64,000 nt of DNA from an uncultured Winogradskyella sp. GTDB taxonomy: Bacteria; Bacteroidota; Bacteroidia; Flavobacteriales; Flavobacteriaceae. Each line of letters opens with the position of its first letter. The stretch's first letter is position 1. The stretch is from contig CAJXLB010000001.1 in the NCBI GenBank assembly GCA_913055905.1, forward strand, positions 1 through 64,000. The letters run 5' to 3'. This document shows positions 1 to 64,000 of this stretch, in pieces. The notes below the pieces were generated by a model. It was not told the DNA's origin and made no database searches. It saw only the letters and a program-made list of their open reading frames with translations. Both the position numbers and the translations under genes were made by a program.

Positions 1-2950
1 CCTTCAAGCTCAGGTCAATCTCCGTGATCCCGTCAGGGACACCGTCGTCGCAGACCTCCAAGGGCGTCGGGACTACTGCCGTGGGGAGCGAGTCCACGAT
101 GATATCGAAGGCTACCTGGGAACTGCAGCCCGTAAGCGTATTGGTAAGCACTGCCACTATTGTCTGCGGCGTAGCCGTATTTGCGTACGGACCGGTTATC
201 TCGTTGGTCTGGGCGTCCGCATCCGCTTGGCTCGGATAGTACGATACCGCAACGTTGGCCTGGCCGTCTATGAGCTCTATGTCCTTGACCGATAGGTCGA
301 AGACCTCCTGGAGGTCGCCAGGGTTGTTCTCGTCGCAAAGGGCAATATCATCGGTCGCTACCGTCGTCGGGCTGGGGTGGACCACCAACTGAAGTGTCGT
401 GGTCGCAAAGCATCCCGTGGCCGTGTCCTCCACCCTTACGTAAACCTCCTGGGCATCCGCGACCGCATTGGTGTAAGGGTCCGGAAGGGCGTCAGCGCCC
501 GTGAGCACATCGCCGGGCGTCAGATGGTAGCTCACCACCACGCCGGCCTGGCCGCCGTCGATCTCCGGGGTCTTCGTATCAAGGGCGAACTGCGCGAAAC
601 CGTCGTTGTTGACGTCGCACACCTCAAAGTCCGTGGGCTGAGTCGCCACCGGGTTCGGTAAAACGACCAAATCAAGTGTGGTGACGTTGTAGCAGTCATC
701 ACTTATAACTGATTCCAGACGCACAAATATCGTTTGATTATTTGGTGTAACGTTAGTGTAAAGATTTGGTAAAGGTGCTACATCATTTTCTGCATCGGCC
801 TGATTTAAATGAAAAGAAATATTGACATCAGCAGGATCATTAGTGCCAAGAATTTCGGCTTCCCTATCTAACAAATTAAATTCTGTTAATCCATCTGTTA
901 TTACATCATCACATAATTCAATTGGTGTAATATTAGCATTGATATCCAACTGGCTAAACAGTAATTGAAAAGACGTGGTGTCAAAACATTCTTGTGTAGC
1001 ATCTGAAATTCTTGCCCAGATGGTTTGAGGATTTGTTGCATTGGTATAATTAATGGGTAAGGGATTTAGATTGTTTATGGCATCATCTTCTGTTAAATGA
1101 TAGGACACAATAAACTCTGTTGGATCTTGTGCGCCAAGAATATCGTCGTCATTTTCAGACAAATCAAATTCTGCTGTACCGTCTACGTCACACACTGTCA
1201 AATCTTGAGGTTGATTTGCTGTTGGACTTGATTTAAACTCCACAAAAATTGAGTCTTGAGTTTGACAAGATCCAGAGAATTCTATTTCAACAGAATAGGT
1301 GCCTGTTTGCGTTACATCGATAGTTGATCCTGTTTCTCCAGGTATCTCCACGCCATCTTGAAACCAAGTATGCGTTGCCGTTGGCAATCCAGTATCTAAA
1401 GTTACTGCTTCACCACCACATTCTGCTGTACCTGCAGCGATTGTAATGTCGTCACCCAGGTCACCACCGAGATTAAAACTACCCGCTTCAAGGAAAACTG
1501 CAGCATCAAACTGGGTGTCCTGATCATCTGCAATCACTAATTTAATTGTATAACTAGTACCAGGTGTAACAATTGATTCTGCCGTCATTGGAATTGTATA
1601 ACCTCTAAAATCAATGGGCGCATCTCCCACAGGCTGACCATTTGGATTGCCATAATAAGAATCAAAAAAATTGGGATTAACAGAAGGACATCCTGCATTA
1701 AACGCATTATCGCGTACGTTCAGTACAGAAACAACATCTGTAGTTCCAGGAACGAGTGCGAGATTCGTTGTAACACCAGTATCATTATTCGTTAAAAGAA
1801 AAGCAAAGGCATCCGTAAAAGAACACTGAAATTGACCATATTCTTCAGAGGCAAAAACGAAATCAAAACTAATTTCATTAGCTAAAGGAACAAAGTCAAA
1901 TTGAATAAATGTTGCATTATTGGTAGCACCAAGCCCTAGACCGATAGCATTTTCTAAATCGTTATCCCCTGGCCAAGCGAAAGAACCATCACTTAACGTT
2001 CCCTGCTCAGGTCCTTCAGCTCTTGAGGCATCACCTGTGGTAAGTATGATACCTTCTGCAAATTCAAAATTATTACCATCGCTAATGAAATAACCTATAC
2101 CATTGGGTTCCGTAGGGCTAAAATCAATTCCTGTTGAGGAAATAATATTAGTTACAGTAGCACACTCACTGTTTATCAAGACATCCTCTACGAGCTCTTC
2201 CGGTGTAAAACTGTCCTGATCTACAATAACTGTATCTCCAATGACAACCACGGTTATCGTTGCCACATCTGTACAAGACTGCGGATTATCATCCGTTACC
2301 GTTAAGGTAACATTAAAGGTGCCTGGATTATTAAAAATATTTGATGCTGTTGTTCCTGTTGCCGTATTGCCATCTGCAAAATCCCAATCATAAGTGGCAT
2401 TGGTGCCATCTTCTGAGAAGGTAGCACTTCCATTAAAGGTCACTTCCGTGCTCGGAAGAATTACAATTACTCCTGAGGGATTAGGTTCTGGTGTTGTGGT
2501 ATCAATTGATGCGGTTATGGTTTGACACGGTGTAGCACAACCTATAGTAGCCTCCCAGCCTGTTGTGTTACCAGTAGCACTCGAGATAAACTGAAACGTA
2601 AGGCATCCTGTAGCATTGGCAGTAGATGCCGATACGGTTCCTGGCGAAGCCGCACCAGAATAAGTTCCTATCACTGGAGCAGCAGTTGAATCGCCATCAT
2701 ATATGGTTAACACATCTAAATTTAATTGTGTTGCAAAACTTAAAAACTCGATGACCATAAATTCGCCAGCATTTTGCGGACAAATGGTGGTAACTAAATT
2801 TTCATCGTTCCCATAGTTCCCAAATTCGCCTCCAGAATCGAAGAAACGATTGGGTTGACAGCGGTTAAATGTCCCATTTTGCATCAGAATATCTTGAGCA
2901 TGGCCCTGAACACCGATAAAAATGAAAACAATAAGTATTATGTATCGCAT
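1..2950 (-). CDS. Large secreted modular protein (CUB-like, PKD, choice-of-anchor-L-like, repeats), C-terminus outside window
   Basis: The reading frame is open from an ATG at 2950 to the left edge, giving 983 residues with no stop. Residues 1-19 (MRYIILIVFIFIGVQGHAQ) are a signal peptide. A CUB-like region follows (about 20-140), then a PKD domain (about 150-235, with YDWDFADG), then a choice-of-anchor-L-like region (about 250-480, with FDFVFASEEYGQF), then an Ig-like stretch and modules of about 95 residues that begin near residue 577. This layout is typical of very large Bacteroidota adhesins secreted by the type IX system, so a C-terminal sorting domain is expected beyond the edge (inference). 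Codon use and GC change abruptly near base 662, where the last modules become GC-rich. The frame is intact across that switch. The ligand is unknown. Confidence 0.85.
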   Translation of the reverse strand, partial: MRYIILIVFIFIGVQGHAQDILMQNGTFNRCQPNRFFDSGGEFGNYGNDENLVTTICPQNAGEFMVIEFLSFATQLNLDVLTIYDGDSTAAPVIGTYSGAASPGTVSASTANATGCLTFQFISSATGNTTGWEATIGCATPCQTITASIDTTTPEPNPSGVIVILPSTEVTFNGSATFSEDGTNATYDWDFADGNTATGTTASNIFNNPGTFNVTLTVTDDNPQSCTDVATITVVVIGDTVIVDQDSFTPEELVEDVLINSECATVTNIISSTGIDFSPTEPNGIGYFISDGNNFEFAEGIILTTGDASRAEGPEQGTLSDGSFAWPGDNDLENAIGLGLGATNNATFIQFDFVPLANEISFDFVFASEEYGQFQCSFTDAFAFLLTNNDTGVTTNLALVPGTTDVVSVLNVRDNAFNAGCPSVNPNFFDSYYGNPNGQPVGDAPIDFRGYTIPMTAESIVTPGTSYTIKLVIADDQDTQFDAAVFLEAGSFNLGGDLGDDITIAAGTAECGGEAVTLDTGLPTATHTWFQDGVEIPGETGSTIDVTQTGTYSVEIEFSGSCQTQDSIFVEFKSSPTANQPQDLTVCDVDGTAEFDLSENDDDILGAQDPTEFIVSYHLTEDDAINNLNPLPINYTNATNPQTIWARISDATQECFDTTSFQLLFSQLDINANITPIELCDDVITDGLTEFNLLDREAEILGTNDPADVNISFHLNQADAENDVAPLPNLYTNVTPNNQTIFVRLESVISDDCYNVTTLDLVVLPNPVATQPTDFEVCDVNNDGFAQFALDTKTPEIDGGQAGVVVSYHLTPGDVLTGADALPDPYTNAVADAQEVYVRVEDTATGCFATTTLQLVVHPSPTTVATDDIALCDENNPGDLQEVFDLSVKDIELIDGQANVAVSYYPSQADADAQTNEITGPYANTATPQTIVAVLTNTLTGCSSQVAFDIIVDSLPTAVVPTPLEVCDDGVPDGITEIDLSLK
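2..1225 (-). repeat. Coding repeats, about 95 residues each, five starts visible
   Basis: Within the surface protein, modules recur with a Cys-Asp at the start (codons at 1190, 911, 617, 335 and 50), spaced 93, 98, 94 and 95 residues. Each carries a pattern like CD-x-DG-x-EF-L, then VSYHL with DA, then YTN with Q, then a Cys followed by a T-rich strand and a Pro linker. The first two modules are AT-rich in codon use and the last three are GC-rich, although the protein pattern is the same. Confidence 0.85.
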
Positions 2951-3110
2951 GAAAGTAATCTTAAATCAGGCCTTGAAAATATAATTTTAGCATGATATTT
3001 GCCCAATAATTCAAAACCGAATTGGAAATTTAGCCAAATTATATGAAATGACTTTAAAAATTAGACACAAAACATATTCTTTAGATTTAACGTTTAAGGG
3101 TTCTATTTCA

Positions 3111-3118
3111 TATTTTTG
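3111..3118 (+). promoter_or_regulatory. -7 promoter element of the nfu gene
   Basis: TATTTTTG matches the Bacteroidota -7 consensus TAnnTTTG and lies 17 bases before the nfu start codon. No good TTG is seen 20 bases upstream, so the -33 part is weak. Confidence 0.45.
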
Positions 3119-3135
3119 CACAAAAGAATTTTGAT

Positions 3136-4029
3136 ATGAAAATTTCAGTTGTACCAACGTCCAATGACGCTATTGTAAAATTTGAAGCAGAAAAATTTTT
3201 GACCAATCATAACAGTTACGAATTTAAAAATATAGACGACGCCAAACCGTCACCTTTAGCGCAACAGCTATTTCATTTGCCTTTTGTTAAGACCGTTTAT
3301 ATCGCATCAAATTTTGTAGCCGTGGAGCGTTATGACATTGTGGAATGGCCAGATGTACAGGATGAAGTAGCCGAACAAATTGAGAATTATCTTAACGAGG
3401 GCGGCGTTGTTGTAAATGAAGAGGCCACCAAGCCAAAAGCCGCAGTCACTGTTTATGCAGAAAGCACTCCTAATCCAGCCGTTTTAAAATTTGTGAGCAA
3501 TAAGGTCATTGTTCCAAACCAATATGAATTTACCTCAATTGAAGAGGCCAAACTATCGCCATTTGCCACGGCTCTTTTTCAATTTTCATTTGTAAAAAAT
3601 GTTTATATGGAAAAGAATTTTGTGTCTATTACCAAGTACGACGTGGTTGAATGGGAGGAGATAACATTGCAACTAAGAGAGTTTATCAAGTCGTACATTG
3701 AACAAGGTAAGACTATTTTAAATGATGATGCTCCTCAAAAACTCAACAAAACAGAAAAAGCAAAAGAGAAGAAATTTGAAGCTTTAGACGATATTTCCAA
3801 GTCCATAGTTAACATATTGGAAGAATATGTGAAACCAGCGGTGGAAAGCGATGGAGGGAATATAGAATTTAAGTCCTTTGATGCGTCTACAAAAAAAGTT
3901 GAAGTACTTTTGCAAGGTGCCTGCAGCGGATGCCCTTCTTCTACATTTACACTTAAAAATGGCATTGAGAGCATGCTCAGGGAAATGTTAAACGACCGAG
4001 AGTTAACCGTTGATGCCATAAATGGCTAA
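3136..4029 (+). CDS. NifU/Nfu-type Fe-S cluster carrier with duplicated N-domain
   Basis: This is an iron-sulfur scaffold or carrier that would hand clusters to apo-proteins in the cytoplasm. Residues 1-90 and about 104-190 are two copies of the Nfu N-terminal domain. The second begins with a typical STPNPAVLKF and the first with a degenerate TSNDAIVKF. Residues about 215-290 are the NifU C-terminal domain with the cluster-binding pair C263 and C266 in GACSGCPSS. At 297 residues it is longer than single-N-domain Nfu proteins (about 190) because of the duplication. It reads divergently from the surface-protein gene and has a -7 element 17 bases upstream. A general role is very likely; specific client proteins cannot be read from the sequence. 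Confidence 0.93.
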   Translation: MKISVVPTSNDAIVKFEAEKFLTNHNSYEFKNIDDAKPSPLAQQLFHLPFVKTVYIASNFVAVERYDIVEWPDVQDEVAEQIENYLNEGGVVVNEEATKPKAAVTVYAESTPNPAVLKFVSNKVIVPNQYEFTSIEEAKLSPFATALFQFSFVKNVYMEKNFVSITKYDVVEWEEITLQLREFIKSYIEQGKTILNDDAPQKLNKTEKAKEKKFEALDDISKSIVNILEEYVKPAVESDGGNIEFKSFDASTKKVEVLLQGACSGCPSSTFTLKNGIESMLREMLNDRELTVDAING

Positions 4030-4064
4030 CAAACCCTTATATTTGAACTTAATAAAATAATACT

Positions 4065-4766
4065 ATGAAAAATTACATCATTTTTGGCTTTGCTTTTGCC
4101 CTCATTGGTTCGACATCTTTTGCACAAACTAGTGGGAGCGGTATAAATGTAAGTAGCCAAGATTTCTTTCAATCCACGGACAATTATTTTGTACGTGATC
4201 GGAGTTTATCAGAATTGAGTGCAGAAGGTTCACCCTACATTAATGAAAAATTTGAAACGGCGAAGTTCAAACGCTTCGGAAATCGCGTTTACAACGTAAG
4301 ATTTAATGCTTATTTGGGTGATATTGAAGTTCAAACGGAAAAAGGAGTTATCGCCTTGAATAAAAAACAGGATTTCGAGGTTACATTTTTACAGTCTAAC
4401 AAGATGTATAAGAATTTTGACTACAATGAAAATGGCAATTTAAAACGTGCATTTTTCGTGGTGATCTATTCCAACGGAAATTACAGCATCTTAAAGCGGG
4501 AAAAAATACGATTTAGAGCTGAGGAACCTTCACAAACAGGGTATGATAAAGGTAAACCTGCTGCTTTTTTAAGAGAAGACGATACGTTTTACTTAAAAAC
4601 GGAAAACTCCATTAATGAAATACCCACTCGCAAGAGAAAGTTTCTTTCGGAATTTTCTGATAGCGCTAAAGGTTTAAAAGCTTACATGAAGAAAAATGAT
4701 CTTGATGTCCGTGAGGAGAATGATCTTGTGGAGTTGGTTAAATACATTATGGACTCTGACAACTAA
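4065..4766 (+). CDS. Exported protein of unknown function
   Basis: This 233-residue protein begins with a clear signal peptide (MKNYIIFGFAFALIGSTSFA, cleavage before Q21) and is otherwise soluble, so it should be periplasmic or surface-located. The mature part is rich in charged and aromatic residues, with many Lys-Arg and Phe-Asn-Tyr stretches that look like beta structure. I see no lipobox, no cysteine pair and no motif I recognise. It starts 35 bases after nfu on the same strand and may be co-transcribed with it. No function is proposed. Confidence 0.75.
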   Translation: MKNYIIFGFAFALIGSTSFAQTSGSGINVSSQDFFQSTDNYFVRDRSLSELSAEGSPYINEKFETAKFKRFGNRVYNVRFNAYLGDIEVQTEKGVIALNKKQDFEVTFLQSNKMYKNFDYNENGNLKRAFFVVIYSNGNYSILKREKIRFRAEEPSQTGYDKGKPAAFLREDDTFYLKTENSINEIPTRKRKFLSEFSDSAKGLKAYMKKNDLDVREENDLVELVKYIMDSDN

Positions 4767-4886
4767 TAAATTTCGTTCCGAATCCTTATCTTTACATATA
4801 GGAAGATTTCTTATCCCTTTTTTTGCCCAAAATAACCTTGACAACCTCTAATTGGTTCAATTAATATTAATTAAAAATAAATAATC

Positions 4887-5087
4887 ATGGCAGTATTAAA
4901 AGTTATTGAAGTTTTATCCAATTCCGAAAAAAGTTGGGAAGACGCTACAAAAAAAGCGGTTAAAGAGGCCTCTAAAACAGTAAAGAATATTAAATCTGTT
5001 TACGTGCAGGATCAAAGTGCAATGGTAAAGAACAACGAAGTTGTAGAATTTAGGGTTAACCTAAAAATTACCTTCGAGGTCAATTAA
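4887..5087 (+). CDS. Dodecin family flavin-binding protein
   Basis: This 66-residue protein has the dodecin pattern: an N-terminal beta strand (MAVLKVIEVLSNSEKSW), one helix with many Lys and Ala, then two strands (IKSVYVQDQSAMV and VVEFRVNLKITFEV). Dodecins assemble as hollow 12-mers that store or buffer riboflavin-type ligands in the cytoplasm. The Trp of the SW-EDA segment and the Gln in VQDQ are at the positions where the family stacks and contacts the flavin ring. Length is normal for the family. It is a stand-alone gene between the exported protein and mscS. Confidence 0.93.
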   Translation: MAVLKVIEVLSNSEKSWEDATKKAVKEASKTVKNIKSVYVQDQSAMVKNNEVVEFRVNLKITFEVN

Positions 5088-5103
5088 ATAATCCATAAGT
5101 TAT

Positions 5104-5111
5104 TATATTTG
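5104..5111 (+). promoter_or_regulatory. -7 promoter element of the MscS gene
   Basis: TATATTTG fits TAnnTTTG and is followed by GCG, 47 bases before the mscS start. The -33 region has no clear TTG, so support is moderate. Confidence 0.45.
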
Positions 5112-5158
5112 CGCGGTTTTTCAACCGAGTTTTTCTATTAACCAAAATATAAATACAC

Positions 5159-5971
5159 ATGAATACACAAGATTGGATTGACAAAGGATTTGACCTCATA
5201 GTTGAATTTGGCCCTAAACTGATTGCTGCCATTCTCATATGGATTATTGGTAGTTGGGTAATAAAGGTGTTGCTCAAAGGCATAAAAAAGGCCATGAACG
5301 CTAGGAACTATGATGAGAGCCTTAAAAAATTTCTACTTAACCTTCTTAACTGGATCTTCAAAATTGTATTGATTATTGTTGTACTTGGCACCGTAGGTGT
5401 TGAAACAACCTCATTTGCTGCCATAATAGCGGCTGCGGGTCTTGCCATTGGTTTGGCACTTCAAGGATCACTTGGCAATTTTGCAGGTGGTGTTTTAATT
5501 ATGATCTTTAAACCATTTAAAATTGGAGATCTCATTGAAGCTCAAGGCGAAATAGGAGTGGTAAAGGAAATAGAAATTTTCACAACTAAATTAACAGGTT
5601 TATCTAACAAAGAAATCATTATTCCTAACGGAGCGCTTTCTAATGGTAACATTGTTAATTATACTACCGAAGGGACACGTCGTGTAGATTTGGTTTTTGG
5701 CGTTAGTTATGATGCAGACATTAAGCAGACCCAAGAGGTATTGATGAATGTTTTAACCTCACACCCAAAAGTGTTACAAGATCCGGCACCTACAGTTAAT
5801 GTGCTCGAACTAGCGGATAGCTCCGTTAATTTCGCTGTAAGACCATGGAGTAAAGTAGAGGATTATTGGGATGTCTACTTCGATATTACCAAAAACACAA
5901 AATTAGCACTGGATGAAGCTGGTATAGAAATACCTTATCCACATCAAGTAGAAATTCATAAAGAGTCTTAA
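5159..5971 (+). CDS. mscS: Small-conductance mechanosensitive channel, MscS family
   Basis: This is an inner-membrane tension-gated channel that releases solutes on hypo-osmotic shock. The 270 residues hold three predicted membrane helices: about 15-40, about 60-85, and a pore helix about 88-115 rich in Gly and Ala (AAAGLAIGLALQGSLGNFAGG), which is the MscS TM3 signature. The MscS beta domain follows (FKIGDLIEAQGEIGVV, then PNGALSNGNIVNYT) and then the alpha-beta C-terminal domain. Length matches minimal MscS channels. The gene converges on tsaB and overlaps its stop region by 4 bases. Its probable terminator lies inside the tsaB coding sequence. Confidence 0.93.
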   Translation: MNTQDWIDKGFDLIVEFGPKLIAAILIWIIGSWVIKVLLKGIKKAMNARNYDESLKKFLLNLLNWIFKIVLIIVVLGTVGVETTSFAAIIAAAGLAIGLALQGSLGNFAGGVLIMIFKPFKIGDLIEAQGEIGVVKEIEIFTTKLTGLSNKEIIIPNGALSNGNIVNYTTEGTRRVDLVFGVSYDADIKQTQEVLMNVLTSHPKVLQDPAPTVNVLELADSSVNFAVRPWSKVEDYWDVYFDITKNTKLALDEAGIEIPYPHQVEIHKES

Positions 5972-6639
5972 GACTTTTTTTTAAGTGCTATAAAGTCCTT
6001 TAAGTAATAAGGCTCAAAATAAGCGACATCTTCGGTGTCGCTTATTTTGTATTTGGCTTCCGCTAAATGGCCCATTTCTTTTGCAGAAGGCAGCTTGTCT
6101 TCAATGAACACTGCATTTTTATGTTTTATTATAGCCTTAGTCTTCTCTACTCCATTGCCTATGAAATGGACCGAATCTTCTTGTAATTGTTCTATAAAGC
6201 TATCCGCATGAAGAATTTCTGATGCAACACCTCTAACCCACTCAAATCTAGAGTTAAAAATAGCTGAGTATACTTCCATCCGTCTGGCATCCAACATTGG
6301 TACCACGTAACCCCGTTCTACCTCTATCTGATGAGCTAAGATTTCTAAGGTGTCTAAGGCTATCAGAGGTTTATCCAAAGCGAAGCAAAGCCCTTTAGCT
6401 GTGGAAACGCCTATTCTCAAACCTGTATACGACCCTGGCCCTTTACTTACGGCAACAGCATCAATATCATTTAATTTGTAGCCCGTTTTTTCAAAAAGTT
6501 TTTTGATAAAAACATGTAATAGCTCAGCATGGGAATACCCTAAACTATTGTCTTCCACTAAAACAACAGTCTCTGCATCATGTGACAAAGAGACTGAACA
6601 GTTTGTTGTAGATGTTTCTATATTCAGGATTAAGGCCAT
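5968..6639 (-). CDS. tsaB: tRNA threonylcarbamoyladenosine biosynthesis protein TsaB
   Basis: TsaB is the non-catalytic partner of TsaD in adding the t6A modification at position 37 of ANN-decoding tRNAs. The 223 residues show the ASKHA-fold start (ILNIETSTTNCSVSLS), the conserved SKGPGSYTGLRIGVSTAKG around residues 64-82, and the MLDARRMEVY segment. Length is normal for the family. It is the last gene after the export operon, 27 bases after the adaptor stop, and ends convergently with mscS. A strong hairpin is encoded within its last 30 codons. Confidence 0.95.
   Translation of the reverse strand: MALILNIETSTTNCSVSLSHDAETVVLVEDNSLGYSHAELLHVFIKKLFEKTGYKLNDIDAVAVSKGPGSYTGLRIGVSTAKGLCFALDKPLIALDTLEILAHQIEVERGYVVPMLDARRMEVYSAIFNSRFEWVRGVASEILHADSFIEQLQEDSVHFIGNGVEKTKAIIKHKNAVFIEDKLPSAKEMGHLAEAKYKISDTEDVAYFEPYYLKDFIALKKKS
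6016..6048. terminator. Bidirectional terminator embedded in the tsaB 3' coding end
   Basis: A perfect 13-bp stem (6016-6028 with 6036-6048) closes a 7-base loop. The arms end in AAAAT and ATTTT, so each strand gives a U-rich 3' side. It sits 45 bases after the mscS stop and would end that transcript, but lies inside the tsaB reading frame. Confidence 0.75.
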
Positions 6640-6666
6640 AATCCAAAAGTACGGATTATAGATGTA

Positions 6667-7947
6667 CTATTCTCCTGAATTTTTTTCTTCGATAAGATCA
6701 CCTGGTTTGAGCGTTTTGGAAACCAAGTTATAAGGTCCTGTAATGATATTTTCACCTTCTGATAATCCAGAGGTAATTTCAATATTTGTATCGTCTTGAA
6801 TTCCTGTTTCTACAACCTTTAATTTTGCTTTACCACCATCATTGACAAAAACGCATTCAAATTTCTCGTCACTGGTAACAGAACCTTCAAAGTCGTTAGC
6901 ATTATCCTTACCATAGGTTTTTTTAGCAGATGTTGTATCTGACTTTACAACAATGGCACTAATAGGAACGGAGACCGCATTTGGTCTTCTATTTGTAATG
7001 ATATCAACGGTAGCCGTCATTCCTGGCCTAAATGGCGAATAATTATCTTGCTGCCCTTCTAGCAGGTCCATATAGGACTCTTCGAGAATTCTAACTTTAA
7101 CCTTAAAATTGGTTACTTGATCTGCTGAAAGTGTTCCTTGGGCAGAATTGGCTATCTCTGTTACAATTCCTTTAAACTCCTTTTTTAAATAGGCGTCTAC
7201 TTCTACAATTGTTGAATCTCCGATATTAACTTTAACAATATCATTTTCGTTAACATCGACCTCGACTTCCATATTCTTTAAATCTGCTACCCTTAAAATC
7301 TCGGTACCTGCCATTTGCTGCGTTCCAACAACACGCTCTCCCAATTCTACACTTAGCAATGAAATGGTACCATCCATGGGCGCATAGATGGTTGTTCTAC
7401 TCAAATTATCCCTTGCCTCGTTAACGGTAGCTGCGGCACTTTGTACGCCAAAGTATGCAGAGTTTCTTCCAGCAAGTGCTGTTTCGTAAGCGGCGATCGC
7501 TCTATCCCAGTCTGCCCTTGAAATTACGCCTTTTTCAAAAAGAACCTTATTTCTGTCATAATCAGCCTTAGCTTGTTTCAATGTTGCTTCAGCCTGTTCT
7601 AAATTTGCTTTTACATTTTTATATGAGGCTTGTGACCTCTCTAAAGCAGACTCTATTAAATCTGGATTTACGCGAACCAACAAGTCACCTTTTTTTACTT
7701 GTTGCCCTTCCTTAAACGGTAATTCCAAAATTTCGCCAGAAACTTCACTAGAGATAGAAACCTCAACTTCAGGATAAATTTTACCCGTTGCCGATACCGT
7801 TTCAACAATTTCCCTAAGTTCAACTTTCTGGGTTGTTACTTGTTTAAAATTGCCCTTTTTACCGAACCAACCCATTTTGGAACCGATAACCAATGTAATG
7901 AGCAGTACAATTACTACTCCGATAATTATCTTTACCGTTTTACTCAT
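6667..7947 (-). CDS. Periplasmic adaptor subunit of an efflux system (HlyD/MacA-like), second copy
   Basis: This is a membrane-fusion protein that should bridge the inner-membrane ABC permeases and the outer-membrane TolC channel. Residues about 5-25 form an N-terminal membrane anchor. Then come a split lipoyl/barrel-sandwich region (VSGEILELPFKEGQQVKKGD near 70 and IYAPMDGTIS near 195), a long coiled-coil hairpin between them (about 100-180), and beta-barrel and membrane-proximal domains. At 426 residues it is slightly longer than its upstream paralogue. It starts 2 bases from the TolC stop, so the three genes are one operon. The export substrate is unknown. Confidence 0.92.
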   Translation of the reverse strand: MSKTVKIIIGVVIVLLITLVIGSKMGWFGKKGNFKQVTTQKVELREIVETVSATGKIYPEVEVSISSEVSGEILELPFKEGQQVKKGDLLVRVNPDLIESALERSQASYKNVKANLEQAEATLKQAKADYDRNKVLFEKGVISRADWDRAIAAYETALAGRNSAYFGVQSAAATVNEARDNLSRTTIYAPMDGTISLLSVELGERVVGTQQMAGTEILRVADLKNMEVEVDVNENDIVKVNIGDSTIVEVDAYLKKEFKGIVTEIANSAQGTLSADQVTNFKVKVRILEESYMDLLEGQQDNYSPFRPGMTATVDIITNRRPNAVSVPISAIVVKSDTTSAKKTYGKDNANDFEGSVTSDEKFECVFVNDGGKAKLKVVETGIQDDTNIEITSGLSEGENIITGPYNLVSKTLKPGDLIEEKNSGE

Positions 7948-7949
7948 AA

Positions 7950-9389
7950 CTAGAATTTTAATTCCGTTGCCGGAATACCGAAAAACAATTCTAAGACTTT
8001 AAGTCTAAAAATATAGTCGTATTTTGCTCTATTCAAATTAATGCGAGCGTTATCATATCTTAATTTGGCCTGACTAAAATCAAAGGCATTAGTCAATCCC
8101 TCATCGTATCGTGCTTTGGCATATTCGTAAGCCAATTCTTGCGATTCTACGGCAGATTGGGCCGCATCGTAAGCTTTTAACGCACCTTTTGCATCAACAT
8201 AGGCTTGATAGACGTTGGACTCTAAGTCCAACTCAGCCTGCTCAAGCAAAAACTTAGACCTTTCTACGTTAACCTTATTCCTTTTTACGTTGGCCCTGTT
8301 ATTAAATCCGTTTAGTATAGGAATATTTAACTGAAGGCCGTAAGCGATACCATCATTAGCACTTAATTGATCTATAAACGGATCAGGGTCGCGCTCTACT
8401 GGAAAGGTGTTAGGAAATTCGCTTACTACTGCTTCCCCAGTGCCTTGAACTGTACCAATTTGCCTGGTTATTGTTGGGTTATCTGGGTCTACAACATTTT
8501 CAAAATTTGGCGTGTTCGTATATCTCGTATCATATCCAAAGAATGCCGATATTGTAGGCAAATAGGCTCCTCGAGCAATTTGAAGATCCTTCTTGGCAAG
8601 CTCTAAATTCTGTTCTGCAATTCTAATTTCTGATCGGTTTTCTTTAGCGCTTGCTATAATTTCGTCAACTGGCGTATCTCCAAGAGTATCAACAATACCG
8701 TAACCTTCTTCTTCAATATCAAAATTCTCGTAATCCTTAATCAAGAGAACTTGAGCCAAGCTTATCAAGGATATTTGCACTTGGTTCTCTGCATTAACAA
8801 TAGATTGCTGCTCACTAGCGTTTGTCGCTTTAATCTCTAACAAATCGCCTTCTGGTAACACTCCTGCGTCAACAAGTTCTTGTGTTTGCTTTATTTGTGC
8901 TTGGGTGACTTCATTCTGAGACAACAAAACCTCTAAATTGGCTTTATTTAAAATAACCTGAAGGTAGTTATTAGCTACTAACAACGAAATGTCATCCTTC
9001 ATTTTACTTAAATTGTATTGGCTTGCCAATCTAGAAATGTTTGCACGTTGCATACTTCTAAAATTTCTGAGACCGTCAAATAGTGTGTATCCAACGTTTA
9101 TCCTTCCTGTTGAAGATAAAAATGTAGTAGTCTGCGCATTATTGGTTACTGGGTTAAAACTCAGACCTGTATTTTCATTTACTCCAGCAGAGGCACTAAA
9201 CGATGGAACAAAATTCCCAAGTGCATTTAGCTTTTCAATCTCTGCAACTTCTAAATCGAGTTCGCTCTGCTTAATAGAGATATTATTTTCTAAAGCATAC
9301 TCTACGCACTCTAGAAGTGTCCATTTCTTATTTTGTGCTTGAACCAATACCCCAAAAAGGAGTAAGCCTATTACGGTTAATTTTTTCAT
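7950..9389 (-). CDS. TolC family outer-membrane efflux protein
   Basis: This protein should form the trimeric outer-membrane exit duct for the neighbouring ABC export machinery. It has a signal peptide (MKKLTVIGLLLFGVLVQAQ) and two tandem OEP repeats made of long amphipathic helices (for example ALENNISIKQSELDLEVAEI early, and AYEYAKARYDEGLTNAFDF near the end). Length of 479 residues is typical of the family. It lies between two adaptor genes, 48 bases after the first and 2 bases before the second. Confidence 0.93.
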   Translation of the reverse strand: MKKLTVIGLLLFGVLVQAQNKKWTLLECVEYALENNISIKQSELDLEVAEIEKLNALGNFVPSFSASAGVNENTGLSFNPVTNNAQTTTFLSSTGRINVGYTLFDGLRNFRSMQRANISRLASQYNLSKMKDDISLLVANNYLQVILNKANLEVLLSQNEVTQAQIKQTQELVDAGVLPEGDLLEIKATNASEQQSIVNAENQVQISLISLAQVLLIKDYENFDIEEEGYGIVDTLGDTPVDEIIASAKENRSEIRIAEQNLELAKKDLQIARGAYLPTISAFFGYDTRYTNTPNFENVVDPDNPTITRQIGTVQGTGEAVVSEFPNTFPVERDPDPFIDQLSANDGIAYGLQLNIPILNGFNNRANVKRNKVNVERSKFLLEQAELDLESNVYQAYVDAKGALKAYDAAQSAVESQELAYEYAKARYDEGLTNAFDFSQAKLRYDNARINLNRAKYDYIFRLKVLELFFGIPATELKF

Positions 9390-9437
9390 TGTGCTTATTT
9401 GTCTTAGTTAGTGATGAAGTGTTACACTAATTTTTGA

Positions 9438-10601
9438 TTAATTTCGGCTACCCATTACTGGCATACCCTGAACTTGGTTCCAGATTTTAATTCTATCGGA
9501 TTCTGAAACACCACCTTTAACCTCAACGTAGATTCCGTTACTGATGCCCAATTCAACATCTCGTCTTTCAAATTCTTGGTCGCCTACGGCAACTTCTACA
9601 AAAGGTTTTTGGGTTTTTCTGTCGTACTGCACTAAGGCTTCACGGATGGCCATGACGTTTTCTGCCCTATCGAGGATAATGGAAGCATTGGCACTTAGCC
9701 CAGCTCTTATGAAGGTAGAATCTAAATTCTTTAGCGACCCTTTGATTGCAAATTGGATGGCTCCATTTTCAGCAACTCCTTTTGGTGCTATATAATCTAG
9801 AACCGCATCAAATTTTATATTTTCAATGGCGCCCACTGTGATTTCCAGTGGTAGACCTTCTTTTATTTTACCGACTTCACTTTCATCGATTTTACCTTCA
9901 AATATCATTTTCTTAATATCGGCCAGTGATGCAATGGAGGTTCCTTCGTTAAAGTTGTTTGCTTCAATGACTTGGTTTCCCTCCTTAATTGGGACATCAA
10001 GGACCATCCCTGCAACAGTAGCCCTTACTTGGGTCTGCGCTATCTCACCTACTCCAGAGGTTGTTCCTGTTTTGATGATATCGTAGTTTTGTCTTGCTTG
10101 CTGTAAATCTATACGTGCCTGCTCTACCCGTTGTTTGGCTTGCAAATACGTATTATTCACTTGATCGAAATCGTTCGCAGATACCACTCCTTTTTCAAAA
10201 AGTGCTTTTTGTCTTTGCCAAATGGCCTCTTGAGTTTTGAAGTTTATTTCTTCCGTTTCTAAAGCTGTCCTGCTCGAGGCGATGTTGTTTTTGGCACTGG
10301 TTAGTGTAGATACGTTTGGAATAACCCTAATCTTAGCAATAAGATCGCCTCTATCTACATACTCACCAGCTTCGATAAAAACCTCTTCTACAACTCCAGA
10401 AATGTTTGGTTTTATGAGCACCTCTTCTTTAGGCACAATACTTCCTGTTGCCATTGTTTTAACAACAATAGTCTGTTGGGACGGTGTTTCCGTTTTATAG
10501 ACTATAGGATCTTCCTGGTTTTTTTGCCATAGGTAAATTAGCGCTGTTGCAAATGCGCCAACAATAATTACTAACAATATTACTGTAGTTGTTCGTTTCA
10601 T
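9438..10601 (-). CDS. Periplasmic adaptor subunit of an efflux system (HlyD/MacA-like), first copy
   Basis: This 387-residue protein has an N-terminal membrane helix (about 5-25), lipoyl half-motifs (KPNISGVVEEVFIEAGEYVD near 65, and QTQVRATVAGMVLDVPIKEG near 190), and a coiled-coil hairpin between them. It is related to the second adaptor downstream but clearly diverged. It begins 27 bases after the second permease gene, so it is the natural MacA partner of the ABC components. Having two adaptors in one operon suggests either a mixed hexameric ring or use with a second pump (inference). Confidence 0.92.
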   Translation of the reverse strand: MKRTTTVILLVIIVGAFATALIYLWQKNQEDPIVYKTETPSQQTIVVKTMATGSIVPKEEVLIKPNISGVVEEVFIEAGEYVDRGDLIAKIRVIPNVSTLTSAKNNIASSRTALETEEINFKTQEAIWQRQKALFEKGVVSANDFDQVNNTYLQAKQRVEQARIDLQQARQNYDIIKTGTTSGVGEIAQTQVRATVAGMVLDVPIKEGNQVIEANNFNEGTSIASLADIKKMIFEGKIDESEVGKIKEGLPLEITVGAIENIKFDAVLDYIAPKGVAENGAIQFAIKGSLKNLDSTFIRAGLSANASIILDRAENVMAIREALVQYDRKTQKPFVEVAVGDQEFERRDVELGISNGIYVEVKGGVSESDRIKIWNQVQGMPVMGSRN

Positions 10602-10628
10602 GTTTTATGTGCTTATTTAAACTTGTCT

Positions 10629-11888
10629 TTATTCTATTCTAAGTGCATCAACGGGTTTCATTTTGGTTGCGCTATTGGCAGGAATCATTCCAGCCAACAA
10701 CCCAGAAACAATCAATATGGTAAGCGCTGTAAAAACAACTGGCATCCCAACACTTGGGTTTGCGAAATTTTCTACAGGCCCGCTTTGGTCTAAGGAGTAA
10801 TTCATGAGCCAGATTACGCCACCAGCAAAGGCAACGCCAGTCATACCAGCAATTATGGTTAATATTAAACTTTCTTGTAAAATTTGAAGCCTTATGTTCC
10901 ATGGTGTAGCGCCTAAAGCCCGACGAACACCAATTTCCTTAGTCCTTTCCTTAACTACGATGAGCATAATATTACTGATACCTATGATCCCTGAGAGAAG
11001 TATAAGTGCTCCAACAAAGTAGCCAACAATCGTTAAAATAGTAAAGAGGCCTGTGACTTTTGCAAATTGTTCTGATATATCCCTATGCCCAAAAGCTCTG
11101 TCATCATTGGGATGAACGGAGTGCCGTGTTTTCAAAAAGTTGAAAATTCTATCCTTAAGCTGTGTAATACCAAATTGGTCGTATGCCGTAATTGCCATCC
11201 AACTAACACGGTCGCCATAATTAAAGGCTTGGTTAAACGTTGTAAATGGAATAAAAATAGTATTGGCCTCTTCCTCACTATCGCCTTGACTATTCACATT
11301 CTTAAAAACACCTACAACCATGAAATTGACGCCATTTATTTTGATATAACTACCAATAACCTCTTCGCCTTTATCATATAAGGCCGCAACCACATCAACT
11401 CCAATAACGCAGGTCTTTCTTTTGTCGTCAATATCTGAGTAATTTATAAAACGCCCTTGAAGTATGTCCATAGGCAGCTGCTCTATAAACTCAGGATAAT
11501 CGCCATAAATTTGAAATGCTCCAATCTTTGTTCCTCGAATAACGTTGTTGGCGCCACGATAGCCTCCCAAAGAATTTCGGGGAGACACATATTTTAATTC
11601 TGGAAATTCAGATTTTAGGGCGGCCACGTCATTTAACTTGTAATTAAATCGCCTTCCTTTTGGCATACCCTTATAAGGAATGGAAATACGTTGCGTCCAT
11701 GTGAACATGGAATTAGCTGCAAAGTTGCTGAAACTAGCGGTAACGCCATTTTTTAAACCATTTGTTAGCGCCAAAAGCAATACCAGAATGGTGATACCCC
11801 AAAATACACCAAAGGCAGTCAATAAAGTTCTAAACTTATTTGCAGTAAGTGCTTCTAATATTTCTTCCCAGCGGTCTTTATTGAACAT
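10629..11888 (-). CDS. MacB-like ABC transporter permease (second)
   Basis: This is an inner-membrane subunit with the MacB/FtsX layout. TM1 lies near residues 20-42, a large periplasmic MacB core domain follows (about 45-275), and three C-terminal membrane helices of the FtsX type end at LRIE. The motif VVKERTKEIGVRRALGA between TM2 and TM3 is the coupling region for the ATPase. It has no ATPase domain of its own, unlike E. coli MacB. It follows the first permease after 1 base, so translation is probably coupled. It likely pairs with that permease as a heterodimer. Confidence 0.92.
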   Translation of the reverse strand: MFNKDRWEEILEALTANKFRTLLTAFGVFWGITILVLLLALTNGLKNGVTASFSNFAANSMFTWTQRISIPYKGMPKGRRFNYKLNDVAALKSEFPELKYVSPRNSLGGYRGANNVIRGTKIGAFQIYGDYPEFIEQLPMDILQGRFINYSDIDDKRKTCVIGVDVVAALYDKGEEVIGSYIKINGVNFMVVGVFKNVNSQGDSEEEANTIFIPFTTFNQAFNYGDRVSWMAITAYDQFGITQLKDRIFNFLKTRHSVHPNDDRAFGHRDISEQFAKVTGLFTILTIVGYFVGALILLSGIIGISNIMLIVVKERTKEIGVRRALGATPWNIRLQILQESLILTIIAGMTGVAFAGGVIWLMNYSLDQSGPVENFANPSVGMPVVFTALTILIVSGLLAGMIPANSATKMKPVDALRIE

Positions 11889-11889
11889 A

Positions 11890-13134
11890 TTATTCGTCTC
11901 TTAATGCAACAATAGGTTTGATCTTTGCAGCTCTGTAGGCTGGAACAAAACCTGCAAGCGTACCAGCTGCAACTAAAATAAATACAGTGTTCAGGGCTGT
12001 ATTAAAATCTACCTGAGGATACTTTAGATATTCATTATTAATAGATGGCCCTACAATCTCTAGAAGGCCCAAGCCTAGGATTAAACCAAATAAACCAGAA
12101 AACATAGTCACAAAAATGGATTCCTGAAGAATCATACCAACTATGGACATCGGTACAGCACCAAGAGCTTTTCTTATTCCTATTTCCTTGGTTCTATCTT
12201 TTACGATGATAATCATGATATTCCCTACACCTACAACTCCTGCCACTATTGTTCCTATACCAACGAACCAAAACACAGCCTTGATAATATCGATAAGTGA
12301 ATAAATTTTTTGAGCTTCTTCTAGTGTATTGCCAATGCGAATCGCCGCTCTATCATCTGGAGCGATGATATACTTTTGCTTTAAATCGCGCTCTATACTT
12401 TCTAACAATTTGTTTGATACCTCTACGGACTTGGCTAAGTTTTCTTGCATGGGGACTGTAAACTCCATACTTCTGATTCTGTCCCCACCATTAAAGGCAA
12501 CTTGTGCAGAAGAAATAGGAATGTACACGTTATCCTCTTCACGCTCGCCACCTGGATCCGAGTAAACACCGATAACCTTGAAATTGATACCAAAAATTGA
12601 AACGATTTCATCGATAGGGTCCTTACCCTTAAACATTTCACTTTTTACTTTTGTACCAATGACGATAACTTTTCGTGATTCCTCTTGGTCTGCCTGGTTG
12701 ATAAATCTGCCTTGTACGATATTGGAGTTTTCTATATACTGAAAATCGGGATGTACACCACGAACACTAAAATTTCCTGTTTCGTTTTTGTAAACAATTT
12801 GGCTACTCCATATTGAATAATTTGCAGAACGGTATTCTAAATAATCATCGTACGTGGTACTAATATTTTCAAAATCCTCATTTTTTAGCTGTATTCTGCG
12901 GTTAGGATTTAGTCCTTTATAGCTTTTAGTTGTACTTCTGGTACGAATACTTATTTCATTGGTGGCATCATCCGAGAATTGTTCGGTTACCCCATTCTGA
13001 ATTCCAGAACTAAAACCTAGTAAAACCACAAGAATAAAAATACCTGAGGCTACAGAAACGCCAGTCAATATAGTTCTGAGCTTATTTTTACGTAAGGTTT
13101 CAAATATTTCTTGCCAACGCTCTATACTAAACAT
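11890..13134 (-). CDS. MacB-like ABC transporter permease (first)
   Basis: This 414-residue paralogue of the next gene has the same layout: TM1 near 20-42, a periplasmic MacB core domain, and three C-terminal membrane helices with the coupling motif IVKDRTKEIGIRKALGA. Its start codon overlaps the end of the ATPase gene by 8 bases, a sign of translational coupling. MacB-family systems use mechanotransmission to drive export of periplasmic substrates through TolC. The substrate here cannot be deduced. Confidence 0.92.
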   Translation of the reverse strand: MFSIERWQEIFETLRKNKLRTILTGVSVASGIFILVVLLGFSSGIQNGVTEQFSDDATNEISIRTRSTTKSYKGLNPNRRIQLKNEDFENISTTYDDYLEYRSANYSIWSSQIVYKNETGNFSVRGVHPDFQYIENSNIVQGRFINQADQEESRKVIVIGTKVKSEMFKGKDPIDEIVSIFGINFKVIGVYSDPGGEREEDNVYIPISSAQVAFNGGDRIRSMEFTVPMQENLAKSVEVSNKLLESIERDLKQKYIIAPDDRAAIRIGNTLEEAQKIYSLIDIIKAVFWFVGIGTIVAGVVGVGNIMIIIVKDRTKEIGIRKALGAVPMSIVGMILQESIFVTMFSGLFGLILGLGLLEIVGPSINNEYLKYPQVDFNTALNTVFILVAAGTLAGFVPAYRAAKIKPIVALRDE

Positions 13135-13828
13135 ATTCCTTAGCTCTAACTTGTTCTACAGGCCTATCATCGATGATAATACCATCTTTTAACTCCACGA
13201 TTCGCTTTGTCATTTGGGCGATGTCATTTTCGTGAGTAACAATTAAAATGGTTTTACCTTCATCATTAATTCCTTGGATTAAATCCATCACTTCATGAGA
13301 AGTGACCGAATCTAATGCACCTGTGGGCTCATCTGCCAAAAGTACTTTAGGGTCACTGGCCAATGCTCGTGCCACAGCAACACGTTGTTTCTGACCTCCG
13401 GAAAGCTCACTTGGTAAGTGATGCGACCAATCTGCCAAACCTACTTTCTCAAGATAATGCTCTGCTTTAGCAATGCGCTCTTTTCTTTTTAGGCCTTGAT
13501 AATACAACGGCATAGCTACGTTATCTAAGGCTGTTTTATAGTTGATAAGGTTAAACGATTGGAAAATAAAACCGAGGAATTTGTTTCTATATCTAGCCGC
13601 TACTTTTTCATTTAAGTTTTTTATCGGGACTCCGTCAAGGACATAACTTCCACTATCTGCCTCGTCTAACATTCCCAAAATATTTAGAAGTGTTGATTTG
13701 CCAGAACCAGAAGATCCCATAATAGATACCAGCTCACCTTCCTTTACATCAAAATTGATTCCCTTAAGTACATGGAGGGAATTACTTCCCATGTGATATG
13801 ACTTATGTAAATCCTTAATTTGTATCAT
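13127..13828 (-). CDS. ABC transporter ATP-binding protein (MacB/LolD type)
   Basis: This is the cytoplasmic ATPase driving the two permeases. Walker A (GSSGSGKST), the Q-loop region (FIFQSFNLI), the ABC signature (LSGGQKQRVAVARAL), Walker B (VLLADEPTGALD) and the switch His (VTHEND) are all present. I place the start at 13828 (MIQIKDLHKSYHMG) because that is where family similarity begins; an in-frame upstream Met at 13873 would add 15 unrelated residues. The product is then 233 residues, normal for the family. It is the first gene of the export operon, which extends to tsaB. Confidence 0.95.
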   Translation of the reverse strand: MIQIKDLHKSYHMGSNSLHVLKGINFDVKEGELVSIMGSSGSGKSTLLNILGMLDEADSGSYVLDGVPIKNLNEKVAARYRNKFLGFIFQSFNLINYKTALDNVAMPLYYQGLKRKERIAKAEHYLEKVGLADWSHHLPSELSGGQKQRVAVARALASDPKVLLADEPTGALDSVTSHEVMDLIQGINDEGKTILIVTHENDIAQMTKRIVELKDGIIIDDRPVEQVRAKEYV

Positions 13829-13962
13829 TGTGCTTCTAGATTGAACTGCAATTTTAACAATTAATACAGCCAATCTGTGCCAATAAATTGTTAAGAATTA
13901 CTTTAGAATAATTCTTAATTAAGCACTACAGTTACTGATTAAGCGGAAGTTTGATGCCCTTT

Positions 13963-14178
13963 TTAGCCCTCTTTTTTATAGGTGCGGTAAATGAAATATC
14001 CAATGGTGCCTACAATAATGTAAGGGATGGCCATTAAGAACATGATACCATCATTTATACCCTGTGCTGTAGATTGTCCTTCTTCACTTTCTAAAACCGC
14101 TCTACACATAGCACACTGGGAGCTAGCGTACATGGACACCAAGAGCAAAACAATTATAGACAGTATTTTCTTTTTCAT
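13963..14178 (-). CDS. Membrane microprotein with CAMC motif, linked to oxidase assembly genes
   Basis: This 71-residue protein has an N-terminal signal or membrane segment (1-20), then a CAMC cysteine pair at residues 22-25 placed just outside the membrane, a short acidic linker, and one C-terminal membrane helix (about 43-65) ending in Lys-rich YKKEG. I do not recognise a family with a known function. It starts 3 bases after the DUF420 gene and so sits at the end of the SCO/DUF420 operon. The paired cysteines could bind copper or act as a thiol pair in CuA assembly, but this is inference from position. Confidence 0.75.
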   Translation of the reverse strand: MKKKILSIIVLLLVSMYASSQCAMCRAVLESEEGQSTAQGINDGIMFLMAIPYIIVGTIGYFIYRTYKKEG

Positions 14179-14181
14179 TCC

Positions 14182-14727
14182 TTAACTATAATAGGGAGAA
14201 ATCATAAGATAAACAATCACGCCTGTTACGGCAACATACAACCACATAGGAAACGTAATTTTCGCAATTTTCTTATGCCTTTCAAAATTGTTGGTTATGG
14301 CCCTAACATAAGTGATCAACACAAAAGGTATGATTACGATAGACAATAATATGTGCGTAATTAAAATAAAATAATAGACATATCTTATAAAACCTTCACC
14401 TCCAAATTTAGTTGAATCACTCGTCATGTGGTAGGCAACATACATCACTAAAAAGGCAACAGATAGTGCAATCGCGAATTTCATTAAACGCTCATGTAAT
14501 TGCCTTTTACCCTTTTTTATTGCAATAACAGCAACCACTAAAACGAGGGCAGTGACACCGTTTATTGTGGCGTAAATGGGAGGTAGAAATGTTAAGGGTT
14601 CTACATCATATCCTAATTGTCTTAGATTTACCCCAAATAAAGCTGCCACAACTAAGGGAACAGCCACGGATAGTGCCACTATCCATTTATTATATTTTTT
14701 TTCTAAATCACTTTGTTTGGCTTCCAT
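14182..14727 (-). CDS. DUF420 membrane protein (CtaM-like oxidase assembly factor)
   Basis: The 181 residues contain about five membrane helices with conserved His residues between them (ALYHMTSD-type positions near 115-135, and HILLS, HKKIAKITFP). DUF420 proteins lie next to heme-copper oxidase genes in many bacteria, and the Staphylococcus member CtaM is required for maturation of an aa3-type oxidase. Here the gene lies 6 bases after SCO, which supports the same job. It is not an oxidase subunit by homology. Confidence 0.85.
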   Translation of the reverse strand: MEAKQSDLEKKYNKWIVALSVAVPLVVAALFGVNLRQLGYDVEPLTFLPPIYATINGVTALVLVVAVIAIKKGKRQLHERLMKFAIALSVAFLVMYVAYHMTSDSTKFGGEGFIRYVYYFILITHILLSIVIIPFVLITYVRAITNNFERHKKIAKITFPMWLYVAVTGVIVYLMISPYYS

Positions 14728-14733
14728 TCCTGA

Positions 14734-15489
14734 CTATTCTTTTAAAAGTTTAGCAATATCCTCTTTTAACATGGTAATTTCCTGCGGAATACCTTCCTCA
14801 TCTACGCCTTCTTCTTCAGAAATAATCCCATTGTAATAAATTAATGGATTGCCTGTTGATAATACCCGAGAGCGGATATAGCCTTCTTTATCGATAAGGG
14901 CAAAGTTTCCAGAGTGTTCGAAACCTCCTTCAACGGTTTCATCCTTCGCGGTATAAAGGTAGAAACCTTCATTAGCAAGTTTATAGATTGTTTCTTGGTC
15001 TCCAGTAAGCAGATTCCAATTAGGATTTGTAATACCATAGTTTTTGGCATAGGCCTTTAGCACCTCTGGTGTATCAATATCAGGCGTTATAGTAAAGGAG
15101 GCAACGCCAAATTCATCTTCAAATTCTTCGAAATGATTCTGTATTTGTACCAAATTCTTATTCATCCTTGGACATATCGTTGGGCACGTGGTAAAGAAAA
15201 ACTCAACAAGATAAACTTTGCCCTCGTAATCTTTATTGGTTATAGTATCCCTATCTTGATTTATGAACTTAAATTTTGGGACTTTTCTTTTACCTCCATC
15301 AGCCGAAGGGATATAAGCCAAGTCTGATGCTTCTGACGTAGTATTAGTAACACCAGAACTCCTGCTTTCATCCGTTCTAGTAACATCGCCTTCACTTATT
15401 CTGTCTATAATCCTTGGTATGAAAATGATTCCAAATACCAGAATTATGAAGGCTATTCCTATGTAAGAATAATTGGTTTTTTTACTCAT
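14734..15489 (-). CDS. SCO1/SenC family copper chaperone
   Basis: This membrane-anchored thioredoxin-fold protein delivers copper to the CuA site of oxidase subunit II. One N-terminal membrane helix (about 8-28) anchors it. The copper ligands are C102 and C106 in TTCPTICPRM and H192 in FEHSGNF, all intact. The 251 residues are normal for the family. It overlaps the upstream SCO-like gene by 8 bases and is followed closely by DUF420, so they form one assembly operon. Confidence 0.95.
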   Translation of the reverse strand: MSKKTNYSYIGIAFIILVFGIIFIPRIIDRISEGDVTRTDESRSSGVTNTTSEASDLAYIPSADGGKRKVPKFKFINQDRDTITNKDYEGKVYLVEFFFTTCPTICPRMNKNLVQIQNHFEEFEDEFGVASFTITPDIDTPEVLKAYAKNYGITNPNWNLLTGDQETIYKLANEGFYLYTAKDETVEGGFEHSGNFALIDKEGYIRSRVLSTGNPLIYYNGIISEEEGVDEEGIPQEITMLKEDIAKLLKE

Positions 15490-16210
15490 TGCTTTGTTTT
15501 AAATCGTTAGCTCTCCTCGTAGTAGAGTCATCAAATTTTCCTTTGCGCCTTTGCCTGTACTCTGTAAATAAAATACGAATGTCTTCGCTCATTTTATTTT
15601 TGATATCAGCAACTTCAATGGTATTGTAAGCATATACGCTATATTGTGGCTTATCGGCTTCTGTTTCCTTTTTATCTCGACCATCTATGCGGCCACGCTG
15701 ATTTAAATCCTTGTCAACAATGAAGACATTATTTGTAGATAAATCGCTTTTTAATGCTTCATCTGATTTTAAGGAATTGAAAAGCTTCTTTACTTCTCCT
15801 TCCTGAGCAAACACATAATGCCAAAATTTAAGGTCTTCGTAGGTACTTATTTCTTTGTCTAATTGCTTAATTTGATTCTCAGTCCCAGTTGGTGCAACCA
15901 TTACAATCTGAAATGTTTTAAAGCCCTTAAACTTATCGTAAACTAACTCCTTTAAGTTAGAGGCCGCCATGGCGTTATCCATTGGATTTTCGCCCAAAAA
16001 CCCTAACACGGTAATGTGGTTTTTTAACTGAACGGAATCTCCTTCCAATTCATAAAATCCTTCTAATTCTGATACGCCTTCATGAACAATATCTAATGGA
16101 TTGTAATTGTGCTTAGCTGGGTACAACATTAAAAGGAACGCTACGGGAAGAAAGAACAGAATTCCCAGGACTATATTGCGTTTTGTCTTACTGACCGTCA
16201 TATCTAACAT
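15482..16210 (-). CDS. SCO-like thioredoxin-fold membrane protein lacking the copper cysteines
   Basis: This 242-residue protein has one N-terminal membrane helix and then a soluble domain that follows the SCO/thioredoxin order: a strand (ITVLGFLGENPMDN), a helix, a strand (FQIVMVAPTG), and later a strand with NVFIVDKDLNQRGRIDG, which resembles the SCO segment before the copper His. The CxxxC motif is replaced by ENPMDNAM, and I find no cysteine at all. It overlaps the real SCO gene by 8 bases. A role as a structural partner in CuA loading is plausible but unproven. An internal Met at 16201 is an equally good start. Confidence 0.72.
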   Translation of the reverse strand: MLDMTVSKTKRNIVLGILFFLPVAFLLMLYPAKHNYNPLDIVHEGVSELEGFYELEGDSVQLKNHITVLGFLGENPMDNAMAASNLKELVYDKFKGFKTFQIVMVAPTGTENQIKQLDKEISTYEDLKFWHYVFAQEGEVKKLFNSLKSDEALKSDLSTNNVFIVDKDLNQRGRIDGRDKKETEADKPQYSVYAYNTIEVADIKNKMSEDIRILFTEYRQRRKGKFDDSTTRRANDLKQSNE

Positions 16211-16283
16211 TTTCCCGAACCTAAAATGAAACCATGGTGTTTCAGCTCTAAATTATGGTCCAAGTATTTCGTTTGCAAAAATA

Positions 16284-16313
16284 AAAAAGGCGGTTCACAA
16301 AAACCACCTTTTT
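16284..16313 (-). terminator. Terminator between oxidase subunit IV and the SCO-like operon
   Basis: Arms 16284-16295 and 16302-16313 pair in 11 of 12 positions around a 6-base loop and end in a U-run on the minus strand. It follows the subunit IV stop and splits the ctaB-coxIII-coxIV transcript from the SCO group. Confidence 0.7.
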
Positions 16314-16339
16314 AATATCCTTTAACGCTTAAAAAGCAA

Positions 16340-16789
16340 TTAAAAATCGCGCTTTATCAGGGAATCGTCTCCATTATATACTTCAAATACATATCCACCT
16401 TCTTGAAGCAATATAAAAATGAGGTAACAGATAAGAAATACACCTGTCCATACCACCATTTTCCTAAGACTTCCTTTTTCGTCTCTCATGTGCATGAAAT
16501 CCCAAGTAATATAATAAGCTTTAACTATAGTTAATAAGATAAAGATTAGGTTTAACAACTTCATGTAGATAACCGGTGAGAACAGAATATTACCAAGTGT
16601 TGCAAAGAACCCACCTTCAAAAGGGGACATTAATGGAGTCATTAAAACGTCGGGCTTATAAATACCCAAAATAACTTCAATTGCTGTTACAAAAGTCAAG
16701 AACACTAATACGCCCCAAATCTTTTGTTGATTGGATTTAAACTTCCAAAGACCTCTAAATATTTCTAATTTATGCTCGTGTGCCGCCAT
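16340..16789 (-). CDS. Cytochrome c oxidase subunit IV family protein
   Basis: This 149-residue protein has three membrane helices (about 25-45, 70-95, 108-128) and an amphipathic N-terminus, which fits the small bacterial oxidase subunit IV family. The pattern VKAYYITWDFMHMRDE, where a helix end is followed by a HMR-acidic turn, is typical of these proteins. It lies 19 bases after the main subunit III gene, so it belongs to the same operon. Its role is stabilising the oxidase, without redox centres. Confidence 0.88.
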   Translation of the reverse strand: MAAHEHKLEIFRGLWKFKSNQQKIWGVLVFLTFVTAIEVILGIYKPDVLMTPLMSPFEGGFFATLGNILFSPVIYMKLLNLIFILLTIVKAYYITWDFMHMRDEKGSLRKMVVWTGVFLICYLIFILLQEGGYVFEVYNGDDSLIKRDF

Positions 16790-16807
16790 AAAGCTTATTT
16801 TCTGTTT

Positions 16808-17809
16808 TTATACTAAATAGAAGAATGTAAATACAAATACCCAAACCAAATCTACGAAGTGCCAGTAAAGTCCAACCTTTTCTACCATTTCATAACTGCC
16901 ACGTCTTTCATAGGTGCCTAAAATAACATTGAAAAAGATGATAATGTTAATGACCACACCTGAAAATACGTGGAATCCATGGAATCCTGTAATGAAGAAA
17001 AAGAAATCGGCGAACAGGGATGTTCCATATTCGTTCACGATTAGGTTTGCACCTTTAACTACTAATTGCCCGTTATCCTTAACTTGCTTTAAAGATTCTT
17101 CGCGCGACAAAACAGTTTTTTGACCGTTTTCATCTATAGTTTGTGTTCTTACTAAAATGTTTTCATTCGCAGCCAAACCATTATATATTTCGCTCACAGA
17201 ATATTCTGGAAGCGGTGCTTCGTCTACAAACCAAAGTCCATTTTTTCTTTCGTGCTCCACACGCTGACCTTCTACGGTCATGGCAAAGTCATCTATAGAT
17301 ATACGCTTGAATTTTTCTTTTCCATCTTCGGTTACATACTCACCAAACTGAAGGATATTACCACCTTTAGTCTGCACAGCACCATAATCACCATTAATAA
17401 AAGTAGCCCATTCCCAAGCCTGTGAGCCTACGAAGATAGCACCACCAATGATGGTTAAAAACAAGTATAGTGTTACTTTAGACTTGTTCATATGATGACC
17501 AGCGTCTACTGCCAATACCATGGTTACGGATGACATAATAAGTATGAATGTCATAAAAGCCACATAGATCATGGGTAATTCCTGTCCGTGTAGAAACGGA
17601 ACGTGGGTAAATACTTCGTCTGCAATGGGCCAAGACTCTATAAACTTAAATCTTGAAAATCCGTAAGCTGCTAAAAACCCAGAAAAAGTCAGAGCATCTG
17701 AAACGATAAAGAACCACATCATCAACTTTCCATAACTTGCGCCAAGAGGTCTATTGCCTCCTCCCCAAGTTTTTCCTTCAGTTCCGGTACTAGCTACAGT
17801 AGAATCCAT
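16808..17809 (-). CDS. Cytochrome c oxidase subunit III with a soluble insertion
   Basis: This is the heme-copper oxidase subunit III family, a membrane subunit without redox centres. Conserved pieces include MMWFFIVSDALTFSGF near residue 30, HGQELPMI near 74, and FFFITGFHGFHVFSGV near 270, which holds the typical FHG-H motif. The 333 residues exceed the usual length because of a hydrophilic insertion of about 120 residues (141-262) in a loop between two helices. The gene is followed by subunit IV and preceded by a second, shorter subunit III. Confidence 0.93.
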   Translation of the reverse strand: MDSTVASTGTEGKTWGGGNRPLGASYGKLMMWFFIVSDALTFSGFLAAYGFSRFKFIESWPIADEVFTHVPFLHGQELPMIYVAFMTFILIMSSVTMVLAVDAGHHMNKSKVTLYLFLTIIGGAIFVGSQAWEWATFINGDYGAVQTKGGNILQFGEYVTEDGKEKFKRISIDDFAMTVEGQRVEHERKNGLWFVDEAPLPEYSVSEIYNGLAANENILVRTQTIDENGQKTVLSREESLKQVKDNGQLVVKGANLIVNEYGTSLFADFFFFITGFHGFHVFSGVVINIIIFFNVILGTYERRGSYEMVEKVGLYWHFVDLVWVFVFTFFYLV

Positions 17810-17850
17810 AAAGTAATTTTAAAGGTATTTTTTAGATTGGACAAAAATAA

Positions 17851-18441
17851 TCAAATTATGTATCTAAAAAAATATAAAAATAAAAAGAGGACGAGCCATA
17901 AAACATCAATAAAATGCCAAAAAATAGAGGCCAACTCAAAGCCTAGCATATTTTCGGGACTGTATTTCTGTCTAAAATGATTAAAAAGCACCACTAAAAG
18001 GCTAATCAAACCAACCACTACGTGCGCAATATGAGCTACAGCAATTAAGTAAATAAATGACATGGTTACATTACTTGTTGGTCCCGTAAAGTTGTAACCC
18101 GCTTCTACTATTTGCCCAAAGCCAACAAATTGATAATATACAAATACAATACCCAAGACCAACGTGCTTAGGAGTCCAATGGTTGTAAGTTGTTTATTGT
18201 TTTGCCCCAGGGCTCTTTTAGCTGCAATTAGCGTAAAACTACTGATAAGAATTAGCACAGTACTTGTTATAAAGGCATTTGGCAGCTGAAAGTCCGTTAA
18301 CCAGTCTTCTCGCTTACTACTAACAATAAATGCACTAAGAAGACCTGCAAAAGACATTACCAATGAGCCAATTGCAAACCATAGCATCATCTTTTTAGAT
18401 CGTGCTTTCTTTTCTTCTTGTGTTCCTTCTGTTAAATCCAT
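17851..18441 (-). CDS. Second heme-copper oxidase subunit III family protein
   Basis: This 196-residue protein has five predicted membrane helices and keeps the subunit III signatures (MMLWFAIGSLVMSFAGL at the first helix, IAVAHIAHVVVGL, and FWHFIDVLWLVLFLFLYFF at the end). It is shorter than the neighbouring subunit III and has no soluble insertion. It starts 2 bases after heme O synthase. Two consecutive subunit III homologues could both be present in one oxidase, or one may substitute for the other (inference). Confidence 0.92.
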   Translation of the reverse strand: MDLTEGTQEEKKARSKKMMLWFAIGSLVMSFAGLLSAFIVSSKREDWLTDFQLPNAFITSTVLILISSFTLIAAKRALGQNNKQLTTIGLLSTLVLGIVFVYYQFVGFGQIVEAGYNFTGPTSNVTMSFIYLIAVAHIAHVVVGLISLLVVLFNHFRQKYSPENMLGFELASIFWHFIDVLWLVLFLFLYFFRYII

Positions 18442-18443
18442 TC

Positions 18444-19337
18444 TTAAGTCAAAAATTTATCTGCCACATACACAATTTGAAGCATCGTTATATAAAATAC
18501 ACTAGACAGCATTAACTCCTTTGCTGCCTTTTTAGTGCGCTCCTTAAATAGCTTAAAGGCATAAAACATCATTACCATGCCCAGTAAAAAGACTACTACA
18601 GCTCCTACAATGGATAATTTTAGGTCTCCAGTAAAACCAAAGACCGGGATGATTGATGCCAGTACGGTCCAAATGCTGTACAATATTATTTGAACGGCCG
18701 TACCCTTATCTGGTTTTCCTGTGGGTAGCATAAAGAAGCCTCCTTTCTTATAATCATCAAAAAGAAACCATCCTATAGACCAAAAATGAGGAAACTGCCA
18801 AAAGAATTGTATTGCAAATAGGGTACCTGGCTCAATCCCAAAATCATTCCTGGCCGCGACCCAACCTAGCATAAATGGAATAGCACCTGGTAAGGCACCA
18901 ACAAAAACAGACAAGGCTGTTTTAGTTTTTAAAGGCGTATAAACACAGGTGTAAATAAATATAGAAATAGCGCCCCACATTGCCGTCTTCGGATTGATAA
19001 TATATAGCGTAATCAAGCCCAAAATGGTAAAGGATGTCGCGATTATAAACGCTGTATTTACACTCATCCTACCTGCAGGGATAGGTCTATTTTTTGTTCT
19101 ATCCATTAAGGCGTCTAAGTCTCTTTCTATAATTTGATTATAGGCATTAGATGCACCTACCATAAAATAACCTCCAAACGACAACAGCACCAACGAACTG
19201 AAACTTATGGTCTGAGCACCCAACAAATAACCTGCTATAGATGAAAAGACCACGCTTAAGGACAATCCCATCTTAGTGATTTCCTTAAAGTCTGTAACTA
19301 TTGAGGGCGTTGTAACTGAAGATTTTGTATTGCTCAA
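18444..19337 (-). CDS. ctaB: Protoheme IX farnesyltransferase (heme O synthase)
   Basis: CtaB/CyoE transfers a farnesyl group to heme B to make heme O, the precursor of heme A. The 297 residues contain about nine helices of the UbiA superfamily. The first Asp-rich motif reads NQIIERDLDALMDRTKNRP (about 67-85), and a second conserved loop with DDYKKGGFFMLP occurs near 200. Length is normal. It heads the subunit III/IV operon and has a well-matched promoter about 35-60 bases upstream. Confidence 0.96.
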   Translation of the reverse strand: MSNTKSSVTTPSIVTDFKEITKMGLSLSVVFSSIAGYLLGAQTISFSSLVLLSFGGYFMVGASNAYNQIIERDLDALMDRTKNRPIPAGRMSVNTAFIIATSFTILGLITLYIINPKTAMWGAISIFIYTCVYTPLKTKTALSVFVGALPGAIPFMLGWVAARNDFGIEPGTLFAIQFFWQFPHFWSIGWFLFDDYKKGGFFMLPTGKPDKGTAVQIILYSIWTVLASIIPVFGFTGDLKLSIVGAVVVFLLGMVMMFYAFKLFKERTKKAAKELMLSSVFYITMLQIVYVADKFLT

Positions 19338-19370
19338 CTTTCCTTGTTTGATTCTTTTTTATAGCGTGTG

Positions 19371-19401
19371 CAAAGATAATCTTAAAAATACTTTTCACCA
19401 A
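19371..19401 (-). promoter_or_regulatory. Promoter of the ctaB-oxidase subunit operon
   Basis: On the minus strand, TTG (19401-19399), 20 bases, then TATCTTTG (19378-19371) match the Bacteroidota sigma-ABfr promoter. The start codon is 34 bases further down. Confidence 0.75.
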
Positions 19402-19412
19402 CGTTAACATCC

Positions 19413-19462
19413 AGTTTTAGTTTTAGTTAACAACACACCATAGATTCAACTAAAACCAAACT
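19413..19462. repeat. Imperfect inverted repeat between remB-like gene and ctaB
   Basis: TTTTAGTT at 19421-19428 pairs with AACTAAAA at 19448-19455 across a 19-base loop, and pairing continues imperfectly outward. No strong U-run follows. It could end the remB-like transcript weakly. The rest of the gap 19338-19619 holds only the ctaB promoter. Confidence 0.35.
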
Positions 19463-19619
19463 ATAAATAGTCCTTGTTGGATATAATTATCCCCATGAAC
19501 TTCTTTAGAATTGATTAACTTTTGATAACCGCTTATTCCAGCAGTCCGCCAAGGCTAAATATACTTACCTACCTCTGAAATAGATTAAGACTAAGTGTTA
19601 TCCAAAAAAAATAAAAGGC

Positions 19620-21725
19620 TTAAAAGTCGTTATACCAATTGAATAGATCCGTTCTAATACCAATACTGAACCATAGTGTGTTAGAGTCGGTCGTTGTTGG
19701 TGTAATGGCTTCTGGATTGAAATCCCTGAAGATAATATTAGTAAAAAGGCGCAGGTTTGTTTCAGGATTTAAGACATATCCTGCCTGCAATTCGGTCATA
19801 AAACTATTGGTTTTATTCCCTTGGCCAATGGTTATTCCTGTATCTCCTATTCTGTTGTTTTCGGTAGTATAAATATCGCCACCGTAGGCAAAGCTATCCT
19901 CTGGCGTATTAAAATCTAAACCTCTTTGGCCTAAAATTATTTTGGCATCCGCAAACCACCGTTTGTAATAATATCGCCCAATGAGTACCAGCTCCCTAAA
20001 GTTTGCTCCCCAAAGGTGTGCCATGGGCTGATTAAAATGCGCATAGTTTAAAACTATAGTATTGTGGGAATAGGTGTAAGGCCTCACTTGATTATACTCT
20101 GCCTGAAGGAGCAAGTTGTCTATTTTGAACGCATTGAAATATTTTGCCCCTAACTGAAATCCAAACTTGTTCTTCCAACTTTTGTTGCCTGCCGTAACAT
20201 CACTTAAAGAGAATTCGTCAAGAATAAATTGCCCATAAAGATTTACTTTATTGTTCCATTTGTACTTGGCACTCAAACCAAGTATGGCATTACCGGCACC
20301 TTGGCCCGTCTGAAACTCTATAGCCCTGAAAAATATTATTGGATTAAGGTAATTGACATCAAAACCTCGCCCATTAGTGTCTGCCCACATTACAGATTCA
20401 AACAATCCGATATTTAAGCGTTTAGAGACATTCCAACTTAAATAATGATTGGCCATATATTTTGGTAAAAAGGCATCATCAACCACAACTTCTGGCCGCA
20501 CATCCCTTAACCACATCCAGGTACTGGTATATTTTATTTTCCAAAACTTAGCATTCAATTTTAAATATGGATATGGACTTGCTACATCGCTTTGAAATAG
20601 CGACCGGTAACCATCACCAATAAAATTTCTTCCATGACCAAATTGGATATTTAAAAAATCTGTTGGTGTGTAGGATAGATATGCTTCGGCGACGGGATAA
20701 TCGTATGAGTCACTTTTAAACCGCTTTGCAATGCCTCTTCCAGGTATAATCGCTGGATCTGGACCAAAGGCTTTTAAACTTTCAGCATATTGATTGAAGT
20801 ATTGTGCAAAACGTCCTTGACTTTCAAAAACAGAGGTTGATAGCGTAAGTTTTTTACCCAGGCCTGCCTGGATAAGAACGCCACGTGTATTATTCCAGGT
20901 CGTATTAAAATCTGCCTCCGTATCCTGGCCAACTTGCAAGTCAAAAATAGGATCTATGGTAAACCAATAATTCTTTCCTTTTACGGCAACAAGGTGTTCG
21001 TTAAACAATTTGCGGCCAAACCATGAATCCACATCCTTCACCAAACTCCTTTTCTCAGCCTTAATATCAAAATATGGTTTTACCTCACTGTAAACAAAAG
21101 GTTTTGCTGCCGTATGGCTGTTGGTGCCAATAGCGTTCATCTCATCATCAAAACGAGCGTAGAACGAATGGGTAAAGGGAATGTTCAATTCACTATCGTA
21201 TTCTTCGCCTTCATAAGCTTTTAAACTGTTGTTCAGGTTATCGTATTCGGAATTTAAGGTGGCTTTTAAACTATCCTTTTTTTCTGGTCGGTCTTGGGCA
21301 GTACTATCATCTCTTTTAACCGGTTGCTGTAACGGGATAGGAATGTTTAAACTATATTGAACAAAGGTGGGTTTCCCGTTATAGGAGGCTGGTGTCACTT
21401 TTGGTAAAAGGCTAAAGACACGTTTAGCTTCCTCCTTAAGTTCGTCATAGGCAGCATCGACATAAATAATCTTAAACTCCCCTTGTTTGTTAATTTCGAA
21501 TAGAACATCCAAATTCCCAACATAGGACTCCTCAGCTACAACTTGAGGAATTTTGAAATTATTAAAAACAAAGTTGTTCAAGGTAAAATTGAAGCATGGC
21601 TTTAAATTATCAAAGGCTTCATTTTGGCATTCGTTAAATATTGGTGGCTTTTCGTAAGTTGCAAGGTTTTGTGCCTTTCCAGAAAAATAAGCAAGGACTA
21701 AAGCAACAACTAAAAAATACCTCAT
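19620..21725 (-). CDS. RemB-like outer-membrane gliding motility protein with N-terminal TonB_C-like domain
   Basis: The protein has a signal peptide (MRYFLVVALVLAYFSGKAQ), then a region (about 25-140) that resembles the TonB C-terminal domain of the two upstream genes (PPIFNECQN, GEFKIIYVDAAYDE, RVFSLLPKVTPASYNGKP), then a long beta-strand-rich, aromatic-rich region that ends in NDF as expected for an outer-membrane barrel. RemB, a gliding protein of Flavobacterium johnsoniae, is my best family guess from general recall. I chose the Met at 21725; one at 21734 adds three residues. The barrel part also recalls Wzi-type capsule proteins, an alternative. Confidence 0.72.
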   Translation of the reverse strand: MRYFLVVALVLAYFSGKAQNLATYEKPPIFNECQNEAFDNLKPCFNFTLNNFVFNNFKIPQVVAEESYVGNLDVLFEINKQGEFKIIYVDAAYDELKEEAKRVFSLLPKVTPASYNGKPTFVQYSLNIPIPLQQPVKRDDSTAQDRPEKKDSLKATLNSEYDNLNNSLKAYEGEEYDSELNIPFTHSFYARFDDEMNAIGTNSHTAAKPFVYSEVKPYFDIKAEKRSLVKDVDSWFGRKLFNEHLVAVKGKNYWFTIDPIFDLQVGQDTEADFNTTWNNTRGVLIQAGLGKKLTLSTSVFESQGRFAQYFNQYAESLKAFGPDPAIIPGRGIAKRFKSDSYDYPVAEAYLSYTPTDFLNIQFGHGRNFIGDGYRSLFQSDVASPYPYLKLNAKFWKIKYTSTWMWLRDVRPEVVVDDAFLPKYMANHYLSWNVSKRLNIGLFESVMWADTNGRGFDVNYLNPIIFFRAIEFQTGQGAGNAILGLSAKYKWNNKVNLYGQFILDEFSLSDVTAGNKSWKNKFGFQLGAKYFNAFKIDNLLLQAEYNQVRPYTYSHNTIVLNYAHFNQPMAHLWGANFRELVLIGRYYYKRWFADAKIILGQRGLDFNTPEDSFAYGGDIYTTENNRIGDTGITIGQGNKTNSFMTELQAGYVLNPETNLRLFTNIIFRDFNPEAITPTTTDSNTLWFSIGIRTDLFNWYNDF

Positions 21726-21832
21726 ACAAGACACTTATTTGAGGGTAGAAAGATACTTATTTTTTAACTAGTTGGTCAATTAATAACATCTAATTCAAAG
21801 AATGATGTATTTTGACCTTGCCTCTAAGTTTC

Positions 21833-22624
21833 CTAATTCACGAAAAAGTAAATTGGTAAGGTATAGATTACGCCTACCGCCTTGTCGCCTTGGTAGCCAG
21901 GTTGCATTTTTGGTATTTTGAGAATTACTCTTTCGGCCTCCTTTTCCAATGCAGGATGAGGACCACGTACTTTAACATTGGTCACCTTCCCTTCAGAACT
22001 TATGGTAAATTGCGAATACAACCTTTGTTCGCCCTTTATACCATATTTAGTTCCTAATTCTGCTCTGAAGTTTTTGGAAACAAGTTTCCCTATTTTGGTG
22101 GACATACATTTTTTACGCTCTTCATTAGTTGTATATTTTTCACATCCTGGAAAAATTGGCACAACTTGTACGGCTCCGATAAAGACATCTTCAATTGGCT
22201 CTTCTGGTTCTTCAATTTTAGGAAGACTATTGGGCATTAAAGGCTCAAAAGGATCCTTGGCATCTAGGGCCAGCAACTTGGTTTCTATAGTTGCCAATCC
22301 ATTGTTTACAGGTTCATAGGTATCGGTTAGCGTTTTGGCTACCTTTTCTCTTGGCTTTGGTTTTACAGGTTCTTGCGGCTTGGTGCGATATACTGTAGCG
22401 ACCTCTATGGTCGTATCCTCTGTATAATGTGGATCTGTTATGGTGATTAGACGTTTTTCAAATTGCATTTCAAATAAGGCGTAAGTAGCTAATAAGCTCA
22501 GAATTAATCCGATTTGAAAATAAAGGGCTGTGTTTTTTTGCAGGTTGGCATCATGCTTATGCGACCTGTTTAATTCGGTTTTGTGCTGATTTACAACACC
22601 TAAATCCTTACTTGAAGTTTTCAT
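21833..22624 (-). CDS. TonB family energy transducer (first of two in this run)
   Basis: TonB proteins couple the inner-membrane proton gradient to outer-membrane TonB-dependent transporters. This 263-residue member has one membrane helix (about 32-50), a linker with KPQEPVKPKPREK and acidic stretches, and a C-terminal domain (about 155-263) with PIFPGCEKYTTNEERKKCM, GKVTNVKVRGPHPALEKEAE and LPIYFFVN. The two cysteines near the domain start recur in the neighbouring TonB gene and in the RemB-like protein. No ExbB/ExbD genes are nearby. Confidence 0.9.
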   Translation of the reverse strand: MKTSSKDLGVVNQHKTELNRSHKHDANLQKNTALYFQIGLILSLLATYALFEMQFEKRLITITDPHYTEDTTIEVATVYRTKPQEPVKPKPREKVAKTLTDTYEPVNNGLATIETKLLALDAKDPFEPLMPNSLPKIEEPEEPIEDVFIGAVQVVPIFPGCEKYTTNEERKKCMSTKIGKLVSKNFRAELGTKYGIKGEQRLYSQFTISSEGKVTNVKVRGPHPALEKEAERVILKIPKMQPGYQGDKAVGVIYTLPIYFFVN

Positions 22625-22678
22625 AGTGCTTATTGATTACGTTGTTAATGTTAGTTTCAGCAACAATAAGCATACCAA

Positions 22679-22712
22679 AAAAAATCCCGTTCAACTTACA
22701 TTGAACGGGATT
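22679..22712 (-). terminator. Terminator after the upstream tonB gene
   Basis: A perfect 12-bp stem (22683-22694 with 22701-22712) and a 6-base loop are followed on the minus strand by a T-run (22684-22677). It separates the two tonB genes into different transcripts. Confidence 0.85.
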
Positions 22713-22734
22713 GTGAATAGTTTTTTAAATTTCT

Positions 22735-23463
22735 TTAGTCTTGTACCTGGAATACTATAGGCAAGGAGTATGGCACAACCACAGCTTTTCCACGCTGCTT
22801 TCCTGGTTGCATTTTAGGAAGAAGGCTAATCACACGTTTCGCCTCTTTCTCAAGACCTGGATGCGGTCCTCTCGCATTTACAGCTGTAATATTTCCATTC
22901 TTATCTATTTTAAAAGCCACAAAAATTCTTTTTCGGCCTGGAGGTAATCCTAGGTCACTGGCCAAATCAACGTTGAATTTTTTATTTACAAACTTGGCTA
23001 CCTTTTCAGACATACACTTTTTCTTTTCCGCATTGGTTTTCTTTCTTTCGCAACCCGGAAATACAGGAACATTCTCAATAACTGAAAATGGCACCTCAAT
23101 ATCTTCCTCTACTTCAACTTCTTCTATTTCCTCCACTTCAACAATCTCTGTATCCATTTCAGTCTCTGTAGATTCAATGATTGTTTCTTCTACCTCTTCT
23201 TCATCCTCAACCACTTCAATGACCTCTGGTGCCTTTGGTGGTGGCGGTGGTGGTGGCGGAGGGGTAACAATCTGCTCTGTAATTGGAACCTCTTCCTCAA
23301 GTTCATCGTCTAGATTCAGGGAATCTATTGCAATGTCACTTTTGTCATAGGTTTTATAATTAATAGACAAATAGGTAACGGCAAGCATTAATGCCAATCC
23401 TACTGCAAAGTAAATCGAGCTATTTCGACTTACATCTGATTTTGGATTCTTTTTAGGTTCCAT
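22735..23463 (-). CDS. TonB family energy transducer (second)
   Basis: This 242-residue TonB protein has a membrane helix (about 14-32), an acidic region, a run of nine prolines (near residue 70) and a long Glu-rich spacer, then a C-terminal domain with PVFPGCERKKTNAEKKKCM, GNITAVNARGPHPGLEKEAK and LLPKMQPGKQRGKAV. The Pro run and charged spacer are what lets TonB span the periplasm. It closely resembles the downstream tonB in the C-terminal domain but has a different spacer. A strong terminator follows it. Confidence 0.93.
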   Translation of the reverse strand: MEPKKNPKSDVSRNSSIYFAVGLALMLAVTYLSINYKTYDKSDIAIDSLNLDDELEEEVPITEQIVTPPPPPPPPPKAPEVIEVVEDEEEVEETIIESTETEMDTEIVEVEEIEEVEVEEDIEVPFSVIENVPVFPGCERKKTNAEKKKCMSEKVAKFVNKKFNVDLASDLGLPPGRKRIFVAFKIDKNGNITAVNARGPHPGLEKEAKRVISLLPKMQPGKQRGKAVVVPYSLPIVFQVQD

Positions 23464-23491
23464 AGTTGTGATTGTTTGTAGAAGCGCTAAT

Positions 23492-23890
23492 TTAATTAAT
23501 TATAAATAAAATAAACAAGCCTTTCAATATATTTAACTTTAAGATATTACAATAGTGCGCAATAATCGTACCAATACTAACTCCGAGACAATTGGACAAT
23601 AAATCTACCAAATCAAAAGTCCTGTTGGCATTAATTTGATGCTGAAGCAGCTCCATTAAAATTCCAAAACTTAAAACTACCAAAAAAAAAGGTAAGGTAC
23701 GTTTCAGTGACTTTATGTACTTAAAATAAGTGAGCCACAGAAAGCCTAATCCTACATAGGCCAACGTATGATAAATCTTGTCATCGAATGATGACCCGAG
23801 CTCGGGAACGCCGTTTAAATCGATAAAAGTAACTACAACCAGCGCCAAAGTATAAACCAGAGCCACCAGTAAGAGTCCTTTTTTAATCAC
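23492..23890 (-). CDS. VanZ-like membrane protein
   Basis: This 132-residue protein has four membrane helices and the VanZ-family pattern ([20 protein letters not shown] and [11 protein letters not shown]...[18 protein letters not shown]). VanZ-like proteins are of unclear function outside glycopeptide resistance, and no resistance genes are near. It overlaps the gcvH end by 8 bases, so it is co-translated with it; this order is common in flavobacteria. Confidence 0.9.
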
Positions 23891-24263
23891 TAATAAGTGC
23901 TTTGTAATCTTCTGCTGATAATAAGTTCTCTAACTCAGATGCATTTGAAAACTTAATTTTAACCATCCATCCATCACCATATGGATCTGCATTCACTTTT
24001 TCAGGCTCATCCTCTAAGGCTTCATTAAACTCAATAATTTCTCCTGATAAGGGCAGAAACAAATCCGATACTGTTTTAACGGCTTCTACTGTACCAAAAA
24101 CCTCTTCGGCGTCCAAGGTTTCATCTAAGGTTTCAACTTCAACGTATACGATATCACCTAGCTCGCCTTGGGCAAAATCTGTAATGCCAACTGTTGCGAC
24201 GTCCCCTTCAACTCTTACCCACTCGTGGTCTTTTGTGTACTTTAAATCTGATGGTATATTCAT
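23883..24263 (-). CDS. gcvH: Glycine cleavage system H protein
   Basis: GcvH is the lipoyl-carrying shuttle of the glycine cleavage complex. The 126 residues have the usual order: [13 protein letters not shown] at the start, the lipoylation site K63 in EAVKTVSD, and the [12 protein letters not shown] segment near the end. All expected features are intact. It is alone here without gcvT or gcvP and lies between sprA and vanZ, with its own strong promoter inside the sprA 3' flank. Confidence 0.97.
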
Positions 24264-24290
24264 CTCTTAGGTTGTAAAATATTAGTGCAA

Positions 24291-24321
24291 CAAAAATATA
24301 TTTTTAATTGCATCCATTCAA
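24291..24321 (-). promoter_or_regulatory. Promoter of gcvH
   Basis: On the minus strand, TTG (24321-24319), 20 bases, then TATTTTTG (24298-24291) match the Bacteroidota consensus. It lies just past the sprA stop and 28 bases before the gcvH start. Confidence 0.75.
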
Positions 24322-24323
24322 GG

Positions 24324-27300
24324 TTAATTACCAAAATTATACCTCAATGTGATACCAGACCTGAGCGAGGTTTGTGGGAAGGATGTAGAGATTGCAAACT
24401 CTGAGAAGGTATAATCAAAATAGAAGATTGCCGTTAGATTCTTGCTAAAGGCATAATCTGCCGTAAATTTAGCATTCCAAATGGTTTGGCCAGCGGTAAC
24501 TTGGTTGTTCTCTAAGTCTAAATACCTTATAATCGTTTTGTTATCCCTAACCGAAATATCAGCTCGCATATTTAAATCACTCTTAATGATTTGTTTGGCT
24601 CCTGCCAATTTAGACCTTATCCTTAAATCCTTAATGCGATACCCTAAACCTAAGGTGTATTCCTCACCCTGAATTTCCGTTAATAGATTATTGTCAAAGC
24701 TTAACGACAATAAGCGGTCTTTCTTAACTTCTGCCAAAACCTTCAGTGAGTTTTTAAGCTCAAACTCCAAACGTATTAAGGGGCTAAACTGTTCCTCCAG
24801 GTTAATATTACTGAATAAGGTTGCGTTTTTAATATTTCCTGATTGATCCAAAACATCCTGCGGTTGGTCCAAGTACGATTGGCCAGGGTTTAATAAAGAC
24901 TCATCTAAATCTAGATTGTTCCTAAATTGGTTAATTGTGTAACGCGAGCGGTATCCATGCTGAATGGAAAAACGCCTAAAGGTTTTCTTAAACCATGGGA
25001 TACGCATTAAGCCTGTGTACTTAATTTGCCAATTTGGAATGGGAACATCCCTAAAAGCACCCGTATCAATTTTGTCTGGGTCACTACCTTGATAGGCTGC
25101 CAGAAATGCTGGTAGCAGGACGCGTTGACTATTCTTACCAAATCCTAGAGGGAACCCTTCGGCATCAGTAGCAAAGTTATCCGTACCATAAAACTGGCGC
25201 GCTAAACGGTTAGCTATTATAATTCTATTGGCCCTAAAATCGTCAAAAGTTGAAGACTCTATTTCATCACTTTTAGCAAATGCCGTGCGTATCAAGGCAG
25301 TAGAAATATTGAAATTTCCGAAAGAATTGGTTATCAACTCTTCGTACTGATCGCTCAACCCATCATTATCAATATCCAGACCCCTAAAATTCTGATTAAG
25401 GTTTTCTGCAAATGTTCTGTTACCAATAAGATTGATTTTAAGATCTCGCATAGGCTCTATATCAGCCGAATAGTCTAAGGTCTTATTGGTCACTTCCGTA
25501 TACTGTTGGTTAAATTCTGGAAATACGGTCAACCAACCATTTTGGGCTACAATTTGCCTAATATCTTGTTGGCTTCCAAAGGTGTAGCCAAAAGTAGGCC
25601 GCAGGGTTCCAATAAATCCAGGTGTAGGTAGGTATCCAGGTAAGAATGTTCCATTATTTTCGGAATAGCCAAATTGAACCCTTTTAACCATGGTTACAAT
25701 ATCCACTAATGTGTTGTACGCTTTTTTGCCGACACTTAATTTGTTAGGGTCATTCTGTTGATTCTCTTTTTTCGCCTCTCCCACATCTGGAGTTCCACCC
25801 CTTCTACTCGGAGCCCTAGAACGGCTACCACGACCTCGAGGATTACCTTTCCTTACGAAGCCCAAATACCTGTAGAAGGTCTCCATATTTAAGGTAGTAT
25901 TAATGTTATGGGTATTTGAATTCTGAATGGAATGTCCTAGATTAAAAGTTCCTATATCGGTAACCAAATTTTCATTTAAATCAGATCCTTTTTGCCATTG
26001 AAATGTTCCATTATACGCATAGGTGGTTCGTAAGAAGGATAAGGCAGGAATCTTATAGAGCGGTAATTCATAATTGACCTGTAATTGTTGGGTCTGAAAA
26101 TTAGGGTCTCCCAAATCAAAGAAGCCATCCCAAACATCTAGCGTTGGGTCTTGTCTTCCATTCAGTCGATCATCGATAAAGTAATTTCTAACAATATTGG
26201 AGTTTGCCGCTGTAAAATTGAGGCTTAGAGCATCTGTTAGATTGTAATTGATGACATATTGAAAGTCGAAAGTGTAATTTCTCCTAAACAGTTCCTCTAT
26301 AGCGATGTTATTGCCCACGAGATCAATTTCCCTAAATCGCTGCTTGCTAAACTGTCTATTGATATCTGTATTTACCGAGAAACTAGAAGGTAATAGATTG
26401 AAATTAAAATCTTTTAGTATTTTCCAATATTGCCCAGTGAACAGGGAATCATTTTTCTTGAATGGCTCTACTTTTATAGGTTCGAAGGCATAATTATAGT
26501 TTACACCAGCTCTAATATTTTGGTCTAGTGAGTTCTGAATTTCAAAATCCCTAAACTCTACCTGATTGTAGGAATAATTAAATGTAAGATTCTCTACATC
26601 ATAAAACCTGCGCTTCGAATCTCCAGTTTTTTGTTTTCTTACACCGATGAAGTTAATGCTCTTTCGCTTGGTGTAACTTTCAGATTGTTGCCTAATCTGT
26701 TCCTCTTCCTCTTGATTGGCCGCAGCATCCAAGCGCGATTCTAAGGTAAGGTCATTGTAAAACTGGTCAAATTGTGGTGTCACCAACTCCTCACTTTGGG
26801 CATAATTAAACGGAATCTGTACGCCCCAATCTTTTGGCAATAATTGGCCTAACTGTATGTTAGTCACAAAATCGTATTGTTGGATATCCTCACGGCTTCG
26901 CTGGTTAGGTGTTTGTTCTATCCCACCAAAACCAATGGTGCTTCGTCTACCCGTTGCGCTTACGTCTGCAAAATCTGCAATATTAGAGTCCATGCTTAGA
27001 ACTGCAGCCCAGCCACCTTCATTCTCTAAATCAGACATACGCAACTCATTAAACCATACTTCGCCACAAGCGGTAGGATTATTTATTGAACTGCCAGTAT
27101 TCTTAAGCCCGACCATGAGCACTCTAACATTACCAAAGTTTGGATTTCCTTGGATGGCAATGCGCTGTTGCTTACCGCTACTTAAAATATCAGTAAATGG
27201 CACGTTTCCATCAACAAGCGGCGTTTCATCTAAAACACCATCTACAACATTATAATAAGTTGGAGTATCGTTCCCTAAGGTTCCGGCAGATATACCGAGT

Positions 27301-30300
27301 GCTTTTATTTTCTGCAGGAATTCCAATGGAATATTAATCTCGTTTAAGGCTGGCCATACGCGCTGCTCAATAGTACCCTCGGCAAAATCCGTTGGTAAAA
27401 GCGGGACTTGTATTTCGTAGAAATTCTGGTTGAAGTCGTTACCCATTCTAATAAATCCAACCAATTCTCCTGGATCTAGTGATGCTCCATCAAGACCTTC
27501 GGCGTGCATAAACATTCTAAGTTTCTTGTACTGCCGCATGTCTAAATTAATGTTCTTAAATACGCCTCTTGAATCTGTTGGTTCAAGACCACAGGTCTGC
27601 AGTACCAAAGACTGTTCGTTTTGCCTGATAATATTATTGTTGTTGTTGAGTTCTTCCCGTCTAACCCCTGGCGGAATCACATAATCTCCATCATTTTCTT
27701 GTATCCCAACTATGGCCACATTAAACTCTGCATCTGCACTATTGTTGGTTGGGTCGTTATCTAGGTCGAGCACGTATCGTCGCCAATCGCTTCGTACTAA
27801 ATCGAATGTTCCGAACCTAAGCACAGTGTTCTGTACAAAATCCCTAAGATACATTCTCACAAAGCGAACGGAACGGATATCCGTAATACCACCTATGCGT
27901 CTGGTCTCTTCATTTATAGGAATTCTAAATTGATACCATGTTACCTCGCGCTGGTCACCATTTGGAAGGGTGACTTGAGCTACTTTAATATCATTGATTT
28001 GAGGGTTATTGAGGTTTAAATTGTTCTGGTTAATGTCTATCTCATATTCAAAATAGCTATCAATAGTATTCATGGTGTTGTCCCTATTGATATCCTCAAC
28101 ATCTGGCTGTGTTGTTGACCCTCGATTGGTGTCTGTAAATATATCTGGTGTATTACCTTCCTGTCCGTTGTACCGCTTATAACGTTCAAAGATATTACCA
28201 TCTGTATTAAGGTAATAGGTATAATTATCCTTTGCTGGATCTACTCCAAATTCACTTCCAAAAGCTGCAATCTCTTCTGTGTCGTCATAACCATCAAGAC
28301 CAACATCTTGGTTATCGCGTTCAGCACCTTCCGTGGCAAAAGTGTAAATTAACGACTGATTCTGAGGCACCACGCTTCCAAAAGCAGTTGGGTTTAGACC
28401 ACTAATATTGCCATCTTCGGGAAGACCGTTTTCGTATTGCTTTTTACCATCGCGGAGTACATCTTCCGAGATATTCCCGAGATTGACCAACAATTTCCCA
28501 CCTGGATTCGATTGGTTATCCAAAAATGGGTCTTGCAACCAAAACTCTATATATTCTACGTTGGCCTGCTCAAAATCTGTAGAGGTGATTTGTCTTGATA
28601 TACCAGCCCAACTTTCATTTGGATTAAGGACATCGTTCGTTGCCAGAGGATCAAAGTTATAAGGACCACGTTCAGACGGATAGTACACAAGATCCAAGGT
28701 ATTAATCACAGATGTTTGCCCTTGCACAATATCTACCTGAGGAAAAATCTCTTCGATAAATACACGTCGTGTGTAGAGATTGGACACATCATCATCCGTA
28801 ATACCATCTGGTCGCTGAGCACTGTAAAAAATAGGATCTATAGTGTACCAATTTAGAAAGGCTCTACCATAACCACTTTCAGGGCCATTTACACTGTTTC
28901 CTCTAATTCCAGGTAATTCTGCGGGCCTACTAGCCAAGAACCACGACAATGGATTAAGCAGATCTATAGCTCCTTGTGTTCCCTCAAAGTCATCAATATA
29001 GGCTGTGGCCTCGCCATTAAAATCAGTACCCTTAGGAGCTCCCGGTAAAAGGTAGGCAAACTCACCACGCAAAGAGATGTTAGATGGAACATCGGTATCT
29101 ACATTAGGCAACTTATTAGCAAGCCTGGTAAGGAACGGGACCTCCGTAGAATAATTGCCATTAAATCCAAAAATAGTATTGTTAATCGGTTCTGTATCAA
29201 AATTCGCCTTTTGCGTTATTGGGCGTTCATTTAAGTTTAACAAGGTTGCTCCAAGGACAAAATTCTCATTGAACTGATGCTCTACATTTATTCCAGAAAA
29301 GCGTCGAGTTTGTTGCCCAAATACTGCATTGTTTTCTACGGACACATTAATTGGTGTATTTGATGCTTTTAGGGCTTCGTCTAATATTTCTACGCGTCCT
29401 AACTGGTAATTAACGGTGTAATCTATACCTTCTACAAGGAGTCTTCCTCCTGCTGTAACCCTTACAGAACCGCGAGGCACATTGAATGCTCCTATTGGAA
29501 TACCACCATCACCACCGCTACTTTTAAATCGGCCTTTAATCTGAAACTTATCTTTTTGCGACTCCTCTAAAGCTTGCGTTTTTGTGGTCTTATAAAGGAG
29601 GTCGTAAACGTATTTTTCTTGGTTTGCGTTCGTATAAACATCCTGTTCATAGTCTGCAGCATTGTTGTTAGGGTTACCGTCATCATCCAACACATCAAAT
29701 AAGTACCTACCAAAAGGTTCTGTTTTAGTAAACACAATTTTTCCATTTTGGACCAAAACCGTTCGTCCAGGGACATAATCAAAAAACCCATCACCACCTT
29801 CTTGTGGATCATTATTAAAATTCAGGCGATCTAAATGAAATAATCGAATTAAAGGTGTTTCCTGAATAGCCGTATCGTCATTGGGATTATTGGGTGTGTT
29901 ATTGTTATAAATTGGAAAGGATGTCCCTTCAACCGGAGTAATGTAATTGAGTGGAGAGGCTTCCGTATAAAAAATATTCAATCTAAAATCCTCTTGACTT
30001 AACTGAAACGCACCAGTATCGTAGATGTTTTTCATCATTAGCTTCCAGATTGGTTCGTCCACCACGGTTACCGCACTCTTAAGCATTTTTAGAACAAGAC
30101 TCTGATTATTGATTACCTGGTTGCCATTATTGCCTTCGCCCACTTGGGTTGCATCCACGCCATCATTGGCAAATTCCCCAACCTGATATACCTCACCACC
30201 AACAGTAAACTGAAACGCTACTGCCAATACCTCGTCATTCAACAATCTTTGATTTAAGGATATATAGCCTAAATCGGTACTTAAAAAGTAATCTTGACCT

Positions 30301-31652
30301 TCAATTAATTTTCTTGCGCCCTCCATTTTACCGTAGTCAAACCCTTCTTGGGCATCTACAGAAATACCTGCTTCAACATTTGTAATGTCCCTAATGTTTT
30401 GGTTTAAGAGGGAGGTGGTGCCTATAGCTGTTGGGTCTAAGTCGTTATTGCTGTTATCTGGAAAAGCCCCAGGAGCAACATTGAAAAATCCGGCTGGGAA
30501 ACCTGGAATAGGGTTTCCTGCTTCATCAAACGGTAAACTAACTCGATCTGGCGTTGGGTCTGATTCCCCTAAATCCTGAAAGGCAACGATATTCCTAACA
30601 TTTTCTGTCTGGTTATTTCTATTGGTTACCCAAACCTCTACCCTTGTAATTTGTAATCCTTGATTATCTATAAACGGATATTGCAAAAGGGCTTTATCGT
30701 AGTTTTGCTCAAAATATTGCGATAGGAAGAAGTGCCTGTTCTCATCATAGTCCCTAGCAAAGAATTCAAACTCTTCTAGTGTACCACCACCAGCGGCCAC
30801 AACAGACCTAGACTGGGATTGCTGCTCTGAGAAGACTGCTGTTACCCTAGTTTTCCCAAATTGCAATTCGGTTTTAACACCAAACAAACTCTGAGCTCCA
30901 GTAATCAAGGAACTATTAAGTGGCATATTAACGTTACCAACTTCTATTTTCCTAACGATATCATCTTCTGTTGGCGTGTACTCCAACTTCACCAAATTTT
31001 GAAAATCGAAAGTAGACTCCGTATCGTAATTTGCCGTTACCTGAAGTCGCTCACCAACCTTTCCCAGTAAGCTCAAACTAATACGCTGGTCAAAATCAAA
31101 AGTAAAGTTGGTTCTGTTTCTAGGGGAAAAAGCGGGATTATCCTGCCTAGAGAATAAGACACCTAGGTCTACCTCAACAGACCCTTGAGGCACCACATTA
31201 ATGGTATTGCCGCCAAATATGGTTTCAAAGAGTCCAGAGTTCACATAAAACTCAGGTAATAAATTGCGTTGGTCCTCTTCGGTGCCTTCTTTCTTTCCCT
31301 CCTGGGCATCTGCCACGCGCTTGTAATATTCCTTCAATTTCTCCTGAAGTACGAGTTTCCTGAATTCTTCAGGTGTAAGAATCAAAGGGTAGTTTACATT
31401 AAAATTTCCTATTTTTTCTGTGTAGATATAGCGATCCAAGATAGGATCGTAAGTGTATTTTGAAACAATACTGTTAGGATTTGGCATTTCTATTTTACCA
31501 AAGGCAAACGTCGTTTTGGTCGAGTCTTGTTCCTGTTCTTCAGGTTCAGTCTCTTGTGCACCAATAGTAGCACTGCACAGCAACAGAATTACTAGAAGGC
31601 TACGAAAAAAAAGGGAATTAAATTGAGTGTAGTTAGTTATCTTCAATTGCAT
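24324..31652 (-). CDS. sprA: SprA, type IX secretion outer-membrane translocon
   Basis: SprA is the very large single-chain barrel through which T9SS substrates cross the outer membrane, and it is needed for gliding. The 2442 residues match the size of SprA from flavobacteria. A signal peptide (about 15-32) is followed by alternating plug and strand regions with typical phrases (QGSVEVDLGVLF, SLSLLGKVGERLQVTANYDT, EFAYLLPGAPKGTDF, GEVWFNELRMSDLENEGGWA) and a C-terminal strand ending LRYNFGN. Its start codon overlaps the ruvA stop by 1 base. No frameshift is seen. Confidence 0.97.
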   Translation of the reverse strand: MQLKITNYTQFNSLFFRSLLVILLLCSATIGAQETEPEEQEQDSTKTTFAFGKIEMPNPNSIVSKYTYDPILDRYIYTEKIGNFNVNYPLILTPEEFRKLVLQEKLKEYYKRVADAQEGKKEGTEEDQRNLLPEFYVNSGLFETIFGGNTINVVPQGSVEVDLGVLFSRQDNPAFSPRNRTNFTFDFDQRISLSLLGKVGERLQVTANYDTESTFDFQNLVKLEYTPTEDDIVRKIEVGNVNMPLNSSLITGAQSLFGVKTELQFGKTRVTAVFSEQQSQSRSVVAAGGGTLEEFEFFARDYDENRHFFLSQYFEQNYDKALLQYPFIDNQGLQITRVEVWVTNRNNQTENVRNIVAFQDLGESDPTPDRVSLPFDEAGNPIPGFPAGFFNVAPGAFPDNSNNDLDPTAIGTTSLLNQNIRDITNVEAGISVDAQEGFDYGKMEGARKLIEGQDYFLSTDLGYISLNQRLLNDEVLAVAFQFTVGGEVYQVGEFANDGVDATQVGEGNNGNQVINNQSLVLKMLKSAVTVVDEPIWKLMMKNIYDTGAFQLSQEDFRLNIFYTEASPLNYITPVEGTSFPIYNNNTPNNPNDDTAIQETPLIRLFHLDRLNFNNDPQEGGDGFFDYVPGRTVLVQNGKIVFTKTEPFGRYLFDVLDDDGNPNNNAADYEQDVYTNANQEKYVYDLLYKTTKTQALEESQKDKFQIKGRFKSSGGDGGIPIGAFNVPRGSVRVTAGGRLLVEGIDYTVNYQLGRVEILDEALKASNTPINVSVENNAVFGQQTRRFSGINVEHQFNENFVLGATLLNLNERPITQKANFDTEPINNTIFGFNGNYSTEVPFLTRLANKLPNVDTDVPSNISLRGEFAYLLPGAPKGTDFNGEATAYIDDFEGTQGAIDLLNPLSWFLASRPAELPGIRGNSVNGPESGYGRAFLNWYTIDPIFYSAQRPDGITDDDVSNLYTRRVFIEEIFPQVDIVQGQTSVINTLDLVYYPSERGPYNFDPLATNDVLNPNESWAGISRQITSTDFEQANVEYIEFWLQDPFLDNQSNPGGKLLVNLGNISEDVLRDGKKQYENGLPEDGNISGLNPTAFGSVVPQNQSLIYTFATEGAERDNQDVGLDGYDDTEEIAAFGSEFGVDPAKDNYTYYLNTDGNIFERYKRYNGQEGNTPDIFTDTNRGSTTQPDVEDINRDNTMNTIDSYFEYEIDINQNNLNLNNPQINDIKVAQVTLPNGDQREVTWYQFRIPINEETRRIGGITDIRSVRFVRMYLRDFVQNTVLRFGTFDLVRSDWRRYVLDLDNDPTNNSADAEFNVAIVGIQENDGDYVIPPGVRREELNNNNNIIRQNEQSLVLQTCGLEPTDSRGVFKNINLDMRQYKKLRMFMHAEGLDGASLDPGELVGFIRMGNDFNQNFYEIQVPLLPTDFAEGTIEQRVWPALNEINIPLEFLQKIKALGISAGTLGNDTPTYYNVVDGVLDETPLVDGNVPFTDILSSGKQQRIAIQGNPNFGNVRVLMVGLKNTGSSINNPTACGEVWFNELRMSDLENEGGWAAVLSMDSNIADFADVSATGRRSTIGFGGIEQTPNQRSREDIQQYDFVTNIQLGQLLPKDWGVQIPFNYAQSEELVTPQFDQFYNDLTLESRLDAAANQEEEEQIRQQSESYTKRKSINFIGVRKQKTGDSKRRFYDVENLTFNYSYNQVEFRDFEIQNSLDQNIRAGVNYNYAFEPIKVEPFKKNDSLFTGQYWKILKDFNFNLLPSSFSVNTDINRQFSKQRFREIDLVGNNIAIEELFRRNYTFDFQYVINYNLTDALSLNFTAANSNIVRNYFIDDRLNGRQDPTLDVWDGFFDLGDPNFQTQQLQVNYELPLYKIPALSFLRTTYAYNGTFQWQKGSDLNENLVTDIGTFNLGHSIQNSNTHNINTTLNMETFYRYLGFVRKGNPRGRGSRSRAPSRRGGTPDVGEAKKENQQNDPNKLSVGKKAYNTLVDIVTMVKRVQFGYSENNGTFLPGYLPTPGFIGTLRPTFGYTFGSQQDIRQIVAQNGWLTVFPEFNQQYTEVTNKTLDYSADIEPMRDLKINLIGNRTFAENLNQNFRGLDIDNDGLSDQYEELITNSFGNFNISTALIRTAFAKSDEIESSTFDDFRANRIIIANRLARQFYGTDNFATDAEGFPLGFGKNSQRVLLPAFLAAYQGSDPDKIDTGAFRDVPIPNWQIKYTGLMRIPWFKKTFRRFSIQHGYRSRYTINQFRNNLDLDESLLNPGQSYLDQPQDVLDQSGNIKNATLFSNINLEEQFSPLIRLEFELKNSLKVLAEVKKDRLLSLSFDNNLLTEIQGEEYTLGLGYRIKDLRIRSKLAGAKQIIKSDLNMRADISVRDNKTIIRYLDLENNQVTAGQTIWNAKFTADYAFSKNLTAIFYFDYTFSEFAISTSFPQTSLRSGITLRYNFGN

Positions 31653-32233
31653 TACAAGTTTTTAAGAGCTTCTTTAATAATCTGCTCTACTTGGGCATCT
31701 GGTTGGTTTTTTATGATTCTTTCAATTACTTTCTCCGATTGTCTTTTGTTAAATCCTAAAACTTCTAATGCAGATAACGCTTCATCTTTGTTAGTATTGT
31801 TCGGCATCAAAGAAAGTTCGTCCAGTCCACAAACTTTTAACACTTTATCCTTTAAATCAATGATTACACGTTGTGCAGTCTTGGCTCCTATGCCTTTTAC
31901 ACTCTGAATCAAGGCCACGTCTTCTCCTGCTATGCCTTCCTTGACTTGTTCTGGCGTTAATGACGACAGCATGGTACGTGCTGTATTAGCGCCTATACCA
32001 CTTACGGAGATCAATAACTTAAATATTTCACGTTCTGTTTTGGATGAAAATCCATAAAGGCTATGGGAATCCTCTCTAACCTGCAAATAGGTAAACAGCT
32101 TAACATGCTCCTTATCAGGAATTTGAGAAAAAGTATGAAGTGAAATATTAATAAAATAACCTACACCATTGCAATCAATAACAACGTCAGTAGGGTTTTT
32201 TTCTACAAGTTTACCCTCTAAGTGTGTAATCAT
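31652..32233 (-). CDS. ruvA: Holliday junction branch migration protein RuvA
   Basis: RuvA is the tetrameric Holliday-junction binder that recruits the RuvB motor. The 193 residues have the OB-fold start (MITHLEGKLVEKNPTDVVID), the two helix-hairpin-helix motifs (LISVSGIGANTARTML and QSVKGIGAKTAQRVIIDLKDK), and domain III at the C-terminus (EALSALEVLGFNKRQSEKVI). Length is normal. The gene couples to sprA by an overlapping stop-start (TAATG). ruvB lies separately about 6 kb away. Confidence 0.97.
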   Translation of the reverse strand: MITHLEGKLVEKNPTDVVIDCNGVGYFINISLHTFSQIPDKEHVKLFTYLQVREDSHSLYGFSSKTEREIFKLLISVSGIGANTARTMLSSLTPEQVKEGIAGEDVALIQSVKGIGAKTAQRVIIDLKDKVLKVCGLDELSLMPNNTNKDEALSALEVLGFNKRQSEKVIERIIKNQPDAQVEQIIKEALKNL

Positions 32234-32256
32234 ATAACTCTACTCTGAACTTTTGA

Positions 32257-32264
32257 CAAACCTA
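32257..32264 (-). promoter_or_regulatory. -7 element of the ruvA-sprA operon
   Basis: TAGGTTTG on the minus strand fits TAnnTTTG, 24 bases before the ruvA start. No clear TTG lies 20 bases upstream. Confidence 0.4.
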
Positions 32265-32387
32265 ATAAAACAAAGGGGTGGATTACTTTTCTACGCTGAA
32301 AAGCAAAATTCTGGATCCTTTCTGAGCTCATAGGTTAGCGACCCAAATGTAATAAAATTATTTACATTACAAATTGGTATGGTACAC

Positions 32388-34682
32388 TTAAAACACACCT
32401 TGTTTTTGCTGGCGTTTTTCACGTTGTTGGGCATCAATAACTGCTATGGCTGCCATATTAACAATTTCGTCTACACTAGCATCCAATTGAAGGATATGAA
32501 CTGGTTTATTCATCCCGATCATAATTGGGCCTATAGACTCTGCTTTATTGAGCTCCTTGAGCAGTTTATAGGTGATGTTTGCGGCATCTAAATTAGGAAA
32601 GACCAGGGTATTCACCTTACGTCCAGCTAATTTTGAAAACGGAAAAATATCCTGTAGCATTTCAGGGTTTAGAGCAAAATCGGTCTGAACCTCGCCATCT
32701 ACAACCATATCTGGATATGTGTCGTGCAATATTTTTACTGCCTTATTCACCTTAGTGGCATTAGGATGGTTAGAAGACCCAAAATTTGAATAGGACGTCA
32801 TAGCAATAACTGGATCCACGCCAAACATTTTACACACCTTGGAGGTCATGTAGGCAATTTTAGCCAAGTCTTCTGCTGAAGGGTTGATATTTATGGCCGT
32901 ATCACTCAGGAACAACGGGCCGCGTTGCGTCATCATTACATTCGTCGTAGCAATACGTGTTACCCCTTTAGCCATCCCAATAAGTTGCAACATGGGTTTT
33001 ACTACGCTTGGGTAACTTCTGGAAAAACCAGTAATAAGCGCATCAGCATCGCCTTCATTGACCATCATTGCCGCAAAATAGTTGCGCTCACGCATTATTT
33101 TTCTAGCGGAATACTGCGTTACACCATCTCGTTTGTGCTTTTCCCAATACGCATCTGCATATTTATTCTTGCGCTCCGTTTCATTATCAGCTTTAGGATC
33201 TATAATTTGTACATCGGCTTCAAAATCGATGTCCTCCATTAAGGCTTTTATGGCATCTTCTCTTCCCAAGAGAATAGGCTCTGCCACACCTTCATCGTAA
33301 ACAATTTGAGCTGCCTTAAGGACGTTTAATTGGTCTGCCTCGGCAAAGACCACACGTTTGGGATTGGTTCGCGCTCGATTAAGTAGAAGTCTTACTAGTT
33401 TATTATCAGACCCTAAACGGTCCAGAAGGTTATTTTTATAACGGTTCCAATCTTCTATGGGTTCCTTGGCCACACCACTCTCCATTGCAGCCTTTGCTAC
33501 CGCTGGTGGAATCTCAGCAATAAGCCTTGGGTCAAAAGGTTTAGGAATTATATAGTCCCTTCCGTAGAGCAGCTTGGTTTCGCCATAAGCAATATTTACC
33601 TGTTCTGGAACAGGTTCCTTTGCCAGTTTAGACAGCGCTCTCACGGCAGCCATCTTCATTTCCTCATTAATCTTAGTGGCCCTGACATCTAATGCTCCGC
33701 GAAATATGAACGGAAAGCCCAGAACATTATTTACTTGATTGGGATGATCACTTCGTCCCGTTGCCATGATAATGTCATCGCGTGTTTCTATGGCTAAATC
33801 ATATGCTATTTCTGGATCTGGGTTGGCCATAGCGAAAACAATAGGATTCTTTGCCATAGAAGTAAGCATGTCTGGCGAAACGATATTGGCCATAGACAAG
33901 CCTATGAACACATCGGCGTTGACCATTGCTTCCTCTAAGGTAGTTATGTCTCTTTCTGTAGCAAACTCAGCTTTTTGTGGTGTAAGGTTACCTCTATCCT
34001 TTCTAATAACGCCTTTGCTGTCCAACATTACAATATGCTCATCTTTTGCCCCAAAGGCTTTATAGAGTCGCGTGCAAGATACAGCCGCTGCGCCAGCACC
34101 ACTGATAACAATTTGAACGTCTTCGATTTTTTTATTTGCCAACTCTAAAGCGTTTAACAGCGCAGCAGCAGAAATAATAGCCGTTCCATGCTGGTCGTCG
34201 TGCATAACGGGAATATCCAGTTCCTCCTTGAGACGTCTTTCAATTTCGAAGGCTTCCGGTGCTTTAATATCTTCGAGGTTAATACCTCCAAAGGTTGGCG
34301 CAATATTTTTAACGGTTTCTACAAAGGCATCGACATCTTCGGTATCGATTTCAATATCGAATACATCAATATCAGCAAAAATCTTGAAGAGTAAGCCCTT
34401 GCCTTCCATAACAGGTTTGGAGGCTTCTGGACCAATGTTGCCCAAGCCAAGAACGGCTGTTCCATTTGAAATTACGGCCACTAGATTTCCTTTAGCGGTA
34501 TACTTATAGACGTTGTCTACAGCTTTATCAATTTCTAGACAGGGTTCTGCAACTCCGGGAGAATAGGCCAAAGATAAATCACGCTGGGTGGCATATTTTT
34601 TTGAGGGAACTACTTTTATTTTACCTGGCGTTGGTTTAGCATGATACACCAAGGCCTCAATTCTTTTGCTCGCTTTGCTCAT
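32388..34682 (-). CDS. maeB: NADP-dependent malic enzyme with phosphotransacetylase-like domain
   Basis: This enzyme decarboxylates malate to pyruvate with reduction of NAD(P)+. The malic N-domain (about 15-160) has AYSPGVAEPC and GLGNIGPEASKPVMEGKG, and the NAD-binding domain shows VISGAGAAAVSC near 190. A phosphotransacetylase-like domain (about 430-764) follows, as in all MaeB-type enzymes; it is thought to be regulatory, not catalytic. The 764 residues are normal. The gene precedes ruvA with 154 bases between. Confidence 0.96.
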   Translation of the reverse strand: MSKASKRIEALVYHAKPTPGKIKVVPSKKYATQRDLSLAYSPGVAEPCLEIDKAVDNVYKYTAKGNLVAVISNGTAVLGLGNIGPEASKPVMEGKGLLFKIFADIDVFDIEIDTEDVDAFVETVKNIAPTFGGINLEDIKAPEAFEIERRLKEELDIPVMHDDQHGTAIISAAALLNALELANKKIEDVQIVISGAGAAAVSCTRLYKAFGAKDEHIVMLDSKGVIRKDRGNLTPQKAEFATERDITTLEEAMVNADVFIGLSMANIVSPDMLTSMAKNPIVFAMANPDPEIAYDLAIETRDDIIMATGRSDHPNQVNNVLGFPFIFRGALDVRATKINEEMKMAAVRALSKLAKEPVPEQVNIAYGETKLLYGRDYIIPKPFDPRLIAEIPPAVAKAAMESGVAKEPIEDWNRYKNNLLDRLGSDNKLVRLLLNRARTNPKRVVFAEADQLNVLKAAQIVYDEGVAEPILLGREDAIKALMEDIDFEADVQIIDPKADNETERKNKYADAYWEKHKRDGVTQYSARKIMRERNYFAAMMVNEGDADALITGFSRSYPSVVKPMLQLIGMAKGVTRIATTNVMMTQRGPLFLSDTAININPSAEDLAKIAYMTSKVCKMFGVDPVIAMTSYSNFGSSNHPNATKVNKAVKILHDTYPDMVVDGEVQTDFALNPEMLQDIFPFSKLAGRKVNTLVFPNLDAANITYKLLKELNKAESIGPIMIGMNKPVHILQLDASVDEIVNMAAIAVIDAQQREKRQQKQGVF

Positions 34683-34702
34683 AGTCCTATTGGATTAAGA
34701 AG

Positions 34703-34710
34703 CAAAGATA
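34703..34710 (-). promoter_or_regulatory. -7 promoter element of maeB
   Basis: TATCTTTG on the minus strand matches TAnnTTTG, 20 bases before the maeB start. A TTG at 34727-34725 is only 14 bases away, so the -33 box is uncertain. Confidence 0.5.
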
Positions 34711-34728
34711 AGCAACATCGTCTTCAAT

Positions 34729-34800
34729 TTACTTTTTCAAAAACCCAATATTCCGTTTTAGACCAGAAAACTTGGTGCGTTTAACTGCTGATTTTTTAAA
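34729..34800 (-). pseudogene. Detached 3' end of queG (duplicate fragment)
   Basis: These 72 bases encode [19 protein letters not shown] followed by FLKK and a stop, the same C-terminus as intact queG (36166-37095). Across 34741-34800 and 36181-36240 I count 54 of 60 identical bases, and all six differences are silent. Similarity ends at about 34800. No start codon or upstream part of queG is attached, so this is a remnant. It faces the same way as queG and lies on the far side of the TlpA-like gene. Confidence 0.85.
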
Positions 34801-34914
34801 CTTACTTTTTTCATAATTAAAAATATTGAATTTTACCTACTCTCCTTTAGCTTTTCGGTTACCGCGCATATATATTTAAAAAAGTCTAAGCTGCAAAAAT
34901 CTTGGGTTCATTTA

Positions 34915-36039
34915 TTATTCCATGAACCTTGTTTCTAGTAGCCTGCTAAGTTTTTCTATGCTTATATCTTTTTCAACAACTTTACCATCGCTGTCGATTA
35001 AAAATGTGGTTGGATAGGCCAAAATGTATAACTTATGGGCTTCACGGCGATTTTCATCTAAATAATGAGTCCAACCAAAATTCTTTTCTTCTATCACTTG
35101 TTTCCAATTGGGTATTCTGTCCGTTTTATCAACGGATATGCTTACAATTTCAAATCCTTTGTCCTTATATTTTTCATATAAAGGAATATATTCTGGCATT
35201 TCAGCCAAACAAGGCGCACAGTTGGAGTACCAAAAATCCAAGAGGATGTACCCATTGTGCTTAAAATCACTTATTCTTAAATCAACAGGCTTTAATTCCA
35301 AGTTTTTAAGCTTTAGCAATTTATCTGAGATGGTATTCTCTCTGGTATCCTTGATAAAAAGTGCCAAATTTTTATATAATCTTGTTTTTTTGATTTCATC
35401 GGAGAATAAATGTAATGACTCATCGTATAGCTGATTATACCTGTTGTTACCCATGGCAACATAATTGACCATTAACCATAGCGGCACGTACGAATTGGGG
35501 TTTTTCTGAAGATATTCTACAATCACACTATCTCTTTTTATCCATAAATAAGATCTTTCCTTAGCAGTTTTCGCCTTTTTCCTTAGGCTATCTATTTCAT
35601 TTAAGCCAAAATCCTTCAAATCTTCATATTCAATTTGTGTTTTAGATTTAAACTCCATTGGTATTTCAATATTACTTTTATTTTCAAAATCAAGGAATAC
35701 TTCTGTTGTTCCATTATCTACATAAAATTTATCGGAGAGCCCTTTTCCATCAACGTAAATGTCGAACATATATGGATGTGGTAATTTAGAAGCAGTAAAG
35801 GTTACAGCCCCATTTTTCAATTGACCCTTAAATAAAGATGGATAGGTTGTATCAAGGAAAGTCTTGGGAACCATACTGGGATACATTGATAATGAATCAA
35901 TATCTGGGTTGGTGTTGATAATAACCTCAAAATTGCTATTCGAATCTTTAAATTTCTTCTCAACATCTTTACACTTTAATAATGTCCCCATCATTAAAAT
36001 AGCTGTTCCAATCCCTTTCAATAAAGTTAGTTTATTCAT
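34915..36039 (-). CDS. TlpA-like thiol-disulfide oxidoreductase
   Basis: The 374 residues have an N-terminal hydrophobic signal ending near TLLKC (a poor lipobox), a beta-rich DUF4369-like domain (about 30-150), a helical middle, and a C-terminal thioredoxin domain (about 250-374) with the active site CAPC in FWYSNCAPCLAEMP and the cis-Pro loop LAYPTTFLID. Such proteins reduce periplasmic disulfides, for example in cytochrome c maturation, though the partner is unknown. It lies between two copies of the queG 3' end, suggesting it arrived as an insertion. Confidence 0.9.
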   Translation of the reverse strand: MNKLTLLKGIGTAILMMGTLLKCKDVEKKFKDSNSNFEVIINTNPDIDSLSMYPSMVPKTFLDTTYPSLFKGQLKNGAVTFTASKLPHPYMFDIYVDGKGLSDKFYVDNGTTEVFLDFENKSNIEIPMEFKSKTQIEYEDLKDFGLNEIDSLRKKAKTAKERSYLWIKRDSVIVEYLQKNPNSYVPLWLMVNYVAMGNNRYNQLYDESLHLFSDEIKKTRLYKNLALFIKDTRENTISDKLLKLKNLELKPVDLRISDFKHNGYILLDFWYSNCAPCLAEMPEYIPLYEKYKDKGFEIVSISVDKTDRIPNWKQVIEEKNFGWTHYLDENRREAHKLYILAYPTTFLIDSDGKVVEKDISIEKLSRLLETRFME

Positions 36040-36165
36040 ACTTCGGTTTTCTGATGGATATTTTCAATCAATATTATAAATATACAATATTCAAAATCAT
36101 AGAACTTAAACTAGAAAAGACATCGGCAATGGATTTAGAAAGTGCAGATGTTAATCGAAGGTATC

Positions 36166-37095
36166 TTACTTATCCCTTAAAAACCCAATATTCCGTTTCA
36201 GACCAGAAAACTTTGTGCGCTTTACGGCCGATTTTTTAAAAACCTTTTTAAAGGTCTCTTCGGTGAGTTCTTCCCAATCAGTTTTGGTCATTGACAATAG
36301 GTCTGGATGTGGGTTGAAAAGCGGTTCACTATGTGGCTTGCTAAATCGGTTCCAAGGGCATACATCTTGGCAAATGTCGCAGCCAAACATCCAATCGTCA
36401 AATTGGCCTTTAAAATCAGAGGGAATACTATCCTTCAATTCTATGGTAAAGTAAGAGATACATTTACTGCCATCCACCACATAAGGTTCGGTGATAGCCT
36501 CGGTTGGGCAGGCATCAATACAAGCGGTGCAGCTGCCACAATGATCGGTCACAGGTGTGTCATAGTCCAACTCCAAATCAATAATCAGTTCGGCAATAAA
36601 GTAAAACGACCCAACTTTCTGTGTTAATAAATTGCTGTGCTTTCCTATCCATCCCAGACCACTTTTAGCCGCCCAGGCCTTATCTAAAACAGGTGCGGAA
36701 TCTACAAAGGCCCTACCGTGCACTTCCCCTATTTCATCTTGAATGAACTGCAGCAGTTCCTTTAATTTGGCTTTAATGACAAAATGGTAGTCCTGCCCAT
36801 AGGCATATTTAGACAATTTATAACTGTCGTCTGTTTGGAATTGATTTGGGTAATAGTTAAGAAGTAAGGAAACCACGCTTTTAGCACCATCTACGAGCAA
36901 AGTTGGATCTAAGCGTTTATCAAAATGGTTTTCCATATAGCGCATCTCGCCATGACTATTGTTATTGAGCCAAGCTTCCAATCGTGGTGCCTCGTCTTCT
37001 AAAAACTCGGCTTTACTTATACCACAGGATAGAAACCCTAAGCGTTTGGCTTCAGTTTTGATAATTTGGCTGTATTTGGACGGATTATTGATCAC
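36166..37095 (-). CDS. queG: Epoxyqueuosine reductase QueG
   Basis: QueG reduces epoxyqueuosine to queuosine in tRNA anticodons using cobalamin and two [4Fe-4S] clusters. The 309 residues begin with a cobalamin-binding region and show cluster motifs [16 protein letters not shown] (near 185) and [13 protein letters not shown] (near 245). Length is normal for QueG without HEAT-repeat extension. Its start overlaps the P450 stop by 4 bases. The last 21 residues are duplicated at 34729-34800. Confidence 0.96.
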
Positions 37096-38420
37096 CTCGG
37101 TTTAAATTCTAGATACGCGTTTTTTGGCTTTAAGGTTATGAGTGGTGAAATCTCTATATCATCAAATTTAGGATAAATCGTGTATTTAGACACTATCTCC
37201 TGCACGGCTATAATCATTTCAAACATAGCAAAATTATTACCGATACACTTTCTTGGACCTGCACCAAATGGAAAATATTGGGAGGAGAATTGCCTTGAGC
37301 CATTATCAAAACGTTCTGGTTGAAACCGATCTGGGTTTTCCCAAAGCTTTGGATGGCGATGCATTTCAATTACAGAGAGCAACAGATTTGACCCTGGTTG
37401 AAACGCCATTCCCTGAAAGGTGTCTTGTTCTATATTTAGCCGATCGATGAAATACGCAGGTGGATACAAGCGCATGGCTTCTTCAATTACCTGTTGACAT
37501 ACTTTAGAGGAGCTTATTATTATCATAAGATCTTCCGTCTCCTCTTTAAGGCTCAGGTATTCTTCTAAAATTTTGTCTTGCCACTCTGGATGTTTGGCCA
37601 ACAGCTGAAAGGTAAAGGTCAAGGCATTGGATGTGGTTTCGTGCCCAGCACTAAAGAGAATTAAAATCTCATCGATGAGCTGTTCTTCATCCATGGCACT
37701 GCCATCGTCATAGCGTGCCTCCAATAACATGTCTAGTAAATCGTCTTGACGCTGAGGTTGTGAGTTTCGTTCTGCTACGATGCGCTTTAAAATAGCTCTT
37801 GCTTCCTTTGTAAGCTTAAGATGTGAATCTATTTTTCCACTAAGCTTAAACCACCAACCCAAATACGGTTGACGTAATTCCTTCACCAACATTTTTTGTG
37901 CTGCCTCCGTTATATATTGCAACCGCTCGATATCCTTTTTATCTGCAGCACCACTGAAAAGGGATTTCACTACGGTTTGAAACGCCAAATCATTAAGAAT
38001 TGGGAAAATGTCTATGGTTTTGTTAGGTTGGATACGCTGGTACTCTCCTAAAATTGCAGCACGTATGCTACCGAGTAATTTGGCCAGTTGTTTTTTATGA
38101 AAGGCAGGCTGAATGAGCTTGCGCTGTGCCTTCCAGTGCTCGCCTTCAGCAGTGAGCAGGCCCTTACCTACATATTTGGCCAAGTCTTGCGTTTGGATTT
38201 TAGACTTAGTGTAGTTTCTGTGGTTTTTTTGAAGCACATATTCGGTAAAAGCAGCACTTCTTGAAAAATAGACCGTTGTGTTAAAACCCAGTCTTAAACT
38301 GAAAAAGTCCCCGTGCTTTTCAAAATTCTTATGATGAAAGGGCAAAGGGTTTTTTACGATAGCAAAGGCATGTCGTAAGAATGTAAAGAAAGAAACTTCT
38401 GGAATCTTGGACGTTTGCAT
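37092..38420 (-). CDS. Cytochrome P450
   Basis: This 442-residue P450 has the I-helix oxygen-binding motif AGHETTSN, the K-helix ExxR motif (EEAMR), the PERF region (FQPERFDNG), and the heme-ligand loop [17 protein letters not shown] with the thiolate Cys. No membrane anchor is seen, so it is probably cytoplasmic. I chose the start at 38420 ([14 protein letters not shown]); the Met at 38468 would overlap ruvB. The substrate is unknown; similarity in style to fatty-acid and terpene hydroxylases is not enough to assign one. No dedicated ferredoxin gene is adjacent. Confidence 0.94.
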
Positions 38421-38427
38421 CAGTTTA

Positions 38428-39450
38428 TTAAAACAACCCTCCTTGTGTTGGTCCCTTGATTTTTCCAAGGTGTTTATAAGCCTGTTCCGTCACCTCACGA
38501 CCTCGAGGTGTACGCATTATAAACCCTTGTTGAATGAGGAAAGGCTCGTACACTTCCTCAATCGTTTCGGCACTTTCACTCACGGCTGTAGCCAAGGTCG
38601 TGATACCTACAGGGCCACCTTTGAATTTCTCTACAATGGTGCTTAATATCTTATTGTCCATCTCATCTAGGCCATGTGCATCAACGTTAAGCGCCTCCAA
38701 GGCAAACTTAGCAATGGCGATATCTATTTTTCCATTGCCTTTAATCTGGGCAAAATCCCTGACCCGTCTTAAGAGTGCATTGGCTATACGTGGTGTACCT
38801 CTACTGCGGCCTGCGATTTCAATGGCAGCTTCCATGGTTATGGGTACCTTAAGAATCGAAGCGCTGCGTTGCACTATCGCGGTTAGTAAATCGGTTTTAT
38901 AATATTGAAGTCGACTGCTAATACCAAACCGTGCTCGCATTGGTGCGGTCAACAATCCTGAACGTGTGGTAGCACCCACTAAGGTGAAAGGGTTCAAATT
39001 GATTTGAACCGTTCTAGCATTTGGTCCAGACTCAATCATGATATCAATTTTATAGTCCTCCATTGCCGAATACAGATACTCTTCTACGATAGGACTTAAA
39101 CGGTGAATCTCATCTATGAATAAAACATCCCTATCCTCTAAATTGGTTAACAACCCAGCCAAATCTCCTGGCTTATCCAAAACAGGTCCAGAGGTCACTT
39201 TTATGCCCACATCCAGTTCATTGGCTAGAATATGGGCGAGCGTGGTTTTACCCAATCCTGGTGGGCCGTGGAATAAGGTATGATCAAGGGCTTCTTCCCT
39301 TAGGTTAGCCGCTTTGACAAAAACCAATAGATTTTCCAGTACTTGGTCCTGACCCGTAAAATCCTCAAATGTTAAGGGTCTCAATTTTTTTTCTACATCG
39401 AGCTCTTCCGGACTTAAATTATCATTGTTTGGATTGAGGTTTTCGTTCAT
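38428..39450 (-). CDS. ruvB: Holliday junction branch migration ATPase RuvB
   Basis: RuvB is the hexameric AAA+ motor of branch migration. The 340 residues include Walker A ([12 protein letters not shown]), Walker B ([10 protein letters not shown]), sensor 1 ([11 protein letters not shown]), the arginine-finger region ([10 protein letters not shown]) and the C-terminal winged helix ([20 protein letters not shown]). Length is normal. It heads a run with the P450 and queG, 7 bases from the P450 start; the P450 and queG probably share its transcript. Confidence 0.98.
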
Positions 39451-39494
39451 GCGTATTGTTGGTCTTACCGAATAAAATTGAAATCTGTCTTAAA

Positions 39495-39502
39495 CAAAGA
39501 TA
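39495..39502 (-). promoter_or_regulatory. -7 promoter element of ruvB
   Basis: TATCTTTG on the minus strand fits TAnnTTTG, 44 bases before the ruvB start. A -33-like TTG (39521-39519) lies 16 bases away inside the neighbouring terminator hairpin, an unusually tight arrangement. Confidence 0.5.
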
Positions 39503-39506
39503 ACGA

Positions 39507-39536
39507 AAAAGCCTTTCCCAAATAGGAAAGGCTTTT
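39507..39536 (-). terminator. Terminator after the Cys-rich lipoprotein gene
   Basis: GCCTTTCC (39511-39518) pairs with GGAAAGGC (39525-39532) around a 6-base loop, flanked by A- and T-runs on both sides, so it can work in both directions. It lies 20 bases past the lipoprotein stop. Confidence 0.85.
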
Positions 39537-39556
39537 CTTTAATAATGGCATGTTTT

Positions 39557-40048
39557 TTATTCGATTACTGGTGGGCCACCTGAAGTCCTTTCACAATCGT
39601 TTGCAGGATTCCCAGGAGGCGAATACCTAGTACACGGTGTACAATAATCTCCATTGGGAAGACAACCACAACATGTAGAGCAGGCCTTAGATTTACAAAT
39701 TGTACTGCCTGTTATATAAGAATTATTCTCAGATTTTATTAATTCTAGCGTTGAAACCATACCGTCCTTACCATAGAATCTAATATAATTTTTCCCTTTG
39801 TGTTCTATTATTTCAACATCATGAGCATCCATATTTAATTGATATTCGAATGCGTATCGATTGAATGTATTTACTGCTGTTTTTTTATCAACGGCAAGAC
39901 GAATGTCTCCTTCGATTTCTAATGCTACAGGAGCATGCATTAAGGTTTTAAACTCTATAGTCTCTATTTCACTATTTCTTCCACTTTCTTCATTTGTACA
40001 ACTAAAAGAAAGGAGCATCAAAAGAACCATTAAAGCTGAATTTTTCAT
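39557..40048 (-). CDS. Lipoprotein with cysteine-rich C-terminus, unknown function
   Basis: This 163-residue protein has a lipoprotein signal (lipobox LSFSC, lipidated C17), a charged middle of mixed alpha-beta character, and a tail (about 117-152) with eight cysteines: CKSKACSTCCGC followed by LPNGDYCTPC and a last Cys in NDCERT. Such spacing suggests disulfides or metal binding in the periplasm. I recognise no family. It is a single-gene unit with its own terminator, upstream of ruvB and downstream of the oxidase operon in the transcription order. Confidence 0.72.
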   Translation of the reverse strand: MKNSALMVLLMLLSFSCTNEESGRNSEIETIEFKTLMHAPVALEIEGDIRLAVDKKTAVNTFNRYAFEYQLNMDAHDVEIIEHKGKNYIRFYGKDGMVSTLELIKSENNSYITGSTICKSKACSTCCGCLPNGDYCTPCTRYSPPGNPANDCERTSGGPPVIE

Positions 40049-40256
40049 AACTTTTTAATATTTAATAAGTTAAAAGTTAAAAAAAAAAACCTGTCAAAAT
40101 AACTATACAATAAGTTCAAAGATTTAACATTGAGGATCTATTAAACCTTAGCGAATTTTAGCACCGATAGTTCCAAGTGCTTATAACGATTAAGTTTTTA
40201 TTCAAACTTAACGACTGGTAAGGAAGATAAGTAGAATGATTTAAAATGATTAATTC

Positions 40257-40296
40257 AAAAAAAAGACCTTCGCAATATGTCGCAAAGGTCTTTGTT
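40257..40296 (-). terminator. Terminator at the end of the ActA-F / oxidase operon
   Basis: AAAGACCTT (40262-40270) pairs with AAGGTCTTT (40285-40293); the minus strand then runs into T's (40264-40257). It follows the coxA stop by about 45 bases. The rest of the gap 40049-40338 shows nothing else I can name. Confidence 0.8.
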
Positions 40297-40338
40297 TATT
40301 TCTCTTTTGCTTAAGAGATTCCCGATTAAGCGGAAATT

Positions 40339-42135
40339 TTAATGATGTAATTCTTCTTCGCCTTCTTTAAGAGGTACATTCTGAGGTACAAAATCCTCAT
40401 CATGACCAGGCTTACTGTAATCATAAGACCAACGGTAAACATGAGGAATAGCGCCAGGCCAGTTTCCGTGCATATGCTTTACTGGTGCAGTCCACTCTAA
40501 GGTATTAGAACGCCATGGGTTTTGTTCAGCTTTCTTACCGTAGAAAATGCTACTTATAAAATTATATAAGAATACCAATTGTACTAAACCACCAACCAAA
40601 GCAAACATAGTGATAACAACCTGTGTATTGGTCGTGTCATCAAATAATGGGAAATTGGTATTGGTATAATAACGTCTTGGTAATCCTGCCATTCCAATAA
40701 AGTGCATTGGGAAGAATACACCATAAGCACAGATGGCCGTTACCCAGAAGTGTAAATATCCTAAGTTCTTGTTCATCATACGACCATACATTCTTGGGAA
40801 CCAGTGATAGATTCCTGCAAACACTCCATATAGGGCAGAAATACCCATTACCAAGTGGAAGTGTGCTACAACGAAGTACGTGTCGTGAACATTGATATCC
40901 AAGGCACTATCTCCTAAAATAATACCTGTTAGACCACCTGTAATAAATGTTGATACCAAACCAATAGAGAATAGCATCGCAGGGTTCATTTGTAGATTAC
41001 CTTTCCATAAAGTGGTAATGTAGTTAAATGCTTTTACCGCTGACGGAATAGCAATCAATAAGGTTGTAAATGTAAATACAGACCCAAGGAATGGATTCAT
41101 CCCTGATATAAACATATGGTGACCCCATACAATAGTTGATAAAAATGCTATCGCTAAGATTGACGCTACCATGGCACGATAACCGAATATTGGTTTACGT
41201 GAATTGGTTGCAATGATCTCAGAAGTAATTCCTAATGCAGGAAGTAATACGATATATACCTCTGGGTGACCTAAGAACCAGAATAAATGCTCAAACAATA
41301 CTGGCGAACCACCTTGGTAGTGTAATACCTCTCCTTGAATGAAAATATCCGAAAGGAAAAATGAGGTTCCAAAGCTTCTATCCATAATCAACAACAAGGC
41401 TGCCGATAACAATACAGGGAATGAAATTACACCAATTACGGCCGTTACAAAGAATGCCCAAATGGTAAGTGGTAAACGAGTCATTGACATTCCTTTGGTT
41501 CTTAAATTGATTACTGTTACGATGTAATTCAAAGAACCTAACAAGGATGAAGCAATGAATATAGCCATAGATACCAACCATAAGGTCATACCCATACCAG
41601 AACCAGGTTGTGCCATTGGTAAGGCCGATAACGGCGGATAGATAGTCCATCCCGCTGCCGCAGGTCCTGCCTCAACAAAGAAAGATGCTATCATGATTAC
41701 ACATGATATAAAGAACAACCAATACGACACCATGTTAAGGAAACCAGATGCCATATCCCTTGCACCAATTTGCAATGGAATCAATAAGTTACTGAATGTA
41801 CCACTAAGACCAGCCGTTAGCACAAAGAACACCATAAGGGTTCCGTGTATGGTAACCAGGGCCAAATAAATATCGGCATCCATAACGCCTTCGGGTGCCC
41901 ATTTACCAAGTAAGGTCTCAAATATAACATTTGGCTGTTCTGGCCATGCCAATTGCATACGAATCATAAGAGACATTAAAATCCCGATGATTCCCATTAC
42001 CAAAACACCAGTAATCAAATACTGCTTAGCAATCATCTTGTGATCTTGGCTAAAGATATACTTGGTTACGAATGTTTCTTTGTGGTGATGTACGTCGTGG
42101 TCGTCGTGAAGGTTATTTTCTACTGTTGCTGACAT
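40339..42135 (-). CDS. ctaD: Cytochrome c oxidase subunit I
   Basis: Subunit I holds the heme a and heme a3-CuB centres and reduces O2. The 598 residues contain 12 core membrane helices with the invariant segments LFWFLGHPEVYIVLLPALG (CuB His and the cross-linked Tyr region), WGHHMFISGM and NVHDTYFVVAHFHLVMG (heme ligands). The His-rich N-terminus (HDDHDVHHHKE) is unusual but short. It is the last gene of the ActA-F operon, 33 bases after subunit II, matching ACIII-oxidase supercomplex organisation known from Flavobacterium. Confidence 0.98.
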   Translation of the reverse strand: MSATVENNLHDDHDVHHHKETFVTKYIFSQDHKMIAKQYLITGVLVMGIIGILMSLMIRMQLAWPEQPNVIFETLLGKWAPEGVMDADIYLALVTIHGTLMVFFVLTAGLSGTFSNLLIPLQIGARDMASGFLNMVSYWLFFISCVIMIASFFVEAGPAAAGWTIYPPLSALPMAQPGSGMGMTLWLVSMAIFIASSLLGSLNYIVTVINLRTKGMSMTRLPLTIWAFFVTAVIGVISFPVLLSAALLLIMDRSFGTSFFLSDIFIQGEVLHYQGGSPVLFEHLFWFLGHPEVYIVLLPALGITSEIIATNSRKPIFGYRAMVASILAIAFLSTIVWGHHMFISGMNPFLGSVFTFTTLLIAIPSAVKAFNYITTLWKGNLQMNPAMLFSIGLVSTFITGGLTGIILGDSALDINVHDTYFVVAHFHLVMGISALYGVFAGIYHWFPRMYGRMMNKNLGYLHFWVTAICAYGVFFPMHFIGMAGLPRRYYTNTNFPLFDDTTNTQVVITMFALVGGLVQLVFLYNFISSIFYGKKAEQNPWRSNTLEWTAPVKHMHGNWPGAIPHVYRWSYDYSKPGHDEDFVPQNVPLKEGEEELHH

Positions 42136-42168
42136 AATCTTTTAATCTTTTTCTTTTTACAATTTTTT

Positions 42169-43230
42169 TTAATTCAATAACGAGTTAGCGAATGTAGTTT
42201 GCTCTGCCATCCAAGCGTCAAACTCTTCTTGCTCCTCTACTATTATCTTCATTTGCATATTGTAATGTGACTTACCACATATTTTGTTGCATAGTAAAAG
42301 ATAATCAAATTCGTAAAGAACATCTTGTCCCGCTTCCTCTATTTCAACTTTTCTTTCTTGTCTAAGTTCGTTAATATTTTTTACTTTTTCAACTATATCT
42401 GGATTCAATCTCATTTCTTCGGTAGTTACCGTTGGAGTAAATGAGAATTGAGTTACCATTCCAGGTACGCAGTTCATCTGTGCTCTAAAGTGAGGCATAT
42501 ATGCTGAATGAAGCACATCTTGTGAACGCATTTTGAATAGTACTGGTCTTCCTTTAGGCAAATGTAACTCTGTAACAATGACATCGTCTTGAGCGTTAGG
42601 GTCGTTCTCGTCTACCCCTAGAATGTTAGCTCTATCGATATCAATTAATCTTACATTGGCTTTACCTAATACGTTATCCGCTCCTGAATATCTCGCTTTC
42701 CAGTTAAATTGCTGTGCATATAATTCAATCACCATTGGGTCTTCCTCTTCATCGATACCCATAATATCGTTCCAAGTGAAGAGTCCGTAAATAATCAAGC
42801 CCGCCAAAACAATAACCGGAATGATGGTCCAGATAAATTCTAGTGTGTTATTATCTGCATAAAACAACGCTTTTCTTCCTTTCTCACCTTTATACTTAAA
42901 GGCAAAGTAATGCAAAAGAAACTGTGTAATAATTTGCACAATAAAAATAACAGCCATGGAGATAAGCATGAGGTTATCTATTCCCTGTCCGTGGTCGGAT
43001 GCCGAATTGGATACCAAAGGTAAATCTCCTAAATACATAAAGCTAACAATGGTAATGGCATAAATGAACACCAAGAAGCCCATCATTAGGTAACCATTGA
43101 TTCTGTTGTCTTTATCATCTGCAATTTGATTGTTTGAAGCCCCAACTTGAGACAAATCAAAAATCTTAACCATCTGCCACATGGCAACAGCGACAAAAAG
43201 TACAATTATGATTGTTAATAAAGCAGTCAT
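42169..43230 (-). CDS. coxB: Cytochrome c oxidase subunit II (CuA subunit)
   Basis: Subunit II receives electrons at the binuclear CuA centre. The 353 residues have two or more N-terminal membrane helices, then a cupredoxin domain. The CuA motif CNKICGKSHYNM near residue 312 and the upstream His in QDVLHSAYMPHFRAQMN near 239 are intact. No fused cytochrome c domain is present, so electrons must arrive from ActA or ActE or a mobile carrier. Adjacent to ctaD (33 bases) and 27 bases after actF. Confidence 0.97.
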   Translation of the reverse strand: MTALLTIIIVLFVAVAMWQMVKIFDLSQVGASNNQIADDKDNRINGYLMMGFLVFIYAITIVSFMYLGDLPLVSNSASDHGQGIDNLMLISMAVIFIVQIITQFLLHYFAFKYKGEKGRKALFYADNNTLEFIWTIIPVIVLAGLIIYGLFTWNDIMGIDEEEDPMVIELYAQQFNWKARYSGADNVLGKANVRLIDIDRANILGVDENDPNAQDDVIVTELHLPKGRPVLFKMRSQDVLHSAYMPHFRAQMNCVPGMVTQFSFTPTVTTEEMRLNPDIVEKVKNINELRQERKVEIEEAGQDVLYEFDYLLLCNKICGKSHYNMQMKIIVEEQEEFDAWMAEQTTFANSLLN

Positions 43231-43257
43231 TATCTATCTATTCGTTTTTAAAAGTTT

Positions 43258-44604
43258 TTAATAATGGAAATGTTTACTTTCCTTCATAAATGGGTTTCCT
43301 TTGGCTAATAGCGGCGCCTTGCTCAAGGCCGTAAAGACGATGAATATAAACAAACCACCAAAAAGCAGGATTGAACCTATTTCAGGGATTCCAATAAACC
43401 ATCTATCTACAACCGTTGCTGGCATAATCATATTAAACACATCTAAATAGTGCCCACATAATATAACTATTCCTGTCATTACCACAAACCAAGGAATACG
43501 TTTGTAATCGCTATTCATTAATAACAATAACGGGAATACAAAATTCATGGCTACCATACCGAAGAATGGTAATTTATAGTGTTCAATTCTAGTTATATAG
43601 TAAGTTACCTCTTCAGGTATGTTAGAATACCAGATTAACATAAACTGTGAGAACCATAGGTATGTCCAAAATATACTGATACCGAACATAAATTTAGCAA
43701 GGTCATGGATGTGGCTATCGTTTACGAACTCTAATAGTCCTTTAGATTTTAAATAAATAGCAATCATCGCTATTACCGTGATACCACTGACGAACATGCT
43801 GGCAAACACGTACCAACCAAATAAGGTACTAAACCAGTGAGGATCTACACTCATTATCCATAACCATGATACTACAGATTCCGTAACAATATAAAATACC
43901 AAGAACCCTGCGGACCATCTAAAAGCTTTCTTGAAATAGGAATTATTGTCTGAATTATCTTGGGCCAAAGAGAACTTACGTACCAAGTAGCGATACGCAC
44001 TCCATCCTAAAATGAAGAATACACTTAAGCCTATAAAAACGCCTTTATTCAAGAATCCTGATTTTCCCTGTATAAGTTTATCGTGAGCAACCACTTCTGG
44101 ATCCATCCACACAAAAATATGTTTATCTGCTACAAGAGCAATGGCAAGGACTATAAGTGCTCCTGGCAAGACATAAGCTGTAATAGCCTCCATAACTCTG
44201 AATAAAACTGGTGACCAACCTGCCTGCGCTGCATATTGAATCGCGTAAAACGCAAGAACACCCAAAGCAATCATGAAAAAGAAAAAGGCCGCTACATAAA
44301 GTGCTGCGTAAGGTCTGTTGTGTATTTGGTGTAGGACATGTTCTTCATGGCTCATTTCATGACCCTCGGCATGAGCGTCGTCTCCATGAGCTTCTTCTGT
44401 GGCATGGGCAGCTCCATGGTCATCACCTGCGTGAGCATCTCCAGCGTGATCGCCATCATGATGTTCACCAGCGAGAAGTACCTTAACGTCTTCAACGGTT
44501 TCGTACTTATGAGAATCATAGAAGCCATATGCGACTCCTAATAATCCTAATACCATACAGACTATAGCACCTAATTTTAATCGATTTGAAAATGTATATT
44601 CCAT
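43258..44604 (-). CDS. actF: ActF, membrane subunit of Alternative Complex III
   Basis: ActF is one of the two polytopic quinol-side membrane subunits of Alternative Complex III, a menaquinol:cytochrome c (or oxidase) oxidoreductase. The 448 residues have about ten helices and conserved patterns such as WSAGFLVFYIVTESVVSW and WTYLWFSQFMLIWYSN. After the first helix a loop at residues 48-95 contains 13 histidines with many acids (EHHDGDHAGDAHAGDDHG and on), an unusual extension in this position. The gene lies between actE and coxB. Confidence 0.93.
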   Translation of the reverse strand: MEYTFSNRLKLGAIVCMVLGLLGVAYGFYDSHKYETVEDVKVLLAGEHHDGDHAGDAHAGDDHGAAHATEEAHGDDAHAEGHEMSHEEHVLHQIHNRPYAALYVAAFFFFMIALGVLAFYAIQYAAQAGWSPVLFRVMEAITAYVLPGALIVLAIALVADKHIFVWMDPEVVAHDKLIQGKSGFLNKGVFIGLSVFFILGWSAYRYLVRKFSLAQDNSDNNSYFKKAFRWSAGFLVFYIVTESVVSWLWIMSVDPHWFSTLFGWYVFASMFVSGITVIAMIAIYLKSKGLLEFVNDSHIHDLAKFMFGISIFWTYLWFSQFMLIWYSNIPEEVTYYITRIEHYKLPFFGMVAMNFVFPLLLLMNSDYKRIPWFVVMTGIVILCGHYLDVFNMIMPATVVDRWFIGIPEIGSILLFGGLFIFIVFTALSKAPLLAKGNPFMKESKHFHY

Positions 44605-44626
44605 TTATATAATCTTTATCTAAATC

Positions 44627-45187
44627 CTATTTTTCTAATTCTGCCTTTAGTTTTTCAACATAAGCAACGACTTGCCAACGCTCTTCCTCGTTAAGCTGAT
44701 TGGCATAAGAACCCATAGTATTCTTTCCGTAGTAAATCACATGGTAAATACTACCAGTTGTTATGGCTCTACCAGCATCAGCGTAACTAGGGACACCTAA
44801 AATTTTCTCGCGTTTCACCAAGGTACCTTGACCTGCGCCTTTTGTACCGTGACAAATGCCACAGTATACATCATATAATTCCTTACCTCTTTCATAATCT
44901 ACCTGCAAGGAATCCATTGGGCTAACTAAATTGGCTTTTGCGGCTTCGTAACCTTCATTGGTATCTTCATATTCATAAGGCATGAAACCACCTCTAGGTA
45001 TGGTTCCTTCAGCAGGAAGCTGTGCTTCAATACCGTTGGCAAAAGCATCAGATTCTTGATAAGCTTCATAGCTCACAGGTTCGTACATATTAGGCATGTA
45101 TTGATAGTTTCGGCTTGTCTTATTGTTACACGACGACAAACTAAATACCACAAGTAATGCTAGAATATATTTCAAAAATGTTTTCAT
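44627..45187 (-). CDS. actE: ActE, monoheme cytochrome c lipoprotein of Alternative Complex III
   Basis: The protein has a lipoprotein signal (MKTFLKYILALLVVFSLSSC, lipidated Cys) and one c-type heme motif CGICHGTKGAGQG, with an axial-ligand Met candidate in KNTMGSYANQLNEEERW. I place the start at 45187; the longer reading frame to 45214 overlaps actD and adds residues before the signal. About 186 residues. It is the electron-exit cytochrome anchored outside the inner membrane in this complex. Confidence 0.94.
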   Translation of the reverse strand: MKTFLKYILALLVVFSLSSCNNKTSRNYQYMPNMYEPVSYEAYQESDAFANGIEAQLPAEGTIPRGGFMPYEYEDTNEGYEAAKANLVSPMDSLQVDYERGKELYDVYCGICHGTKGAGQGTLVKREKILGVPSYADAGRAITTGSIYHVIYYGKNTMGSYANQLNEEERWQVVAYVEKLKAELEK

Positions 45188-45188
45188 A

Positions 45189-45728
45189 TTAATGTGCGTC
45201 TTCGTCTTTATCAATAATATTTATTTCTACAGCTCCCGTTTCCTTTAACAAGTTGGTCAGTGCATCTTCATTGTTATGCACTGCGATTTCCATTAAAAAA
45301 TGGTCGTCAGTTGTTCTCGGGTCTGGATTTTCAGCCTTTTTAAATGGCCACATTCTACTTCTTAGGTAAAAGGTAATTACCATAAGGTGTGCCGCAAAGA
45401 AAACAGTTAACTCAAACATAATTGGAACGAAAGCTGGCATATTCTCTAAATAACTAAAGCTAGGTTTGCCTCCAATATCTTGCGGCCAGTCTTCAATCAT
45501 GATAAAATTCATCATCAATATGGCCACCGTAAGACCAACACAGCCATACAAAAAGGATGTTATGGCAATCCTTGTTGGCGCTAATCCCATGGCTTTATCT
45601 AAACCATGCACGGGAAAAGGTGTATATATTTCCTCAATGTGATGCTTTTCGGCCTTAACTTTCTTTACGGCCGACATTAAAACATCATCATCTGTATAAA
45701 TAGCATGAACTACTTTTGAAGCTTCCAT
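45189..45728 (-). CDS. actD: ActD, DUF3341 subunit of Alternative Complex III
   Basis: ActD is a small membrane subunit of ACIII without redox groups. The 179 residues follow the DUF3341 pattern: a soluble start (VVHAIYTDDDVLMSAVKKVK, HIEEIYTPFPVHGLDKAMGL) and then two helices (SFLYGCVGLTVAILMMNFIM and a second near MFELTVFFAAHLMVITFYL). It sits between actC and actE with no space, as in other ACIII operons. Confidence 0.95.
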   Translation of the reverse strand: MEASKVVHAIYTDDDVLMSAVKKVKAEKHHIEEIYTPFPVHGLDKAMGLAPTRIAITSFLYGCVGLTVAILMMNFIMIEDWPQDIGGKPSFSYLENMPAFVPIMFELTVFFAAHLMVITFYLRSRMWPFKKAENPDPRTTDDHFLMEIAVHNNEDALTNLLKETGAVEINIIDKDEDAH

Positions 45729-45737
45729 AGACTATAG

Positions 45738-47471
45738 TTAGTTATTTAATAATTTTTTTGCCTGCCCTGACCAATCATCACGTTCTGCCCTACCTGGGAA
45801 AGATCCTGTGATTGAATCTAACAAATCGTATTCTTTCTTTGTCATTTTACTTACTTGCAGGTAAGTGAAAATTCCAATACTATTAAGCACCTCTTCCATT
45901 TTTGGACCGATACCGTTAATTACTTTTAGGTCGTCAGCAGTTTGTGTTTCTTTATCAAAGGTACCTATACCCTCAAATAAAGCGCTTAATTTCTCTTCCT
46001 TTCCGTTACCCTCATCTGTTGCCGTAGTGTTTACAACTGTAGCAGCTTGAGAGGTTCTTTCATCTGTACCAGTACCAACAAGGCTTCCGCCACTTTCCCT
46101 AATGCGCTTGTAACGCTCACCAGATGATTTTAATATTGTTTTTACCTCTGCTTGTGCAATAACCGGGAATGTACGCGAATACAATAGGAACAACACAAAG
46201 AAGAATCCAATTGTACCGATGAATATTCCAATATCTACGAAGGTTGGTGAGAACATTGTCCAAGAAGATGGCAAATAATCTCTGTGAAGTGAGGTAACGA
46301 TAATTACGAAACGCTCAAACCACATCCCGATATTTACTACGATTGAGATAAAGAACGAGAACATGATACTTGTTCTTAATTTTTTGAACCACATAAACTG
46401 TGGTGAGAATACGTTACAGGTCATCATTGCCCAGTAGGCCCACCAGTAAGGTCCTGTTGCTCTATTTAAGAAGGCATATTGCTCATACTCAACGCCAGAA
46501 TACCAAGCGATAAAAAGCTCGGTAATGTATGCCACACCAACAATAGAACCAGTAATCATAATAACGATATTCATCAATTCTATGTGCTGTACAGTGATGT
46601 AATCTTCTAAGTTACACACCTTTCTCATGATGATAAGCAAGGTATTTACCATAGCAAATCCCGAGAAGATCGCACCTGCAACGAAGTATGGTGGGAATAT
46701 GGTGGTATGCCACCCAGGAATGACAGACGTTGCGAAGTCAAAGGATACGATGGTGTGTACCGAAAGTACAAGTGGTGTTGCCAAACCTGCAAGAACCAAG
46801 GATACTTCCTCAAAACGTTGCCAATCCTTTGCTCTACCAGACCATCCAAAACTTATTAAAGAATAAATCTTCTTTTGGAACGGCTTCACTGCTCTATCCC
46901 TAATCATGGCAAAATCCGGTAACAACCCTGTCCACCAGAACACAAGTGATACCGATAGATACGTTGAAATTGCAAATACGTCCCACAATAGCGGTGAGTT
47001 AAAGTTCACCCATAAAGAACCGAATTGGTTTGGAATTGGTAATACCCAATATGCCAACCATGGACGACCCATGTGAATAATTGGGAAAAGTCCTGCTTGC
47101 ACAACCGAGAAAATTGTCATGGCCTCTGCCGAGCGGTTAATTGCCATTCTCCATTTTTGCCTGAACAGAAGTAGTACGGCCGAAATCAGAGTTCCTGCGT
47201 GACCAATACCTACCCACCAAACAAAATTGGTAATATCCCAGGCCCAGTTTACGGTTTTATTGAGACCCCAAACTCCAATACCAGTAGAAATGGTATAAAT
47301 AATACACCCTATTCCCCAAAGAAAGGCTACCAAAGAAATACTAAAAACAATCCACCAAGCTTTATTGGCATTACCTTCTACAGGTCTGGCCACATCCACA
47401 GTAACATCGTGATAGGATTTTTCTCCGGTTACTAAAGGTCTTCTAATAGGTGCTTCGTAATGAGACGCCAT
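45738..47471 (-). CDS. actC: ActC, NrfD-type membrane subunit with C-terminal helix-hairpin-helix extension
   Basis: ActC is the NrfD/PsrC-type polytopic subunit that binds quinol. Residues 1-465 hold about ten helices with typical phrases (FVWWVGIGHAGTLISAVLLL, PIIHMGRPWLAYWVLP, WHTTIFPPYFVAGAIFSGF). After a Gly-Thr-rich linker, residues about 512-577 form a helix-hairpin-helix-like domain (LKVINGIGPKMEEVLNSIGI, then SFPGRAERDDWSGQAKKLL). This domain is the one often fused to NuoE or ribosomal L21; its presence in ActC is unexpected for a respiratory subunit. The start is 28 bases after actB. Confidence 0.94.
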   Translation of the reverse strand: MASHYEAPIRRPLVTGEKSYHDVTVDVARPVEGNANKAWWIVFSISLVAFLWGIGCIIYTISTGIGVWGLNKTVNWAWDITNFVWWVGIGHAGTLISAVLLLFRQKWRMAINRSAEAMTIFSVVQAGLFPIIHMGRPWLAYWVLPIPNQFGSLWVNFNSPLLWDVFAISTYLSVSLVFWWTGLLPDFAMIRDRAVKPFQKKIYSLISFGWSGRAKDWQRFEEVSLVLAGLATPLVLSVHTIVSFDFATSVIPGWHTTIFPPYFVAGAIFSGFAMVNTLLIIMRKVCNLEDYITVQHIELMNIVIMITGSIVGVAYITELFIAWYSGVEYEQYAFLNRATGPYWWAYWAMMTCNVFSPQFMWFKKLRTSIMFSFFISIVVNIGMWFERFVIIVTSLHRDYLPSSWTMFSPTFVDIGIFIGTIGFFFVLFLLYSRTFPVIAQAEVKTILKSSGERYKRIRESGGSLVGTGTDERTSQAATVVNTTATDEGNGKEEKLSALFEGIGTFDKETQTADDLKVINGIGPKMEEVLNSIGIFTYLQVSKMTKKEYDLLDSITGSFPGRAERDDWSGQAKKLLNN

Positions 47472-47498
47472 AATTATATAATTGATTCTTTAATTTAG

Positions 47499-50400
47499 TT
47501 ATGCTTTTGCTGTGTTTCTCACTTTTGTTTGATAAACCACATTCGGTTTAGTTCCTACATGCTCTAATAAGTGGTACGCTCTATCGTCTTCTTTCAATTC
47601 AGCAATCTTGCTGCTCTTATCATTGATATCTCCAAACACCATAGCGCCATTGCCACATGCTGCAGAACACGCAGTCTGGAATTCGCCGTCCTCAACTGGA
47701 CGTCCAGCACGCTTCGCATCCAATATCGTTTTTTGAGTTTTCTGGATACAGAATGAACATTTCTCCATAACCCCTCTAGAACGTACGGTTACGTCTGGAT
47801 TAAGAACCATTCGGCCTAAATCGTCATTCATGTAATAATCAAACTCATCATTCTTATTGTATAAGAACCAGTTAAAGCGTCTTACCTTATAAGGACAGTT
47901 ATTAGCACAGTAACGCGTACCAACACAACGGTTGTAAGCCATGTGGTTTTGTCCCTGACGGCTATGCACTGTTGCTGCAACAGGACAAACCGTTTCACAA
48001 GGCGCGTGATTACAATGCTGACACATTACCGGTTGAAAAGCTACTTGTGGGTTGTCCGCTGGATTCTCCATTTCGCCAAATTCGCTCAAAGAGCTGCTCA
48101 ATCCAGAAATATTGTCTTTTTTCTCATTATCGCCTTCAAACGACTCTTGAGACGAGTAGTATCTATCTATTCGTAGCCAGTGCATATCGCGACTACGACG
48201 CATTTCTGATTTTCCAACTACAGGAACGTTATTCTCAGCGTGACAAGCTATCACACAAGCGCCACAACCTGTACATGCATTTAAATCTATGGATAGATTG
48301 AAATGATGACCTATTGAACGATCAAAAGAATCCCAAATGTCAACATCAGGAGATGTTACTGGAGTCTCTATATGATCTTTAGATACTTTTGGAACAGCAT
48401 TCCAGTATTCTTTATCTTTTGTGTTGAAAATCTCAAGCGTGGTTTCCTTAATGATATCTCCTCTACCCATTAAGGTATTGTGGAGCTGTACACAGGCAAA
48501 CTCATGCATTCCCGAAGCTTTCTCTATACTAACGTTTTGTACCGAACTAAAATTCTGGTACAATGGATAAGCATTTACTCCAGTTTGCATTTCCTCCTTC
48601 AATCCTTTAGTCTTTCCGTAACCAAAAGCCAATCCAACTGTACCTTTAGCTTGGCCAGGTTGAATAATTACCGGAACATTAGATACTGTTGTCCCATTTA
48701 CGGTAACATTGGCATATGATCCGTTAAGACCTCCATTGGCCACATTCTCATTGACCAATCCCATTGCGTCCGCATCAGATTTCGATACAGTTAAATAGTT
48801 GTCCCAAGAAGTTCTTGTTATTGGATCTGGAAACTCTTGCAACCAAGGGTTATTAGCTTGCTGGCCATCTCCCATTCCAACCTTTGGATAAAGGATAAGC
48901 TCCATACCATTGGACTTTGAAGATGCTGCTAAAGCCCTTGCTGCATTTCCGCTAGGTACTTCTTCACTATCTTCAGCTTCTGAATTATTGCCGTCTAAAA
49001 TGTCATACGCTCCCATTTCATCGTAAGAAGAGACAAAGACACCATCTTGAACCGCTTTATTAAATGATTCTCCGTTTAGTATATCTTCTGACCATATTTG
49101 TTTAATATAATCACGATAGGTTTGTTCATTAGCTGTCCAACCCATCAAGACTTCTTGAAACTGTTTTGTGTCAAACAGTGGTCTTATGGTCGGTTGCATT
49201 ACACTGTAATGACCCTTTTTAAACTCGTAGTCACCCCAAGATTCTAAATAATGTGGTGTTGCTGCGATGTATTGACATTCTGAAGCCGTTTCATCCTCTT
49301 TCATGGAGAAGGCTATAGAAAGTTCTGTCTTCTTTAGGCCTTCAGCAAAATCAGAACTATTAGGTAAGGTATACATTGGGTTAACACCAGCCATTATGAT
49401 TGCGGCAACTTTTCCCGCTTTCATATCTTTAATCAACCTCATTACCTGATTATCGTCACCGCGTCTCGTTTTTACGGTTGTTTTAGGGTCAAATGCTTTA
49501 CTTTTAAGGTATTCATTCAACTCCAACACTACCGTTTGTGCATTCACGTCCTGCAATCCTGTTACTACTACGGCGTTGCTTCCTGCCTTACTTATTTCTG
49601 AAGCTGCACTTCTCACGGCTTTATCCAATGCTTCAGGCAAACTGCCACCTACTGCGCTGCCAGTAACATAACTGTATAACTTAGCTAGGGCTAATTTCTG
49701 CTCGGCTACCGTCATAGGCACACGCATATCTGCGTTTGCGCCCGAAAGACTCATGTTAGCCTCAAATTGAATATGGCGTGACATTTTTCCATTTGCAGGA
49801 ATACGATTCTTGGCATAGCCAGACTCGTATCCACCGCCTTGCCAATCGCCAAGGAAATCTGCTCCTACTGAAACAATCGTTGATGCCTTGGAGAAATCAT
49901 AATTCGCCATGGCACGCTCACCATACTTCGCTTGGAATGCAGCAAGTGTTTTAGATTCTGATATAGCATCATATTCTACATGACGCACATTGGTAAATAC
50001 TTCTTTAAAATCGGCAATTAAATTTCTTGTCGAAGGACTGGCAAATGTCTGTGTTAGAATGGCAATCTCTTTTCCTTCTGCCTTAATAGCATCAAGTTTA
50101 GAAGTGGTCTCAGACATAAAGGTATCCCAAGAGATTTCAGAACCTTCCTTCATTGGAGCTTTAACCCTCAAACTATCGTATAGCCCTAATATTGAAGCAT
50201 GCACCCTAGCATTTGCCATGCCATTAGTAGCTGCATCTGTATTATTCTCAATTTTTATAGGTCTACCTTCCCTTGTTTTTACAAGAATACTTGCAAAATC
50301 GTAGCCATCTGCAATAGTGGTTGCATAGTAATTGGCAACGCCAGGAATAATTTCCTTAGGCTGAACCACATAAGGAATAGACTTTATTACAGGTCCCTCA

Positions 50401-50612
50401 CATGCTGCTAAAGATGCTGCGGCCGTGCTGAAGCCTACATATTTTAAGAAATCTCTTCGAGAAGTGGATGAGGACTCCAAAGAAGCCTTATCACCTAAAA
50501 ACTCGTCTGTTGGGATTTCTTCTACAAACTCATTCTGTTGAAGCGTCTCAACTATAGAACTGTTTTCGTTCAGTTCTTCAACACTTTTCCAGTATTTCTT
50601 GTTTGATGACAT
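47499..50612 (-). CDS. actB: ActB, molybdopterin-oxidoreductase-like Fe-S subunit of Alternative Complex III
   Basis: ActB is a fusion of a MoCo-oxidoreductase-like domain (about 75-720, thought to have lost the cofactor) and a four-cluster ferredoxin domain. The N-terminus carries a twin-arginine motif (SRRDFLKYVG) and a lipoprotein-like LAAC. Cluster motifs are DLNACTGCGACVIACHAENN, MCQHCNHAPCETVCP, RCVGTRYCANNCPYKVRRF, and EKCSFCIQKTQ with a later CSAACGNGA. The 1037 residues are typical. It is the largest ACIII subunit and wires ActC to the cytochromes. Confidence 0.97.
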   Translation of the reverse strand: MSSNKKYWKSVEELNENSSIVETLQQNEFVEEIPTDEFLGDKASLESSSTSRRDFLKYVGFSTAAASLAACEGPVIKSIPYVVQPKEIIPGVANYYATTIADGYDFASILVKTREGRPIKIENNTDAATNGMANARVHASILGLYDSLRVKAPMKEGSEISWDTFMSETTSKLDAIKAEGKEIAILTQTFASPSTRNLIADFKEVFTNVRHVEYDAISESKTLAAFQAKYGERAMANYDFSKASTIVSVGADFLGDWQGGGYESGYAKNRIPANGKMSRHIQFEANMSLSGANADMRVPMTVAEQKLALAKLYSYVTGSAVGGSLPEALDKAVRSAASEISKAGSNAVVVTGLQDVNAQTVVLELNEYLKSKAFDPKTTVKTRRGDDNQVMRLIKDMKAGKVAAIIMAGVNPMYTLPNSSDFAEGLKKTELSIAFSMKEDETASECQYIAATPHYLESWGDYEFKKGHYSVMQPTIRPLFDTKQFQEVLMGWTANEQTYRDYIKQIWSEDILNGESFNKAVQDGVFVSSYDEMGAYDILDGNNSEAEDSEEVPSGNAARALAASSKSNGMELILYPKVGMGDGQQANNPWLQEFPDPITRTSWDNYLTVSKSDADAMGLVNENVANGGLNGSYANVTVNGTTVSNVPVIIQPGQAKGTVGLAFGYGKTKGLKEEMQTGVNAYPLYQNFSSVQNVSIEKASGMHEFACVQLHNTLMGRGDIIKETTLEIFNTKDKEYWNAVPKVSKDHIETPVTSPDVDIWDSFDRSIGHHFNLSIDLNACTGCGACVIACHAENNVPVVGKSEMRRSRDMHWLRIDRYYSSQESFEGDNEKKDNISGLSSSLSEFGEMENPADNPQVAFQPVMCQHCNHAPCETVCPVAATVHSRQGQNHMAYNRCVGTRYCANNCPYKVRRFNWFLYNKNDEFDYYMNDDLGRMVLNPDVTVRSRGVMEKCSFCIQKTQKTILDAKRAGRPVEDGEFQTACSAACGNGAMVFGDINDKSSKIAELKEDDRAYHLLEHVGTKPNVVYQTKVRNTAKA

Positions 50613-50640
50613 ATATCTATGAATTACTTCTAATTAATAA

Positions 50641-51960
50641 TTAATAGTGGCACTTACCACATTCTAAGCCGCCCATCTGAGCTGCTGTTAACTGCTCTAC
50701 ACCGTACTTTTTAGATAACTCTTCATGGATTTTGGCATAGTAGCCGTTATCCTGCACATTTACGTTTGTTTCCCTGTGACAGTTGATACACCATCCCATG
50801 GTAAGCGGTGCGTGCTGATACATAATTTCCATTTCTTCAACCGGCCCATGACATGTTTGACACTCTACTCCTGCCACAGAAACGTGCTGCGCATGATTAA
50901 AGTAAGCCAAGTCTGGCAGGTTGTGAATTCGTATCCATTCAACTGGAGAGGTTTCTCCCGTATACGATTGGGTACTTTCATCCCAACCTACGGCTTTATA
51001 TAGTTTTTGAATTTCGGCATTGTAATCGACACCGTATTCATTAATTCCTTCTTGCTGGGTCGCTTCTGCTACTTGTCCAATCGCTTTATGACAATTCATA
51101 CAAATATTAAGCGATGGAATACCTGAATGTTTGGAAACACGTGCCGATGAGTGACAATATTTACAGTCAATACCATTTTCACCAGCGTGGATTCTGTGCG
51201 AATAGTGAATAGGCTGTACTGGCTCATAGCCTTGGTCTACACCAACTTGCATTAAATAACCATAAACAAAATAAGCACTACCTAAAAGGAAGAAAATAGA
51301 GGTAACCAAAACCAAGAATTGATTTTGCACAAAGGCCTTCCATAAGGGCAAACGCTTTTCGTCTTCCTCAACTACAGGAATACCTTTAGCCTCGGCAAAG
51401 CGGTTTAAGGTGCGCTTAACAACAATAAGCGCCATAGCCAACAAACCAAAAAGCACCGCTAATGCTCCTAAAATAATTTCGTTGGAAATTCCGCCTTGAG
51501 CACCGCCAGCTTGTTCGGCAACTGCAGTTTCTGCAACCGCAGGTGCTGGAGGTGGTGCTGCCGTGTAGGCCAAAATATCTGAAATATCTTGGTCGCTCAA
51601 TTGCGGAAACGCATTCATAGCTACCTGATTCCACTCATTATAAACTTTATTGGCATAGGCGTCACCTGAACTGATTAAGCCAGCACTGTTTCTAATCCAT
51701 TTGTTTAACCATTCTCTGTCAAGACCTTCTTCTTCGTACAAACGCTGCTCTACGTTGGCCAGAGCGGGACCAGTCATAGGTTTATTTAATCTATGACATG
51801 CCGCACAATTGGCATTAAATAGCGATTTTCCGTTTACAGGATCTCCTGCTGCTTCTGCTGTTTCTTCTTGAGCATTAATAGAAATAGAAAACGTAAGGAA
51901 AAAAATAAAACCGAAACTAAGAATCTTAGAGGTTAAATTACGGTAGATAACGTGTTTCAT
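50641..51960 (-). CDS. actA: ActA, multiheme cytochrome c of Alternative Complex III with N-terminal monoheme domain
   Basis: The mature protein has six c-type heme motifs: one in an N-terminal monoheme domain (CAACH) and five in the C-terminal part (CKYCH, CMNCH, CQTCH, CINCH, CGKCH). Signal peptide and membrane anchor lie at the N-terminus and near residues 150-225. I set the start at 51960 (MKHVIYRNL), giving 439 residues; a frame to 52005 adds 15. ActA accepts electrons from ActB and passes them on; the additional monoheme domain could dock to the oxidase (inference). Confidence 0.95.
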   Translation of the reverse strand: MKHVIYRNLTSKILSFGFIFFLTFSISINAQEETAEAAGDPVNGKSLFNANCAACHRLNKPMTGPALANVEQRLYEEEGLDREWLNKWIRNSAGLISSGDAYANKVYNEWNQVAMNAFPQLSDQDISDILAYTAAPPPAPAVAETAVAEQAGGAQGGISNEIILGALAVLFGLLAMALIVVKRTLNRFAEAKGIPVVEEDEKRLPLWKAFVQNQFLVLVTSIFFLLGSAYFVYGYLMQVGVDQGYEPVQPIHYSHRIHAGENGIDCKYCHSSARVSKHSGIPSLNICMNCHKAIGQVAEATQQEGINEYGVDYNAEIQKLYKAVGWDESTQSYTGETSPVEWIRIHNLPDLAYFNHAQHVSVAGVECQTCHGPVEEMEIMYQHAPLTMGWCINCHRETNVNVQDNGYYAKIHEELSKKYGVEQLTAAQMGGLECGKCHY

Positions 51961-52008
51961 ATTATATGTAGAATTATCTTCTAAAGTTTGGTACGATTTT
52001 TTCAAAAT

Positions 52009-52022
52009 ATGACAAAAGTCAT
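52009..52022. promoter_or_regulatory. Dyad operator candidate (ATGAC-N4-GTCAT) in the actA leader
   Basis: A perfect 5-bp inverted repeat, ATGAC-AAAA-GTCAT, with the 4-base spacing common in Crp/Fnr-family operators (TTGAT or TTGAC half sites). It lies downstream of the likely actA start of transcription, the position of a repressor. The regulator is unknown. Confidence 0.4.
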
Positions 52023-52039
52023 GTTTGTAAAAACTCTTG

Positions 52040-52047
52040 CAAAAGTA
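52040..52047 (-). promoter_or_regulatory. -7 promoter element of the actA operon
   Basis: TACTTTTG on the minus strand fits TAnnTTTG, about 80 bases before the actA start. The upstream TTG is not evident at 20 bases. Confidence 0.4.
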
Positions 52048-52242
52048 AGATATAAAGTCGATTTTAGGAATGTTAGTGAAGTGTTAACATCTAATTTATA
52101 ATAATTCTAAATAAACTAAGTTTCACCCTTTTTATTGAGGCTTAATGGAGCCTATTGACTTATAGCAAAATCTCGTTTAGTTAAGTAAATACCGCTTTTG
52201 CTGCAATATTAAAAAGATGTCTTACGTTTTTAGAAATAACTA

Positions 52243-52250
52243 TACCTTTG
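52243..52250 (+). promoter_or_regulatory. -7 promoter element of the SPOR gene
   Basis: TACCTTTG followed by CA matches TAnnTTTG, 19 bases before the start codon, so the transcript leader would be very short. Confidence 0.5.
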
Positions 52251-52269
52251 CATAAAATATTTAAAATCA

Positions 52270-52641
52270 ATGCGATTAAAGACCTTTTATTTTAGTGTAT
52301 TCTTTTTAGTGTTAGGGACTTTTTTAGTTTCGGCACAAAAGGGCAATGTCTCTATCGATCAACACCCAGACATTAGCAAATTATTGGAGTTTAAAAAAGA
52401 CATTGCCACCGTGAAGATTTACAAAATACAGATTTACCAGAGCGTAGATCCTGACAAGGCACAAGAGGCTAAGGCCGATTTCCTTGACATTTACAGTGAA
52501 TGGCCTGTTGAGATTGAGTGGAACACTCCTAACTACAAAGTTTGGGTTGGTAACTTTGCATCGCGATTGGAAGCCGATCGCGCACTGAAAAAAATCAAGG
52601 AAAATTATATGAATGCCATTGTGTTTCAGCCGAAGTTTTAA
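52270..52641 (+). CDS. Small exported SPOR-like domain protein
   Basis: This 123-residue protein has a signal peptide (about 1-22, ending VSAQ) and a single SPOR-like domain: IATVKIYKIQIYQSVDPDKA, then WPVEIEWNTPNYKVWVGNF, SRLEADRALKKIKENYM and NAIVFQP. SPOR domains bind denuded peptidoglycan at division sites. There is no membrane anchor beyond the signal, so it should be free in the periplasm or lipid-independent. It reads divergently from actA and ends against infB with a shared terminator. Confidence 0.85.
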   Translation: MRLKTFYFSVFFLVLGTFLVSAQKGNVSIDQHPDISKLLEFKKDIATVKIYKIQIYQSVDPDKAQEAKADFLDIYSEWPVEIEWNTPNYKVWVGNFASRLEADRALKKIKENYMNAIVFQPKF

Positions 52642-52651
52642 GGATAAATGA

Positions 52652-52689
52652 TAAAAAAAAGAGCGGTTAATTCACCGCTCTTTTTTTTT
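52652..52689. terminator. Bidirectional terminator between SPOR gene and infB
   Basis: GAGCGGT (52661-52667) and ACCGCTC (52674-52680) form a 7-bp stem with a 6-base loop, flanked by eight or more A's on the left and nine T's on the right. It serves both converging genes, and the T-run touches the infB stop codon. Confidence 0.92.
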
Positions 52690-55330
52690 ACTTAAGTTTC
52701 TTCTTCACTTCCACTTCTTGGAAGGCCTCTATAACATCACCTTCTTTGATATCATTGTAGCCTTTTATCTGCATACCACAATCATACCCTTTGGAGACTT
52801 CTTTTACATCATCCTTAAACCTCTTGAGGGAAGCCAATTCACCCGTGAATACTACGACACCATCGCGTATAATTCGTACGCCTGAATTTCTGTAGATCTT
52901 ACCGTTGGTAACCATACATCCTGCAATAGTTCCCACTTTAGAAATCTTAAAGGTCTCTCTAATTTCTGCTGTACCAGTGACCTCTTCCTTAACTTCTGGG
53001 GACAACATACCTTCCATAGCATCTTTAAGATCGTTGATGGCATCATAAATAATGGAGTATGTTCTGATGTCTATTTCCTCTTTATCAGCAATATCCCTAG
53101 CATTACCTACTGGTCTTACATTAAAGCCAACTATAATGGCGTCTGATGCTGAAGCCAGCAATACATCACTTTCTGTAATGGCACCTACACCCTTATGGAT
53201 GATATTGACCTGAATTTCTTCAGTTGATAATTTTTGGAAGGAATCTGTTAAGGCCTCAACAGAACCATCAACATCACCTTTAAGGATGATATTCAACTCT
53301 TGGAAATCACCTAAAGCAATTCGTCTTCCTATTTCATCAAGCGTAATATGGCGTTGTGTTCTTACCGATTGTTCTCGTTGTAATTGTGTACGCTTGCTAG
53401 CAATTTGCTTGGCTTCGCGTTCATCTTCAAAAACATTGAACTTATCACCTGCTTGTGGCGCACCGTCCAGTCCCAATATAGAAACTGGTGTCGATGGCCC
53501 TGCTTCCTTAACTTCATTGCCACGTTCATCTTGCATGGCTTTAACCTTTCCGCTGTGCTTTCCTGCAAGGACGTAATCTCCAACTCTTAGGGTTCCGGCC
53601 TGCACTAATACGGTAGAAACATAACCTCTACCCTTATCCAAATAAGCTTCGACCACGGTACCATGCGCTGGTTTATTAGGGTTGGCTTTAAGCTCTAACA
53701 GCTCAGCCTCTAACAATACCTTTTCCAAAAGTTCCTTAACACCAGTACCGAATTTGGCGGAAATGTCGTGGGATTGAATTTTTCCTCCCCAATCCTCAAC
53801 CAATAAGTTCATATTGGCGAGGCCTTCTTTCACCTTATCTGGGTTAGCATCTGGTTTATCAATTTTATTAATGGCAAACACTATTGGAACACCTGCAGCC
53901 TGAGCATGTGAAATAGCTTCTTTGGTTTGAGGCATTATAGCATCATCTGCAGCCACAACAATAATAGCGATATCTGTAACTTGAGCTCCACGTGCACGCA
54001 TTGCGGTAAACGCCTCGTGACCTGGAGTATCTAAAAATGCGATTTTTTGACCGTTGGATAGTTCTACACCATAGGCTCCGATATGCTGGGTTATACCACC
54101 AGATTCACCTGCAATAACATTTTCTTCACGAATGTAATCCAACAACGACGTTTTACCGTGGTCAACGTGACCCATAACCGTTACAATTGGTGCTCTTGGC
54201 ACTAGGTCCTCAGGTCTATCTTCAGTTTCTTCTATGGCCTCTTCTATGTCCGCTGTGACAAATTCGACCTCATAACCAAACTCATCTGCAACGATGGAAA
54301 GTGTCTCAGCATCGAGACGCTGGTTCATAGTTACCATCATTCCCAATGACATACATGCCGAAATAACTTCTGTAACACCTACATTCATCATAGTTGCCAC
54401 CTCGCTTACGGTAACAAATTCAGTAACTTTTAGAATTTTACTTTCTGCTGCTTCTGCTTGTAGCTCTTTCTCTGACTTTTCTTTATGTTGGTCGCGTTTT
54501 TCTCTTCTATACTTGGCGCCTTTGCCTTTACTGGATTTTCCTTGAAGTTTTTCAAGCGTTTCACGTATCTGCTTCTGCACCTCTTCTTCACTTGGCTCCT
54601 CTTTTACCACTTTTGACCTAGAACGCCCTTTACCACGTTGTTTTCTATTATCAAAATTAGATTTGTTGTCGCCTCCAGCTTTACTTATTCTTCTGCGCTT
54701 ACGCTTGCTACCGGATTTTTCTTCCGAGCTCTTTTCAGCCTTTTTCTTTTTAGGCTTATTAAATTTGGTAAGGTCTATTTTTTCGCCTGTCGCTGTTGGT
54801 CCAGATAGTTTCTGATACTGCGTTTTTAATTTTTCCTCTGGCGCTTCCTTAACCTCTGGCTCTTGGGTTTCTTCTTTCTTATCTTCTTTTTTAGCTTCGA
54901 CCTTTTTCTTTTTTTCTGCTTTTGGCTTAGCTGGCTCCTTCGGTGCCTCAGTCTTTTCCTCCTCTTCTGCTTTGGCCTTAGGCTTATCCAAGTCTATTTT
55001 ACCAACTTTCTTAGGGCCACTAAGATCGGCCTTTGCTTTTACTACAGGTTCTTTTGCAGCCTCTTTCTTTTGCTTTTCTTCAATTTCACGTTCTCTCTGT
55101 TCACGGAGCCTCTCTTTTTCTTTCATTTTGGCCTCGCTCACTTCTTGGGCTTTTTCACGCTTGGTAGCATCAGTCTGAAATTCATCTGCTAACGTGTCAT
55201 ATACCTCTTGTGAAATTTTTGTATTTGGGCTTTTCTCAATTTCAATACCCTTGGATTCCAAAAAATCCACTGCTCGGTCCAATGAAATATTTAACTCCCT
55301 TAATACTTTATTTATTCTAATTTGAGCCAT
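52688..55330 (-). CDS. infB: Translation initiation factor IF-2
   Basis: IF-2 is the GTPase that brings fMet-tRNA to the 30S subunit. The 880 residues have an N-terminal IF2_N part ([20 protein letters not shown]), then about 230 residues rich in Lys, Glu and Pro, then a second N-type domain ([16 protein letters not shown]) and the G domain with GHVDHGKT (about 383-392), DTPGHEAF and [12 protein letters not shown]. The C-terminal domains end at EVEVKKKLK. It is the third gene of the rimP-nusA-infB operon. Confidence 0.98.
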
Positions 55331-55365
55331 AAATTGCCTGTAATATAAAACTTATAATTATTTTA

Positions 55366-55396
55366 TCAATTCAACTTTGTTAAACATTTGAATTGA
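55366..55396. repeat. Inverted repeat between nusA and infB
   Basis: TCAATTCAA (55366-55374) pairs perfectly with TTGAATTGA (55388-55396) across a 13-base loop in the nusA-infB gap. It is A+T-rich and has no clear U-run, so it may be a processing or weak pausing site. Confidence 0.4.
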
Positions 55397-55402
55397 CTGC
55401 TG

Positions 55403-56635
55403 TTATTCTTCAAATTCTTCTTTTAGAATCTTAATCACTTCGATAATGGTTTCTTCCTCTAAGTCGGTACGTTTTACCAAATCATCGATGTCTAATTCTA
55501 GAATACTTTTTGCTGTATCTAAACCTACCTTGCTAAATTCGTCTATAATCCAACCGTCGATTTCATCGCTAAACTCGGATAGTTCAACGTCTTCTTCTGC
55601 GCCTTCCCTAAACACGTCTATTTCAAAACCTGTTAATTGACCTGCCAACCTTATGTTGTGGCCTCCTCTACCAATAGCTTTTGAAACTTCTTCGGGCTTC
55701 AAAAGGACTTCGGCGCGATTATTTTCCTCATCTAGCTTTAAAGACGTAACACGTGCCGGACTCAATGCCCTAGTTACAAACAACTGAATGTTATTGGTGT
55801 AATTTATCACGTCTATATTTTCATTTCCTAACTCTCTCACAATGCCATGAATCCTTGATCCTTTCATACCAACACAAGCACCAACGGGATCAATTCTATC
55901 GTCATAAGAATCTACGGCAACCTTAGCTTTTTCACCAGGAATTCTAACCACTTTTTTCACAGTAATGAGCCCATCGAAAACCTCTGGTATTTCCTGCTCA
56001 AACAATTTCTCCAAAAATACGGGAGATGTCCTGGACATGATTATAGCTGGTTTGCTGCCTTTAAGCTCTACACTTTCTATGATTCCGCGTACATTTTCAC
56101 CTTTTCTAAAGAAGTCTGACGGAATCTGCTTTTCCTTTGGAAGTATGATTTCATTGCCATCGTCATCAAGTAATATGATGGCTCTGTGTCTAATATGATG
56201 TACTTCTGCTGTATAGATTTCGCCTTCTAGTTCTTTGAATTGCTTGTATATATTGGTGTTGTCATGCTCATGGATTTTAGCAATGAGGTTTTGCCTTAGT
56301 GCCAAAATTGAGCGTCTTCCCAAATCTACGAGTTTTACTTCTTCTGCAACGTCCTCACCGACTTCAAAATCGGGCTCAATTTTTTGAGCCTCTGACAATT
56401 CAATTTCTTGATTAGGGTCTTCTACTTCTCCATCTGCCACAACGACACGGTTTCTCCAAATTTCCAAGTCTCCTTTATCTGGATTGATAATAATATCAAA
56501 ATTATCGTCATCGCCATATTTCTTTTTTAAGGCGCTGCGCAATACATCTTCTAGAATCGCCATTAGCGTTACCCTATCAATTAACTTATCATCTTTAAAT
56601 TCTGAAAATGATTCTATTAACGCTACATTTTCCAT
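55403..56635 (-). CDS. nusA: Transcription termination/antitermination factor NusA
   Basis: NusA binds RNA polymerase and nascent RNA to control pausing and termination. The 410 residues contain the N-terminal polymerase-binding domain (about 1-130), an S1 domain (about 135-200), and two KH domains (AKVAVDSYDDRIDPVGACVG with GMKGSRIHGIVREL, and AIGRGGHNIRLAGQLTGF), plus a short acidic tail that resembles a helix-hairpin-helix stretch (LELDIDDLVKRTDLEEETII). It lacks the long acidic repeats of E. coli NusA, as is normal outside Proteobacteria. Confidence 0.97.
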   Translation of the reverse strand: MENVALIESFSEFKDDKLIDRVTLMAILEDVLRSALKKKYGDDDNFDIIINPDKGDLEIWRNRVVVADGEVEDPNQEIELSEAQKIEPDFEVGEDVAEEVKLVDLGRRSILALRQNLIAKIHEHDNTNIYKQFKELEGEIYTAEVHHIRHRAIILLDDDGNEIILPKEKQIPSDFFRKGENVRGIIESVELKGSKPAIIMSRTSPVFLEKLFEQEIPEVFDGLITVKKVVRIPGEKAKVAVDSYDDRIDPVGACVGMKGSRIHGIVRELGNENIDVINYTNNIQLFVTRALSPARVTSLKLDEENNRAEVLLKPEEVSKAIGRGGHNIRLAGQLTGFEIDVFREGAEEDVELSEFSDEIDGWIIDEFSKVGLDTAKSILELDIDDLVKRTDLEEETIIEVIKILKEEFEE

Positions 56636-56647
56636 AATTGATTTGAA

Positions 56648-57112
56648 TTAAAATTTAATCTTAACTTTTGCTTCCTTTATGTTACTAAAAGCAAAATCCT
56701 GCTCTTTTGTAACGGTTACTTTTCCTTTACCTACAGGTTTGGGCTCCCGAGTTTTCCAGGAAATGCTAATGCCATCCTCGTTTACCTTTTGGAGCTGTCC
56801 CTCAAAGGATTCGTCCTGTTGTGTTTTAATCTGCAATTTTCTGCCTATGTGCTTATGATATTGCCTCGGCAAAACTAAGGGTGCTGTTGCACCTGCTGAC
56901 AATACCTCTAAAGCAAAATCATGCTCTTCCCTATCTAAATTGTGTTCTATTGAGCGGCTCACGTAGATACAGTCTTCAACTGAAACTCCTTTGTCACCGT
57001 CAATGACCACTTTTATATCGTTGTTATTAGATACATGCAGGTCTAAGAGAAACAAATCTTCTCGTTCCTTAAAAGCCTTATCTAACAATAGTTGCACAAG
57101 CTCTTGCATCAT
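56648..57112 (-). CDS. rimP: Ribosome maturation factor RimP
   Basis: RimP helps assemble the 30S head. The 154 residues from MMQELVQLLLDKAF show the N-domain (LFLLDLHVSNNNDIKVVIDG, VSVEDCIYVSRSIEHNLD) with ALEVLSAGATAPLVLPRQY and a C-terminal SH3-like domain ending in VKIKF. The frame remains open to a Met at 57205, but that stretch covers the promoter and hairpin, so I use 57112. It opens the rimP-nusA-infB operon, 12 bases before nusA. Confidence 0.95.
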   Translation of the reverse strand: MMQELVQLLLDKAFKEREDLFLLDLHVSNNNDIKVVIDGDKGVSVEDCIYVSRSIEHNLDREEHDFALEVLSAGATAPLVLPRQYHKHIGRKLQIKTQQDESFEGQLQKVNEDGISISWKTREPKPVGKGKVTVTKEQDFAFSNIKEAKVKIKF

Positions 57113-57122
57113 TTTTTGATAT

Positions 57123-57147
57123 AAAAAGAGAGGACCTGCGTCCTCTC
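57123..57147 (-). terminator. Attenuator-like hairpin in the rimP leader
   Basis: On the minus strand GAGAGGAC (57147-57140) pairs perfectly with GTCCTCTC (57135-57128) around a GCAG loop, followed by TTTTT (57127-57123). It sits 11 bases before the rimP start and about 25 bases after the likely transcription start, so it would end the transcript before the first gene unless read through. Confidence 0.75.
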
Positions 57148-57174
57148 CTGTATTCATTTCCGTAAATGCTTGGG

Positions 57175-57205
57175 CAAATATACAATATAATAATAAGACA
57201 GACAA
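57175..57205 (-). promoter_or_regulatory. Promoter of the rimP-nusA-infB operon
   Basis: On the minus strand TTG (57205-57203), 20 bases, then TATATTTG (57182-57175) match the Bacteroidota consensus very well. Transcription would start about 57168, leaving a leader of about 56 bases. Confidence 0.78.
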
Positions 57206-57263
57206 GCAAGGCCAACTAGATTTATTTTATTAAATTTATAAGACTAACATAAATACAATCTAT

Positions 57264-58088
57264 ATGAATCGCATTTTAGTCCCTACTGATTTTTCCGAGC
57301 AAGCCGAAAATGCCTTAAAGGTGGCTGCTATGCTAGCAAGGAAGTTTAATGCTGAAATCTATCTTTTGCATATGATGGAAATACCAATGCAACAAATTGA
57401 CCCTATAAATGCGCATAGCGATGTCCCAGAAGCACTGTTTTTTATGAGGTTGGCCCATAAAAAATTTGAAGACCTCATGGAGAGTGACTACCTCCAAGAC
57501 ATAACGGTTTATGAAACGGTAAAAGCAGATATTACTTTTAACGAAATAAAAGAGGCTTGCAATGAGTACGACATTGATATGATTGTGATGGGTTCTCATG
57601 GAACCTCTGGGCTTATGGAAATGTTTGTGGGCTCTAATGCAGAAAAAGTGGTTAGAACATCAGATGTGCCAGTACTGGTTATTAAAAATGAACACAAATC
57701 ATTTAATATAAATCACTTCGTTTTCGCCTCTGACTTTAAAAACGACAATAGGGAGACCTATAAACAGGCCGTAAAACTAGCCGAAGGATTCGGCGCCAAA
57801 ATTCATCTGTTAATGGTAAATACGGCTAATAAATTCATTACTTCCTACGAGGCACAGTCGCGTATCAATGATTTTATTTCTGGACAGTCTTTTGACAATT
57901 ATACCATTAACATACACAATGATGTTACCATTGAACAAGGTATTTTGAACTTCTCAAAAGACATTGATGCAGATTTAATTGGTATTAGCACCCATGGTCG
58001 CCAAGGCATTGCCCATTTCTTAAATGGCAGTATCAGCGAAGACTTGGTAAACCATGCAAAACGCCCTGTTATAACCTTTAAAATCTAA
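57264..58088 (+). CDS. Universal stress protein, tandem UspA domains
   Basis: The 274 residues are two fused Usp domains (1-145 and about 148-274). Each has the nucleotide-binding pattern G-2x-G-9x-G(S/T): VMGSHGTSGLMEMFVGS in the first and GISTHGRQGIAHFLNGS in the second. Proteins of this shape bind ATP and respond to stress or growth arrest in ways that differ between species. It is a single gene, divergent from rimP, with a start 59 bases from the rimP promoter. Confidence 0.94.
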   Translation: MNRILVPTDFSEQAENALKVAAMLARKFNAEIYLLHMMEIPMQQIDPINAHSDVPEALFFMRLAHKKFEDLMESDYLQDITVYETVKADITFNEIKEACNEYDIDMIVMGSHGTSGLMEMFVGSNAEKVVRTSDVPVLVIKNEHKSFNINHFVFASDFKNDNRETYKQAVKLAEGFGAKIHLLMVNTANKFITSYEAQSRINDFISGQSFDNYTINIHNDVTIEQGILNFSKDIDADLIGISTHGRQGIAHFLNGSISEDLVNHAKRPVITFKI

Positions 58089-58135
58089 AAGAAAAAAATC
58101 CCAATCAAATTAATGATTAGGACTTGAAATTTTGT

Positions 58136-58207
58136 TGGCCCACTAGGGCTCGAACCTAGACTCTTCTGGACCAAAACCAGACGTGTTGCCAGTTACACCA
58201 TGGGCCA
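58136..58207 (-). tRNA. tRNA-Gln (anticodon TTG)
   Basis: The 72-base minus-strand sequence folds as a tRNA: acceptor TGGCCCA/TGGGCCA, D-loop with GTGTAACTGGC, anticodon arm TCTGG-TTTTGGT-CCAGA with anticodon TTG, and T-loop GGTTCGAGCCC. The 3' CCA is not encoded. It lies alone between the Usp gene and the DUF2723 gene. Confidence 0.97.
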
Positions 58208-58357
58208 ATCTCTGAAAAGAGGATGCAAATTTATAATAATCTTTTTCTCGAACAAAAATTTTCTCTAAAAATAACCTAAATTACCTAACGTTTATATAAA
58301 AGGGAGCGCATTATGGTAATAATTACTAAATTCGCCAGCGTCAATAAATAGGGTTAT

Positions 58358-61300
58358 ATGAGTCATTTAAACTTCAAGAAGTGGAATACTATATTAGCAT
58401 GGTGTGTTTTTGCTATTGCATTTACTGTCTATGCGCTTACCATAGAACCAACAGTAAGTTTTTGGGACGCTGGAGAATATATTTTGACGTCTTCTAAATT
58501 ACAAGTTGGACACCCACCAGGAGCTCCCCTATTTCAAATGATGGGAGCATTTTTCTCAATATTTGCTCTAGAACCTTCGCAAATTGGAATGATAATGAAT
58601 TTAATGAGTGCCGTATCTAGTGCATTTACCATTTTATTCATGTTCTGGACCATAAGCATGCTCCTAGTTAAATTGGTTAATCACGATGTGTCGTCGTCCT
58701 CATCTGAAAAAGGCTATGCCATTTTAGGCAGTGCCCTCGTAGGAAGCTTGGCTTTTACCTTTACCGATTCTTTTTGGTTCAATGCTGTAGAAACAGAGGT
58801 CTATGCCATGGCCACTTTGATTATGTCCGTTTTATTCTATCTCGGTTTACGATGGGAACAGGATATGCATCAACCCAGAGGAAACCGCTGGTTGGTCTTA
58901 ATAGCTTTTATCATTGGGCTGTCATTTGGTGTGCACTTTATGGGCTTATTAACTATTCCTGCAATAGGCCTTCTTTATTATTTTAAAAACTACAAAACCA
59001 TCACGGTAAAAAACTTCATCATAGCCAATGTTGCTTCGGCGGCCATTTTATTGTTTATTTTTAAACTTCTTCTGCCTTCAACCCTTGAGCTATTTGGAAA
59101 CCTTGAGGTATTTTTTGTTAATTCCGTAGGTCTCCCTTTTAATTCTGGGACAATCATAACAGGGCTCATTGTAATTGGCGCCTTTTATTACGGCTTAAAT
59201 TATACCCGTAAACGTCGGTTGCCTCACCTTAATACCATGGTGTTATGCCTCATGTTCATTTTTATTGGGTTTTCATCTTGGATAATGTTGCCCATAAGAG
59301 CCAATGCTAACGTTATTATCAATGAAAACAACCCTTCAGATGCCAGAGAACTCTTAGCCTATTATAACTTAGAACAGTATCCAGAAACACACCTCTTTTA
59401 CGGCCCACAGTTCACGGAAATTTACTCAGGAGCAGATGAAGACGAACCTTTTGTGGATGATAAGAAAAACTACGAGAAAGACGAAAAACTTGGCAAATAC
59501 GTGATTATAAATGATTGGCAGAACAGCAAGCAAAATTACAATCACGAGCACGCCTCAATTTTACCAAGGATGTGGAGTACTGAGCATGCTCAGAACTATA
59601 TGATGTTTACAGGACTTATTGACTTTAAAGTTGATCCTGCTTTGCAAAATGACATCTACAATGAGGCGCTTAGTTATGGACTTGACGAAGATAGAGCTAG
59701 CCAATACGCCCTTCAAGAAAAGCGAAGGATAGACGAAATGGTCATGGATTTTAGGATGCGCGTTGCCAATGGTGAGATTGATTATGAAGGGTACGACCAG
59801 TTTTTGAGACGTTACGCCCAACAATATTTTATTGTAGAGAAACCCTCTTTTGGAGATAATTTGGCCTATATGCTGCAATACCAATTTGGTTACATGTATT
59901 GGCGCTATTTTATGTGGAATTTCGCGGGAAGGCAAAACGACGTACAAGGAAAATACGATGATTTTAATGGTAATTGGATTTCCGGGATACCGTTTATTGA
60001 TGAGTGGCACTTAGGCATGTCTCAAGACAATTTGCCTACAGATGTTCTTGATAACAAGGCAAGAAATACCTATTACCTATTGCCTTTACTATTGGGCTTG
60101 GTTGGTTTCTTTTTCTTGCTCCACACAGATAAAAAGCGTTTTTGGGTATTATTGGTGTTTTTCTTAATGACTGGTCTGGCCATTCAATTCTACACCAATA
60201 TAAGGCCATTTGAACCTAGGGAGCGTGACTATTCCGTGGTAGGATCATTCTATGTCTTTGCCATATGGATAGGTTTTGGTGTCTATGGGCTCTTTGACCT
60301 ATTTCAAGAAAAAATTAAAAGCAAATGGCTTGCGCCAGCATTAACGGTATTATGCCTTGTTCTTGTACCAGGAATCTTGGCTGCGAATAATTGGGACGAC
60401 CATGACCGCTCTGGCAAATATACGGCCAATGCTATGGCAAGAAAATACTTAGAATCCTGTGCACCTAATTCCATTTTATTTACCATTGGCGACAATGATT
60501 CATTTCCCTTATGGTATCTTCAAGAAATTGAAGGCGTAAGAACGGATGTAAGGGTAGTCAATACAAGTTTGTTCCAAACCGATTGGTATATAGACCAAAT
60601 GAAGCGCAAAGCTTATGAAAGTGACCCTATACCATCACAATTGACACATAAGCAGTACAGAGGTAGCACAAGAGACGTCATTATTTATAGAGAAATAAGT
60701 GAAAAAGTAGCTAAGGACACTTTAGACATAAAACGCTTTATGGATTTTGTAAGCAGTGAAGAACCGAGTACAAAACTAAAATTCATTGTAGAACGTAGGG
60801 GCGAAGACCCAAGGGTTTACCCTAAGCACTTGCTCAATTCCAATTATTTTCCTTCGCGTAATATCCGAGTTCCTGTAGATAAAAATGCTGTTCTAAGAAA
60901 TGGTATTGTGAAACCCAAAGATTCGGCAAAAATTGAAGATAATCTTTACTTAAGAATTGATGGAAGCTACATTTACAAAAACAGACTGTTAATGTTAGAC
61001 ATCATTGCCAATAATAATTGGGAAAGACCTATTTATTTTTCTGGAGGAGCTTTTAGTGACGAGGATTACATTTGGCTAAAAGACTACCTACAATTAGATG
61101 GTATGTGCTATAAATTAGTCCCTATAAAAACACCTGTAGACCGAGCCAACCCTTACGATATGGGAAGAGTTGATGCTGATTTAATGTACGACCTTGTGAG
61201 TTCTTGGGATTGGGGCGGAAGTGGTGAAGACATTTACCACGATATTGAAACGAGACGTAATGGTATTACTTATAGAGGAAATTTAGCACGACTCATAGAA

Positions 61301-61765
61301 CAACTTATCAATGAAGACAAATTGGATAAAGCTGAAGAAATTGCAGACTTAGCTATGGAAAAAATGCCTGTAGATACCTTTGGGTTTTATTCGTTGCTAG
61401 AGCCTTACATTAGCACCTACTTTGAAGTTGGAAACCGTGACAAGGCAAGGAACCTTTTTAAAGAAGTTGCCAGAAAATATCAAGAAAACCTCATGTATTT
61501 GAGCAGCCAACCGCTTAAAACGCAAGAGCGTTTAATTGAAGAAATTTATACAGATATTCAGCGTTATAGAGCTCTTGTAGATGTTCTTGTTGTGTACGAT
61601 AATGAAGATTTTGTTTTAGAGGAGACGAAAAAATTCAATAGTTACTTACAACTTTTTGATCCCCTGATGGGACCATCTGAAGAAGAACCCATGCCAAGCG
61701 ATGATATAGATATCAATGCATTGCTCAATGACAGCTCTAGTGCTATAGCACCAGAAGAAGACTAA
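58358..61765 (+). CDS. DUF2723 family large membrane protein
   Basis: This 1135-residue protein has about 12 membrane helices in two blocks (about 10-330 and about 575-690) and a long soluble C-terminal half. The N-terminal region (EPTVSFWDAGEYILTSSKLQ, GHPPGAPLFQM) resembles GT-C fold glycosyltransferases of the PMT type, where an acidic pair after helix 1 acts as catalyst. The soluble C-terminus may hold helical repeats (DKAEEIADLAMEKMPV). A role in periplasmic glycosylation is an inference; a sugar donor is unknown. The gene is followed 6 bases later by a polysaccharide deacetylase. Confidence 0.82.
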   Translation: MSHLNFKKWNTILAWCVFAIAFTVYALTIEPTVSFWDAGEYILTSSKLQVGHPPGAPLFQMMGAFFSIFALEPSQIGMIMNLMSAVSSAFTILFMFWTISMLLVKLVNHDVSSSSSEKGYAILGSALVGSLAFTFTDSFWFNAVETEVYAMATLIMSVLFYLGLRWEQDMHQPRGNRWLVLIAFIIGLSFGVHFMGLLTIPAIGLLYYFKNYKTITVKNFIIANVASAAILLFIFKLLLPSTLELFGNLEVFFVNSVGLPFNSGTIITGLIVIGAFYYGLNYTRKRRLPHLNTMVLCLMFIFIGFSSWIMLPIRANANVIINENNPSDARELLAYYNLEQYPETHLFYGPQFTEIYSGADEDEPFVDDKKNYEKDEKLGKYVIINDWQNSKQNYNHEHASILPRMWSTEHAQNYMMFTGLIDFKVDPALQNDIYNEALSYGLDEDRASQYALQEKRRIDEMVMDFRMRVANGEIDYEGYDQFLRRYAQQYFIVEKPSFGDNLAYMLQYQFGYMYWRYFMWNFAGRQNDVQGKYDDFNGNWISGIPFIDEWHLGMSQDNLPTDVLDNKARNTYYLLPLLLGLVGFFFLLHTDKKRFWVLLVFFLMTGLAIQFYTNIRPFEPRERDYSVVGSFYVFAIWIGFGVYGLFDLFQEKIKSKWLAPALTVLCLVLVPGILAANNWDDHDRSGKYTANAMARKYLESCAPNSILFTIGDNDSFPLWYLQEIEGVRTDVRVVNTSLFQTDWYIDQMKRKAYESDPIPSQLTHKQYRGSTRDVIIYREISEKVAKDTLDIKRFMDFVSSEEPSTKLKFIVERRGEDPRVYPKHLLNSNYFPSRNIRVPVDKNAVLRNGIVKPKDSAKIEDNLYLRIDGSYIYKNRLLMLDIIANNNWERPIYFSGGAFSDEDYIWLKDYLQLDGMCYKLVPIKTPVDRANPYDMGRVDADLMYDLVSSWDWGGSGEDIYHDIETRRNGITYRGNLARLIEQLINEDKLDKAEEIADLAMEKMPVDTFGFYSLLEPYISTYFEVGNRDKARNLFKEVARKYQENLMYLSSQPLKTQERLIEEIYTDIQRYRALVDVLVVYDNEDFVLEETKKFNSYLQLFDPLMGPSEEEPMPSDDIDINALLNDSSSAIAPEED

Positions 61766-61771
61766 TAGGAA

Positions 61772-62419
61772 ATGAATATTATTCCGGCCAAGACTCCAGG
61801 ATTTGCCAAATCATTGTTTCCAAATTTTGTATGGGATATTCCAACAGACCATAAGACCCTTTATCTTACATTTGATGATGGGCCAACACCTGTTGTAACG
61901 GAATGGGTATTACAAACTCTTCAGCAATTTAATGCTAAAGGAACGTTCTTCTGCATTGGAAATAATATCAAGACGTCGCCTGATATATTCAGCACTATTA
62001 TTGAGAATGGTCATGCTATTGGAAATCATACGTTTAACCACTTAAAAGGATGGAACGTTAAAACCGATGACTATTTAAATGATGTTAGCCAAACAGATAA
62101 TCTTATTACTACCCTAATTAGGCCCAGCAGTAATCACCAAAAAATGTTTAGGCCTCCTTATGGTAAATTTAAATCGGCACAAAGTAAGGCGCTTCAGGAA
62201 CAGGGCTACAGAATTGTATTATGGGATGTTCTTTCCTTCGATTGGGACAAGCGAGTGTCGCCAGAACAATGTTTAAACAACGTGATTTCTAAAGCAAAGC
62301 CAGGAAGTATTGTGGTTTTTCATGACAGCTTAAAAGCACAAAGAAATCTAAAATATGTCCTACCCAAAGTATTAGAACATTTTTCTGATAGAGGGTACAG
62401 TTTTAAGGCGATTCATTAA
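61772..62419 (+). CDS. Polysaccharide deacetylase family protein
   Basis: This is a NodB-fold deacetylase (carbohydrate esterase family 4) that removes acetyl groups from sugar polymers. The metal-binding motif 1 reads TFDDGPTP (residues 31-38), motif 2 is HTFNHLKGW, motif 3 is RPPYGKFKS, and the catalytic His motif near the end is IVVFHDSLKA. The 215 residues are short with no signal peptide, so the active site would be cytoplasmic unless exported otherwise. It follows the DUF2723 gene in one operon. Confidence 0.94.
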   Translation: MNIIPAKTPGFAKSLFPNFVWDIPTDHKTLYLTFDDGPTPVVTEWVLQTLQQFNAKGTFFCIGNNIKTSPDIFSTIIENGHAIGNHTFNHLKGWNVKTDDYLNDVSQTDNLITTLIRPSSNHQKMFRPPYGKFKSAQSKALQEQGYRIVLWDVLSFDWDKRVSPEQCLNNVISKAKPGSIVVFHDSLKAQRNLKYVLPKVLEHFSDRGYSFKAIH

Positions 62420-62423
62420 GAAG

Positions 62424-62720
62424 CTATACGTATTCTTGAATGATTCCAATTAGCGTATTGGCATCTTGCTCTCCGCTATGACGCCATTTCATTTCGCCAT
62501 TCTTGTAAATAATCAATGTTGGGAGTCCTTTTACACGTAGGGCTTCTGCGAGTTCCTTATTCTTATCGACGTCGATTTTAATAACCTTAGCCTTATCGCC
62601 TAAAGCTGCGGCAACATCTCTTAGAACAGGATGCATAGCTACTGATTGCTCATTCCACTCTGTGTAAAAGTCTAGCAGGACAGGAATATCTACATCAATT
62701 AATTCCCCGAATTTTGACAT
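62424..62720 (-). CDS. Thioredoxin-fold protein lacking the active-site cysteines
   Basis: The 98 residues align along their whole length with thioredoxin: VLLDFYTEW, PVLRDVAAALG, AKVIKIDVDKN, VKGLPTLIIYKNG with the cis-Pro. Where thioredoxins have WCGPC there is W22-N-E-Q-S26, so both redox cysteines are missing and the protein contains no other Cys. It cannot work as a disulfide reductase. A scaffolding or chaperone role is possible. It converges on the deacetylase gene with 4 bases between. Confidence 0.9.
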   Translation of the reverse strand: MSKFGELIDVDIPVLLDFYTEWNEQSVAMHPVLRDVAAALGDKAKVIKIDVDKNKELAEALRVKGLPTLIIYKNGEMKWRHSGEQDANTLIGIIQEYV

Positions 62721-62751
62721 ATAATATCGAATTTAGTCAAACCTTGTTATA

Positions 62752-62759
62752 CAAACCTA
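62752..62759 (-). promoter_or_regulatory. -7 promoter element of the thioredoxin-fold gene
   Basis: TAGGTTTG on the minus strand fits TAnnTTTG, 32 bases before the start. A TTG-like sequence lies 16 bases upstream, so the match is moderate. Confidence 0.4.
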
Positions 62760-62829
62760 ATTAAAAATACAATACCAAAATTGTAGAAAGTTCATTATGA
62801 GCTTTATAAAAATAAACAATTGTTAGTAA

Positions 62830-64000
62830 TTATGCATCTTTTGTGCCTTTCTTCAATTCAATTACTGTTATTTCGGGCCAAATCCCAACCCTCCCTGGAA
62901 AGGCCAAATAGCCAAATCCACGATTAACATTGATATATTGCCCTAGCTGTTCATAAATACCAGCCCACTGCTTGTACCGCCATTTTACTGGACTCCATTT
63001 AAAAACCCCAGGGATTTCAATGCCAAATTGCATTCCATGGGTATGACCACTCAAGGTGAGATGGTAATGGTAATCGTCATTTACAACCTCAGCATCCCAA
63101 TGACTTGGGTCATGGCTCAACAAAACTTTAAAATCAGAACTATGAACACCTTTCTTAGCCCTTTTTAAATCGCCTGCCTTTTTAAATCCGCCTTTTCCCC
63201 AATTTTCAACACCTATAATAGCCAAGCGTTCTCCGTCCCTCTCAATAAAACGGTTTTCGTTGAGCAGCAAATCGAATCCAATTTCCTTTTGAAGACGCTT
63301 CAAATCTTCAAGATTCTGTCGTTTTTCATCTTCAGAATTCCATCTTATATAATCACCGTAATCATGATTTCCGAGAACTGAAAATAAACCGTCCTTAGCC
63401 TCTAAATTTTTAAATATAGGAACGTAAGGTTCTAATTCAGCAGCCTTATTGTTAACCATATCTCCCGTAAACAATATGACATCGCTGGCTTGCTCATTAA
63501 TAAGGTTTACCGCATATTTTACCTTTTCAACATTGTCAAAGCTACCCGAATGAATATCGCTTATTTGGGTGAGTCGGTAACCATCAAACGCATCTGGTAA
63601 ATCTTCAAAATGCAACACATATTTGAGCACCTTAAAATTGTACTTGCCCTTATACATCCCATAAAGAATGGAGGCAAAAGGAATAGCCGCAAGCCCCAAA
63701 CCAATTTGACTGATAAATTTTCGTCTAGACGGAAAGTGCTTTATACCATTTTCTGCACCAGTATCTTGCATGAAATAACTGTACAAGCCCTGCGGAACCC
63801 TAAAGACATCCTCAGTGAACATCACGGCGATAAGAACCAATTTTGGCACAACCATGGCAATAAGAAAGCCTACAGCCAAGGAGTTACTTTGTGAAAACCC
63901 ATTACTTCTGCTGAAACCATAAAACTGATACACAAAATTTCCGATAACCGCGACAGTGAACAACCAATATAAAAGGTACCACCAGTTACTTTTAGTTATA
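62830..64000 (-). CDS. Metallophosphoesterase, N-terminus cut by the window edge
   Basis: The frame stays open to the right edge (the residues before LFTVAVIG read YLLYW), so the N-terminus is missing. The visible part has two N-terminal membrane helices and then a calcineurin-like phosphoesterase domain with DIHSGSFDN, GDMVNNKA, GNHDYGDYI, SHDPSHWD and LSGHTHGMQFG, the full set of metal ligands. Such membrane-anchored enzymes include UDP-2,3-diacylglucosamine pyrophosphatase-like and YkuE-like proteins, but the substrate here is unknown. Confidence 0.92.
   Translation of the reverse strand, partial: ITKSNWWYLLYWLFTVAVIGNFVYQFYGFSRSNGFSQSNSLAVGFLIAMVVPKLVLIAVMFTEDVFRVPQGLYSYFMQDTGAENGIKHFPSRRKFISQIGLGLAAIPFASILYGMYKGKYNFKVLKYVLHFEDLPDAFDGYRLTQISDIHSGSFDNVEKVKYAVNLINEQASDVILFTGDMVNNKAAELEPYVPIFKNLEAKDGLFSVLGNHDYGDYIRWNSEDEKRQNLEDLKRLQKEIGFDLLLNENRFIERDGERLAIIGVENWGKGGFKKAGDLKRAKKGVHSSDFKVLLSHDPSHWDAEVVNDDYHYHLTLSGHTHGMQFGIEIPGVFKWSPVKWRYKQWAGIYEQLGQYINVNRGFGYLAFPGRVGIWPEITVIELKKGTKDA

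Follow-up and report, generated by a model that had tools for sequence, protein, structure and literature searches.

An abrupt GC switch inside a giant surface-protein gene of Winogradskyella: a shared stalk as a candidate for GC-biased gene conversion

Introduction

What can make a single bacterial reading frame change its base composition abruptly? The question is raised by the first gene of the window, i.e. the stretch of 64,000 nucleotides analysed here (contig CAJXLB010000001.1, positions 1 to 64,000) from an uncultured Winogradskyella sp. An earlier note on this DNA had attributed the switch to modules swapped in from a GC-rich relative by recombination between repeats, with a chimeric assembly join at the repeat as the main alternative. 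A further candidate is GC-biased gene conversion, which was proposed for bacteria by Lassalle et al. 2015 on the grounds that GC is higher in recombining stretches than elsewhere in the genome, independently of codon optimality (PMC4450053), and which is also described for primate X-chromosome palindromes (PMC8981503). Its role in shaping bacterial GC content is debated (PMC4450053, PMC6867656). These statements follow extracts of the three papers.

Results

The switch lies within one open frame

The gene in question encodes a head followed by the first modules of a repetitive stalk and runs off the contig (Table 1). In 100-base windows its GC content amounts to 54-69% within bases 1-650 and to 29-49% within bases 651-1500. 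Resolved by codon position (1/2/3), the GC content is 50/43/26% for residues 1-762 and 64/43/76% for residues 763-983; along the gene the first and, above all, the third position (GC3) thus rise while the second remains constant. For comparison, the 29 other ORFs of the window with at least 250 aa have a mean GC3 of 35.2 (sd 3.1, maximum 43). The abrupt switch that had been noted before is therefore real, the frame is unbroken across it, as had likewise been claimed, and Cys-Asp modules are present on either side. Its position had been given as about base 662. A sharp edge does lie close by; the maximum-likelihood change point, however, falls after codon 751 (base ~697; log-likelihood gain 94), about 35 bases off.

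Table 1. Features at the start of the window (minus, minus strand).
Feature	Position	Strand	Basis
Stretch common to the start of contig C1 and the end of contig C5	1..88		86/88 bases match; bases 1-77 exact
Truncated giant surface-protein gene	2..2950	minus	ATG at 2950, frame open to base 2; first 983 aa
GC-rich stalk modules, GC3 ~76%	2..697	minus	change point after codon 751 and GC by codon position
Choice-of-anchor L domain, residues 270-492	1475..2143	minus	NCBIfam NF038133, E 7.5e-46
PKD domain, residues 154-234	2249..2491	minus	Pfam PF18911, E 4e-17
CUB domain, residues 65-135	2546..2758	minus	Pfam PF00431, E 1.7e-4

Judged by similarity, the head of the window gene appears to belong to the P type, one of the head types found in the genus: its nearest heads are those of G004, G040, G032P and G016P, and the head tree places it among the P-type rows. 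For stalk residues 763-983 a fold was predicted with a mean pLDDT of 92.8. Full-length congener genes end in the domain of type IX secretion type B surface proteins (TIGR04131), and this sorting domain was found in the congener stalk contig L139 as well as in L129 and L130; the C-terminus of the window gene itself lies beyond the contig end. In the stalk contig of the nearest relative (L139, 4,342 bases) the type B sorting domain is followed by a stop codon at the contig end; the window gene therefore probably lacks a stalk of about 1,450 residues.

Elsewhere in the window, a Lys/Glu-rich ORF of 880 aa (52688-55330, minus strand), which by eye resembles translation initiation factor IF-2 and is ordinary, carries most of the 2-kb segment with the strongest base skew (54001-56000).

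The contig ends at the entrance to a collapsed stalk

The window begins with the first base of contig C1 in a 13-contig assembly of a 2.95 Mb genome. The sole other DNA match within this assembly is on C5, a contig of 157,823 bases which stops at the stretch common with C1 and ends within a second gene whose head is of another type (T) than the P-like head of the window gene. Just 77-88 bases of common stalk are assembled in this genome; for the GC-rich bases 89-664 no second copy was found in the assembly. Among its 26 contig ends, six pairs have 77 bases in common, one pair 78 and one 92, and the sharing of 77 bases is the mark of the assembly k-mer (k=77).

The same pattern recurs in other assemblies. 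Twelve with at least two stalk-gene loci were compared, L041/L049, L052/L053 and L064/L068 (two loci each) being left out. All twelve contain exact common stretches of at least 77 bases, and in nine of them the contigs of both genes stop on the common stretch or at most one base from it. In PL24a and Subsaximicrobium one common stretch misses a locus end by 100 or 614 bases, and the loci of Aurantibacter have 2,906 bases in common. W. ouciana, isolate 408-3Z and Psychroserpens 2-804-G each possess a separate short stalk contig beginning on the same 77-mer; for W. ouciana the record titles give a coverage of 319.6 for this short contig versus 213.3 and 196.9. The shared 77-mer pattern across assemblies, together with the coverage of the short contig, shows that at base 1 the contig enters a shared stalk, which the assembler collapsed; this is why the contig stops there.

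Three further contig ends of the same genome, L090 (C12), L088 (C10) and L086 (C8), also lie in GC-rich surface-protein repeat arrays (HYR_4C, DUF7507), the GC3 of which reaches up to 46-71% and falls to 17-31% in adjoining modules.

Twin genes share a stalk that evolves in concert

All 68 genomes compared within the genus, among them the one studied here, contain modules homologous to the stalk. In seven congeners (G016, G026, G029, G031, G032, G033 and G035) both twin genes could be read, with lengths of 2,061-2,475 aa; both twins of G026 run off contig starts ahead of the stop codon. Within a genome the heads of the twins are 35-81% identical at the DNA level, their stalks mostly 97-100%, with some windows at 90-96%. 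This near-identity extends to the stop codon in six of the seven pairs, and the sequence past it differs between the twins in the six pairs reaching it, those of G033 sharing about 14 bases. Between G035 and G033 the stalks are 65-88% identical and heads of the same type mostly 74-86%. Accordingly, stalk copies within one genome are more alike than orthologues of different species, and the flanks, i.e. the heads and the bases past the stop codon, are not homogenised.

In the stalk tree the two copies of each genome cluster in 7/7 pairs; in the head tree clustering is by type, G032T and G029T representing a third head kind. Because heads cluster by type and stalks by genome, concerted evolution of the shared stalk, presumably by gene conversion, is well supported in the congeners, and it is strongly implied for the genome from which the window stems. 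The third head kind sits on the second twin of G029 and G032 (L132, L123), as if heads were exchangeable on a common stalk.

An ORF of 336-338 aa follows the P-type genes at a distance of 6-8 bases in all eight cases examined, and the one such ORF tested is a PorP/SprF-family protein. In the six complete pairs, no ORF of this kind adjoins the T-type gene. Use of one export partner by both twins could explain why the gene ends are kept alike. The window protein itself is likely a long surface filament or adhesin, its family presenting different heads on a common stalk.

Raised GC follows the stalk across relatives

In 10/10 genomes the last 1,250 codons have a GC3 of 25-64 versus 16-22 in the first 600 codons, and in congeners the raised third-position GC is found in both stalk copies. 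A change-point scan of 32 rows (two of which represent the same gene, with G025s comprising the stalk only) revealed a rise in 31, Psychroserpens 14-3Z being the exception. In 12 of the 31 other rows the position of the change corresponds to window residues 734-795; in 19 it lies elsewhere or has no counterpart, as module number and shared boundary vary and the correspondence between modules can be ambiguous. The short stalk contigs of four drafts show a GC3 of 67-75 (L054), 77-79 (L056), 41-43 (L051) and 28-37 (L048), with 15-22 in the heads; that of the G025 stalk contig is 73%. In a number of loci, e.g. L042, L045 and L061, the stretch homologous to the query is not GC-raised. Raised silent-site GC is thus confined to the converting part in 10/10 genomes and, in the survey described below, in 33/36 ORFs, with the limits that some families hardly rise and that GC-rich bases also occur outside the present identical tract. 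An example of the latter is the complete G033 genome, in which part of the P gene, too, is GC-rich and lacks a second copy. Such single-copy GC-rich parts, among them bases 89-664 of the window, may represent a former converting tract.

These data bear directly on the suspicion that two unrelated pieces were joined by the assembler near base 662-697. A contig end within a repeat only ~660-700 bases away lends this some initial appeal; the frame is unbroken, however, a similar rise occurs within single ORFs of the one-contig genomes G014, G029, G032, G033 and G035, and it is found at the homologous module in those 12 of 31 other rows. A chimeric join, which the earlier note had kept as its main alternative, is hence scarcely conceivable, and the GC switch is no artefact.

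A 4.8-kb contig titled as a Gammaproteobacteria MAG (L055) carries flavobacterial stalk modules of ~50-56% GC and is possibly a collapsed stalk misbinned by composition.

Import of GC-rich modules or continuing gain of GC

The GC-rich modules could have been acquired by recombination from a GC-rich relative and later been copied between the twins, which would conform to the sharp edge and to the GC-rich third positions. One scan of genome contigs, reaching close relatives only, yielded 43 loci (40 with flavobacterial titles, two Bacteroidia and one Gammaproteobacteria) with a best-segment identity of at most 59%, and no GC-rich donor was found in it. The best protein match within the genus is a congener at 77%. 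The presence of homologous modules in every genome of the genus, as well as a GC level that is specific to the lineage, argues further against acquisition from outside.

Substitution patterns were compared for stalk and head. The equilibrium GC calculated by parsimony is 0.62-0.70 for the stalk and 0.17-0.28 for the head in G029/G014, 0.31-0.46 and 0.15-0.18 in G035/G033, and 0.27-0.30 and 0.12-0.22 in G016/G031. Three-taxon likelihood is loose, two of eight runs putting the stalk below the head (0.02 vs 0.83; 0.15 vs 0.20). When branch lengths were left free, the model with 11 taxa did not reject decay from a GC-rich root (gap 1.69), a result on the side of import. Tying the branch lengths to the protein tree, by contrast, makes decay fit badly: minus lnL is 2505 or 2423 for decay to 0.13 or 0.20, 2328 for one free equilibrium and 2236 for lineage-specific equilibria (rest 0.30, G025 0.82, G014/G029 0.78; root 0.48). 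Lineage-specific GC gain therefore leads by 269 log units over decay to 0.13 and by 187 over decay to 0.20, a lead which depends on the protein tree as clock. In G025, the nearest relative, the protein branch is long (0.44, exceeded by the 0.66 of the G031 stem) and divergence at GC-neutral silent sites is strong (35-47% of same-class sites), yet its GC is the highest. A long-diverged copy that is the GC-richest is the opposite of what slow decay would produce. Moreover, stalk GC is very different between congeners.

Taken together, import is improbable, and a module from a GC-rich relative is most likely not the source of the switch. From the module swap proposed in the earlier note, the involvement of recombination at repeats is retained; the evident partner, however, is the second gene of the own genome.

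Homogenisation, raised GC and base skew

Whether raised GC goes along with homogenisation in general was surveyed in seven genomes. Large genes were hand-picked from the CHU_C and HYR hit lists together with their neighbours and divided into 240-base windows; windows of at least 92% identity were regarded as duplicated, and only ORFs with both duplicated and unique windows were counted. Duplicated windows are GC-richer than unique ones in 33 of the 36 ORFs, 15 of which are stalk genes by hand assignment so that the rows are not independent; the difference is at least 5 points in 24, and in none are they lower by 5 or more. The duplicated windows are GC-richer in 22/23 ORFs with dispersed copies and in 11/13 with tandem copies. 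In MKISTRFS arrays the rise is 3-33 points. MKNKYN (-2 to 4 points) and MKAK (-1, 2) are hardly GC-raised though homogenised, and a cluster of short shared C-termini is homogenised, yet changes by just -2 to 6 points. No significant dependence of the GC rise on homogenised length was observed.

Within the genome of the window, the HYR_4C array has a GC3 of 46-63 versus 28-31 in its first modules and the DUF7507 end one of 71 versus 17-28; related modules of the C3 genes are uniform at 33-34. A search with Pfam HYR (PF02494) gave no match in the C10 and C12 arrays, to which HYR_4C matches instead.

Both C-ending and G-ending codons are commoner in the stalk than in the head. In low-GC stalks A is commoner and T rarer at fourfold sites than in the heads (G032P, G035P, G033P and G016P; L124, L122, L129 and L125), the change in G032P being from 36 to 53 for A and from 48 to 21 for T. 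This holds within single amino acids in the three stalks looked at (G032P, G035P, G016P), where CCA accounts for 76-85% of the proline codons. Symmetric biased conversion does not predict such a pattern; selection acting on stalk codons may have a share in it. Among copy-specific twin differences of six pairs there is no clear excess of GC loss, the third-position counts being small (15:16, 17:11, 14:10, 2:1, 1:2 and 3:1).

Some of these observations speak for an account in which concerted evolution is real and the composition shift arises from selection on stalk codons, DNA or RNA, or from recombination-linked mutation, instead of biased mismatch correction. It would accommodate the increase of A-ending at the expense of T-ending codons in low-GC stalks, the strong use of CCA for proline, copy-specific changes devoid of skew and homogenised arrays devoid of a GC rise. 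It is at odds with the simultaneous increase of C- and G-ending codons and with the raised GC of unrelated repeat families, HYR_4C and DUF7507 of this genome among them; furthermore, the head on the same message is not shifted, so that expression level alone is insufficient. We deem this account possible, though rather unlikely. Expression-driven codon selection on the whole gene was also considered and is a misfit, the head of the same message being AT-rich.

Discussion

GC-biased gene conversion is, in our opinion, the best, yet unproven, cause of the GC step, with a probability of roughly 0.56. In its favour count the contig-end 77-mer common to both genes, the concerted stalks, the higher GC of stalks and of duplicated windows, the GC-rich unrelated arrays, the joint increase of C- and G-ending codons, the parsimony equilibria and the likelihoods with tied branch lengths. 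Against it count homogenised arrays with hardly any GC rise, copy-specific changes devoid of skew, the A and T pattern of low-GC stalks, GC-rich bases for which no second copy was found, the three-taxon and free-branch likelihoods, and a GC rise that does not depend significantly on homogenised length. According to the mechanism we propose, two or more paralogous giant surface proteins are set on one long repeat stalk, and the window contains the head of one of them. Ectopic homologous gene conversion between the twins would homogenise the stalk, and mismatch repair during conversion would favour G and C. Silent sites of the stalk would thereby move from ~20% GC to 25-76%, depending on the lineage, and the abrupt in-frame switch would mark the present or former edge of the converting domain. 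More far-reaching is the claim that ectopic conversion is strongly GC-biased, has driven silent stalk GC of AT-rich genomes, in several lineages independently, from ~20% to nearly 80%, and has left sharp GC edges as present or former tract limits. To this we attach slightly less than even chances; the A-up/T-down pattern lowers the odds for biased conversion.

The situation resembles the bacterial proposal of PMC4450053 insofar as recombining stretches are GC-richer. The evidence presented there, as given in the extract used, concerns differences between genes and recombination among strains, whereas here the difference lies within one frame and involves dispersed copies of one genome; the GC3 step is also far larger, and paralogs are not mentioned in that extract. 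In primate X palindromes, going by the extract of PMC8981503, there are, as here, two conversion-homogenised, nearly identical copies with raised GC, those being eukaryotic palindromes and these dispersed bacterial surface-protein genes with divergent heads. None of the literature matches listed, mainly from non-subscription journals, deals with conversion or shifts in GC for these stalk genes.

With respect to structure, the best solved match of the predicted stalk modules is the Aureispira grappling hook protein A (GhpA; 9fls, E 1.2e-6). Four more GhpA fragments are among the best ten fold matches, followed mostly by cadherin and Ig-type chains. The identity to GhpA is 13-17%, and over the query the TM-score reaches 0.38-0.47. 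When PDB sequences were searched by profile with the stalk modules, no match was obtained at E 0.1, and the resemblance seen with the predicted model is one of fold only, homology to GhpA not being found in sequence.

The findings imply two warnings: a GC step within a gene is no proof of horizontal transfer, and it is precisely such stalks that short-read assemblies break at and lose. Beyond this, each such frame combines a converting with a non-converting part, both served by one promoter in one genome, i.e. a built-in controlled comparison which is repeated across the genus at different intensities. If conversion pushes the stalk towards G and C, this provides a natural test of a disputed idea on bacterial genome GC and, should the strong GC bias be true, such genes would be built-in recorders of conversion.
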